From Opitutaceae bacterium (GTDB lineage: Bacteria > Verrucomicrobiota > Verrucomicrobiia > Opitutales > Opitutaceae): a stretch of DNA of 39,478 nt. Both the position numbers and the translations under genes were made by a program. The stretch spans positions 1-39,478 of the forward strand of contig JABIRI010000245.1 of the NCBI GenBank assembly GCA_018667915.1, written 5' to 3'. Shown here piece by piece: positions 1 to 39,478 of this stretch. Each line of letters starts with the position of its first letter. Position 1 is the first letter of the stretch. The notes under the pieces were generated by a model. The model was not told where the DNA came from. It worked only from the letters and a program-made list of their open reading frames with translations, and searched no databases.

Positions 1-254
1 CCTGGCCCCGCCATTTCGAGCTCCCTCGACTATTCCCTCAGCAGGAACACATTTTTCATAGCTGTTTACGCCCCTCCTCCTCCGGTGAAATATTCGATCC
101 CGGCCAGCGTCTCTCCAAAATTCTAGCGAACCATCCTGAAGCTTCGCTACTTTTTTCCACCCGGAAACCCGAGAGAATTGAGAGCAACGTGGAGGCTATC
201 GATCGATCACTCAAGAATCTGACCCAAACAGAGAAAGATGGTCCATGCCGCTGA
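1..254 (+). CDS. Aldo/keto reductase-like protein, C-terminal fragment (partial)
   Basis: An open frame enters from the left edge (codons from base 3) and stops at TGA 252-254, giving 83 visible residues. The last ~45 residues, with LSKILANHPEASLLFSTRKP followed by ERIESNVEAI, resemble the end of NADPH-dependent aldo/keto reductases, where a helix, a short strand and a 'xxP-x-x-v-x-x-N-v' segment finish the barrel. The catalytic part lies outside the window, so the assignment rests on this tail only. The frame overlaps by 10 bases the ATG (245) of the following GMC oxidoreductase gene, which suggests a translationally coupled redox gene pair. Together with its neighbour it looks more AT-rich in third positions than the genes from 2655 onward. 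Confidence 0.55.
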   Translation, partial: WPRHFELPRLFPQQEHIFHSCLRPSSSGEIFDPGQRLSKILANHPEASLLFSTRKPERIESNVEAIDRSLKNLTQTEKDGPCR

Positions 255-1810
255 TTGACTTCGATCAGGACCCCGAACGAGTCCGGTAACTCCCCCAGAG
301 CGATACCTTAATAATCGGAGCCGGCGCCGCTGGCATATTTTTAGCCTCCCTCCTCAGCGAACGTGGTCACAACGTCACACTTTTGGAAAGTGGCCAACAC
401 GGTGAGCACGACGAAAAACAAAATCTTAACCGCATCGAAGAGACCGGCAAAAAACAGGGCAATTCGATCTGGAATCGGAAAAGAGCATTAGGCGGCACAA
501 CTATCGCTTGGGGCGGACAATCATTGCCCTTTTGTCCGATAGATTTTGAAGAGCGGTCATGGGTTTCAAATTCCGGTTGGCCTATTAATTTCGAAGAGCT
601 CGAAAGCCATTACCAGCGGGCCAACGCATTCATGGGGGTAGATAATCGGGATTACCGTGATGAAGCCGCCACATGGTTAAATCGACCAAACCCAGGATTC
701 GCTCCCGAGTTAATCGGCTACCATTTTTCGAAATGGGCGCCACAACCCAATTTTTTCAAACGCCATCATCGTAGACTTACTCGACACGTGACGGTATGCA
801 CCAACACACAAGCTCTGAGGATGGAGCGTGGTGTAGATCACCGGGTGACCGCAGTCGAAGTCTCCAACTTCAAACAACAGACGGCGCGATTGGAATGTCG
901 TCACGTTTTGATCGCCGCCGGCGGGATAGAAACCAATCGGCTACTCTTGCTCGCCGAACGCGACTACCCCCGTTACTCAGGCAATCATTCCGGAAAACTT
1001 GGCCGCGGTTTCATGGATCACCCCACGTTCACTGCTGGAGCAATCAGACCAAACCGAGAATTCAATCTCCAACGTGATTTGGGCACTCAATTAAAACGGC
1101 ATTGGAAATACTCCGTTCGGTTAAGTGCTGCACCAGATTGGCAGCGCCAAACCCAACATCTGAATCTGTCTGCTGGTATGCTCTTTGGATATCCGCCCGA
1201 TAAATCCGATTGGTTCGAAACCCTGAAGACAACTGTCCGCCGACCGACGCCCGAAAATTTCACCAAACTGTGGCGTGATCGCAGCCACGCCTTCGTTGGC
1301 CTGACAACATTCGTCAAAGATCGTTTCATCTTTCGGCCCGAGGCTGAAAGCAAGCTATGGTTAATGGGAGAGCAGCTCCCAGACCCCAATAGTCGGATCA
1401 CACTGGGCGAAGACAGAGATCAATTCGATCTACCCATCGCGCGATTACATTGGCGAATCTCCCCCGAAACTTGGCATACGATGAGCGCATTTTCATCCGT
1501 TTTGAAAAGTGAGATCGAACGACTTGGCTACGGACATATCGCCTTGGACCCCTCCTTAACCGATGACAACGTCGATATAGCAAAAGCCCTCGAACGACTC
1601 GGCGATGTCAACCATCACATGGGGGGAACCAGAATGAGTTTGACGCCCGAAGAGGGCGTGGTGGATCCCCACCTTAAAGTATGGGGGGTGCCAAACCTTC
1701 ACATCTGCAGTGCTTCAGTTTTCCCTACCTCCTCACATTCTAATCCCACTCTGACACTACTCGCTTTGTGTTCCCGCCTGAGTGATCGACTGACCAACGA
1801 CCTCAAATAA
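245..1810 (+). pseudogene. GMC-family FAD-dependent oxidoreductase, interrupted by an in-frame TAA near its start
   Basis: The family oxidises alcohol or sugar groups with FAD. The frame from 290 to 1810 carries the whole protein. The FAD-binding Rossmann glycine motif IIGAGAAG is encoded at 311-334, GGTTIAWGGQS follows around 490-525, and the GMC C-terminal signature lies at the end (NHHMGGTRMS, then SVFPTSSHSNPTLT, with conserved His and Asn). The natural start is ATG 245, which overlaps the upstream gene, but codon 15 in the same frame is TAA (287-289). Between this stop and the glycine motif there is no ATG, GTG or TTG. The first usable start is TTG 383, which would delete the FAD motif. 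The gene therefore looks inactivated by one nonsense mutation, or the base is a sequencing error. The rest of the frame is intact, so any decay is recent. Confidence 0.65.
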
Positions 1811-1814
1811 TCTC

Positions 1815-1831
1815 GAGAGCTATTGCTCTTT
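1815..1831. terminator. Short hairpin between convergent genes
   Basis: GAGAGC (1815-1820), a TATT loop and GCTCTT (1825-1830) form a 6-bp stem with one G-T pair. It lies exactly between the GMC gene stop and the convergent cytochrome stop. No long T-run follows on either strand, so terminator function is only suggested by position. Confidence 0.3.
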
Positions 1832-2452
1832 GATGCCCACAATCCAAGCGACGATCGCTTTCACTTCGGCCTCGGCGAGAGCTTCCAACTTCGAGGCATC
1901 TCCGTGAGTCCGCCGGCCGGTTTGAAAACTCTCGATCTGTTTCAATAGATACCAATCCGGCTGACGCGTGAGTGGCGGTCCGCGTTCACGGCGGTTGCCT
2001 TCGGCTTGCTCACCGTGGCATCCGGCACAATCCGCCAAGTAGCGAGCTGGTGGGGTGACGATGGTCGGTAAATCCAACGTGTTTCGCGCCGGATTCACCG
2101 CCATCGATTCAATATATCGGCCGACAAAAGCGAGATCTCGTTCGCCCAGACTCTTTGCCTTAATCTGCATGAGTTGACCCGCCGCGTCATCATCGTGCCC
2201 CCCGCGCTGATCACGCCGAAACTCGCGCAACTGATCTGTCACATACCATCGCGGCAGGCCCGCGATCGAGGGAGCGTTCATTTCCCGAATCCCCATGCCA
2301 GTCGATAAGTGGCAATCCCTGCAATTGTCCCGGTAGACCACATACCCCCGATCTGCTACTTCCGCTTCCGCCTGGCCCGCCACGGTCCACCCCCAAAAGA
2401 TCACTGTGAGCCGAAAAATCACGTGCGAGAATCTAAACGCCCCACCGCACAT
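1820..2452 (-). CDS. Secreted dihaem cytochrome c (c4-like)
   Basis: 210 residues. A hydrophobic N-terminus (about residues 10-30, ending AGQAEA) acts as a signal peptide for export, which is needed for haem attachment. Two c-type haem sites are visible: CRDCH (C44, C47, H48) and CAGCH (C142, C145, H146), one in each of two similar halves. Met residues in the second part of each half could be distal ligands; 'GQLMQIKAKSLGERDLAFVGRYI'-type spacing (about residues 92-114) is typical of class I c domains. The layout matches dihaem c4/c553-type periplasmic electron carriers, but its partner enzyme is unknown. The gene is convergent with the GMC gene and has no operon partner. It could deliver electrons from a periplasmic dehydrogenase to a terminal oxidase; this is inference. 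Confidence 0.85.
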   Translation of the reverse strand: MCGGAFRFSHVIFRLTVIFWGWTVAGQAEAEVADRGYVVYRDNCRDCHLSTGMGIREMNAPSIAGLPRWYVTDQLREFRRDQRGGHDDDAAGQLMQIKAKSLGERDLAFVGRYIESMAVNPARNTLDLPTIVTPPARYLADCAGCHGEQAEGNRRERGPPLTRQPDWYLLKQIESFQTGRRTHGDASKLEALAEAEVKAIVAWIVGIKEQ

Positions 2453-2654
2453 ATTCGCGACCTAAAACTTGGTGAATCGGACCGGGGGCGGCGCCGAACG
2501 CATAACCTCATTCCTGAGAGACAAATATCGCCTCGGAACCCCTCTGGCGTTTAACGAGTCCTAACAATCGACTCAAAGGAGGATTGCGAGCGCCCGCAGA
2601 CATGGTGCGATAGCTATCTGGCGAGTGTCTCGCCTCCTCCCAAAACCCTTTCCT

Positions 2655-3902
2655 ATGAACCGCAAATTCATCCCGTTCATCACCCTTCTTTGTCTCGGCG
2701 CCGCATCACTCAGCGCCAATCCGGTCCTCTTCTGGAACGACCAGGTGCTCAACGCCACCCGCCTCTCGCGCAATCCTCCACCGATTGCCGCCCTCCACTT
2801 GGCCACCTACCACGCGGCGATCTTCGACGCGGTGAACGGCTTCGACCAATCCTATGATCCCTGGCTGGTCGACGAAGCGGCTCCCGCCGGCTCCGATCGC
2901 AAAGCGGCCATTGCCGCAGCCGCCTACACCGTGCTGCAGGCTATCTGGGGCAACGAGGTCAACCCACGCGTCCTCCGCAAAGCCTACGACGACGCCTTAG
3001 CTGGCATCGCGAACGGCGACGCCAAAACCGCCGGCATCAACTGGGGCCAACACGTCGCGAAGCGCCTGCTCGATAATCGCGCCGACGCCGGACTCAACCA
3101 ACCCTACGCCGGAGCGATCACTTCCGATGCCGTCGGTAAATGGCGCGAAACCCCTCCCGCCTTCCGCCCGCCGGTCTCACCCGCCGTCGCGCACGTGCGA
3201 CCCTTTGTGATGGACAGCGCTGAGCAATTTCGCGCCCCACCTCCTCTCGATCTCGACTCTCCCGAATACGCCGAACAACTCGCCTTCACCGCCAAAGTCG
3301 GCGCCCGCGACGACGCCGAACGCGACGAATACCAAACCCTGTCGACTCCGTTTTGGGCCGATGATCTCGGCACCGCAACGCCCGCCGGACATTGGTGTGT
3401 GATTGCGCAGGATGTGGCCCGCCGCCAAGAGCTCACCGTCGAACAAACCGCCCACCTTTTTGCCCTCATGACCCTGGCAACCGCCGACGCCGGGATTTCC
3501 TCATGGGAAGCGAAGTTCCACTACTTACATTGGCGCCCCGAAACCGCGTTACGCGAAGCCACGGCCGACCTCAATGCCCACATCGAAGCGAAGCCGGAGT
3601 TCATCCCCAACATGGCGTCTCCCGCCCATCCGACCTACACCTCGGCGCATTCCACGTTCACCGGTGCCGCTTCCCGCATGCTCGCACTCTACATCGGCAC
3701 CGACGAATTTAAGTTTACCTCCACATCGGACGGGCTCCCCGGAGTCGTTCGCTCCTACGACAGTTTCTCCGAGGCCTGCATCGAGCTCAATATGAGTCGG
3801 GTTTGGGGCGGTATCCACACCATGATTGATGTCGTCGAGGGACGGCGCGCCGGTATCAAAATCGCCGACTACGTCTTCGCCCATACCCTCCGGAAGAAAT
3901 AG
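2655..3902 (+). CDS. Secreted vanadium-dependent haloperoxidase homologue (PAP2 superfamily)
   Basis: 415 residues from ATG 2655. That start was chosen because it places a clean signal peptide at the N-terminus (MNRKFIPFITLLCLGAASLSA); an in-frame GTG at 2625 is possible but would put ten extra residues before it. The vanadate/phosphate-binding residues of the superfamily are recognisable: K287 and R294 (KFHYLHWRP, the K-x6-R-P motif), the central motif as SAHS at 330-333 (usually SGH), and R382 with H388 in RVWGGIH. Vanadium haloperoxidases oxidise halides with hydrogen peroxide, and relatives are acid phosphatases; the sequence alone does not separate the two. The protein is probably periplasmic or outer-surface. 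It is directly followed by a giant FG-GAP/ASPIC protein gene. Confidence 0.85.
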   Translation: MNRKFIPFITLLCLGAASLSANPVLFWNDQVLNATRLSRNPPPIAALHLATYHAAIFDAVNGFDQSYDPWLVDEAAPAGSDRKAAIAAAAYTVLQAIWGNEVNPRVLRKAYDDALAGIANGDAKTAGINWGQHVAKRLLDNRADAGLNQPYAGAITSDAVGKWRETPPAFRPPVSPAVAHVRPFVMDSAEQFRAPPPLDLDSPEYAEQLAFTAKVGARDDAERDEYQTLSTPFWADDLGTATPAGHWCVIAQDVARRQELTVEQTAHLFALMTLATADAGISSWEAKFHYLHWRPETALREATADLNAHIEAKPEFIPNMASPAHPTYTSAHSTFTGAASRMLALYIGTDEFKFTSTSDGLPGVVRSYDSFSEACIELNMSRVWGGIHTMIDVVEGRRAGIKIADYVFAHTLRKK

Positions 3903-3917
3903 CCTGCCTCCCCCAAT

Positions 3918-4023
3918 CTTACTCGTTCTCTTTCTCTTTCTCGCGCCCGACAGGGTGCAACTTCGCCGGAGCAATCCCTCATTTCCATATTTAAGAACGA
4001 GAACGAGAATGAGAACGAGTAAG
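3918..4023. repeat. Imperfect inverted repeat in the haloperoxidase-CRTAC1 intergenic region
   Basis: The left arm, 3918-3943, is pyrimidine-rich (CTTACTCGTTCTC followed by TTTCTC-type units). Its reverse complement occurs at 3998-4023 as a purine-rich arm (GAGAACGAGTAAG at its end) with 24 of 26 positions matching. The two arms enclose 54 bases. The arms are internally repetitive (GAGAAC/GAGAAT hexamer-like units), and the right arm ends about ten bases before the next gene's likely start at 4033. It could be a transcript hairpin, a remnant of a small miniature element or a dispersed genomic repeat. Confidence 0.6.
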
Positions 4024-4032
4024 ACGAAGAGA

Positions 4033-7000
4033 ATGATACCGACCGCCATGACTTCTTTCCGTCTTTCCATTTTCGGGGTCCAAGCGTCTATCGCTTTGGT
4101 AGTCGGGTATGGCGCGACGGTCGGTATAGCCAACGCCGAATCGCTCGCCAATTTCCCATTGGCGAAGCGTCAGGCCGCTCCCGAAGGACAGCCGCCGTTC
4201 ACTCGTCTGCCGGCCGAGCAAACCGGCCTGACCGTTCCTAATCTCTACAACGATCCGCGGATGTGGGGCGACCGTTTCCGCGAATACACATTGGGTGCCC
4301 TCGAAACCGGTCTCGCCGTAGCGGACTTCGATCGCGACGGCATGCCTGATATCTATGCCGTCTCCAAAAACGGCCCCAACGCTCTCTACCAGCAAACCGT
4401 CGCCGGTCGGTTCCACGACATTGCCGCTGTCTGCGGTGTGGACGTCGCCGATGATCCTGCCGGCCAAACCGGCGCCGCCGCCGTCGATATCGATCAAGAC
4501 GGTTGGATGGATATCTATCTCTCCCGACTCGACGCGCCGAATCTGCTTTTCGTCAACAACGGCGACGGCACGTTCACCGAACGCGGTGCCGCGTTCGGCC
4601 TCGATATCCGTGATGCCTCGGTCCACGCCTCCTTCGCCGACTACGACGGCGATGGCGATCTCGACGCCTACATCGCAACCAACATTCTCGACTTCGCTAA
4701 AAGCCCAACCGGCCAACCCGACTACCTCATGCGCAACAACGGCGACGGCACGTTTGAGAACGTCGCCCTCGATGCTGGCATCTGGGGCAAATCCCAAGGT
4801 CACACCGCTATTTGGTTCGATGCCAACCGCGACGGTTGGCCCGATATTTACGTCGCGAACGATTTCGAAACTCCGGACCGTTTCTACCTCAACAACGGCG
4901 ACGGCACTTTTACAGATGTCGTCGATGAACGCCTTCCCCACGTCACCTACTTTTCCATGGGTGCTGATGCCGGCGACCTCAACAACGACGGCGAAATCGA
5001 TTTTCTGGTCGCGGACATGCGCGATCAATCCCGCGCCGGATTCATGACCGGCATGGAGGAAATGGGGCGCGGGCTGTGGGAAAATGAGCGCGTCGCCGAA
5101 CTCATCCCTCAATATATGTGGAACGCCGTCTACCTCGGCACCGGCACCAATCGATTCGAAGAAGTCGCTCACCTCACCGGCATGAACGCCACCGGCTGGA
5201 CGTGGGCCGCGCGCATCGCCGATCTCGATAACGATGGACGTTCCGATGTGTTCTACACCAACGGCATGCTGCGCAACTTCATCGACGCCGACTTGGTGGA
5301 CAAACAGAACGTCGCCCCCAACCTCGCCGCCCGTGCCCGTGTCTGGCGCAACGCACCCAAACGCGAAGAGCCCAACCTCGCCTTTCGCAACGACGGCAAC
5401 CTGCAATTCACCAACGTGTCCACCGATTGGGGACTCGACGAAACCGGCGTCTCGTTCGGTTGCGTTGTGACCGACCTAGACAACGACGGTGACCTCGACC
5501 TCGTGTGGTCCAACCAAGACGGACCACCCACCGTGATGCGCAATGACTTCGCGACCGGACACCGCGTCGCCGTCCGGCTCGAAGGCCACGCCCCCAACCG
5601 CAATGCCATCGGCGCCGAGCTCACGCTCACCACCGCTTCCGGTGAGCAGGTGCGCCAGGTATTCGGCGAACGTGGCGTAGTTTCCTCCGAGCGTGGCACG
5701 ACCATCTTCGGCCTCGGCGAAACTGCCAAAATTGAGTCTCTCCACATCCGCTGGCCCAACGGCGCCGAATCCACCCACACCCACCCGCCCGCCGACCGTC
5801 TGCTCGTGATCAAGCAACCTACGGGAGGCACCCAGCCCGCTCTCGCCCAACTTCACGCCGACTTAGCCTCGAGTCTCTTCCAAGAAACCGCCTCCGAGCG
5901 CGGGTTGGTCTATACCAGCAATGCCTACCCGATGGAGGAGCTCGCCCGTGAAAAATTACTCCCCCGTCGCCTCGGCCAATCGGCCCCGGGACTCGCCACC
6001 GCCGATGTAAACCGCGACGGATTCGCCGACGTATTTATCACCGGAGCGCGCGCCCAATCAGGCACCCTTTTTCTCGGCCAATCCGACGGATCATTTCAAC
6101 CCGCAACCTCCCAACCATGGATCGAGTCGGAGGACGCAGACGATGTGACCGCTGCTTTCATCGATTATGATACCGACGGGCATCTCGATCTCTTCGTCAG
6201 CGCGGGCGGGGTCGACGGAGACTCTGGAGACCCTCAATTCGCCAATCGAATCTACGCGGGGGACGGCACCGGAAACTTCCGCCTATTTCTTAGGACTGAG
6301 GCGGCCCTCGCATCCAGCGCTATAGCGGTTTCACCCACCAACCCAAACGGCCAATCAAAGTTGTTCGTCGGTGGCGGATCTCTGCCGGGCAAGTGGCCTC
6401 ATTCCGAAGTAAGCCAGATCATCAATTCCGACCCAATTTGGAATCAAGATATCGGTCATGTGACCGCAGCCAAATGGGCTGATATCGACGCCGATGGAGA
6501 TCTGGATCTCGTTACTGCAACCGACTGGGGAGCCATCCGAATTCTACGAGATCACGAAGGTCAGCTACATGACATGACCGAAGAATTGGGACTTTCCACT
6601 CTCACCGGCTGGTGGCGCTCCCTCGAAGTAGCCGACGTTAATGCCGACGGTCGACTCGACATCATCGCTGGGAACGTGGGATTAAACACCAAGTATCACG
6701 CTTCCGCTGCTCATCCTACCACCGTCTTTGCAGGTGATTTAGATGGCTCGGGGAATTTCGAAATCCTCGAAGCCCAATATGACAACGACGGCCGCCTCTA
6801 TCCCCTGCGTGGCCGTAGCAAACTCTCCTACTCATTCCGCAAACTCCGTCGTCAGTTCCGCAGCTTCGCCGCCTTCTCCACTGCCTCAGTCGAAGACATC
6901 TTCGATTCCGAATTACTTGATGTGGCGATGAAGCTGGAGGCTACTGAACTGCGTAGCGGCATCTTTATCCAACAGCTCGATGGGACCTTCGTATTCGATC

Positions 7001-7329
7001 CCCTTCCCATCGAGGCCCAGATGGCCCCGATCCACGGCATCGTTTTTGCTGACCTGACCGGTGACGGAAACCCCGACCTATTCGTGGCCGGAAACGACCA
7101 CAGTCCGGAACCCTCCACCGGACGTTTCGACGGAAGTCTCGGTCGCCTCTTCGCCGGTGACGGCCAAGGAAAATTCACTTCTATTTCACCCGCCACAAGC
7201 GGGCTCATCGTCCCGGGCGATACCCGTGCGGTCATTATGCTCCCTCCACTAAAACCCGGAGGCACTCCCCGCATTGTCACCGCCAACGCCCTCGGCCCGG
7301 TGCGACTCTTCGAACCGCGCTCACGTTGA
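4033..7329 (+). CDS. Very large secreted FG-GAP/VCBS repeat protein with ASPIC/UnbV domain (CRTAC1 family)
   Basis: 1098 residues from ATG 4033, which is preceded by GAAGAGA. Earlier in-frame codons fall inside the inverted repeat or the upstream gene. A signal peptide follows, ending near IANAES. At least ten calcium-type DxDxDGxxD loops occur, including DFDRDGMPD, DIDQDGWMD, DYDGDGDLD, DANRDGWPD, DLDNDGDLD, DVNRDGFAD, DYDTDGHLD and DIDADGDLD, as expected for a seven-bladed FG-GAP propeller. An ASPIC/UnbV module (about residues 515-600, with NAIGAELTL and RWPNGAES) separates a first FG-GAP half from a second one, so two propellers are likely. NNGDGTF recurs three times with near-identical DNA. 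The protein is exported and probably calcium-stabilised. Its function is unknown, and pairing with the upstream haloperoxidase homologue suggests a joint extracytoplasmic role. Confidence 0.85.
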   Translation: MIPTAMTSFRLSIFGVQASIALVVGYGATVGIANAESLANFPLAKRQAAPEGQPPFTRLPAEQTGLTVPNLYNDPRMWGDRFREYTLGALETGLAVADFDRDGMPDIYAVSKNGPNALYQQTVAGRFHDIAAVCGVDVADDPAGQTGAAAVDIDQDGWMDIYLSRLDAPNLLFVNNGDGTFTERGAAFGLDIRDASVHASFADYDGDGDLDAYIATNILDFAKSPTGQPDYLMRNNGDGTFENVALDAGIWGKSQGHTAIWFDANRDGWPDIYVANDFETPDRFYLNNGDGTFTDVVDERLPHVTYFSMGADAGDLNNDGEIDFLVADMRDQSRAGFMTGMEEMGRGLWENERVAELIPQYMWNAVYLGTGTNRFEEVAHLTGMNATGWTWAARIADLDNDGRSDVFYTNGMLRNFIDADLVDKQNVAPNLAARARVWRNAPKREEPNLAFRNDGNLQFTNVSTDWGLDETGVSFGCVVTDLDNDGDLDLVWSNQDGPPTVMRNDFATGHRVAVRLEGHAPNRNAIGAELTLTTASGEQVRQVFGERGVVSSERGTTIFGLGETAKIESLHIRWPNGAESTHTHPPADRLLVIKQPTGGTQPALAQLHADLASSLFQETASERGLVYTSNAYPMEELAREKLLPRRLGQSAPGLATADVNRDGFADVFITGARAQSGTLFLGQSDGSFQPATSQPWIESEDADDVTAAFIDYDTDGHLDLFVSAGGVDGDSGDPQFANRIYAGDGTGNFRLFLRTEAALASSAIAVSPTNPNGQSKLFVGGGSLPGKWPHSEVSQIINSDPIWNQDIGHVTAAKWADIDADGDLDLVTATDWGAIRILRDHEGQLHDMTEELGLSTLTGWWRSLEVADVNADGRLDIIAGNVGLNTKYHASAAHPTTVFAGDLDGSGNFEILEAQYDNDGRLYPLRGRSKLSYSFRKLRRQFRSFAAFSTASVEDIFDSELLDVAMKLEATELRSGIFIQQLDGTFVFDPLPIEAQMAPIHGIVFADLTGDGNPDLFVAGNDHSPEPSTGRFDGSLGRLFAGDGQGKFTSISPATSGLIVPGDTRAVIMLPPLKPGGTPRIVTANALGPVRLFEPRSR

Positions 7330-7345
7330 ATTCTTAATAAAATAT

Positions 7346-7437
7346 TGCAGTATTTATGCACATCCTAATTTCGTGCATTATTATTGCACATTTTATATTC
7401 CGAGCATAAAACCTGCAAATGAGCCGAAATCAGTGCA
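7346..7437. promoter_or_regulatory. AT-rich satD leader with regularly spaced TGCA sites (possible operator array)
   Basis: TGCA occurs at 7346, 7357, 7374, 7385, 7414 and 7434, far more often than about once per 256 bases. The first four form two pairs with identical 11-base spacing, TGCA-N7-TGCA. The second pair is a perfect GTGCA-TTATTAT-TGCAC palindrome (7373-7389). The stretch 7330-7420 is strikingly AT-rich compared with its surroundings. The arrangement suggests cooperative binding of a dimeric regulator over the promoter; the last two sites overlap the start of satD and may be chance. Confidence 0.4.
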
Positions 7438-8075
7438 TCCTCATGGCAGACGTGATCCAAAGCGGATCGCACGAGGCTACTCAGCTTAGCCGACACCTGA
7501 AATCAATGATTTCGGCGGCAAACCGGGTTAAGCCGAACGGGATAAAGTCTCCGCTTACCGTCACCCTGGGAGACGAATTTCAGGGGGTATGTGAATCACT
7601 TGCCGCCGGAGTCCGCACCATCCTGTGGCTGGAACATCGTTTGCGCTCCAAACCGCTCGTCGTGAACGGCAAACCCGACGACTACAGCCTGCGTTACGTG
7701 CTACATGAAGGGGCTATCTCTACTCCGATCAACCCTACTCGCGCCCATGGCATGCTCGGACCGGGCCTTACCCGCGCCCGCCAATTGCTGAGTCAAAAAG
7801 AGCGGGGCCAACCACGTTTCCAAATTCTGATCACGGATTCCAAACGGTCACATCGATTGCAAAAAGCCTTCAATATCCTCGATGAGATCAGCCAAAACTT
7901 CAAAGTGGAGGACTTTGAATTCATTGAGGCGCTATTGAAGGAATCTGATTCCGAATCGATTGGTCGGAGATTCAGTCGTCATCGCACGAGTGTGGAAAGA
8001 CGTCGACGCAGTCTCCAAATAGGGGTAATTCAGAACATCGAATCGCTAATAATTGATCTCAGCGATCCCACATGA
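7419..8075 (+). CDS. SatD family protein, nucleotide-cyclase-like motif layout
   Basis: 218 residues, cytoplasmic, with no signal peptide. The opening ILMADVIQSG and the block LTVTLGDEFQGV match SatD-family proteins, which have no established biochemical role. The order of motifs resembles class III nucleotidyl cyclases: Asp11 in MADV, Gly51-Asp52 in LGDEF about 41 residues later (the spacing of the two metal aspartates), RYVLHEG at 92-98 where cyclases have R-x-G-I-H-x-G, and GPGLTRARQLL at 114-124 where cyclases have G-x-x-V-N-x-A-A-R-L. The catalytic Asn and Arg positions are Thr118 and Gln122, so cyclase activity is doubtful. The TGA stop overlaps the next gene's start (ATGA, 8072-8075), so the two are coupled. 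Confidence 0.75.
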   Translation: MSRNQCILMADVIQSGSHEATQLSRHLKSMISAANRVKPNGIKSPLTVTLGDEFQGVCESLAAGVRTILWLEHRLRSKPLVVNGKPDDYSLRYVLHEGAISTPINPTRAHGMLGPGLTRARQLLSQKERGQPRFQILITDSKRSHRLQKAFNILDEISQNFKVEDFEFIEALLKESDSESIGRRFSRHRTSVERRRRSLQIGVIQNIESLIIDLSDPT

Positions 8076-8425
8076 TTACCACAGCCCTCATCGCCCTCGG
8101 TTGCTTGGCTATTGGAGAACTGATTGCCATCCCCGCATTCGCCCGAATCCGACAAATCTACGCGCCTAAACTACAAGGCGAACGTAGCCAACGCCACGTG
8201 GCGCTGACTAAGGGCGTGCTCGAACGCACCGTGCTCTTTTTGGGTCTACTCTTAAACTTCGCCGTAATCCTTGCCGCCTTCGGTGCCTTCAAACTGGGAA
8301 CCCGGCTAAAAGACGACACCACCGATCCAGTCAGCAATGACTATTTTTTGGTCGGGAATATGGCCTCTTTGCTGATCGTTCTCATCGACGTAGTAATATT
8401 TCGCTGGGTATCAGTAAGCCTTTAG
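8072..8425 (+). CDS. Small integral membrane protein coupled to satD, function unknown
   Basis: 117 residues. Three hydrophobic stretches fit membrane segments: about residues 3-24 (ALIALGCLAIGELIAIPAFA), 49-70 (RTVLFLGLLLNFAVILAAFG) and 92-114 (FLVGNMASLLIVLIDVVIF). A basic loop lies between the first two (RIRQIYAPKLQGERSQR). I do not recognise the family. Its start overlaps the satD stop in ATGA, so the two are almost certainly translated together; the soluble SatD protein may act at or through this membrane partner. Twelve bases separate it from the DUF255 gene, which may belong to the same transcript. Confidence 0.7.
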   Translation: MITTALIALGCLAIGELIAIPAFARIRQIYAPKLQGERSQRHVALTKGVLERTVLFLGLLLNFAVILAAFGAFKLGTRLKDDTTDPVSNDYFLVGNMASLLIVLIDVVIFRWVSVSL

Positions 8426-8437
8426 CGGGAACCTTTC

Positions 8438-10132
8438 ATGTATTTCAAAATGAATAAATTTATTCGGCTAATCCTGCTCCTCTCCCTGACGGCCATCAGT
8501 TTTCTACGGGCCGAGGTGACATGGCACGCGTGGGACGAGGCAGCCCACACCGAAGCCGCCGATCGGGGCGTGCCGCTTTATGTTGTCGTCGGAGATTCTC
8601 TCAGCGAACTCACAACCTCCATGCGTGAGGACACCTTCGCCAACGCCGAAGTTGCGGCGTTTTTGAACGAGAACTTTGTCTGTATTTATGCCGACCGTTC
8701 GGAGGCCCCTGGGCTCGCCGCTTATGGTCAGCAGTGGCTCGTGGCTGAACAAAAAATTCCGGGCTGGCCGCTTAATCTCTGGTTCACTCCCAATCATCAA
8801 CCTCTCGAGGCAGCCAGCTACTTACCTCCCACCGAAGAGTGGGGGCGCGAGGGGTTCATGGTGGTTGCCAACCGCGTCACCGACAACTGGACCGCCAGTC
8901 GTGAGTCCAGTGAACGCGCCGCCGCACGGCGCACGGAATTGATCGCCGATTACCTCCCCTTCGCCGCGGAGCCCATCAACGACATCGCAGCCGCGCTGCA
9001 CACTGCGGGCGAAGACTGGCTCGCGCTACTCAATCCGGAAACCGGCGCATTCGGCGACTCTCCGCATCGACCTGAACCGGAATTGATTCGGTTCCTCATC
9101 AGCCAAGGCGGCGAAGCCCAAGCCGCCGCGCTCAACGCCCTTCGCATCCGAATCTCTTCGGCTCTGCGCGACCCGATCGACGGAGGTTTCTATCGTGCCA
9201 CTTCCGACAACAATGGAGGAATACCCGTTTTCCAAAAACGCCTCACCGACCAAGCCCGAATCGCGCTGGCTTGCCTGGATGCGGTTGCCGTATCCGATGA
9301 TCCCATCTTTGCCGCGGGCGCACACAGTGCGCTCGACTACGCCATCAATCGATTGAGCCCGGGTGATGGCACGTTCTGGGTTGGCGAAGACGCCACCGCC
9401 CCAGACGCCACGCGGAATCAAACGTGGATTTGGGGCGCACTGGCAGAACTCACGAGTGACGAATTCGCGATTCGACTCGCCGCAAAACCCGCCGGCAACG
9501 TCAACGCGGAGGAAGATCTCGAAGGACACCACGGCGGCCGAAACATCTTGCGCGCTGATCCAACCGCACTCGCCAGTCGGAACGATTTCGAGTTGCGCGC
9601 CAAAGTGCTCACCGCTCGCCTCGATCTCGAAAACCCGCGAATCGAACGCACGGCAACCGCAGGCGCGCATGGCTTGATGCTGCATGCGCTCAATCGCGCC
9701 ACCCTTGAGTTAAACGATCTGAACTGTGGCGGTTACGCCGTGGCCGTGCGTTCGGCGATCCTCCGTGATTTTAATCTCGCCGCTGGAGAGCTCACCCGCA
9801 CCGCCAATTCCGAAGTGCCCGCCCTGCCCGACGACTACTTGTTGGTCGCAATGGGCATGAACGACCCGGCGTTGGCTGAGCAAGCGGATGATCTTTTCTA
9901 CGACGACGAGTTCGGCCTCTACTACGCGACAACCGAAGACGTCGCTGGCGTGCGCCCGCAGATGTGGTCCGCCGCCGCCGGTGAACTCCCTTCGCCCGCG
10001 GTATGGCGACTTCTGATTAGTAATCCTCCCGAACTACTGGCCGACGAAATCACACTTTCTTTCGACAATCCCGACGTGCCCCCACCAGGCGACGTTTTGC
10101 TGGCGCTACAAAAGCACCACGACTCCGACTAG
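8438..10132 (+). CDS. Secreted DUF255 (thioredoxin-fold/YyaL-like) protein lacking the CxWC-type motif
   Basis: 564 residues from ATG 8438; a second ATG at 8450 also precedes the signal peptide (KFIRLILLLSLTAISFLRA). Residues ~27-150 align with the thioredoxin-like DUF255 domain: EAAHTEAADRGVPLYVVVG, FANAEVAAFLNENFVCIYAD and a GWPLNLWFTPNHQPLEAASY block match the family pattern. The remainder resembles the alpha/alpha-barrel half of YyaL/SPATA20 proteins, with PDDYLLVAMG near the end. Family members normally carry CHWCH after the first strand; here the aligned stretch reads SELTT, so both cysteines are absent and disulfide chemistry is excluded. Export by a signal peptide is also atypical for this usually cytoplasmic family. 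It may be a structural or binding descendant. Confidence 0.75.
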   Translation: MYFKMNKFIRLILLLSLTAISFLRAEVTWHAWDEAAHTEAADRGVPLYVVVGDSLSELTTSMREDTFANAEVAAFLNENFVCIYADRSEAPGLAAYGQQWLVAEQKIPGWPLNLWFTPNHQPLEAASYLPPTEEWGREGFMVVANRVTDNWTASRESSERAAARRTELIADYLPFAAEPINDIAAALHTAGEDWLALLNPETGAFGDSPHRPEPELIRFLISQGGEAQAAALNALRIRISSALRDPIDGGFYRATSDNNGGIPVFQKRLTDQARIALACLDAVAVSDDPIFAAGAHSALDYAINRLSPGDGTFWVGEDATAPDATRNQTWIWGALAELTSDEFAIRLAAKPAGNVNAEEDLEGHHGGRNILRADPTALASRNDFELRAKVLTARLDLENPRIERTATAGAHGLMLHALNRATLELNDLNCGGYAVAVRSAILRDFNLAAGELTRTANSEVPALPDDYLLVAMGMNDPALAEQADDLFYDDEFGLYYATTEDVAGVRPQMWSAAAGELPSPAVWRLLISNPPELLADEITLSFDNPDVPPPGDVLLALQKHHDSD

Positions 10133-10217
10133 GATTTCGCTCCTACAGCGGGTAGCGCATCGAAAGAGACCGTCTTGCGCCACGCCCCTGGGGTCGCTTC
10201 AATGAAGGGCCTAAAGC

Positions 10218-12173
10218 ATGGACGAGACTAACCTCATACCCGATCGCATCGCGGCGACGCTCCGGCAGTTCCCGCCCTTCTCGATGTTGCCTCCCGAAAC
10301 CATCACGGATTTGGCGCAGAGTGCCCATGTCCGCGTGTTGGTCGCCGGGGAAACAGTATGGCATCAGGGAGATCCTCCCGGTGAAGACCTATATGTCCTC
10401 GTGCGCGGGCGTATCGAATACCATATCACCAACGACGAACAGACCGAGATGGTCGCCGTGCGAGACGAGGGCGATTTGCTGGGGCTCACCCCACTACTCC
10501 GAAGTCACCCCGCCCGCACGACCGCCAAAGTCGTGGAGGATTCCGTGCTCTACGGCCTGCCTTGGCGCGGCTTACAACGTCTCCTCTCCACCAGCGACGA
10601 TGCCCGACACTACGTAAATCGACACCTCTTTTGGACCACCCGACTCGGTGGCGAAGTGAACAGTTTACCCGCCGTTGAAAGCGAGGGCATCACAAGTCGC
10701 GCCAAGAACATCCTTCAAGCCCATCTCGTGGGCGGACGGGTCATTCAACCTCGTTCGCCGGACCGCCTACTTACGTGCACGCCCGAGACCTCTATCCACG
10801 ACGCGGCGCGAGTCATGGCCAGGCGCCGCGTGCCCTCTGTGTTGGTCGTCGATCCCGCGGGTCATCCACTCGGGATCGTCACGCAAAGCGGGATCGTGAA
10901 ACAGGTCGTTGCCGGTGAGTTACCTCGGGAGTCACCGGTCAAGGAAGTCATGGCCAGCCCAGTGATCACGGTATCGGCACTTTCTTCTGCCACCGCGGCG
11001 ATCTTGTTGATGCTGCGCGAACGGATCGGGCAAGTCTGCGTGACTGAGGATGGCACCCCGGACTCACCCGCGTTGGATGTATTTACCAACAAAGATCTGC
11101 TGGCTCAAAGTGGCCACCACCCTGCCGGATTGTTACGAGAGTTTCGTCATGCTCGCACGGTGGCTCGGTTGCGCGAACTCTGTGATGAAGTAGAGAAAAT
11201 CACTGGCAGCTATTTGGACGCCGGAGTGTCCGCAATTTTCCTCGGTCAAATCTGCGCCGAACTTTACGACGAGTTGATCCAGCGCCTGCTCGAACTCACC
11301 ACGCTCGAGATGAAGGACACCGGTGTGCCTCTTCCGTCCGTTCCATGGGCCTGGATCTCGGTGGGCAGTGACGGCCGCCGCGAGCAGACTCTGCGCACCG
11401 ATATGGATAATGCATTGATTTTTGGTGCGGCCGAAAACGCAGAGGAAGACGAGAAGAACCGGCACGTTTTTCTACAATTCACGAACGCGGTCGTGGCCAA
11501 AATGGTCGAATGTGGATTCGCCCGCTGCCAAGGCGGCGTGATGGCTTCGAACCCCCGATGGTGTCAAACGGACCAGGAGTGGCTCGATGAGATCAAAGAG
11601 ATTGGAACCAGCACGGAACCCGATCCCCTCTTCCGGGGGATCGTGCTCTACGACATGCGCTTCATCTCCGGTGATCCCACCATCGTGCGGCCGGTGCGTC
11701 AGGCGATCATCGATTCGGTTCGCTCAAACTCTTGGTTGCAACGACGCTTGGCCGAGCTGGTCGTCGAGACCCCTCCGCCGTTAAATTTCTGGGGCAAATT
11801 CGTGGTCGAAAACCGCGGCGATCATGAAGGTGAATTTGACCTGAAGGGGCGGGCCCTCGCTCCCCTTCGTGATGCCGGACGTCTGCTCGCATTGAAGCAC
11901 AATCAATTGCGACGCTATTCCACCGGCGGCCGCTGGGAGGACATCCGACGCAATGTGCCCGCACTCGAGGAAATGGCGAAAGTCGCGCGGGAGGCCTACG
12001 ACGTGCTCTTGAGCCTGCGACTCCAAACGGCTATCGCCCGACAAAATTCGGGCCGATTCGTGGACCCCTCTGCACTATCAAAATTGGAAAAAGCACGTCT
12101 CGCCCATGCTTTTGATGTGGTGCGGATGGTGCAGACCCACGTGCGACTGGCCTTCAACTTGGAGTCGCGGTGA
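10218..12173 (+). CDS. cNMP-binding / CBS-pair / DUF294 putative nucleotidyltransferase
   Basis: 651 residues, cytoplasmic. Domain order: cyclic-nucleotide-binding-like domain (about 20-135, with AGETVWHQGDPPGEDLYVL), two CBS domains (about 180-300, with RRVPSVLVVDPAGHPLGIV), a DUF294 nucleotidyltransferase-like domain (about 305-445) holding the GSDGRREQTLRTDMDNALIF-type signature (G-S then D-x-D), and a DUF294 C-terminal helical domain (about 480-640). The nucleotidyltransferase Asp pair is conserved, so catalysis is possible, by analogy with GlnD-type enzymes. Family knowledge places such proteins beside a DnaQ-like exonuclease and a DUF4212/VC_2705 symporter, whose activity they are thought to control. 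Here the exonuclease is adjacent and overlapping, and the symporter is 8.8 kb downstream. Confidence 0.88.
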   Translation: MDETNLIPDRIAATLRQFPPFSMLPPETITDLAQSAHVRVLVAGETVWHQGDPPGEDLYVLVRGRIEYHITNDEQTEMVAVRDEGDLLGLTPLLRSHPARTTAKVVEDSVLYGLPWRGLQRLLSTSDDARHYVNRHLFWTTRLGGEVNSLPAVESEGITSRAKNILQAHLVGGRVIQPRSPDRLLTCTPETSIHDAARVMARRRVPSVLVVDPAGHPLGIVTQSGIVKQVVAGELPRESPVKEVMASPVITVSALSSATAAILLMLRERIGQVCVTEDGTPDSPALDVFTNKDLLAQSGHHPAGLLREFRHARTVARLRELCDEVEKITGSYLDAGVSAIFLGQICAELYDELIQRLLELTTLEMKDTGVPLPSVPWAWISVGSDGRREQTLRTDMDNALIFGAAENAEEDEKNRHVFLQFTNAVVAKMVECGFARCQGGVMASNPRWCQTDQEWLDEIKEIGTSTEPDPLFRGIVLYDMRFISGDPTIVRPVRQAIIDSVRSNSWLQRRLAELVVETPPPLNFWGKFVVENRGDHEGEFDLKGRALAPLRDAGRLLALKHNQLRRYSTGGRWEDIRRNVPALEEMAKVAREAYDVLLSLRLQTAIARQNSGRFVDPSALSKLEKARLAHAFDVVRMVQTHVRLAFNLESR

Positions 12174-12847
12174 TGTTTGGCTGGGGTCGACGCAAAAATG
12201 AACCCGAATTCGTGCGAAACTATTGCGCATCCACGGGGCGCAAGTTTGACCGCAAACGGTCATTTGGAGAAATTCCATTTGTCGCACTCGATGCCGAGAC
12301 GACCGGATTTGATATCAACAAAGACCGCCTACTGAGCATCGGTATCGTTCCGCTCAATCAAGGTGCATTGGATGTGGCCAACCGTCAAACGTGGCTCGTG
12401 CAACAGGCCGCGTCGCCTAACAACGAAGCCGTCAAAATTCACGGCATCGCGCCGTCGGAATCAGCCAAGGGCATTCCAGAGGCACAAGTATTGGAAGAAC
12501 TCCTCGCGGCCATCTCGGGCAAGGTGATCGTTGGCCATCACATCGGATTTGATGCGGAAATCATCGGCAACGGGCTCCGACGGAATTTTGGCATAAAATT
12601 TCGCAACCGCATGATCGATACCTCAATGATGGCGATGCGGCATTTGGACGCCTTTCACCGAACCGGCTACGCGAACCAACGTCCGCCCGGGTTAGACGAA
12701 GTCTGCGTGCATGCGGGATTACCCGTTTTGGGGCGCCACACTGCGAGCGGCGACGCCTTCACCACCGGACAACTGTTTCTGTGGATATGCGGCCGATTGC
12801 GCGTGCGTTACGGCCGCCAACTCGTCGCCGGAGACCTGTTGAAGTAG
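12173..12847 (+). CDS. DnaQ-like 3'-5' exonuclease
   Basis: 224 residues from ATG 12173, which shares one base with the upstream stop (TGATG); a GTG three bases earlier is an alternative. DEDDh exonuclease motifs are complete: ExoI DAETTGF (Asp and Glu), ExoII HHIGFDAEII, and ExoIII HTASGDAFTTGQLF with its His and Asp. This resembles the polymerase III epsilon proofreading subunit, but the short basic N-terminal part and lack of a C-terminal polymerase-binding region suggest a stand-alone nuclease. The overlap with the DUF294 gene indicates translational coupling. The function of this pairing in symporter-linked loci is not settled. Confidence 0.88.
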   Translation: MFGWGRRKNEPEFVRNYCASTGRKFDRKRSFGEIPFVALDAETTGFDINKDRLLSIGIVPLNQGALDVANRQTWLVQQAASPNNEAVKIHGIAPSESAKGIPEAQVLEELLAAISGKVIVGHHIGFDAEIIGNGLRRNFGIKFRNRMIDTSMMAMRHLDAFHRTGYANQRPPGLDEVCVHAGLPVLGRHTASGDAFTTGQLFLWICGRLRVRYGRQLVAGDLLK

Positions 12848-12897
12848 AAAGTGATGTTTTTCGAGGGGGGGAGAGCCCTCTCCGCGTATCACTCATC

Positions 12898-13224
12898 ATG
12901 AAATTGCTCGTTGCGTTGATTTTCTCCTCTTTATTCCTCGGATCGCTGATGGCTAAACACCATGAGTCAGCCGATACGTATCCCCTGAAAACCTGTGTCG
13001 TTTCCGGCGAAGACCTTGGTTCGATGGGAGATCCCGTGGTGGTCTGGCACAAAGTGGATGGTCAGCCCGATCGCGAAGTCCGCTTTTGTTGCAAACGCTG
13101 CGTCGGCCGGTTCGAAGCGGATCCCGAACAATACCTCGCAAAACTCGATGCCGATTCCGCCACAACCGACGGCGAAGCCTGCTGTAGTGATGGCGCCTGC
13201 GCGCACTGCGAGAAGCCAGAGTAA
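12898..13224 (+). CDS. Secreted Cys-rich heavy-metal-binding protein (TRASH/YHS-like)
   Basis: 108 residues from ATG 12898, the start that gives a signal peptide (KLLVALIFSSLFLGSLMA). The core reads YPLKTCVVSGEDLGSMGDP, then VRFCCKRCVGRF and DPEQYLAKLD, the pattern of small metal-binding TRASH/YHS domains (C-x-x-S/T-G and F-C-C-x-x-C). The tail has a further Cys cluster (ACCSDGACAHC). It lies 21 bases upstream of a CusB-like adaptor gene. I infer a periplasmic copper or silver carrier that feeds the pump, a role CusF has in enterobacteria, but the fold is different. Confidence 0.8.
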   Translation: MKLLVALIFSSLFLGSLMAKHHESADTYPLKTCVVSGEDLGSMGDPVVVWHKVDGQPDREVRFCCKRCVGRFEADPEQYLAKLDADSATTDGEACCSDGACAHCEKPE

Positions 13225-13245
13225 CCGGGGCCCATTCTCCGGGTT

Positions 13246-14931
13246 ATGAATGCACGTAACGTTATACTTTTGGCCGCGGTCGCTTTTGCAGCCGCCGGTG
13301 GAGGATACTGGCTCGGTAAACCTTCGTCGGCACGTGAGTCCATGGTCCACGACCCCGCTGGCCAATCCGGTGAACGAGTCGTTGATTATTATCAAAGCCC
13401 GATGCATCCATGGATCGTCTCCGACGAACCAGGCCGATGCACGATCTGCGGGATGGCACTGGTTCCCGTCTACGTTGGACAAGCCGCATTAACGGCCAGT
13501 GGAGAAGACATCGTGCAACTTTCCGCGGCGTCGGCCGGCGTCATCGGAGTCGCCACAACGGTCGCGCATGAGGCCGAACTTCATCGCACTCTACGCGTGA
13601 ACGGAGCATTCGAAATCGATCATACGCGTCACCGTGTGCTGTCCGCGCGGGTGCCGGGACGAATTGAGGAACTGCAGGTCGATCAAGTCGGAATACCCGT
13701 CAAAGCCGGCGATATTTTGGCTGCTCTCTACAGCCCTGAAATGCTCACCGCCCAGCGGATTTACGTGGAGCGGCGCGTCGCAGGGCCTGGAGCCTTTTCC
13801 ACCTCCCAAGTTGCGGAGGCCCGTGAGCGTTTACTCGATCTAGGGGCAACTCCGGAAGATATGCGTCGATTGGAAGAGACCCATCAACCCAAGGCAGAGG
13901 TGACGCTGCGAGCGCCTTTTGATGGCATCGTGGTGAGCCGCGGAGACCGTGCCTATACCGGCGCCTATGTTGAGGAATCTGACACTTTGTTTGAGATCGG
14001 AGATATGTCGGCGATGTGGTTCGTTTTCGACGTATATGAAACCGATCTAGACGTGATTCGCGTTGGACAGCCTGTGACGATCGCGTCGCCCGGTTCGACC
14101 GAAAATCCGGTGATCGCGCCTGTCTCCTTCATCGACCCCAATATGAATCCTATTACCCGCACCGCCCAAGCTCGAGTCGTGGTGCAGAATCGCGATGGCC
14201 GTTGGCGCCACCGCCAATCGGCGACCGCTGAAATCTCAATCGCCCTCGGGGAACACCTCACGGTGCCCCGCAGCTCGGTTCTATTCACCCGACAGGAACC
14301 CGTCGTTTTCGTCGCGGTGGCGGACCAGACTTATCGGCCTGCCCGTGTGACCCTCGGCCCTGTCGGCGATGACGCCTACGCCATCTCCACCGGACTCGAC
14401 GCCGGAGATCGAGTCGTCTCGCAGGCTGCACTCATGATCGAGGGACAAGCCCAGCTTTCCGCCCCGCCAACTCACAGTGATTCCGACCACGACATGATGG
14501 CCATGCAACATCCCGTGGAGGATGACGTCGCCGCGCTGCAGCCGTTCGTGCTCGCCGTAGCAGATGCCGCCGAAGCCCTCGCCGCTGATCAACTGACCGC
14601 CTATGTGGAAGCGTTACCCCCGCTGCACGAAAACTGGCAGGCCTACGTCGCGCAAACTCCCGATGCCTGTGACGGCCCACTCGATCAACTCGTAAACGCG
14701 CTTAGCGATGGCCCCACTCTGACCGATGCGCGTGACGCCTTTGAGCCGTTCAGCACCGCTGTCGCAGACCTCGCACGCCAAGCCGGCCTTCACCACAACG
14801 GCGTCGTAAATATTTTCCAGTGTCCCATGTCTCCAATCCTCGGCAAGGGACGCTGGGTGCAACGGGGCGAAGACCTACGGAATCCGTTTTTCGGGTCCGA
14901 AATGCTGACCTGCGGGTCGCCCATCCAATAG
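13246..14931 (+). CDS. cusB: RND efflux periplasmic adaptor, CusB-like, with N-terminal metal-binding and C-terminal DUF3347 domains
   Basis: 561 residues. A signal peptide or anchor (about 6-22) is followed by a heavy-metal-binding domain (about 48-76, YQSPMHPWIV then CTICGMALVPVY; C65, C68, M53 and M70 are candidate ligands). Next comes the membrane-fusion core with a barrel-sandwich lipoyl part (RVPGRIEELQVDQVGIPVKAGD), a helical hairpin, and a beta-barrel domain (LRAPFDGIVVSRGDRAYTG). Residues ~424-555 form a DUF3347-type domain ending CPMSPILGKGRWVQRGEDLR, then NPFFG and LTCG. The adaptor links an inner-membrane RND pump to an outer-membrane channel; none is encoded nearby. The pump gene starts 17 bases downstream. 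The symbol reflects homology, not proven orthology. Confidence 0.88.
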   Translation: MNARNVILLAAVAFAAAGGGYWLGKPSSARESMVHDPAGQSGERVVDYYQSPMHPWIVSDEPGRCTICGMALVPVYVGQAALTASGEDIVQLSAASAGVIGVATTVAHEAELHRTLRVNGAFEIDHTRHRVLSARVPGRIEELQVDQVGIPVKAGDILAALYSPEMLTAQRIYVERRVAGPGAFSTSQVAEARERLLDLGATPEDMRRLEETHQPKAEVTLRAPFDGIVVSRGDRAYTGAYVEESDTLFEIGDMSAMWFVFDVYETDLDVIRVGQPVTIASPGSTENPVIAPVSFIDPNMNPITRTAQARVVVQNRDGRWRHRQSATAEISIALGEHLTVPRSSVLFTRQEPVVFVAVADQTYRPARVTLGPVGDDAYAISTGLDAGDRVVSQAALMIEGQAQLSAPPTHSDSDHDMMAMQHPVEDDVAALQPFVLAVADAAEALAADQLTAYVEALPPLHENWQAYVAQTPDACDGPLDQLVNALSDGPTLTDARDAFEPFSTAVADLARQAGLHHNGVVNIFQCPMSPILGKGRWVQRGEDLRNPFFGSEMLTCGSPIQ

Positions 14932-14947
14932 ACGGGACGCGACGATC

Positions 14948-17900
14948 ATGATCGAGCGCATCATCAACTGGTCGCTGGCCAATCGCTTTCTGGTCATCGC
15001 CACATTTCTGGCGATCTGCGCGTGGGGCGTCATCGCAGTGCAACGCGTGCCGATCGATGCGATCCCCGATCTATCGGAAAACCAAGTGATCGTATACGCC
15101 GACTGGCCCGGCCGCTCACCACAGGAAGTCGAAGACCAGATCACCTACCCGCTTTCCACCAATCTGCAGGCGTTAGCGGGGGTGCGCACGGTGCGGGCGA
15201 ATTCCATGTTTGGATTTTCGTTCCTCACCGTGGTCTTCACCGATGAGACCGATAACTACTTCGCTCGCACCCGTGTCCTCGAACGGCTCAATACCTTGCA
15301 GGATCAGCTCCCGGGTGGAGTCACCGCGCGGCTCGGTCCCGATGCCACCGGGTTGGGATGGGTCTACCAATATTATCTAAACGACCAATCTGACTCTCTC
15401 GATTTGGGTGAGTTGCGCACGCTGCAGGATGACTTTGTCCGGCGTGAACTTGCCTCCGTCGCCGGGGTCGCCGAAGTCGCTTCGATCGGCGGATTCGTGC
15501 GGCAGTTCCAAATCGAAGTCTCCGCTTTAAAACTACGCCAATACAACGTCACCCTGGGAGAAGTCATCGACGCCGTCTCTACGGCGAGTATGAACGTCGG
15601 AGGCAAAACCATCGAGGATAACGGCAGCGAATTTGTTGTCCGCGGCGTGGGACTGGTCGAAACGACCGACGATCTCGCCTTGGTCGTAGTGCAGCCGCGC
15701 GGTGGCACCCCTCTGCTGCTGCGAGACATTGCCGAGATCCGCATCGGTTCCGCCTTCCGGCGCGGGAGTCTCGACATTGACGGACGTGAGGTGGTCGGTG
15801 GCATCGTCGTGATGCGTTACGGCGCCAACGCGTATCAAGTTATCGGTGACGTTAAGGACCGGATCGCTCAACTCCAATCCGGCCTACCCGCCGGAGTAAC
15901 GGTCGAGGCATTTTATGATCGCAGCAACTTGATCAAACGCGCGATCACCACGCTAAAGGACGCCCTGCTCGAGGAGATCGTATTGGTGACGCTAGCGCAT
16001 ATTTTATTCCTGTTTCACTTCCGCAGCATTCTGATTGTTACCCTGCCCCTGCCAGCAGCGATTCTGGTTTCATTTATCCTGATGGAACGATTTGGGATTC
16101 CGTCCCACATCATGTCGCTGACCGGTATCGCCATCTCGATCGGCGTGCTGGTGGATGCGGGCATCGTGATGACTGAAAACGTGATCCGACACTGTGAACG
16201 CGCATCAAAGACTCGCGATGGACCCTTGACCGCGAGCGACGTTTTTAGCCTCACGCAAACCGCGGCCAAACAAGTCGCCCGCCCGATCACGTTTTCGATG
16301 GCCATCATCATCCTCGCGTTTGTCCCGGTATTTTTACTCGGCGGACAAGAAGGCAAACTGTTCCACCCCCTCGCCTTCACTAAAACCTTCGCCCTGATCG
16401 GAGCCACCGTGTTGGCGCTGACGGTGGTGCCGGTCGCCTGCACCTATCTCGTGCGCGGTCCATTCAAGCCCGAAGAGCGCAACTGGGTGATGCAGTTTCT
16501 GCTGCGCGGCTATGAGCCGCTGCTGCGTTGGGCACTGGGACATCGCGTTACGGTGCTGTTCGCGGCGAGTGCGCTCTTAGTCGCGGCACTCGTCTTGGCT
16601 TTTGGTCTGCCTCGCGAACTACACTCTCGCATCGATCAGTCCTCCCCGTTGGCCAAACTCACGCGGGGCATGGGAACGGAATTCATGCCGCCGCTAGAGG
16701 AAGGCGATCTGCTCTTCATGCCGGTGCTCATTCCTGCGACATCACTGTCGGAGGTAAAACGGATCATGGCATGGCAAGATCGCGTCATGAGCGCGCATCC
16801 AGAAGTTTTACGCGTCGCCGGAAAACTCGGGCGCGCAGACACCGCGACCGACCCCGCTCCGGTGGAGATGATCGAAACCACCATCACGCTTCGCCCCCCC
16901 GACGAATGGCGACCCGGCGTGACCAAAACGCAGATCGTAGACGAACTTTCCGAGCGACTAAAACAGGTGCCGGGCTATGTGCCCGGATTCCTCATGCCCA
17001 TCGAAAATCGCATTCTCATGACAAGCACGGGCATCCGTGCCCAAGTCGGCGTGAAGCTCTTTGGCGACGATCTGGACGCCTTGCAGGCCAAGGCGTTTGA
17101 GCTCGAAAAAATCGTCAAAGCAGTTCCCGGCGCGGTCGGCGTGGCGGCCTCGCGGGTTCAGGGGAAACCTTACCTGGAGATCCAGCTAAAGCGCGAGGAA
17201 ATGGCCCGATATGGATTGAGTGCACAAGGCGTGCTGATGTTCGTCGAAACCGGCCTAGGCGGAACCACGCACGGCGAGACCATTTTAGGACGGGAACGTC
17301 GCCCCATCCAAGTGCGGCTCGAAGCCGCTGATCGCGCGGATATCGAACGACTAGGTGACCTGCCCATGGCCACACCAAGCGGCGCAGTGATCCGTCTTAG
17401 CCAAGTGGCCGAAATCTTACGCACCCTAGGACCGGCCGAAATTGCCTCAGAAAACGGACGCCTGCGGGTCTTCGTGCAAACCAACGTAACAGGACGCGAC
17501 CTCGGTGGTTTTGTGGAGGAGCTGCGCGAACGCGTGGCGGCGGAGTTCGATATAGGACCTGGCATGACTCTCGCCTATTCGGGGCAGTTTGAACATCAGC
17601 TCCGCGCGAAAGAAACGCTGCAGCTCGTCGTGCCCTTTGTGCTGCTGATTATCTTCGTTCTACTCACCATGACCTTCCGCAGTGCGGCAGAAGCCGCCCA
17701 TGTAATCCTCGCCGTGCCCTTCGCCCTCACGGGTGGCGTCTTCTTACAATGGTATCTGGGTTACAATTTCAGCGTAGCGGTTTGGGTGGGTTACATCGCG
17801 CTCTTTGGCACAGCGATCCAGACCGGTGTCGTCATGGTCACGTATTTGGAAGAAGCCGTGACGAGCGCAAAAGAAGAGCTCGGCCGAGAACTGACTCTCG

Positions 17901-18145
17901 CCGAACTCAGCGAAGCCATCGTGAATGGAGCGAAACTGCGTCTTCGGCCCAAGGTCATGACCGTGGTGACAACGGTCGCCTCGCTCACACCACTCTTCTG
18001 GCTCGATCGCAGCGGTGTTGAAGTCATGCGCCCCATCGCCGCTCCCGTAGTCGGCGGCATGGTCTCCAGCCTACTTCACATCTTGATCGTGACCCCCGTA
18101 ATCTTTCTTTGGCTCCGTAGCCGGAAGCTAAAATCCACGAACTAG
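14948..18145 (+). CDS. cusA: CusA/CzcA-family heavy-metal RND efflux pump, Cu(I)/Ag(I) type
   Basis: 1065 residues, the usual length for the family, with twelve predicted membrane segments and two large periplasmic loops. The proton-relay motif is present in TM4 (GVLVDAGIVMTENVIRH, Asp and Glu). All three methionines of the CusA metal triad can be placed: M591 in EGDLLFMP, M641 in PVEMIETTI and M691 in ENRILMTSTG. They are spaced 50 residues apart, as in CusA, which supports Cu(I)/Ag(I) rather than zinc/cobalt. It pumps metal from cytoplasm or periplasm out of the cell using the proton gradient. It forms an operon with the adaptor and Cys-rich protein. The stop codon overlaps the convergent chrA stop by four bases. 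Confidence 0.92.
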   Translation: MIERIINWSLANRFLVIATFLAICAWGVIAVQRVPIDAIPDLSENQVIVYADWPGRSPQEVEDQITYPLSTNLQALAGVRTVRANSMFGFSFLTVVFTDETDNYFARTRVLERLNTLQDQLPGGVTARLGPDATGLGWVYQYYLNDQSDSLDLGELRTLQDDFVRRELASVAGVAEVASIGGFVRQFQIEVSALKLRQYNVTLGEVIDAVSTASMNVGGKTIEDNGSEFVVRGVGLVETTDDLALVVVQPRGGTPLLLRDIAEIRIGSAFRRGSLDIDGREVVGGIVVMRYGANAYQVIGDVKDRIAQLQSGLPAGVTVEAFYDRSNLIKRAITTLKDALLEEIVLVTLAHILFLFHFRSILIVTLPLPAAILVSFILMERFGIPSHIMSLTGIAISIGVLVDAGIVMTENVIRHCERASKTRDGPLTASDVFSLTQTAAKQVARPITFSMAIIILAFVPVFLLGGQEGKLFHPLAFTKTFALIGATVLALTVVPVACTYLVRGPFKPEERNWVMQFLLRGYEPLLRWALGHRVTVLFAASALLVAALVLAFGLPRELHSRIDQSSPLAKLTRGMGTEFMPPLEEGDLLFMPVLIPATSLSEVKRIMAWQDRVMSAHPEVLRVAGKLGRADTATDPAPVEMIETTITLRPPDEWRPGVTKTQIVDELSERLKQVPGYVPGFLMPIENRILMTSTGIRAQVGVKLFGDDLDALQAKAFELEKIVKAVPGAVGVAASRVQGKPYLEIQLKREEMARYGLSAQGVLMFVETGLGGTTHGETILGRERRPIQVRLEAADRADIERLGDLPMATPSGAVIRLSQVAEILRTLGPAEIASENGRLRVFVQTNVTGRDLGGFVEELRERVAAEFDIGPGMTLAYSGQFEHQLRAKETLQLVVPFVLLIIFVLLTMTFRSAAEAAHVILAVPFALTGGVFLQWYLGYNFSVAVWVGYIALFGTAIQTGVVMVTYLEEAVTSAKEELGRELTLAELSEAIVNGAKLRLRPKVMTVVTTVASLTPLFWLDRSGVEVMRPIAAPVVGGMVSSLLHILIVTPVIFLWLRSRKLKSTN

Positions 18146-19326
18146 AACAGAACTGCCCCGGCCGCGGCGCCCATGCCTACCAAGGTCCAGACGGGAAACT
18201 TGGTGAACTTAAGGAGTACGAAGGCGACAACGGCAAAGGCCCAGCGCCAGAGATCGGTCAAGGCGTGGAGTCCTATCGGATTCACCAACGCGGCGGCCAA
18301 CAATCCCACCACAACAGCATTGGCGCCACGGAGCATACCCTGGGCCGAAGGAACTTTTCGCAGGTGATTCCAGTAGGGCATCACCCCGAGGATCAACAGC
18401 AGGGACGGCACGTATGTCGCGACCAAGGCGATCACTCCACCACTGATTCCACCGGGGCCTACCGAAATCGATGATCCTAAAAATGACGTATATGCGAACA
18501 ACGGCCCCGGCAGGGCCTGTGCCGCTCCATAACCAGCTAAAAACGTATCTTGATCCACCCATCCTCGGCCCACGGTAAAGGAATCCAACAAGGGTAATAC
18601 CACATGGCCTCCGCCAAAGACGAGCGAGCCGGCCCGATAAAACCCATCAACGATCTGAATCGTTGCACCGCCCTTCAGGGCCATAACGGGCAGGAGGAAT
18701 AGTCCGGCAAAAAACAGCACCAACCAGCCCAACCCCGTTCGGTTTGATGGCACCTTGATCGCATCCATTGATTCGGCTGACGAATTACTAAACCAGATAC
18801 GACCCACGAGAGCTCCGAGTAGAATCATGATCACCTGTCCGCCGACCCCAGTCGAGGCCAGGAGCACGCCACAAGTAACTCCGCCCAGGAGTTGGCGCTG
18901 CCAGTCGGGACAGAGTTTAACTGCCATGCCCCACAGCGCGTGGGCTACGACGGCGACCGCGACGAGTTTCAACCCAACCACCCAGCCCGCCGAATCCAGT
19001 GCACCGAGCGACCCCAATCCAAGCGCAAACCCAATCATCAGAACAGCCGAAGGCAACGTGAAGCCCACCCACGCCGCGAGCCCTCCTAGGAAACCCGCGC
19101 GTCTCAATCCCAGCGCGTATCCCACTTGGCTGCTCGCCGGTCCGGGAAGGAACTGACAAAGCGCGACCAAATCAGCGTATTCCTCGTCCGACAGCCATTT
19201 GAACCGCGTCACAAAAGCCTCCCGGAAGTAGCCCAAGTGCGCAACGGGACCGCCAAAACTCACGCATCCCAATCGCAAAAAAATAACAAACACCTTATAC
19301 GGATTGTCGGTCGCAGACGATTTCAC
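18142..19326 (-). CDS. chrA: ChrA-family chromate ion transporter (two-domain)
   Basis: About 394 residues from GTG 19326; a TTG at 19377 would add 17 residues that look non-conserved, so the shorter start is preferred. Two homologous halves of five to six membrane segments each: the first half has RLGCVSFGGPVAHLGYFRE and LVALCQFLPGPASSQVGY, the second has GSLVFGGGHVVLPLLDSF and GYGAAQALPGPLFAYTSF. FGGP/FGGGH and LPGP are the family signatures, one per half. ChrA proteins export chromate by proton antiport; related proteins may carry other oxyanions. The gene is convergent with the copper pump and divergent from the BamE-like lipoprotein, and lies in a metal-resistance neighbourhood. Confidence 0.9.
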   Translation of the reverse strand: MKSSATDNPYKVFVIFLRLGCVSFGGPVAHLGYFREAFVTRFKWLSDEEYADLVALCQFLPGPASSQVGYALGLRRAGFLGGLAAWVGFTLPSAVLMIGFALGLGSLGALDSAGWVVGLKLVAVAVVAHALWGMAVKLCPDWQRQLLGGVTCGVLLASTGVGGQVIMILLGALVGRIWFSNSSAESMDAIKVPSNRTGLGWLVLFFAGLFLLPVMALKGGATIQIVDGFYRAGSLVFGGGHVVLPLLDSFTVGRGWVDQDTFLAGYGAAQALPGPLFAYTSFLGSSISVGPGGISGGVIALVATYVPSLLLILGVMPYWNHLRKVPSAQGMLRGANAVVVGLLAAALVNPIGLHALTDLWRWAFAVVAFVLLKFTKFPVWTLVGMGAAAGAVLF

Positions 19327-19404
19327 GACGGAACTGAAATTAATTACTCCGCGAGTTGCAATTCGCGCTGGGAACAAATCGCTCCCTTCCCCATCCTAGC
19401 TGTC

Positions 19405-19890
19405 ATGAAGACTCCCGCGTGCGTAGCGATTCTGCTGTCCCTGATGTTGATGGGCTGTGAATCAATCAGCTCTCGAATCAAAGAACGGGCCGCGGCGTTC
19501 GACAATTGGGCACCCGCCACGCAAGAGCGAATCCGCACCGGCGAGCTGAAAGTAGGCGACAATACGGACATGGTTTACATGGTGCTAGGCAACCCGGACA
19601 CCGCCGAAGATATCCCGAGGGCAGACGGCAGCACCTTATCGATCTGGAGCTACCCCAAACTCAAACAACAGTTCATGGCGGAAGAGACGGTCGGCTACGA
19701 AGATCACTCCGAATACGATATCGCGACGGGGCAGCGGATTCATTATCAAATCCCTAATCGCCAAAAAGTATATCAGAATACAAAGGTCAAGGGCATGCAG
19801 GTCATTCTACGCAATGGATTGGTGACCAGCGTGCGTTGGGCCGGAGAGCCTCCGCCAACACTCGAGGCAGAGGAACCTGAATCCGATTAA
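19405..19890 (+). CDS. Lipoprotein, BamE/SmpA-like
   Basis: 161 residues from ATG 19405. The signal peptide ends in the lipobox LMGC (Cys16), so it is a predicted membrane-anchored lipoprotein. The segment TGELKVGDNTDMVYMVLGNP resembles the BamE/SmpA/OmlA signature (G-x-x-x-x-x-V-x-x-x-L-G-x-P), followed by IWSYPKLKQQ where the family has a Trp-Tyr strand. BamE works in outer-membrane protein assembly, but this single-motif match does not establish that role. The stop overlaps the convergent IMPase-family gene stop by four bases. Confidence 0.75.
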   Translation: MKTPACVAILLSLMLMGCESISSRIKERAAAFDNWAPATQERIRTGELKVGDNTDMVYMVLGNPDTAEDIPRADGSTLSIWSYPKLKQQFMAEETVGYEDHSEYDIATGQRIHYQIPNRQKVYQNTKVKGMQVILRNGLVTSVRWAGEPPPTLEAEEPESD

Positions 19891-20888
19891 CGGTGCGCGA
19901 GTAACCGCTTGATAACTGGGCGCACTTTTCGAGCCAGAGTCGGATTGGCGTAAGCGATCCAACTGACGGCCGAAGTCGTATCTAAAGGATCGCGAAGACG
20001 TCCCCCCATCGGGCGTTCGAGGACTCCACCCGCTTCGCGAAGCAGTAGCTCGGAGCAGAGATCATAGGGGTGGCTGGTCAGGGCAACGTCCAACAACCCA
20101 AGGGCGCGAAATGCTTCGGGGCGAATATCAATCACCATGAGATCGTGCCCGAGCAGGATTTCAGCAATCTGACCGCCGCTGGAGATGTATTGATCCTCAA
20201 AGATCGGCGGCGATTCGGCACCAGGCTTCAGTTCGCCGAGCTCCCGCCAAAGGTCTTCCTCGAACTTCGCCAACCATTCCTTGGCCGGAAGGAAGAATTT
20301 AGCCACGGACGCAAATCCGTGATGGAATGACTTCGCCGGAGACGGCCGGACTGCGAGTCGGGTGCGTTTTCCGTCCAGGACGTTGGTCGAAGTGGCGATT
20401 ACTTTGCCCCTGCCGCTCACTGCGCTGAATTGATCGGATCGCCACTGCTTGCTGATCGGGAGCTCGGTCATGGCAGCCACCACGATGTCGCCGAGATGGT
20501 TACGAGCGCCGCGCTGCGGGGCGAGCCCGGCCATCGCCCAAGCACTGCGTTTGTCGTGCATGATACCACGGGTGCCATCGATCGGATCAATGATGAGTTT
20601 CCACTGGGTCTCCTTGAGCGGCGTGCCGAGCGGAAAGGTGAGTTCGGTCTCGAGGCCCTCCATGATCAACTCGATCGGCCACGATTTGGGCCAATGTTCA
20701 CCGAGCCACGCCAACAACACGTCTTCCGACAATTTATCGATCTGGTAAATCGTGTCGGCGGCGGTGACATCCGCGACGCGAGCGAATGAACGGGCCTGAC
20801 GTTGGCGGGCCGCGATCAGGCGATCGCGGATAACTTCCTGGAGTTGGCAAAGCAGCCGACGGGCGCGTTCGAGCATTCGTTGATCCAT
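19887..20888 (-). CDS. Inositol monophosphatase-family protein, divergent
   Basis: 333 residues, cytoplasmic. The metal-binding motif DPIDGTRG (inside WKLIIDPIDGTRGIM) is the signature of the lithium-sensitive IMPase/FBPase/3'(2'),5'-bisphosphate nucleotidase superfamily. The usual upstream GEE motif reads MEGLETEL, and the downstream W-D-x-A-A-G motif appears as HPYDLCSELLLREAGGVL, keeping the Asp and the EAGG. All metal ligands are therefore plausible, but the family member is divergent and longer than the ~270-residue norm. The substrate could be an inositol or sugar phosphate, a nucleotide (PAP) or something else. The gene is transcribed alone between two oppositely oriented neighbours. 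Confidence 0.8.
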   Translation of the reverse strand: MDQRMLERARRLLCQLQEVIRDRLIAARQRQARSFARVADVTAADTIYQIDKLSEDVLLAWLGEHWPKSWPIELIMEGLETELTFPLGTPLKETQWKLIIDPIDGTRGIMHDKRSAWAMAGLAPQRGARNHLGDIVVAAMTELPISKQWRSDQFSAVSGRGKVIATSTNVLDGKRTRLAVRPSPAKSFHHGFASVAKFFLPAKEWLAKFEEDLWRELGELKPGAESPPIFEDQYISSGGQIAEILLGHDLMVIDIRPEAFRALGLLDVALTSHPYDLCSELLLREAGGVLERPMGGRLRDPLDTTSAVSWIAYANPTLARKVRPVIKRLLAHR

Positions 20889-20898
20889 GCGGACTTAA

Positions 20899-20914
20899 GC
20901 CCGACACATCGGGC
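20899..20914. other. Perfect small hairpin between divergent genes
   Basis: GCCCGA-CACA-TCGGGC, a 6-bp GC-rich stem with a four-base loop, lies 11 bases upstream of the IMPase-family start (minus strand) and about 77 bases upstream of the DUF4212 start. It may sit in the minus-strand 5' leader; no function is known. Confidence 0.3.
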
Positions 20915-20990
20915 GGGCCTTGCCAACGTTCAACGCATCTGGGGACTCGACGATTGACCGAACGGGGCTCGGGCCCCATCCGTGTTCTAA

Positions 20991-21251
20991 ATGGCTACCC
21001 CTGAAAACCGCCGAGCGCATTGGCGCGCCAACCTCCGGATATTAGCGACCCTGCTCTTCATCTGGGCATTCGTCTCATTCGGATGCTCAATCTTTCTAGC
21101 CGATGCCCTCGACCAAATTCGATTCGGTGGCTTCAAACTAGGATTTTGGATGGGCCAACAAGGCTCCATCTATGTGTTCGTAGGCATCATCGCCTACTAC
21201 GTGTGGCGGATGAACAAACTCGATCGCCAATACGACGTGCACGAGGACTGA
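20991..21251 (+). CDS. DUF4212 small subunit of sodium/solute symporter
   Basis: 86 residues with two membrane segments (about 15-37 and 57-76) and a cytoplasmic, charged C-terminus (YVWRMNKLDRQYDVHED). The pattern HWRANLRI at the start, then two helices with a central GFWMGQQGSIYVFV stretch, is typical of DUF4212, the small accessory subunit encoded beside VC_2705-type sodium:solute symporters. The symporter gene begins 58 bases downstream. The pair is usually linked to short-chain carboxylate uptake, such as acetate or related compounds; substrate here is not shown. Confidence 0.88.
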   Translation: MATPENRRAHWRANLRILATLLFIWAFVSFGCSIFLADALDQIRFGGFKLGFWMGQQGSIYVFVGIIAYYVWRMNKLDRQYDVHED

Positions 21252-21309
21252 GTTCCCTTCATTTGCACTCCGCCCCTTTTCGCATCCTCCCTTTTCCTGT
21301 TTTCTTCTT

Positions 21310-23040
21310 ATGTCCGCTCAAGTTTGGACCTACCTCATTGTCGCACTCTCGTTCACGCTGTATCTTTATATAGCCTACCGCTCTCGGGCGGGATCGACCA
21401 AAGATTTTTACGTCTCCGGCGGAGGCGTGAAACCCATCCACAACGGCATGGCGACCGCCGCCGACTGGATGAGTGCCGCATCCTTCATGGGCATGGCCGG
21501 CATCATCTCGTTCCAAGGCCGGGATGGAGGTGTTTATCTCATGGGCTGGACGGGAGGATACGTGCTACTCGCCCTCCTCCTCGCCCCTTACCTGCGAAAG
21601 TTCGGCAAGTTCACCGTGCCTGATTTCGTCGGTGACCGCTACTACTCTCAAACCGCCCGTATGGTCGCCGTCTTGTGCGCGATCATCGTTTCGTTCACCT
21701 ACGTTGCCGGTCAGATGCGCGGTGTCGGTATCGTGTTTTCCCGTTTCCTCGAAGTGGATGTCACAACCGGCGTCATGATCGGCACCGGAGTGGTCTTCAT
21801 CTATGCCGTGCTTGGTGGGATGAAGGGCATTACCTACACTCAGGTCGCTCAATACTGCGTGCTCATCTTTGCCTACATGGTGCCCGCGATCTTCATCTCG
21901 ATCATGCTGACGGGCAACGCGGTGCCGCAACTCGGTCTCGGCTCTGAAGTGAAAGAAGGTGGTGCCTACATGCTCGACCTACTCGACACCCTCAGCACGG
22001 ACCTCGGTTTCCATGCCTATACCTCCGGAGTGAGACCTGTCTGGGACGTCGCCGCCATTACCTGCGCGCTCATGGTGGGCACCGCCGGACTGCCTCACGT
22101 GATCGTTCGATTCTACACCGTGCCCAGTGTGGCCGGTGCCCGGATGTCGGCCTTCTGGGCCCTGCTCTTCATCGCCATCCTCTACACCACCGCTCCAGCC
22201 GTTGCGGCATTTGCCCGGGCCAACTTGCTCCAGACCGTAAACAACGCGACCTATTCGGAAGTGCCCGACTGGTTCAGTAAGTGGGAAGAAACCGGTTTGC
22301 TCAGTTTCGAAGACAAGAACGGCGACGGACGTATTCAGTATTACAACGACTCGAACCCCGACACCGATTTCCAAGCTATGGCTGCTGCCAAAGGCTGGGA
22401 GGGCAACGAGCTTACCATCGATCGCGATATTATCGTGCTGGCCAACCCCGAGATCGCCCAGCTCCCCAATTGGGTTATCGGCTTAGTTGCCGCCGGCTGT
22501 CTGGCGGCCGCGCTGTCCACCGCCGCTGGCCTACTACTCGTGATCTCGACCGCCTTCGCCCATGATCTGGTCAAGCGCTGCCTCAAACCGGACATCAGCG
22601 AAAAGGCCGAGTTAGTCTATGCTCGAGTCGCCGCAGGCGGAGCTGTGGTCGTGGCCGCCTACTTTGGGATCCATCCGCCGGATTATGTCGCGGCGGTTGT
22701 CGCGTTCGCCTTTGGCCTCGCTGCAGCGTCCTTCTTCCCGGCTATCCTTATGGGAATTTTCCAGAAGAAAATGAACCGCGAAGGCGCCGTCTCCGGCATG
22801 ATTGTCGGTATCGTTTTCACCCTCGCCTATATCATTTATTTCAAGTTCGTAACTCCGGAGCACAACAACCCCGACCACTGGCTTTTCGGCATTTCGCCTG
22901 AGGGCATCGGCACCATCGGCATGCTCCTGAATTTTATCGTCGCACAAATCGTCGTCCGCTTTACCCCCGAAACACCTCTCGAGGTGCAACAAGAGGTCGA
23001 GCAAATCCGCGTGCCGCGTCAGATCACTCACGAATCATAA
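21310..23040 (+). CDS. VC_2705-type sodium:solute symporter (acetate permease-like)
   Basis: 576 residues with about 13 membrane segments. Family landmarks: SGGGVKPIHNGMATAADWMS near residue 40, DFVGDRYYSQTARMVAV near 105 and GLPHVIVRFYTVPSVAGAR near 265. These match the ActP-like, DUF4212-partnered subfamily of SSS transporters. A loop at 335-347 (DKNGDGRIQYYND) follows the EF-hand pattern D-x-N-x-D-G-x-I, although position 12 is Asn. The preceding gene is its DUF4212 subunit; the next gene (ABM monooxygenase) begins six bases after the stop, so the three form an operon. Regulation by the cNMP/CBS/DUF294 protein at 10218 is likely from family context. Confidence 0.9.
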   Translation: MSAQVWTYLIVALSFTLYLYIAYRSRAGSTKDFYVSGGGVKPIHNGMATAADWMSAASFMGMAGIISFQGRDGGVYLMGWTGGYVLLALLLAPYLRKFGKFTVPDFVGDRYYSQTARMVAVLCAIIVSFTYVAGQMRGVGIVFSRFLEVDVTTGVMIGTGVVFIYAVLGGMKGITYTQVAQYCVLIFAYMVPAIFISIMLTGNAVPQLGLGSEVKEGGAYMLDLLDTLSTDLGFHAYTSGVRPVWDVAAITCALMVGTAGLPHVIVRFYTVPSVAGARMSAFWALLFIAILYTTAPAVAAFARANLLQTVNNATYSEVPDWFSKWEETGLLSFEDKNGDGRIQYYNDSNPDTDFQAMAAAKGWEGNELTIDRDIIVLANPEIAQLPNWVIGLVAAGCLAAALSTAAGLLLVISTAFAHDLVKRCLKPDISEKAELVYARVAAGGAVVVAAYFGIHPPDYVAAVVAFAFGLAAASFFPAILMGIFQKKMNREGAVSGMIVGIVFTLAYIIYFKFVTPEHNNPDHWLFGISPEGIGTIGMLLNFIVAQIVVRFTPETPLEVQQEVEQIRVPRQITHES

Positions 23041-23046
23041 TTGCGC

Positions 23047-23331
23047 ATGAGTAAGGTGGTCCTGTCGGGTTGCATTTTGGTTCCCGAATCAGAACTCCGA
23101 CAGGTCAAAGCGGCGCTGGCCAAACACATCTTACTCACCCGGGCGGAATCAGGTTGTTTGGTCTTCAACGTGACCGCGTGCCCCAGCGACAAAACCCGCT
23201 TCGATGTCTATGAAGAATTCGAGAGCGCGGCTGCATTCAAATTCCATCAACAACGGGTGGCCACATCATCATGGGGCACCTGCACGAAAAACGTAACACG
23301 ATACTACAACATTGAGGGCCTCGATGAATAG
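23047..23331 (+). CDS. ABM-domain putative quinol monooxygenase
   Basis: 94 residues from ATG 23047, six bases after the symporter stop. A single ferredoxin-like antibiotic-biosynthesis-monooxygenase domain is visible: VVLSGCILVPESELRQVKAA, then TRAESGCLVFNVT, FDVYEEFESAAAFKFHQQ with its conserved Glu and His. Small ABM proteins like YgiN oxidise quinols or other aromatic compounds without a cofactor, as dimers. The C-terminus overlaps the next gene by eight bases (ATGAATAG). Co-transcription with a symporter hints at processing of a transported or stress-related compound; the substrate is unknown. Confidence 0.8.
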   Translation: MSKVVLSGCILVPESELRQVKAALAKHILLTRAESGCLVFNVTACPSDKTRFDVYEEFESAAAFKFHQQRVATSSWGTCTKNVTRYYNIEGLDE

Positions 23332-23992
23332 AATTCTCCATATCCTACTTTTCCTCACGCTCATCGGCACCATTCTCTCAGCAGCGCCGACTTCCGCCGC
23401 GTCCGTTTTGAAACGCGCAATCGCTTATCATGATCCTGAGGGGACATGGCCGACCCTCAACGCGACCTTCCACTTCGCCGAAACCCGGCCGGACGGAAGG
23501 GCCTCAGAATCGACCATGGAGTTGGACAATTCCCGCACGTTCATGCGGGTGAACATGGGCGGGAAAGAATCCTACGAAATCACGGGGGAATCATGCCTGA
23601 TCCTGAGCGGCGACAAAGACGAAAAACGCGGACTGATGATTCGGAACTACTTTCTCTACCTCTGGGGGCTACCGATGAAACTCCTCGATCCCGGCACCAT
23701 ATTAGCCCCGCAAGTCGAATCATCCGAGATCGACGGTTTTCCGTGTGATGTGCTCCGCGTGATCTACGAAAAAGACACGTGGTATTTTCATATCGATCGC
23801 GAGAGCGGACGTATGCGCCAATACGAATTTTACAAAGACGATACCAAAGCGGCAGGCGAGATCATCACCCTGGAAGACGAAGTCAGCGCAGGTTCGATCC
23901 GCATCCCTCAAAAACGAAACTGGTATAAGATTCCCGGTAACGAATACCTCGGCACCGATGTTCTTACCCGCGTTCAGCGAACGAACAAATAG
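23324..23992 (+). CDS. Secreted protein, DUF6503/LolA-fold-like
   Basis: 222 residues from ATG 23324, which overlaps the upstream gene. A signal peptide is present (RILHILLFLTLIGTILSA). The mature part has the strand-rich pattern of outer-membrane lipoprotein-sorting-like proteins: TWPTLNATFHFAETRPDG, MRVNMGGKESYEITGES, and IDGFPCDVLRVIYEKDTWYF followed by IDRESGRMRQYEFYKDD. This is close to DUF6503, a family of periplasmic LolA-fold proteins seen mostly in Bacteroidota and relatives. Its position as last gene of a symporter operon is unusual. The real ligand is unknown. Confidence 0.65.
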   Translation: MNRILHILLFLTLIGTILSAAPTSAASVLKRAIAYHDPEGTWPTLNATFHFAETRPDGRASESTMELDNSRTFMRVNMGGKESYEITGESCLILSGDKDEKRGLMIRNYFLYLWGLPMKLLDPGTILAPQVESSEIDGFPCDVLRVIYEKDTWYFHIDRESGRMRQYEFYKDDTKAAGEIITLEDEVSAGSIRIPQKRNWYKIPGNEYLGTDVLTRVQRTNK

Positions 23993-24124
23993 AGATGGCC
24001 TCCCCTCGAGCGGTCCCTACCGTTCGAACATTCCGGCTAACCACAGGCCATGAACTGTTCAATAGCACCTCGGTGGCTTATTTGATCACACGGTCACCTC
24101 ATCTTCCCGAACCCCTACCCCTTT

Positions 24125-25909
24125 ATGCAGCTCGAAACTCTGGATTGGATCATCATCGGCACGTATTTCGTGATCGTAATCGCAATCGGCATCGCCGTTG
24201 GCCGCGTCTCTGGCAAAGACACCAATGAATTTTTCCTCGGGGGACGTAACATGCCGTGGTGGTTGTTGGGGTTCTCCATGGTGGCGACGACGTTCTCGAC
24301 CGATACGCCCAACCTCGTGACCGACATCGTGCGCCAAAACGGTGTCGCCGGTAACTGGGCGTGGTGGGCGTTCCTCATTGGGGGGATGGTGACGGTCTTC
24401 TGGTATGCCAAGCTGTGGCGGCGCTCGGAGGTAAAAACCGACATCGAGTTTTACGAGATGCGCTACAGCGGAAAAGGCGCGGCGTTCTTGCGCGGGTTCC
24501 GCGCGCTGTATCTGGGTCTGCTTTTCAATGTGATGGTCATGGCCGCGGTGTCCTTGGCCGCGATCAAGATTGGTGGCGTCATCCTCGGCCTCAGTCCGTT
24601 GCAGTCCATTCTTTGGGCCATGATCGCGACCGGAATCTTCTCCTCTATCGGTGGATTTCGTAGCGTCATCTTTACCGATTTTCTCCTGTTCGGCATGGCC
24701 ATGATCGGAGCGGTCGCCGCCGCCTATTTCGCAATCAATCACGAGATGATTGGCTCGCTGGGTGCCTTACTCGAGCATCCGAACTTGGAGGGCAAACTGA
24801 GCTTTGTGCCGGCGATCGAACGGACTGCCGACGGCGGCCTCACCGACCAGAGCTTAAACGCTTGGGTTACGCTGATGATCGTTCCGCTACTGGTGCAATG
24901 GTGGAGCGTGTGGTATCCGGGCGCGGAGCCAGGAGGCGGAGGCTATGTCGCACAACGCATGCTTGCCGCCAAAAACGAAAAGCATGCCACGGGCGCGGTC
25001 CTATTTTTTAACTTTGCCCACTACGGGCTGCGGCCTTGGCCCTGGATCCTGGTGGCATTGGCGTCGCTAATCGTTTTCCCGACCCTCGAAAGTATTCACA
25101 CGGCGTTTCCCCATATTGATCCCGACATGCTGGGCCACGATTTGGCCTATCCCGCCATGCTCACATTTTTGCCCACGGGTTGGCTGGGGTTGGTGATCGC
25201 GTCGTTGATCGCGGCCTATATGTCGACCATCTCGACGCAGACCAATGGAGGCTCGTTCTACGTCGTGAACGATTTCTATAAGCGGTTCGTGAATCCCGAA
25301 GCATCAGAGAAGCAACTTGTGCGGGCCGGACGGATATCCACCATTCTAATGATGGTCGTCGCCGGTTGGTTGGCGCTGCAACTACGGTCGGCATTGGATA
25401 CGTTTCAGATCCTGCTGCAGGTTGGTGCGGGCACCGGACTCATCTTTCTGCTGCGGTGGTATTGGTGGCGCATCAACGCCTACAGTGAGATCTCCGCCAT
25501 GGTCTCCTCCTTTGCTATAGCGATAGCATTTAAGGTATTCGATTTCGATTTCGCGTGGTGGCAGGAACTTCTGACAGGAGTCGGATTGACTACGGTGGTT
25601 TGGGTGACGGTGACCCTGTTATCACCGAATACCGACCAAGGCGTGCTCGAATCGTTTTACCGTAAAGTGAGACCCGGTGGTCCGGGATGGAAGCGCGTGC
25701 GCAACCAAATCCCTGAAACGCTCCCCGAAAGCGATGCTCTCGCTCCTCAACTAACAAGCCTGATTATGGGAATCGCCACCGTTTACGGATTCCTCTTCGG
25801 CATCGGCCGCCTGATTTATGGCGACCTCCTCGTTGGGATCTCGCTGGTGGTCGTCGCGACGGTCTTGGCCTACGTGCTTGTCACCAAAGAAGCGTCCCGC
25901 CAAAGCTAG
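24125..25909 (+). CDS. Sodium:solute symporter family transporter
   Basis: 594 residues with about 13-14 membrane segments. The N-terminal region has the classic SSS start (LDWIIIGTYFVIVIAIGIAV, then EFFLGGRNMPWWLLGFSMVA), with TFSTDTPNL at 59-67 in the sodium-binding part of TM2. A GFRSVIFTDFLLFGMAMIG segment near residue 177 and AAYMSTISTQTNGGSFYVVNDFYKR-type TM8-9 signature near 366 complete the family pattern. Compared with sugar symporters it has a long WYPGAEPGGGGYVAQRML loop, typical of a Planctomycetes/Verrucomicrobia/Bacteroidetes subgroup. The substrate is not predictable; sugars, sugar acids and nucleosides occur in this group. It is convergent with gpsA. Confidence 0.88.
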   Translation: MQLETLDWIIIGTYFVIVIAIGIAVGRVSGKDTNEFFLGGRNMPWWLLGFSMVATTFSTDTPNLVTDIVRQNGVAGNWAWWAFLIGGMVTVFWYAKLWRRSEVKTDIEFYEMRYSGKGAAFLRGFRALYLGLLFNVMVMAAVSLAAIKIGGVILGLSPLQSILWAMIATGIFSSIGGFRSVIFTDFLLFGMAMIGAVAAAYFAINHEMIGSLGALLEHPNLEGKLSFVPAIERTADGGLTDQSLNAWVTLMIVPLLVQWWSVWYPGAEPGGGGYVAQRMLAAKNEKHATGAVLFFNFAHYGLRPWPWILVALASLIVFPTLESIHTAFPHIDPDMLGHDLAYPAMLTFLPTGWLGLVIASLIAAYMSTISTQTNGGSFYVVNDFYKRFVNPEASEKQLVRAGRISTILMMVVAGWLALQLRSALDTFQILLQVGAGTGLIFLLRWYWWRINAYSEISAMVSSFAIAIAFKVFDFDFAWWQELLTGVGLTTVVWVTVTLLSPNTDQGVLESFYRKVRPGGPGWKRVRNQIPETLPESDALAPQLTSLIMGIATVYGFLFGIGRLIYGDLLVGISLVVVATVLAYVLVTKEASRQS

Positions 25910-25927
25910 ACAGCCGAAGCGACCACG

Positions 25928-25949
25928 ACTCAATTACTCCCGCTTGAGT
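25928..25949. terminator. Small hairpin between convergent symporter and gpsA
   Basis: ACTCAA (25928-25933) and TTGAGT (25944-25949) pair across a 10-base loop, between the symporter stop and within the end of gpsA. The stem is short and has no T-run, so it is a weak candidate supported mainly by its place between convergent genes. Confidence 0.22.
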
Positions 25950-26932
25950 TCGCGGAGCATAAGATCCTGCAACGCCAGTGCGGGAGACTTATCCGCGAAC
26001 AGCGCGTGGTAAACTTCGTTAAGAATCGGCGCTTCAATCTTCTTACTGCGACACAGCTCGTAAAACGATTCGGTGGTCTTGTAGCCCTCCACTACGGTCT
26101 TACGACCGTCCATCAGGCTTGCGATTGACGCCCCCTGCCCGAGCTTCTCGCCAAATTGACGGTTGCGGCTCCAGCCACCGTGACAGGTCGCGACCAAGTC
26201 ACCAAAACCGCCCAAGCCGTAAAACGTCTCTGCTTGAGCACCGAGACCCGTACCTACACGCACCATCTCAGCCAATGCGCGGGTCAATAACGCGGCCTTG
26301 GTATTGTCGCCCAGTTTCAGACCATCACATATCCCGGTGGCGATGGCGTAGATATTTTTAAGACAACCTCCAATTTCGACGCCGATGACATCATTGCTGG
26401 CATAAACTCTCAGGGTGGGACCGCTGATCTGCGCCTGCACGCGGGCTAACAATTTATCGTCGATCTTAGCCGCAAGCACCATCGCGGCTGGAAGACCCTG
26501 CGCTACTTCCGCGGCATTGGTTGGGCCCGTGAGCGAACCAGCGGGCAGATTCGGCAGGACGGCCTGGATCACCTGAGTGGGACGGTCATGGGTGCTCAGC
26601 TCCAACCCCTTGGCCAAACTCAGGATCAATTTGAGTTGAGTCGATAGCCCCAGGCTTTCCTTCACGCGATTGGCCGTCTCACGCATTGCCTGGGCAGGGC
26701 AGGCTAGCAGCACAATCTCAGCCTCCATCAATACCGGCACCAATTCATGTCCAATCTGCAAGCTGGGCGGCAATAGAATGCCGGGCAGGTAATCCGGATT
26801 CTCCCGCGCGGAGGACAAATGAAGGGCCTGCTCGAATCGTCGGGGAACGAGCGTCACCGTGTGGCCCAGCTTCGAAAGGTGGACTGCCATTGCCGTGCCC
26901 CAGGCACCGGCACCGATGACCGCAAAATTCAT
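25934..26932 (-). CDS. gpsA: NAD(P)H-dependent glycerol-3-phosphate dehydrogenase
   Basis: 332 residues from ATG 26932; the frame opens earlier but the dinucleotide motif begins immediately after this Met (NFAVIGAGAWGTAMAVHLSK, G-x-G-x-W-G), so the longer 349-residue reading is unlikely. SLAKGLE (catalytic-region Lys), LTGPTNAAEVAQG and ASNDVIGVEIGGCLKNIYAIATG are diagnostic GpsA blocks, and NRQFGEKLG with EGYKTTESFYELC marks the C-terminal substrate-binding domain. The enzyme makes sn-glycerol 3-phosphate from dihydroxyacetone phosphate for phospholipid synthesis in the cytoplasm. It lies 51 bases after a sensor kinase on the same strand, probably without functional connection. Confidence 0.95.
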   Translation of the reverse strand: MNFAVIGAGAWGTAMAVHLSKLGHTVTLVPRRFEQALHLSSARENPDYLPGILLPPSLQIGHELVPVLMEAEIVLLACPAQAMRETANRVKESLGLSTQLKLILSLAKGLELSTHDRPTQVIQAVLPNLPAGSLTGPTNAAEVAQGLPAAMVLAAKIDDKLLARVQAQISGPTLRVYASNDVIGVEIGGCLKNIYAIATGICDGLKLGDNTKAALLTRALAEMVRVGTGLGAQAETFYGLGGFGDLVATCHGGWSRNRQFGEKLGQGASIASLMDGRKTVVEGYKTTESFYELCRSKKIEAPILNEVYHALFADKSPALALQDLMLRELKRE

Positions 26933-26983
26933 CACCCAGTCAGCCCATCCCCCTCGCCTCGGGGCAAGGACAAACCACTGCAC

Positions 26984-28639
26984 TTAATTCGCCTGGGCAA
27001 ACGAAACCAGGAAAGTCGCGCCGCGGCCTAATTGGCTTTCGCACCAGACTTTGCCCTTCATCGAGGTCACCAGAGCTTTGACAATATACAGTCCCATTCC
27101 GTGCGAGCTTTCTCCATCCGTCGGCTTGGCACTGAGACGGGAGAATTTGGTGAAAAGTAGCGAAAATTCATCCTGGGCAATTCCCGGTCCATTATCGCGA
27201 ACCTCAAAGCGAATTTCATCAGCCTCATGAACCAAGTGCATCGACACCCGACCGCCGATCGGAGAGTATTTCACCGCGTTGCTAACCAGATTCTCCACGA
27301 CCTGACGAATCGCTACCACGTCCCCTTTGACCTTAAGGTCTCCCACCGGCGCCGACCACTCGAATTCAATGCCTTTGCTCTGCGCACGGGGTTGGAACCG
27401 CTCAATCACCACCTCAACACACGCTCGAAAATTCACTGGATTCCAACCGAGGCGACGGCTGCCATTTTCAATGGCCTCCACGTCCAGTAGTCCATCGATC
27501 AATCCCTGCATCGCTTCCGTTTGACGATCCATGCGGGACAGCACACCGGTCAGATCAGAATCAATCGAACCTTCCGACCGCTCCTGCACGAGACTAACTC
27601 CCGTTTGGAATGCCATGAGTGGTCCCCGTAAATCATGCGCCACCATGTGTAAGAGATCTGACTTTTCTTCACTCAAACGCGTGACGCGTTTATGTGCTTC
27701 CTCCATGGCAGCCTGATGTTCCTGGCGTTCCTCCAATTGTTGGCGCAAATCGCGGTTCCGCCACAGGACAAACCCAATTATCGCAACACCCACAAACGCC
27801 ATCCCGGATGCAACGCGTAACAAGGTTCCCCAATCAAATTGTTCCGGAACATCCAATCGCACCCATTTCTCGATCATCACGTTTCGTTCCACCTCCGAAA
27901 GCGATGCGAAGTATTTGTCGATTATTCCCGCGAGTATTGCCCAGTCTTTTCTCACGGCAAAACGAGATCGGGTAAACTCTGGCATGACTCCTGAAATCTT
28001 CAGATTCGTTATGCCCAGGCGAGGAATCAGGTAACTTGCGTTACCTAAATTAGCTACTGTCGCATAGCATCGCCCCGTCGCCACCGCCAGGTAGGCATCG
28101 GTGATGGTGGGCACAAACATGACCTCAACTTCCCATCCAATCCGGCGCATAACTTCATGAGTCACGAATCCCTCCGGAACCGCGATCACCTTACCCCGCA
28201 TGGCCGATGGGGTGGAGTAAAACTCGGCATCATTCGGCGTGATGATCGCAATTGGGAAGTCGTAGTAGACTTGGGTGAATGCCAAATAGTCCTCGCGCTC
28301 AGGCGTGCTGGTGAGGCAGGTGAGCAAATCCAATTCTTGGTTTTTAACCGCCTCGACCGTCGCACTCCAGGAGTCCATTCTGACAAATTCAAAGGCAACC
28401 CCCGTCAGCTCTGAAATCGCACTGAGAAAGTCTGCATCAATTCCTCTGACGCGGCCATTTTCGTCCCAAAAATTTGCTGGCGGATAACCCTTATCTACCC
28501 CCACTCGAATAACCGGATTTTGCAGCAGCCACGCACACTCCTCCTCTGTCAGATTAAGCCGATTATCCAACTCCGAAACAGCCCCGTTTGCGAGAACGAG
28601 GAAGAGCACAATGGAGAGGGTTTGAAACAAGCGGTGCAT
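26984..28639 (-). CDS. Sensor histidine kinase with periplasmic solute-binding (SBP_bac_3) sensor domain
   Basis: 551 residues from ATG 28639, chosen because a signal sequence follows directly (HRLFQTLSIVLFLVLANGAVS); ATG 28675 is possible. A complete SBP_bac_3 sensor occupies about residues 35-260 (VIRVGVDKGYPPANFWDENG, ELDLLTCLTSTPEREDYLAF), then a membrane segment near 270-290, a coiled linker, and a kinase: H-box LLHMVAHDLRGPL, N-box VVENLVSNAVKYSP, G1 DNGPGIAQDEF, G2 SHGMGLYIVKALV. It resembles EvgS/BvgS-type sensors but has no receiver or phosphotransfer domain, and no response regulator is encoded nearby, so it is an orphan kinase. The ligand is probably an amino acid or small organic molecule. 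Confidence 0.88.
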   Translation of the reverse strand: MHRLFQTLSIVLFLVLANGAVSELDNRLNLTEEECAWLLQNPVIRVGVDKGYPPANFWDENGRVRGIDADFLSAISELTGVAFEFVRMDSWSATVEAVKNQELDLLTCLTSTPEREDYLAFTQVYYDFPIAIITPNDAEFYSTPSAMRGKVIAVPEGFVTHEVMRRIGWEVEVMFVPTITDAYLAVATGRCYATVANLGNASYLIPRLGITNLKISGVMPEFTRSRFAVRKDWAILAGIIDKYFASLSEVERNVMIEKWVRLDVPEQFDWGTLLRVASGMAFVGVAIIGFVLWRNRDLRQQLEERQEHQAAMEEAHKRVTRLSEEKSDLLHMVAHDLRGPLMAFQTGVSLVQERSEGSIDSDLTGVLSRMDRQTEAMQGLIDGLLDVEAIENGSRRLGWNPVNFRACVEVVIERFQPRAQSKGIEFEWSAPVGDLKVKGDVVAIRQVVENLVSNAVKYSPIGGRVSMHLVHEADEIRFEVRDNGPGIAQDEFSLLFTKFSRLSAKPTDGESSHGMGLYIVKALVTSMKGKVWCESQLGRGATFLVSFAQAN

Positions 28640-28795
28640 CTGGTGATGGGACGTATCGGACAAATTGACGTGCATGCTTCAGCAAATCGACCGCAAAAAC
28701 CACAAATTCTAGGGGTTAATACTAGGTGCATTCGGGCCTATTCCAGGCCAATCGAACTTCGTAGCCGTATTCTCAATTCGATACGAGCGAACCGA

Positions 28796-29590
28796 TTATT
28801 CCCGCGGATATTGACGATTTCGCACCGCACTCTTATAGGACTCCAAACCCTCCCGGAAAACAGTGCCGGCATCGGCAAACTTCTCCACGAACCCGGGCAC
28901 GTATCCCGGTGTCAGGCCAAGCGCATCTGTAATCACTAGGATCTGACCATCGCAATTTCCTCCGGCCCCAATCCCCACCACGGGAACTTCCACCGCGGCA
29001 CTCACCTCCCGCGCCGCTGCGGGTTTCACCATCTCGAGCAAAAGGGCAAAACATCCCACCGATTCGAGTGCTTTGGCATCAGCCACCAACTGCGCGGTCT
29101 CTTTAGGCGTCAGCCCAAATTTTTTGTAACGACCGAGCTGCTTCACCTGTTGGGGCATCAAACCCGTGTGCCCCCAGACCGGCACACCCGCATCCACCAA
29201 TCGGGCGATCGTCGGCGCCAGGGTCTCTCCGCCTTCAATCTTCACAGCATCGGCTCCCGCCTCCTGCATCAACCGCTGACAGGTTCGCAGCACATCACCA
29301 AAATCAAAATGCGCTTCCGCGAAAGGCACATCCGCCACCACCAATGCCGACGGCGAAGTGCGCGCGACAGCGGCGGTGTGATGCACGATCATGTCGAGTG
29401 TTACCGGCACGGTGCTTTCCAAACCGAGCGCGGTGTTACCCACCGAATCACCCACGAGGATAATATCTACTCCGGCTTCATCAGCGTAATGCGCCATGAT
29501 CGCGTCGTAAGCCGTGATCGCGACAATGGGCTCACCGCCTTTGCGCTGACGCAACGTGTGCGGGGTAAGTTTGGGTCGATTCGTGGCCAT
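28796..29590 (-). CDS. panB: 3-methyl-2-oxobutanoate hydroxymethyltransferase
   Basis: 264 residues, the normal length. Blocks typical of PanB: AYDAIMAHYADEAGVDIILV with GDSVGNTALG (metal-binding Asp), ADVPFAEAHFDFGD, GADAVKIEGGE, and PVWGHTGLMPQQVKQLGRYK followed by GIGAGGNCDGQILVITDALG with YVPGFVEKFAD. It transfers a hydroxymethyl group from methylene-tetrahydrofolate to 2-oxoisovalerate, the first committed step of pantothenate synthesis. It lies 12 bases after lysA on the same strand, so the two are probably cotranscribed. Confidence 0.96.
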   Translation of the reverse strand: MATNRPKLTPHTLRQRKGGEPIVAITAYDAIMAHYADEAGVDIILVGDSVGNTALGLESTVPVTLDMIVHHTAAVARTSPSALVVADVPFAEAHFDFGDVLRTCQRLMQEAGADAVKIEGGETLAPTIARLVDAGVPVWGHTGLMPQQVKQLGRYKKFGLTPKETAQLVADAKALESVGCFALLLEMVKPAAAREVSAAVEVPVVGIGAGGNCDGQILVITDALGLTPGYVPGFVEKFADAGTVFREGLESYKSAVRNRQYPRE

Positions 29591-29602
29591 CGCAGAATGA
29601 AA

Positions 29603-30907
29603 CTAGGTTAAAAATGCCGGGATCTGTTCTCCCGCGATTTGATCTTCGAAGGTCTCCCGGCGATTGATGAGCTCAAACGTGCTGCCGCGCACGAGGACTT
29701 CAGCCGGTCGACCGCGGGTATTGTAGCGGCTGGCCATGGCGAAGGCATAGGCCCCCGCGGACATGAACGCCACCAGCTCTCTCTCGCCCACCGTTTGAAT
29801 TTCACGATCTTTCGCAAAACAGTCTCCAGTCTCGCAGATGGGACCCACCACATCGGCCGTCATCGCCGGACGTGACGTATCGCGCTCCAAAGGCACGATT
29901 TCGTGATAACCTCCATACATGGCCGGGCGCACAAGATCGTTCATGGCAGAATCGATGACCAAAAAGTTTTTATTCGCTCCCCGCTTCAAATATTCGACCC
30001 GCGAAAGCAGCACGCCCGCGTTGCCCACGAGGAATCGCCCCGGCTCCAATAGAATCTTTAATCCGAGAGGCTGGAGTAGCGGCGTTAGGACAGCACCGTA
30101 GGACTCCGGGGTCAGCGGCCGCTCATCCTCCGGAAACGCATCCCACCAATCCTTCGAGCCACTGGCCAAGGCGTCCTCGTATATAATGCCGATGCCTCCT
30201 CCGATGGAAAAATACTCCAACGCATGATTCTCCTGCAGCTTGGCCACGAAAGGCACCACTTTCTCCACGGCTTCTCGAAACGGCCCCACGGATGTCAGTT
30301 GTGATCCGATGTGCATCTGCACTCCGGCAACCTTGATATGTGGTAATTTCGCAGCGGCTTCATAAGCGGCGGCGGCCACCCTCATGGGGATCCCAAATTT
30401 GTTGTCACTCTTGCCCGTGGTGATCTTGGCGTGAGTCTGCGCGTCGACGTCGGGATTGATGCGAATCGCGATGGAAGCCTTCACGCCCAGACGACCCGCC
30501 ACATGATTGATTCGTGCGAGCTCCGGTTCACTTTCAACGTGGAACGCAAATACCTCGTTTTTAAGCGCAAATTCGATTTCCGCCTCAGTCTTACCCACTC
30601 CGGCAAACACACTGGATTTCACATCTGCGCCCGCGGCCAAAACACGCCGAATCTCACCACCGCTCACGAGATCGTAACCCGACCCCAGATTCGCCACCAA
30701 GCGCAATAAAGCCAACGAACTGTTGGCCTTCATCGCGTAACAGATCTTCAGATCCAATCCCGCCAGACTTTTCTGTAAACGGGTTACATTCTCGGTGATC
30801 GTGGTCGCGCTATAAACGTAGGTGGGAGTGCCATATAGCGCCGCCACCGCCGCAAGGTCGACGTCTTCACAATGAAGGGCAGATCCATGATGAGAGAAAT
30901 GATGCAC
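29603..30907 (-). CDS. lysA: Diaminopimelate decarboxylase
   Basis: 434 residues. The PLP lysine is K60 in CYAMKANSSLALLRL. SGYDLVSGGEIRRVLAAG, MHIGSQLTSVGPF, SIGGGIGIIYED (PLP-phosphate glycine loop), LEPGRFLVGNAGVLLSRV and GPICETGDCFAKDR (active-site Cys near residue 357) are the expected group IV decarboxylase motifs. It removes CO2 from meso-diaminopimelate to give lysine. It is head-to-head with a small membrane protein gene (31008) across about 100 AT-rich bases and upstream of panB in an apparent operon. Confidence 0.96.
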   Translation of the reverse strand: MHHFSHHGSALHCEDVDLAAVAALYGTPTYVYSATTITENVTRLQKSLAGLDLKICYAMKANSSLALLRLVANLGSGYDLVSGGEIRRVLAAGADVKSSVFAGVGKTEAEIEFALKNEVFAFHVESEPELARINHVAGRLGVKASIAIRINPDVDAQTHAKITTGKSDNKFGIPMRVAAAAYEAAAKLPHIKVAGVQMHIGSQLTSVGPFREAVEKVVPFVAKLQENHALEYFSIGGGIGIIYEDALASGSKDWWDAFPEDERPLTPESYGAVLTPLLQPLGLKILLEPGRFLVGNAGVLLSRVEYLKRGANKNFLVIDSAMNDLVRPAMYGGYHEIVPLERDTSRPAMTADVVGPICETGDCFAKDREIQTVGERELVAFMSAGAYAFAMASRYNTRGRPAEVLVRGSTFELINRRETFEDQIAGEQIPAFLT

Positions 30908-31007
30908 GAGGAGAAAAATGGATTCGCTAAAAACGCGTCAAACCCGCTCAAGCTGCGAGTTTCATCTTGAGATAACGACTCAAAAAAACTCTAATGAAAG
31001 TGTTGTC

Positions 31008-31271
31008 ATGAATTTCCTCCGCCGCATCTTTCGCCGACCCAGAATACGGATGGGATTCATCGAGGATTCGGCTTCGCGGCCCTCTCCCATTCGCAACGCC
31101 CAGTTCGTGAGCTTTTTCAGCGAATCAGACTGTGGCGCCCGCCGCAGCGCGGATCATTTCGACAACCGGTTGCGTCGACAGAAGTGGTTCAAGCTGGCGA
31201 CGATCGTAACGATTACGGTCCTCTGCACGTGGTTCGTGATCGAGAGTGCTCAAGCACTCTCGACTTTCTGA
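31008..31271 (+). CDS. Small membrane protein, unknown
   Basis: 87 residues from ATG 31008; the frame opens at 30918 but the region before 31008 is AT-rich leader. The N-terminus is very basic (MNFLRRIFRRPRIR). A polar middle is followed by a basic stop-transfer-like segment (RLRRQKWFK) and one C-terminal membrane helix (LATIVTITVLCTWFVIESA). Topology is probably N-in. I do not recognise it. Its coding quality is moderate; a strong open frame on the opposite strand (31125-31511) is a shadow. It precedes the AbgT transporter by about 50 bases. Confidence 0.5.
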   Translation: MNFLRRIFRRPRIRMGFIEDSASRPSPIRNAQFVSFFSESDCGARRSADHFDNRLRRQKWFKLATIVTITVLCTWFVIESAQALSTF

Positions 31272-31323
31272 TTCGGCGATCGGATTCGCTCGCTCCCGAG
31301 CGCATTTCGCGTTCATTCGAGCC

Positions 31324-32865
31324 ATGTCTGAATCCGCCCCTACCCCTCCGCGGCTGCTTTCGCGCGTGCTCGGCACGGTCGAACGTGTTGGCAACTCGCT
31401 TCCCGAGCCCGCAACTTTATTCGCCCTGCTGGCGCTTGGGACTCTCCTGATTTCCGGAATCGCTGAAGCCGTCGGGATGGCGGTGGAGCATCCCGCGACT
31501 GGAGAAATCATCCCCGCGGTAAGCCTGCTTAATCTGGCGGGATTCCAAAAAATCGTGAGCGAGATGGTTCACGTTTTCGTGAATTTTCACCCTCTGGGGG
31601 TCGTTATCGTTTGTCTGCTGGGCATCGCCGTAGCGGAACGAACCGGATTGATCGGCGCGGCCGTTCGAGCCCTCGTGCTCTCCACGCCCCGGACTTGGGT
31701 AACGCCCATCGTAGTCTTGGCCGGCGTGCTTTCCAATATCGGCGCGGATGTAGGCTACGTGCTCCTAATTCCGCTGGCGGCGACCATCTTCCATGCGGTG
31801 GGACGACACCCCTTGGCCGGTTTGGCGGCTGGATTCGCCGGTGTTTCAGGCGGATTCAGCGCAAATCTGCTGATCAGCGCGATTGATGTCATTCTAGCCG
31901 GGCTGTCCCAAGAGGCGGCCAACCTGATCGACCCGAGCTACGAGGTCACCGGGCTGGCAAACTACTACTTCATTTTCGTTTCCACGTTTGTGGTGGTCAT
32001 CATCGGCACTTGGGTGACCCACCGAATCGTCGAGCCCCGGCTGGGCACCTACAATGGCTCGGTGGAACCAGAGCCCTTAAAACCTCTGGAAGCATCCGAG
32101 AAACGCGGGCTTTGGTTCGCCGCCATCTTCGCGGTGATCAGCGCACTCGTTTTGGTCGCTGGGGTCGTTCCGGCCAACGGGTTTTTGCGCAATCCCGCCT
32201 ACCCCGATCTGATGATGCGAGCCCTTCCCTTTAGCTATCTGGTGCCGTTCCTTTTCGCGTTGGGATTTGGCAGTGGATTCGCCTACGGCATCGGCGCACG
32301 CACGATCAAATCCGATCGCGACATCGTCGGGGCAATGAACGACGCCATGGGCACGCTCGGCGCATATCTGGTGCTCGCGTTCTTCGCGGCTCAATTCATC
32401 GCCTTTTTCAACTGGACCAACCTCGGCCTCATTTTCGCCGTCAATGGTGCCGGCGCGCTGCAGGCACTGGGATTGGACGATTGGCCGATTCCGATGATGA
32501 TCGGGTTAGTTATTCTCGCCGCGATTATCAATCTGCTCGTCGGCAGCGCCTCCGCCAAATGGGCGCTGATTGCGCCGATCTTCGTGCCCATGTTCATGTT
32601 GCTCGGATTCTCGCCGGAACTGGTTCAGGCCGCCTACCGGGTCGGAGATAGCGTGACGAACATCGTGACGCCTCTGATGGCCTATTTCCCGCTCATCATC
32701 ACCTTTGCTCGTAAATACGATAAGGATACCGGAATGGGCACGATCATTGCGACGATGCTGCCGTATTCCTTCGCCCTGTTGATCGCTTGGACGGTGATGT
32801 TGGCGATTTGGATCATGACGGGGTTACCTCTGGGCCCCAACGCTCCCCTCTATCTCAACAGCTAG
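31324..32865 (+). CDS. AbgT-family transporter
   Basis: 513 residues from ATG 31324 (MSESAPTPPRLLSRVLGTVE); the frame extends further upstream, but the family start aligns here. Family blocks: NSLPEPATLFALLALGT, LLNLAGFQKIVSEMVHVFVN, NIGADVGYVLLIPLAATIFH, AGVSGGFSANLLISAIDVIL and INLLVGSASAKWALIAPIFV; two re-entrant hairpins are expected from MtrF/YdaH structures. Family members carry p-aminobenzoyl-glutamate or export sulfonamide drugs using the proton gradient. It is the middle gene of a plus-strand run and may act alone. The conserved core makes the family call firm; the substrate is inference. Confidence 0.92.
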   Translation: MSESAPTPPRLLSRVLGTVERVGNSLPEPATLFALLALGTLLISGIAEAVGMAVEHPATGEIIPAVSLLNLAGFQKIVSEMVHVFVNFHPLGVVIVCLLGIAVAERTGLIGAAVRALVLSTPRTWVTPIVVLAGVLSNIGADVGYVLLIPLAATIFHAVGRHPLAGLAAGFAGVSGGFSANLLISAIDVILAGLSQEAANLIDPSYEVTGLANYYFIFVSTFVVVIIGTWVTHRIVEPRLGTYNGSVEPEPLKPLEASEKRGLWFAAIFAVISALVLVAGVVPANGFLRNPAYPDLMMRALPFSYLVPFLFALGFGSGFAYGIGARTIKSDRDIVGAMNDAMGTLGAYLVLAFFAAQFIAFFNWTNLGLIFAVNGAGALQALGLDDWPIPMMIGLVILAAIINLLVGSASAKWALIAPIFVPMFMLLGFSPELVQAAYRVGDSVTNIVTPLMAYFPLIITFARKYDKDTGMGTIIATMLPYSFALLIAWTVMLAIWIMTGLPLGPNAPLYLNS

Positions 32866-32932
32866 ATCGTATCCCAGCTCTGCCTTGCTCCCCACCCCAA
32901 TGGTGGTTCACTAACTCCACACCAAAGCAATC

Positions 32933-33412
32933 ATGACCCGACTCCTTCACCGCTCCCTTCTCGCATCCCTTCTATTGATTCTGCCCTTTTTTATGGGCTG
33001 CGAAAACATTCCCAAAGACCTCGCCGGCCTCGAGGTCGATATCGTGGACGTGCGCTCTTTCGCCGAGACCAGCGATGGCGGTGAACTGGTGGTAACCGTG
33101 CGTTGCCGCAACGAAACGGTGCGCCCTATCGGTATTCGTGAAGTCCGACTTCATCTCACGATCGACGGAATCAACGTCGGTCGGGGTGTTTCCAGTAAAC
33201 CGATTGCGACACAAGCGCTGAGCACCAACACGTCGGCGGTCACCTTTACCCTGAAGGATGCCTCCATCGCCCAACGCTTGGCCGCCAGCTTTGACCGAGG
33301 ATCGGTGAACTACGATATTAAGACCCAGCTCATGATCATGTCTGGCGGGCAGCTCCTGCACAGCAAGTCGAGCTCCAGCGGCAATATCAGCGTAAGCAAC
33401 CTGCGCCGATAA
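32933..33412 (+). CDS. LEA14-like (LEA type 2/WHy) lipoprotein
   Basis: 159 residues. The signal peptide ends in FMGC (Cys22), a lipobox, so it is a lipoprotein. The mature part is a single beta-sandwich-like domain: GLEVDIVDVRSFAETSDG, GELVVTVRCRNETVRPIGIR, VRLHLTIDGINVGRGVSSKP, then strand-rich repeats. That layout is typical of LEA14/WHy domains, found in stress-tolerance proteins and many bacterial lipoproteins. Function is not known. The gene stands alone between AbgT and the amtB promoter region. Confidence 0.7.
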   Translation: MTRLLHRSLLASLLLILPFFMGCENIPKDLAGLEVDIVDVRSFAETSDGGELVVTVRCRNETVRPIGIREVRLHLTIDGINVGRGVSSKPIATQALSTNTSAVTFTLKDASIAQRLAASFDRGSVNYDIKTQLMIMSGGQLLHSKSSSSGNISVSNLRR

Positions 33413-33496
33413 TCGGACAAGACAGTCGCAAGCCACCACTTGCCAACGTTATAACGCGTATCGCTCAGGCGTAGTCATTTCTGACGCGTCGGCCCA

Positions 33497-33516
33497 GGAG
33501 GGTATTTTTGCTCTCC
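33497..33516. promoter_or_regulatory. Dyad upstream of amtB, candidate activator site
   Basis: GGAGGGTATTTTTGCTCTCC is an imperfect palindrome with two G-T pairs in its 8-bp arms. Its centre is about 108 bases upstream of the transcription start expected from the sigma-54 promoter, a normal distance for an enhancer-binding protein such as NtrC. The bases do not match the enterobacterial NtrC consensus, so the binder is unknown. Confidence 0.28.
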
Positions 33517-33587
33517 TTACCCAGGGAAGACTGAGTGGAAGCCATGGGATCTGGCCATTTTCGTCCAATATGGGGGCTGGGCGGGGC

Positions 33588-33604
33588 TTGGTATGAATTT
33601 TGCT
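33588..33604 (+). promoter_or_regulatory. Sigma-54 (RpoN) promoter of amtB-glnB
   Basis: TTGGTATGAATTTTGCT carries GG and GC separated by ten bases, the essential -24/-12 spacing, and matches YTGGCACGrNNNTTGCW at all fixed positions but two. Transcription would begin near 33615, about 30 bases before the amtB ATG at 33645. A nitrogen-controlled ammonium-transporter operon is a textbook target for this sigma factor. Confidence 0.7.
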
Positions 33605-33644
33605 CATGATTAATGAGATTCATCCCAGTCCCTCTATAAATCCC

Positions 33645-34940
33645 ATGCGCAATCTCCTGCTTCGTCCTCTGGCCTTCCTTGCCCTATTGTTGGGTAGCCC
33701 GGCTCTCCTTTCCGCTCAAGACGCGGGTTCCACTCTCGATTCCGGCGACACGGCCTGGATGCTCACCGCCACCGTGCTCGTGCTCTTCATGACGTTGCCC
33801 GGTTTGGCTCTGTTCTACGGCGGACTCGTGCGGGTGAAGAATTATCTCTCCGTGCTCATGCACTGTTTCACCATCGCTTGTTTGGCGTCGGTGCTCTGGG
33901 TCGCAGGCCTCTACAGTCTGGCGTTTTCTGAAGGCAACGCGTGGATCGGCGATCTCCAACATCTATTCCTCAAGGGAATCAGCATCGATGAACTCAACGG
34001 CGGGACCTTCCCCGAAACGGTTTTCATCATGTTTCAAATGACGTTCGCGATCATCACACCCGGGTTGATCGTCGGCGCGTTTGTTGAGCGCCTGAAATTC
34101 AGCGCGATGATGCTCTTCTCCGCGTTGTGGCTCGTAATCGTTTACACGCCTGTCGCCCACTGGGTTTGGGGCGGTGGCTGGATGATGCAGGCCGGCACAC
34201 TCGATTTGGCCGGAGGTATCGTAGTTCACGCGACCGCAGGTATTTCGGCGCTTATTCTCGCCAAGGCCGTCGGTCCTCGACCCAACTTTCCGAAACGAGT
34301 CAGTCCTCCCCACAATCCCGCTATCGTGATGATCGGCGCTTCCATGCTGTGGGTGGGTTGGTTCGGCTTCAATGCCGGCAGTCAAGTTGCTGCCAATGGT
34401 GCGGCGGGCATGACCATGCTCGTCACCCACATCTCCGCCGCCGTCGCTTCGCTTACGTGGATGTTCATCGAGTGGAAACAAGCCGGAAAACCGGGATTGG
34501 TCGGTATCGTAACCGGCATGGTCGCGGGACTCGCCACCATTACCCCAGCCTCCGGAAACGTGGGACCCATGGGAGCGATTCTTATCGGTCTACTTGCCGG
34601 ATCAGTCTGCTACTTCTGCTGCAGTATTGTTAAAAACAAATGGGGTATCGACGACGCCCTCGATGTCTTCGCCGTTCACGGGGTCGGCGGCATCATGGGT
34701 TCGCTCCTAGTTGCCGTATTTGGCACCGCCGCATTCGGCGGCACCGGAGTGGACGATATGGCGGCGCAGCTCTTAATCCAAATCAAGAGTATTGGATTCA
34801 CCCTGATCTGGTCCGCGTTCGGCACCCTTATCATCATTGCGATCGTCAAAGCAACCACCGGACTGCGCGTCGACCAAGAGACTGAGCAATCCGGGCTCGA
34901 CCAAGCTGAGCATGGCGAAAAGGCCTATCATCTGGATTGA
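33645..34940 (+). CDS. amtB: Ammonium transporter (AmtB family)
   Basis: 431 residues from ATG 33645. An upstream in-frame TTG at 33600 is excluded because it overlaps the sigma-54 promoter. A cleavable signal peptide precedes the first helix (LRPLAFLALLLGSPALLSA). Eleven membrane helices are expected. The pore twin histidines are H195 (IVVHATAGISAL) and H345 (FAVHGVGGIMGS), 150 residues apart as in E. coli AmtB. TPVAHWVWGGGWM and GWFGFNAGS are further family blocks. It conducts ammonium at the inner membrane. It is followed 30 bases downstream by the PII gene that gates it, forming a nitrogen-regulated operon. Confidence 0.95.
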   Translation: MRNLLLRPLAFLALLLGSPALLSAQDAGSTLDSGDTAWMLTATVLVLFMTLPGLALFYGGLVRVKNYLSVLMHCFTIACLASVLWVAGLYSLAFSEGNAWIGDLQHLFLKGISIDELNGGTFPETVFIMFQMTFAIITPGLIVGAFVERLKFSAMMLFSALWLVIVYTPVAHWVWGGGWMMQAGTLDLAGGIVVHATAGISALILAKAVGPRPNFPKRVSPPHNPAIVMIGASMLWVGWFGFNAGSQVAANGAAGMTMLVTHISAAVASLTWMFIEWKQAGKPGLVGIVTGMVAGLATITPASGNVGPMGAILIGLLAGSVCYFCCSIVKNKWGIDDALDVFAVHGVGGIMGSLLVAVFGTAAFGGTGVDDMAAQLLIQIKSIGFTLIWSAFGTLIIIAIVKATTGLRVDQETEQSGLDQAEHGEKAYHLD

Positions 34941-34958
34941 TCCCCTGCGTTGATCTAA

Positions 34959-35309
<351 letters not shown>

Positions 35310-35317
35310 CCCTTTCG

Positions 35318-35364
35318 TATTCAGACTACGGCTGGTCGTTCAGCGACCAGTCGTAGTGCGAATA
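35318..35364. terminator. Strong bidirectional hairpin between glnB and the DUF547 gene
   Basis: ACTACGGCTGGTCG (35325-35338) pairs with CGACCAGTCGTAGT (35344-35357) across a TTCAG loop: 14 pairs with one G-T. Two unpaired bases on each side separate it from a further 5-bp stem (TATTC/GAATA, 35318-35322 with 35360-35364). It sits between convergent stop codons, 9 bases after glnB, and its right arm codes for the last residues of DUF547, so it likely ends transcription from both sides. No long T-run is present. Confidence 0.6.
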
Positions 35365-36114
35365 ACCCAACGACCAATCTCGTGGGTTCTCCAAAATAGA
35401 TTTTGAAACTTCAGCTGGTGCGAGCTTGGCGATGTAGTCCAAAATCTCCGCATCATTTTCGCCGAAATCTTCGTCAAACCAGGAGAATATCGGCGACACT
35501 TCAGCTCTCTGAGAATTGAGATCAAATCGATTGCTGCGAACGTCCGCGATAAACTGCCGAGCTTGTTCCTCGAGTTGCTCGTCCAACCGATCCGGGAAAT
35601 ACGCTTCGGCGCGTAGGGGCGGACAAGAGACTGCCGCGCAAACGATGGCGAAGTGGATTCGAGGTTCATCGAACCTCACCCGCAGGATCTCATGTTCGAT
35701 TTCGTTGAGCGTATACGCTTCCCCTCCTACCTTCGCGAAACGGATATCCCAAGGCGATCGGTTCAGCAGCCACCCAATGATCCGTCCACCCGTGCCCAGG
35801 TCGTGAATGCTTTTTATCGGATAATCGTCGGCGACCAGCTTCAGGGTGTAGGCGTTGTAGGCATTTATCCACAGCGCGAGGCGCTCGGCTTCCGTGGCGT
35901 ATTGGGCAGGATACGTCCGATCGAGCTGATCAAGGTATTGATCGAGCCGTTTTTCGTTACGCAAGGCAGCGTAATTCACCAATCCGTCTTTAACGAATTC
36001 CTGCAGCACGGAGGAAAAGATTTGGTGGTCCGCACCATCGCTCTTCGCGACCTGCCCCGCCCCCAAGAGCAGCAACACAACGCCAAAGCTTCGAATCAAT
36101 TTTGCCGGATTCAT
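35326..36114 (-). CDS. DUF547 protein, secreted
   Basis: 262 residues with a signal peptide (FGVVLLLLGAGQVAKSDG). It carries the DUF547 core: LVNYAALRNEKRLDQYLDQL, LALWINAYNAYTLKLVADDY, then HFAIVCAAVSCPPLRAEAYF (invariant Cys and His) and FSWFDEDFG, with SHYDWSLND at the C-terminus. DUF547 proteins resemble cysteine-dependent transglutaminase-like folds, but no activity is established. It is the last gene of a three-gene operon, two bases after the glycosyltransferase. The strong terminator hairpin is built into its 3' end. Confidence 0.87.
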   Translation of the reverse strand: MNPAKLIRSFGVVLLLLGAGQVAKSDGADHQIFSSVLQEFVKDGLVNYAALRNEKRLDQYLDQLDRTYPAQYATEAERLALWINAYNAYTLKLVADDYPIKSIHDLGTGGRIIGWLLNRSPWDIRFAKVGGEAYTLNEIEHEILRVRFDEPRIHFAIVCAAVSCPPLRAEAYFPDRLDEQLEEQARQFIADVRSNRFDLNSQRAEVSPIFSWFDEDFGENDAEILDYIAKLAPAEVSKSILENPRDWSLGYSHYDWSLNDQP

Positions 36115-36116
36115 AA

Positions 36117-36806
36117 TCAGTCTTTCATCACAGGGTAGGAACGCGCGAGGCGACGGGGATCAGCCCCCAGTAAAAATTGAATCAATAGGCAGCTGTTGTG
36201 CACCTGCTGCCGCATAGGTCCATACCGCTGAAACCGACGCGATGACGTCACGACCGATGCCTTGAGAACATCCACTCCAGATCTCGCCCGGGCGCGGCGA
36301 ACGAGATCCACATCTTCAAACAGGGGCCACGTTTTAAACCCATTCAAGTCGCGATAAAAAGAACGACGGATCAATATGCCTTGGTCACCGAATCGGGTGA
36401 ATACCGAATCGAAACGCGTCCACCACGCAGAAAACCGAAGCATCAACGTGGGTTCGTTAAACTGAATCCGAAACATTGCTAACTGACCATCATCGCGGCC
36501 CATGTAAGCATCGGCTGCTTCGATGGACTCATCGGTTAATCGAGTATCGGCGTGCAGAAATAGAATCCACTCACTTTCACTCACCCCGGCTCCGGCGTTC
36601 AACTGAGCGCCCCGAGATCGTTCGGAAACCTTGAGCGTCGTTGCTCCCGTCGCCTCCGCCAGTTCCACGGTCTGGTCGGAGCTGTGCCCATCCGCCACCA
36701 CCACTTCCGCATTCGGCCAGACCTTCCGCACGCTGGTCACTGCGTCCGCAATGATTGCGGATTCATTCAGCGTGGGAATCACCACCGTTAACTTGTTCAC
36801 GGGCAT
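36117..36806 (-). CDS. TIGR04283-type glycosyltransferase (family 2)
   Basis: 229 residues. A GT2 fold is visible: VVIPTLNESAIIADAV, then VVVADGHSSDQTVELAEATG (a variant of the nucleotide-sugar Asp motif), GAQLNAGAGVSESEWILFLH with ADTRL (the D-x-D-like motif) and GDQGILIRRSFYRDLNGF. Members of the TIGR04283 group are associated with arsenosugar biosynthesis in some genomes, but the usual partners (arsM or a radical-SAM ArsS-type gene) are not in this window. A short hydrophobic patch at the C-terminus (LLIQFLLGADP) may anchor it. Stop and start overlap with the DUF3047 gene (TGATG), so the two are coupled. Confidence 0.82.
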   Translation of the reverse strand: MPVNKLTVVIPTLNESAIIADAVTSVRKVWPNAEVVVADGHSSDQTVELAEATGATTLKVSERSRGAQLNAGAGVSESEWILFLHADTRLTDESIEAADAYMGRDDGQLAMFRIQFNEPTLMLRFSAWWTRFDSVFTRFGDQGILIRRSFYRDLNGFKTWPLFEDVDLVRRARARSGVDVLKASVVTSSRRFQRYGPMRQQVHNSCLLIQFLLGADPRRLARSYPVMKD

Positions 36807-37501
36807 CAGGGACGGGAGGTCTCGGGAGCAGGAATTATTTCCAGAAATAGCTCGGTAAAATCGGCCTCCGCCCGGGAATCGGTGTTATCCGTATCCACCA
36901 TAATTGCGACGCCCGATATCCGACGGGGTAATTCGCCAAAAAACCGTTCGTAATCGGCTAACACATCCCGCTCTTCAAGATGCCAGTCCCTCGACTCGGC
37001 GTCTCCCGATTTGTCTCGCAGGACAATGTGCCCGACCTGCCGCGTGTAAGGACTAGGAAAGACCGTTCCCGGCAACTCATTGACCGACCATACATAATTG
37101 ATCGCGCGAGTCCGGGTCGGTATGATGGAGGTTTCGAAAACCACAAACACCCGGGCCGCAAAGTCGTCGCCGCGCTTGGACCTCTGATCAATATCGTCAG
37201 GCAACTCTGCCCGCACTCGCCAACGCCAGCGTAGCCGAGCGACCTGCGGGTTCTTGACGTTAATTTCCCGCAACAACGCACGATTCGAGTCAACGCTTCG
37301 ACCCGTAACGATCAGCTGTCCGTCCGTTTCGAGGGCTTCATATTCGGTGGCAGATATGAGCGGAAAACCCCGTTCCTGCCAATTCTCGAGGAACGCAGAT
37401 TCGGATTCACCCAGTAGGTTCACCGCGACGGTCTGAGCGCTTCCCGCTAAGTCCAAACAGAGTCCCAGCAGTCCGGAAAAAAGAAAAACCGCTCGATTCA
37501 T
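36806..37501 (-). CDS. DUF3047 protein, secreted
   Basis: 231 residues. A signal peptide is present (NRAVFLFSGLLGLCLDLAGS). DUF3047 blocks: LRWRWRVRAELPDDIDQRS, RGDDFAARVFVVFETSIIPT, RAINYVWSVNELPGTVFPSP, then WHLEERDVLADYERFFGELP and GVAIMVDTDNTDSRAEADF. The fold is probably a carbohydrate-binding-like beta-sandwich, and function is unknown. It is first of the three-gene operon (DUF3047, glycosyltransferase, DUF547). It begins 42 bases after sdhB on the same strand, and could share that transcript, although nothing shows it. Confidence 0.82.
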   Translation of the reverse strand: MNRAVFLFSGLLGLCLDLAGSAQTVAVNLLGESESAFLENWQERGFPLISATEYEALETDGQLIVTGRSVDSNRALLREINVKNPQVARLRWRWRVRAELPDDIDQRSKRGDDFAARVFVVFETSIIPTRTRAINYVWSVNELPGTVFPSPYTRQVGHIVLRDKSGDAESRDWHLEERDVLADYERFFGELPRRISGVAIMVDTDNTDSRAEADFTELFLEIIPAPETSRP

Positions 37502-37543
37502 CGTGCGGGTAATCTTCGCTGAAATTCGATTCGGACAAGTCGG

Positions 37544-38341
37544 TCAGACAGAACTCTTGGGCTTGAAGGCCGAGCGGATGGTCGCTCCCAAGTATTCCTT
37601 GTTCATCTTGGCGATAAAATCGTGACTGATCAGCTTGGGGCAAGCGGCGGAGCATTCGTATTGGTTCGAGCAGTTGCCAAAGCCAAGTTCGTCCATTTTC
37701 GCGACCATATTTAGGACCCGGGAATCACGTTCCGGCTGGCCCTGCGGTAAGAGAGCAAATTGGGAGACTTTCGCTCCGACAAACAACATGGCGGATGAGT
37801 TTTTGCAGGCAGCCACACACGCGCCACAACCGATGCACGCCGCCGCATCCATCGCGAGGTCGGCATGTTCTTTCGGAATCGGATTGGCATTGGCGTCACA
37901 CGCCGAGCCGGTGCGAACACTGATGAATCCACCGGCTTGTTGAATCGCATCGAATGACGAACGGTCCGTCACCAAGTCCTTCTGCACGGGGAATGGCTCA
38001 GCGCGATAAGGCTCGACCACGATAACATCGCCATCCTTGAAGCTACGCACATAGGTCTGGCACGAAGCAATGCCGTCGTGTGGCCCATGAGGCTTGCCAT
38101 CGATAACCAGCGAACAGGTGCCACAGATGCCTTCACGACAATCGTGGGCAAACGCGATGGGCTCTTCACTGCGGCGTTCGAGGTCATCATTGATGACGTC
38201 GAGCAGCTCGAGGAACGACATGTTGGGATTCAGATCCGTTGCTTTGTAGTCAACGAACTTACCCTTGTCCTGCGGACCAGCTTGACGCCAAACGCGAAGG
38301 GTAAGGGAAATGTTTTTAGAAGAAGAAGAGTCAGCGACCAT
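37544..38341 (-). CDS. sdhB: Succinate dehydrogenase/fumarate reductase iron-sulfur subunit
   Basis: 265 residues. Three cluster sites are intact: [2Fe-2S] in HDCREGICGTCSLVIDGKPH plus a later Cys in GIASCQTYV, [4Fe-4S] in CIGCGACVAACKNS, and [3Fe-4S] in CSNQYECSAACP. The protein is the subtype with a long loop between the [4Fe-4S] and [3Fe-4S] regions (SQFALLPQGQPERDSRVLNM), seen with B-type complexes (one diheme membrane subunit). It carries electrons from SdhA to quinone. It should be the gene right after sdhA, but a small element with its own gene (38357-38774) lies between them. No clear Shine-Dalgarno precedes ATG 38341. Confidence 0.94.
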   Translation of the reverse strand: MVADSSSSKNISLTLRVWRQAGPQDKGKFVDYKATDLNPNMSFLELLDVINDDLERRSEEPIAFAHDCREGICGTCSLVIDGKPHGPHDGIASCQTYVRSFKDGDVIVVEPYRAEPFPVQKDLVTDRSSFDAIQQAGGFISVRTGSACDANANPIPKEHADLAMDAAACIGCGACVAACKNSSAMLFVGAKVSQFALLPQGQPERDSRVLNMVAKMDELGFGNCSNQYECSAACPKLISHDFIAKMNKEYLGATIRSAFKPKSSV

Positions 38342-38356
38342 GATGGTAGAATTTCA

Positions 38357-38377
38357 GATTTAAGAATTACGATTTAC
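38357..38377 (+). repeat. Left terminal inverted repeat of the element
   Basis: The bases GATTTAAGAATTACGATTTA-C form the arm. It overlaps the stop codon of the four-helix-bundle gene (minus strand), so that gene's end is part of the repeat. Confidence 0.6.
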
Positions 38378-38726
38378 GATTGGCTCGCGTAGTTCGTATC
38401 GCGGCGACGACGATTGAAAGGAGTTCGGGGGCTTCGGAGGTGAGAGGTCCAAGTTTGGTTTTGAGCACCAACTTGGCTGCGACGATCAATTCCATCCAGT
38501 AAATGGACTCGTCGCACTCCTCTTCGACGATCTTGAGTTTGTTGATAAAATCGGCTTTGGATTTCGCCCGACACGCCGCTCGATAATTTGCTGCTACCGA
38601 AGTGCCACAACGCCAAAATAGACGACCCCGAATCGTCCCAGTTGATTCCGTAGGTAACGGATCGACCAAATGCACGACCCTCAAGGCAAATGCCCGAGTT
38701 CGCTGTATCATTTCGGCCTTGGTCAT
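38367..38726 (-). CDS. Four-helix-bundle protein (23S rRNA intervening-sequence/bAvd-like family)
   Basis: 119 residues, predicted all-alpha. Characteristic blocks: RTRAFALRVVHLVDPLP, GRLFWRCGTSVAANYRAACR with the conserved G-x-S-V/I-x-A-N-x-x-E/A pattern, SKADFINKLKIVEEECDESI and YWMELIVAAKLVL. These mark the TIGR02436/PF05635-type family, which occurs in 23S rRNA intervening sequences of Leptospira and Coxiella, as free genes in many environmental bacteria, and as the accessory Avd protein of diversity-generating retroelements. It is basic, and nucleic-acid binding is plausible. It lies between inverted repeats and interrupts the sdhA-sdhB gene order. No retroelement genes are nearby. Confidence 0.88.
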   Translation of the reverse strand: MTKAEMIQRTRAFALRVVHLVDPLPTESTGTIRGRLFWRCGTSVAANYRAACRAKSKADFINKLKIVEEECDESIYWMELIVAAKLVLKTKLGPLTSEAPELLSIVVAAIRTTRANRKS

Positions 38727-38753
38727 TGTTTTGCCTCACAGAAATCGTCCTTC

Positions 38754-38774
38754 GTAAATCGTAGATCGTAAATC
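38754..38774 (-). repeat. Right terminal inverted repeat of the element
   Basis: GTAAATCGTAGATCGTAAAT-C is the inverted partner of 38357-38377 (18 of 21). It lies 27 bases upstream (in the minus sense) of the four-helix-bundle start and immediately downstream of sdhA. Confidence 0.6.
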
Positions 38775-38776
38775 AA

Positions 38777-38792
38777 AAGCTACTTGTAGCTT
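38777..38792 (-). terminator. Hairpin at the sdhA stop codon
   Basis: Read on the minus strand, AAGCTAC-AA-GTAGCTT is a perfect inverted repeat (a 6-bp stem with a four-base loop in practice), spanning the sdhA stop and followed by TTGATTT. It may act as a partial terminator or attenuator between sdhA and the downstream genes. Confidence 0.35.
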
Positions 38793-39478
38793 CTTGTGCT
38801 CATCTTGACGGTCTCGTAGTTGAGGTCCTCGGTGAGTCGGTTCGGGACGTTGCCTTCGCCTTGATATTCCCAAGCGGCGACGTGCGCAAATTTCTCATCG
38901 TCACGGAGGCACTCGCCATCGGGGTGTTGATACTCTTCGCGGAAGTGCCCACCGCAGCTTTCCTCACGGGTGAGCGCGTCGCGGCACATCAGTTCGCCCA
39001 GTTCGAGGAAGTCGGCCAAGCGGCCAGCTTTTTCAAGGGCTTGATTGAGTGATTTGTCGGAACCGGGAACATTGACGTTGGCCCAGAACTCTTCGCGCAA
39101 AGCGGGGATGAGTCTAAGTGCTTCCTCCAGTCCCTCCTTGGTGCGCGCCATGCCACAATGATCCCACATGATCTTGCCAAGACGTTTGTGGAAGTGAGCG
39201 ACCGTTTCTTTGCCCTTGGTGTTGAGTAAACGCTGGGTCATCTCGTTCACCTTGTCGGTCGCTTCTTTGAATGCCGGATTATCGGTCGAAGGCGTCGATC
39301 CGGGTTTCACGTTCGCGAGGTAGTTACCCACCGTGTAAGGGGCGACGAAATAACCGTCAGCGAGACCCTGCATAAGTGCAGACGCCCCAAGGCGATTGGC
39401 GCCATGATCAGAGAAGTTGGCTTCACCTAGAACGAAAAGCCCCGGGATGTTGGACATGAGATTATAATCTACCCAAAG
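38780..39478 (-). CDS. sdhA: Succinate dehydrogenase/fumarate reductase flavoprotein subunit, C-terminal part (partial)
   Basis: 232 residues of the C-terminus; the frame runs off the right edge (codons before MSNIPGLF read LWVDYNL). [20 protein letters not shown] and [19 protein letters not shown] are the FAD-proximal, substrate-binding part of the flavoprotein (helix-capping loop and Arg near GANRLG). The remaining helical domain ([38 protein letters not shown]-like stretch, [12 protein letters not shown]) is the four-helix C-terminal domain characteristic of SdhA/FrdA. It oxidises succinate to fumarate in complex with SdhB. The upstream membrane-anchor gene would be outside the window. Confidence 0.93.

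Follow-up and report, generated by a model that had tools for sequence, protein, structure and literature searches.

The window (the whole stretch of Opitutaceae DNA that was analysed, 39 478 nt) carries between the protein genes sdhA and sdhB, and not inside a 23S rRNA gene, a unit of 418 nt which consists of a small gene and two inverted heptamer arrays (Table 1). In the order of transcription, on the minus strand, the gap reads as the sdhA stop codon, 5 nt, a heptamer array, the gene, the inverted array, 15 nt and the sdhB ATG; both distances are exactly those given in the original prediction, which had been made from the letters alone. The protein passes the cut-offs of PF05635, its sole Pfam match (47.6 bits against a cut-off of 33.8; E = 2e-12), and of TIGR02436 (70.4 bits against a cut-off of 24; E = 1e-19), in agreement with the predicted assignment to the family of 23S intervening-sequence proteins (S23/IVP), and it is basic (pI 9.8), the median pI of set A described below being 9.3 (n = 75). 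The inverted arms that had been noticed around the gene are 23 nt long and 87% complementary, are built from a degenerate GATTTAC heptamer and lie within periodic stretches that reach slightly beyond them, and the gene's own stop codon does lie inside the arm adjoining sdhB. No transposase was found among the ORFs of the unit, and positions 38200–38900 gave no Rfam match.

Taken alone, the arms of this copy are modest. Their score of 11.5 is matched by none of 100 shuffles (best shuffle 11.0) and is under the threshold of 13 used in the survey described below. As RNA, the arms close a single long stem around the gene, with a minimum free energy of −140.1 kcal/mol (z = −2.5), which is equalled by one of 100 shuffles.

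Table 1. Features of the sdhA–sdhB unit and its host genes in the window.
Feature	Coordinates	Strand	Basis
IVP/S23 four-helix-bundle gene, 119 amino acids, ATG start	38367..38726	-	ORF; PF05635; TIGR02436; dN/dS <0.2 versus congeneric copies where computable
Upstream (left) arm with three heptamers of GATTTAC type; sdhA stop codon 5 nt away	38752..38774	-	Inverted-repeat alignment (both arms)
Downstream (right) arm made of inverted heptamers, contains the stop codon of the gene; sdhB ATG 15 nt away	38357..38379	-	
Whole period-7 stretch around the downstream arm	38347..38387	.	Periodicity scan
Whole period-7 stretch around the upstream arm	38742..38782	.	Periodicity scan
sdhA, 3' part, leaves the window; host gene upstream	38780..39478	-	ORF; neighbour order same in other genomes
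sdhB, host gene downstream	37544..38341	-	ORF; sdhB search

Inverted arms across the family

Relatives were gathered in three sets, namely set A, the proteins related to that of the window (57 genomes searched, of which 32 gave 77 matches, all retrieved), set B, the best 80 named loci of a contig scan, with titles from more than ten phyla, and set C, 45 more profile matches comprising the 30 best of a phylum search and 15 in congeners. A single scoring scheme was applied to flanks of 140 nt with a threshold score of ≥13, one locus of set A and two of set B being flank-short. The threshold was reached by 54/76, 65/78 and 25/45 loci of sets A, B and C, respectively, compared with 2/115, 6/280 and 0/66 control ORFs, that is, ORFs whose flanks keep clear of those of the gene. 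Overall, 144 of 199 relatives pass, compared with eight of 461 control ORFs; two loci are counted twice (L039 is identical to L191 and L099 to L266), which gives 143/197 distinct loci, and the 55 of 199 relatives that fall below the threshold include the window copy. When flanks of set B loci were cross-paired, 126 of 2000 pairs scored ≥13, as is expected because loci share words. A chance origin of the arms is ruled out by the shuffles, the cross-paired flanks and the neighbouring ORFs.

The genome does contain other copies, the protein search giving five in all and the family profile nine. Among the other copies from the protein search L002 and L005 pass the threshold, which is strict, and L003 (11.0) and L004 (12.5) fail; read by eye, these four copies are all flanked by inverted quasi-periodic repeats, and the word differs from copy to copy. 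On plasmids, where 25 records were matched, nine of the ten copies read beat 100 shuffles and the Anabaena copy fails. The arrangement of the gene within its arms is general and is well supported as a unit, as the original prediction had proposed. The gene might instead be a bystander between two arrays that arise and grow by slippage and recombination; bacteria often carry heptamer repeats, for which the available text of PMC4679880 suggests polymerase slippage. The bystander explanation is very unlikely, because the arms surround the IVP gene and not the neighbouring ORFs, and because the word tracks the protein and switches along with it at one shared gap, as described below.

On the plasmid of Nostoc sp. 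C052 (L404, positions 1430–1870) the inverted GTAATTC arrays are perfect over 39 nt and the downstream arm begins at the gene's stop codon. In many copies (L002, L057, L040 and others) the right arm is translated in frame and gives the protein an NPKSKI-like tail. Distant relatives were observed in two phage records. No copy inside rRNA was found in the 20 of the 80 named loci of set B that were scanned. Arms of the TAACTGA word gave no match in 398 loci and none in plasmids, although in the latter case a low-complexity filter may mask them.

The heptamer word

In the 143 arm pairs with a score of ≥13 that remain after removal of sequence duplicates, the best lag in the range 4–11 is 7 for 124 pairs, and the mean identity is 0.68 at lag 7 and 0.67 at lag 14, compared with 0.23–0.32 at the remaining lags from 3 to 15. 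The seven positions of the word are unequal, some being near-fixed and others variable, with within-arm values (98 arms) that range from 0.94 to 0.53. A de novo periodicity scan of 392 kb of the genome together with the window gave, under strict settings, nine segments of period 7 compared with none in shuffles, and, under lax settings, 22 compared with 15; periods 6 and 9 were enriched as well, and these multiples of three may reflect coding signal.

The median arm length is 32 nt (interquartile range 26–35 nt). The entries of the solved relatives 2rld and 2gsc, the latter from the Xanthomonas gene XCC0516, each contain five chains, and these presumably form rings. It would be speculation to assign five heptamers per arm to a five-chain ring, as the arm length fits four to five units and does not single out five. 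The arms of a small clade of VYQ type are hexamers. An inverted pair of hexamer arrays of the CTCGTTCTC type without a gene lies at positions 3911–3951 and 3987–4033 of the window, and a word of this type also flanks VYQ-clade genes, for example at G000:C310:41830-42138.

Arm similarity follows protein similarity, with a Mantel r of 0.44 (1000 permutations, all ≤0.08) and of 0.47 for the 65 set B loci (permutations ≤0.10). Joint movement of gene and arms would lead to such a correlation, which is no proof of recognition by itself. That the words are lineage-specific is well supported. The expectation that copies would share the arm sequence of the sdh site was not borne out, because every protein lineage has its own heptamer word and the copies consequently lack a common arm sequence.

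Occupied and empty sites

sdhB was found in 50 of the 57 relatives, and the sdhA–sdhB gap was readable in 47. The gap contains the gene in six genomes, and in a seventh, G018, the contig starts inside the gene, so that seven genomes belonging to four genera have it at this position. A clear gene remnant is present in G024 and a doubtful one in G030, G028 has an inverted array of another word without a gene, and a single ORF6N gene (PF10543) occupies the gap in G011, G033 and G035 (L110, L126 and L135). The remaining 35 of the 47 gaps are plain and short (2–57 nt), so that the unit is not fixed in all relatives, and empty sites of the kind sought in the original prediction are exemplified by four congeners with gaps of 27–31 nt and no gene. 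In L110, L126 and L135, CAAATTGTGACATCC-like palindromes were observed before and inside the ORF6N ORF.

The occupancy of the sdh gap needs at least six changes on the host tree (a quick tree from the sdhA tail and sdhB), or eight when the two remnants are counted as occupied, and a single clade for the sdh-site proteins is not rejected (AU p = 0.54), although these proteins are short and the resolution is weak. Either one old insertion followed by many losses or one lineage arriving repeatedly at one site may explain this pattern. A cleaner case of an empty site than the sdh gap is offered by copy L002, which in the genome of the window (G000) lies between two ABC-permease genes; in the congener G003 the stop and start codons of these genes overlap (GAATAATGATT) and nothing lies between them. 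A different lineage occurs in G003 one gap upstream in the same operon, and the notion that the permease gap itself holds different gene lineages among congeners was dropped, as this gap is empty in G003.

The original prediction of a compact element that entered the sdh operon holds for the element but not for a recent arrival at sdh. The copy does not look recent because seven genomes from four genera share it at this site, with proteins compatible with one clade and under purifying selection, and an old and slow-moving unit is the best reading. Visual inspection of the sdh and permease gaps, where the flanks have diverged, revealed no target-site duplication. Among the congeners compared no pair of copies at different places showed a recent jump, and a recent burst of near-identical copies was not seen among the congeneric copies, of which just the gene region aligns between places (69–72%). 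Of the ten plasmid copies read, four on cyanobacterial plasmids (L399, L400, L401 and L406) have CRISPR or defence neighbours; the settings are a csx2/cas1 gap, a position beside drmD (DISARM) and MmeI or PglX, and a cas2/cas1 gap.

Selection and orientation

The IVP protein is clearly under purifying selection. The dN/dS ratio is 0.05–0.19 in the eight of 16 same-site copy pairs with a computable dS, the other pairs being saturated, and pN/pS is 0.09–0.30 in all 16. As the corresponding pN/pS of sdhB is 0.05–0.15 (four genome pairs), the IVP gene is less constrained than sdhB, yet clearly selected.

A codon-composition rule allowed both neighbours to be assigned at 169 of 202 loci; at 139 of these both neighbours run along the gene, at ten both run against it and at 20 they are mixed, so that with codirectional neighbours the gene is in the sense orientation in 139 of 149 cases. 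This is unlike orientation-blind insertion, which would give equal numbers, although the bias could also stem from selection for transcription. The orientation bears on whether the unit is a classical non-autonomous DNA element with terminal inverted repeats, for which a transposase would be supplied in trans. Insertion sequences and MITEs have inverted ends and scattered occupancy in common with the unit, the sdh occupancy needs at least six changes and Y1 transposases are present in 43 of the 57 relatives; however, the unit has no transposase of its own, its arms are degenerate arrays whose length and word vary by lineage, its sense orientation is strong, even if selection could do likewise, and the sdh and permease gaps show no target duplication on visual inspection. 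A classical element is therefore an unlikely explanation.

Dispersed arrays without a gene

Two arm words examined in the genome of the window, CAAGTA and GATTTAC, also occur away from the gene, in arrays at gene ends; the counts given here are pattern matches, of which one array may yield several, and include the element's own arms. In the six congeners with the CAAGTA gene lineage, CAAGTAWC has 77 (G000), 80 (G005), 49 (G004), eight (G002), seven (G007) and six (G001) matches, compared with none in the two congeners without that lineage, G003 and G006 (the latter being 69% complete); further genomes have two (G010), one (G023, G033 and G036) or none. More distant genes with CAAG-type arms are present in G017 and G033, yet these genomes have only zero and one CAAGTAWC matches. 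At the gap that holds the CAAGTA lineage in six congeners, G003 has another protein lineage with AAATCCC arms, and the flanks align while the middle does not; AAATCCC has nine matches in G003, at least one of which is its own arm, and three or fewer in every other genome. Within the genus the dispersed words thus largely follow the resident gene lineage, although congeners are not independent.

For GATTTAC, a two-heptamer pattern with two or fewer mismatches gave 22 matches genome-wide, some of which overlap in one array, compared with none for the reversed control. Five or more GATTTAC matches are found in five of the seven genomes with the sdh-site gene compared with four of the 50 without it (Fisher p = 6e-4, kinship being ignored). 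G008 and G023 own the sdh-site gene but have just two and one matches, hardly beyond their own arms, and the genomes with arrays but without the gene are G004, G024, G012 and G044. As G024 keeps a remnant in the sdh gap and G004 is sister to an occupied genome, the arrays in these two fit gene loss; this account does not extend to G012 and G044. Cognate dispersal is clear for CAAGTA and AAATCCC and weaker for GATTTAC, the genomes being related in each case.

From the longer list of CAAGTA stretches in G000, 40 were examined, and 24 of these lie within 90 nt past the stop codon of a codirectional ORF and nine meet the end of an opposite-strand ORF; a clear inverted partner lies nearby for just one. 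In 21/40 cases the array is preceded by a hairpin whose stem measures 6 or more, the figure for 200 random windows being 12.5%; for 19 of the 21, the hairpin end falls no more than 2 nt from the calculated beginning of the array. These hairpins may be terminators where arrays have landed, or local sequence copied in inverted orientation. Of the 14 GATTTAC sites, several of which are weak matches, nine lie 5–34 nt upstream of an ATG in the right-arm sense and one more before a GTG, while four have a start codon past the other end, L020 and L025 counting on both sides. One CAAGTA array right after a stop codon in G000 is missing at the same place in G005 and G004, and another that is common to G000 and G005 is missing in G001.

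The hairpins adjoining CAAGTA arrays were observed to be site-specific and often stand at the preceding gene's stop codon (L329–L368, for example L340, L347 and L362). A second hairpin family, GGGGTCAGGTCG ... CGACCTGACCCC, occurs at L331, L346, L355 and other CAAGTA sites, often a few dozen bases past the array, and is perhaps composed of REPINs of the resident Y1 transposases. At L018 (positions 1430–1720) GATTTAC arrays lie in a direct repeat of 191 nt after an apparent tRNA gene end.

The position of the arrays near ATG or stop codons, together with the basic IVP protein (pI 9.8) and the purifying selection on its gene, would also be consistent with a regulator of translation or RNA stability that binds arrays at gene boundaries, so that its own arms would autoregulate it, the dispersed arrays would form its regulon and movement would be incidental. 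Such a protein is likened to the ring regulators TRAP and CsrA. A translational role has been proposed for the TAACTGA heptamers in the available text of PMC4679880. Regulation leaves unexplained, however, why the gene lies inside inverted arrays in unrelated operons, on plasmids and in other phyla, and why whole units are present or absent; it appears somewhat improbable, while deserving serious consideration.

Comparison with known systems

The closest known counterpart in protein family is the 23S rRNA intervening sequence (IVS), for which an S23/IVP family protein and a stem cut by RNase III are described in the available part of PMC4990558; the S23/IVP proteins of rRNA intervening sequences were recognized decades ago, and both their function and their origin are called unclear there. 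The IVS with an S23p ORF of Coxiella burnetii has 428 nt in that source, compared with 418 nt here, and in both cases the terminal inverted repeats can close a stem around the ORF. In contrast to the 23S IVS, the present unit lies between protein genes, its arms are heptamer arrays and its word is also dispersed; furthermore, the protein is under purifying selection here, whereas the same passages doubt that S23p is made in Coxiella.

The overall arrangement is reminiscent of RAYT genes and REPINs. The RAYT gene encodes a Y1 tyrosine transposase and is kept and flanked by the repeat, gene-less copies of which are dispersed between genes. As in the excerpts of PMC8049555, a kept gene flanked by the repeat and gene-less repeats in intergenic gaps are found here, but the protein is a four-helix bundle and not a Y1 tyrosine transposase, the repeats are heptamer arrays and the dispersed copies are mostly single arrays (1/40 with an inverted partner). 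Structural homology of the Avd protein of diversity-generating retroelements (DGRs) with PF05635 is reported in the consulted portion of PMC10053308; unlike a DGR, the present system has no reverse transcriptase match in its genome. PF00078 gave no match in G000 (99% complete), G002, G004, G005 and G007, the latter four being congeners that carry 5–11 IVP copies each, so that both DGR membership and a reverse transcriptase acting in trans today were rejected for this genome and the four congeners.

Heptamer repeats have been described by themselves. The TAACTGA heptamers are placed like the arrays found here and are reported without a mechanism in the available text of PMC4679880, GGGAATC and GGGGA(C/T)T repeats form inverted pairs in Xanthomonas according to the excerpts of PMC4692102, and in those of PMC3488679 a hairpin of the Nostoc tRNA-Leu intron is built from degenerate heptamers. 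These repeats resemble the present arrays in being 7-nt units between genes near start or stop codons, but differ in that no S23/IVP gene is connected with them in the portions of the three papers available; in the case of PMC4679880 that portion does not contain the words intervening, S23 or four helix. In a search of the open-access literature, as distinct from subscription papers and preprints, no paper was found that joins heptamer repeats to S23/IVP genes. What appears to be new here is the pairing of the IVP gene with the heptamer array, IVS proteins and heptamer repeats having been known separately.

Proposed model

The unit is probably an IVS-like element outside rRNA, in which a gene of the Avd/S23 fold is enclosed by lineage-specific heptamer arrays in a manner similar to RAYT and REPINs. 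The lineage-specific words and their dispersal point to binding of the cognate array by the IVP protein, which is probable. In this model, the unit would be read from the host operon, and an oligomer of the Avd-like protein would bind its own arrays as RNA or single-stranded DNA; through that binding, arrays may be copied or retained in trans at gene boundaries by host enzymes. The system would then correspond to a RAYT gene with its REPINs in which a binding protein replaces the nuclease.

A wider reading, which is put forward tentatively and may not be far short of an even chance, is that S23/IVP genes and intergenic heptamer arrays are the two halves of one widespread and previously unconnected system, in which an oligomeric RNA-binding or single-stranded DNA-binding protein, enclosed by its own word in inverted copies, keeps up arrays at gene boundaries and spreads them, with no nuclease encoded. 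The 23S rRNA IVS would be the particular case in which such a unit entered an rRNA loop, and the TAACTGA, GGGAATC and Nostoc intron repeats would have, or would have had, a cognate IVP gene.

The association of '23S rRNA IVP' with CRISPR adaptation modules described in the accessible part of PMC10910872 could, as a matter of annotation, be passenger insertion, because four of the ten plasmid copies adjoin CRISPR adaptation, DISARM or BREX genes. Should arrays and proteins prove cognate, the binding specificity of each protein would be readable from the flanks of its gene, and the orphan S23/IVP proteins and the orphan heptamer repeats would both be covered by one testable account.
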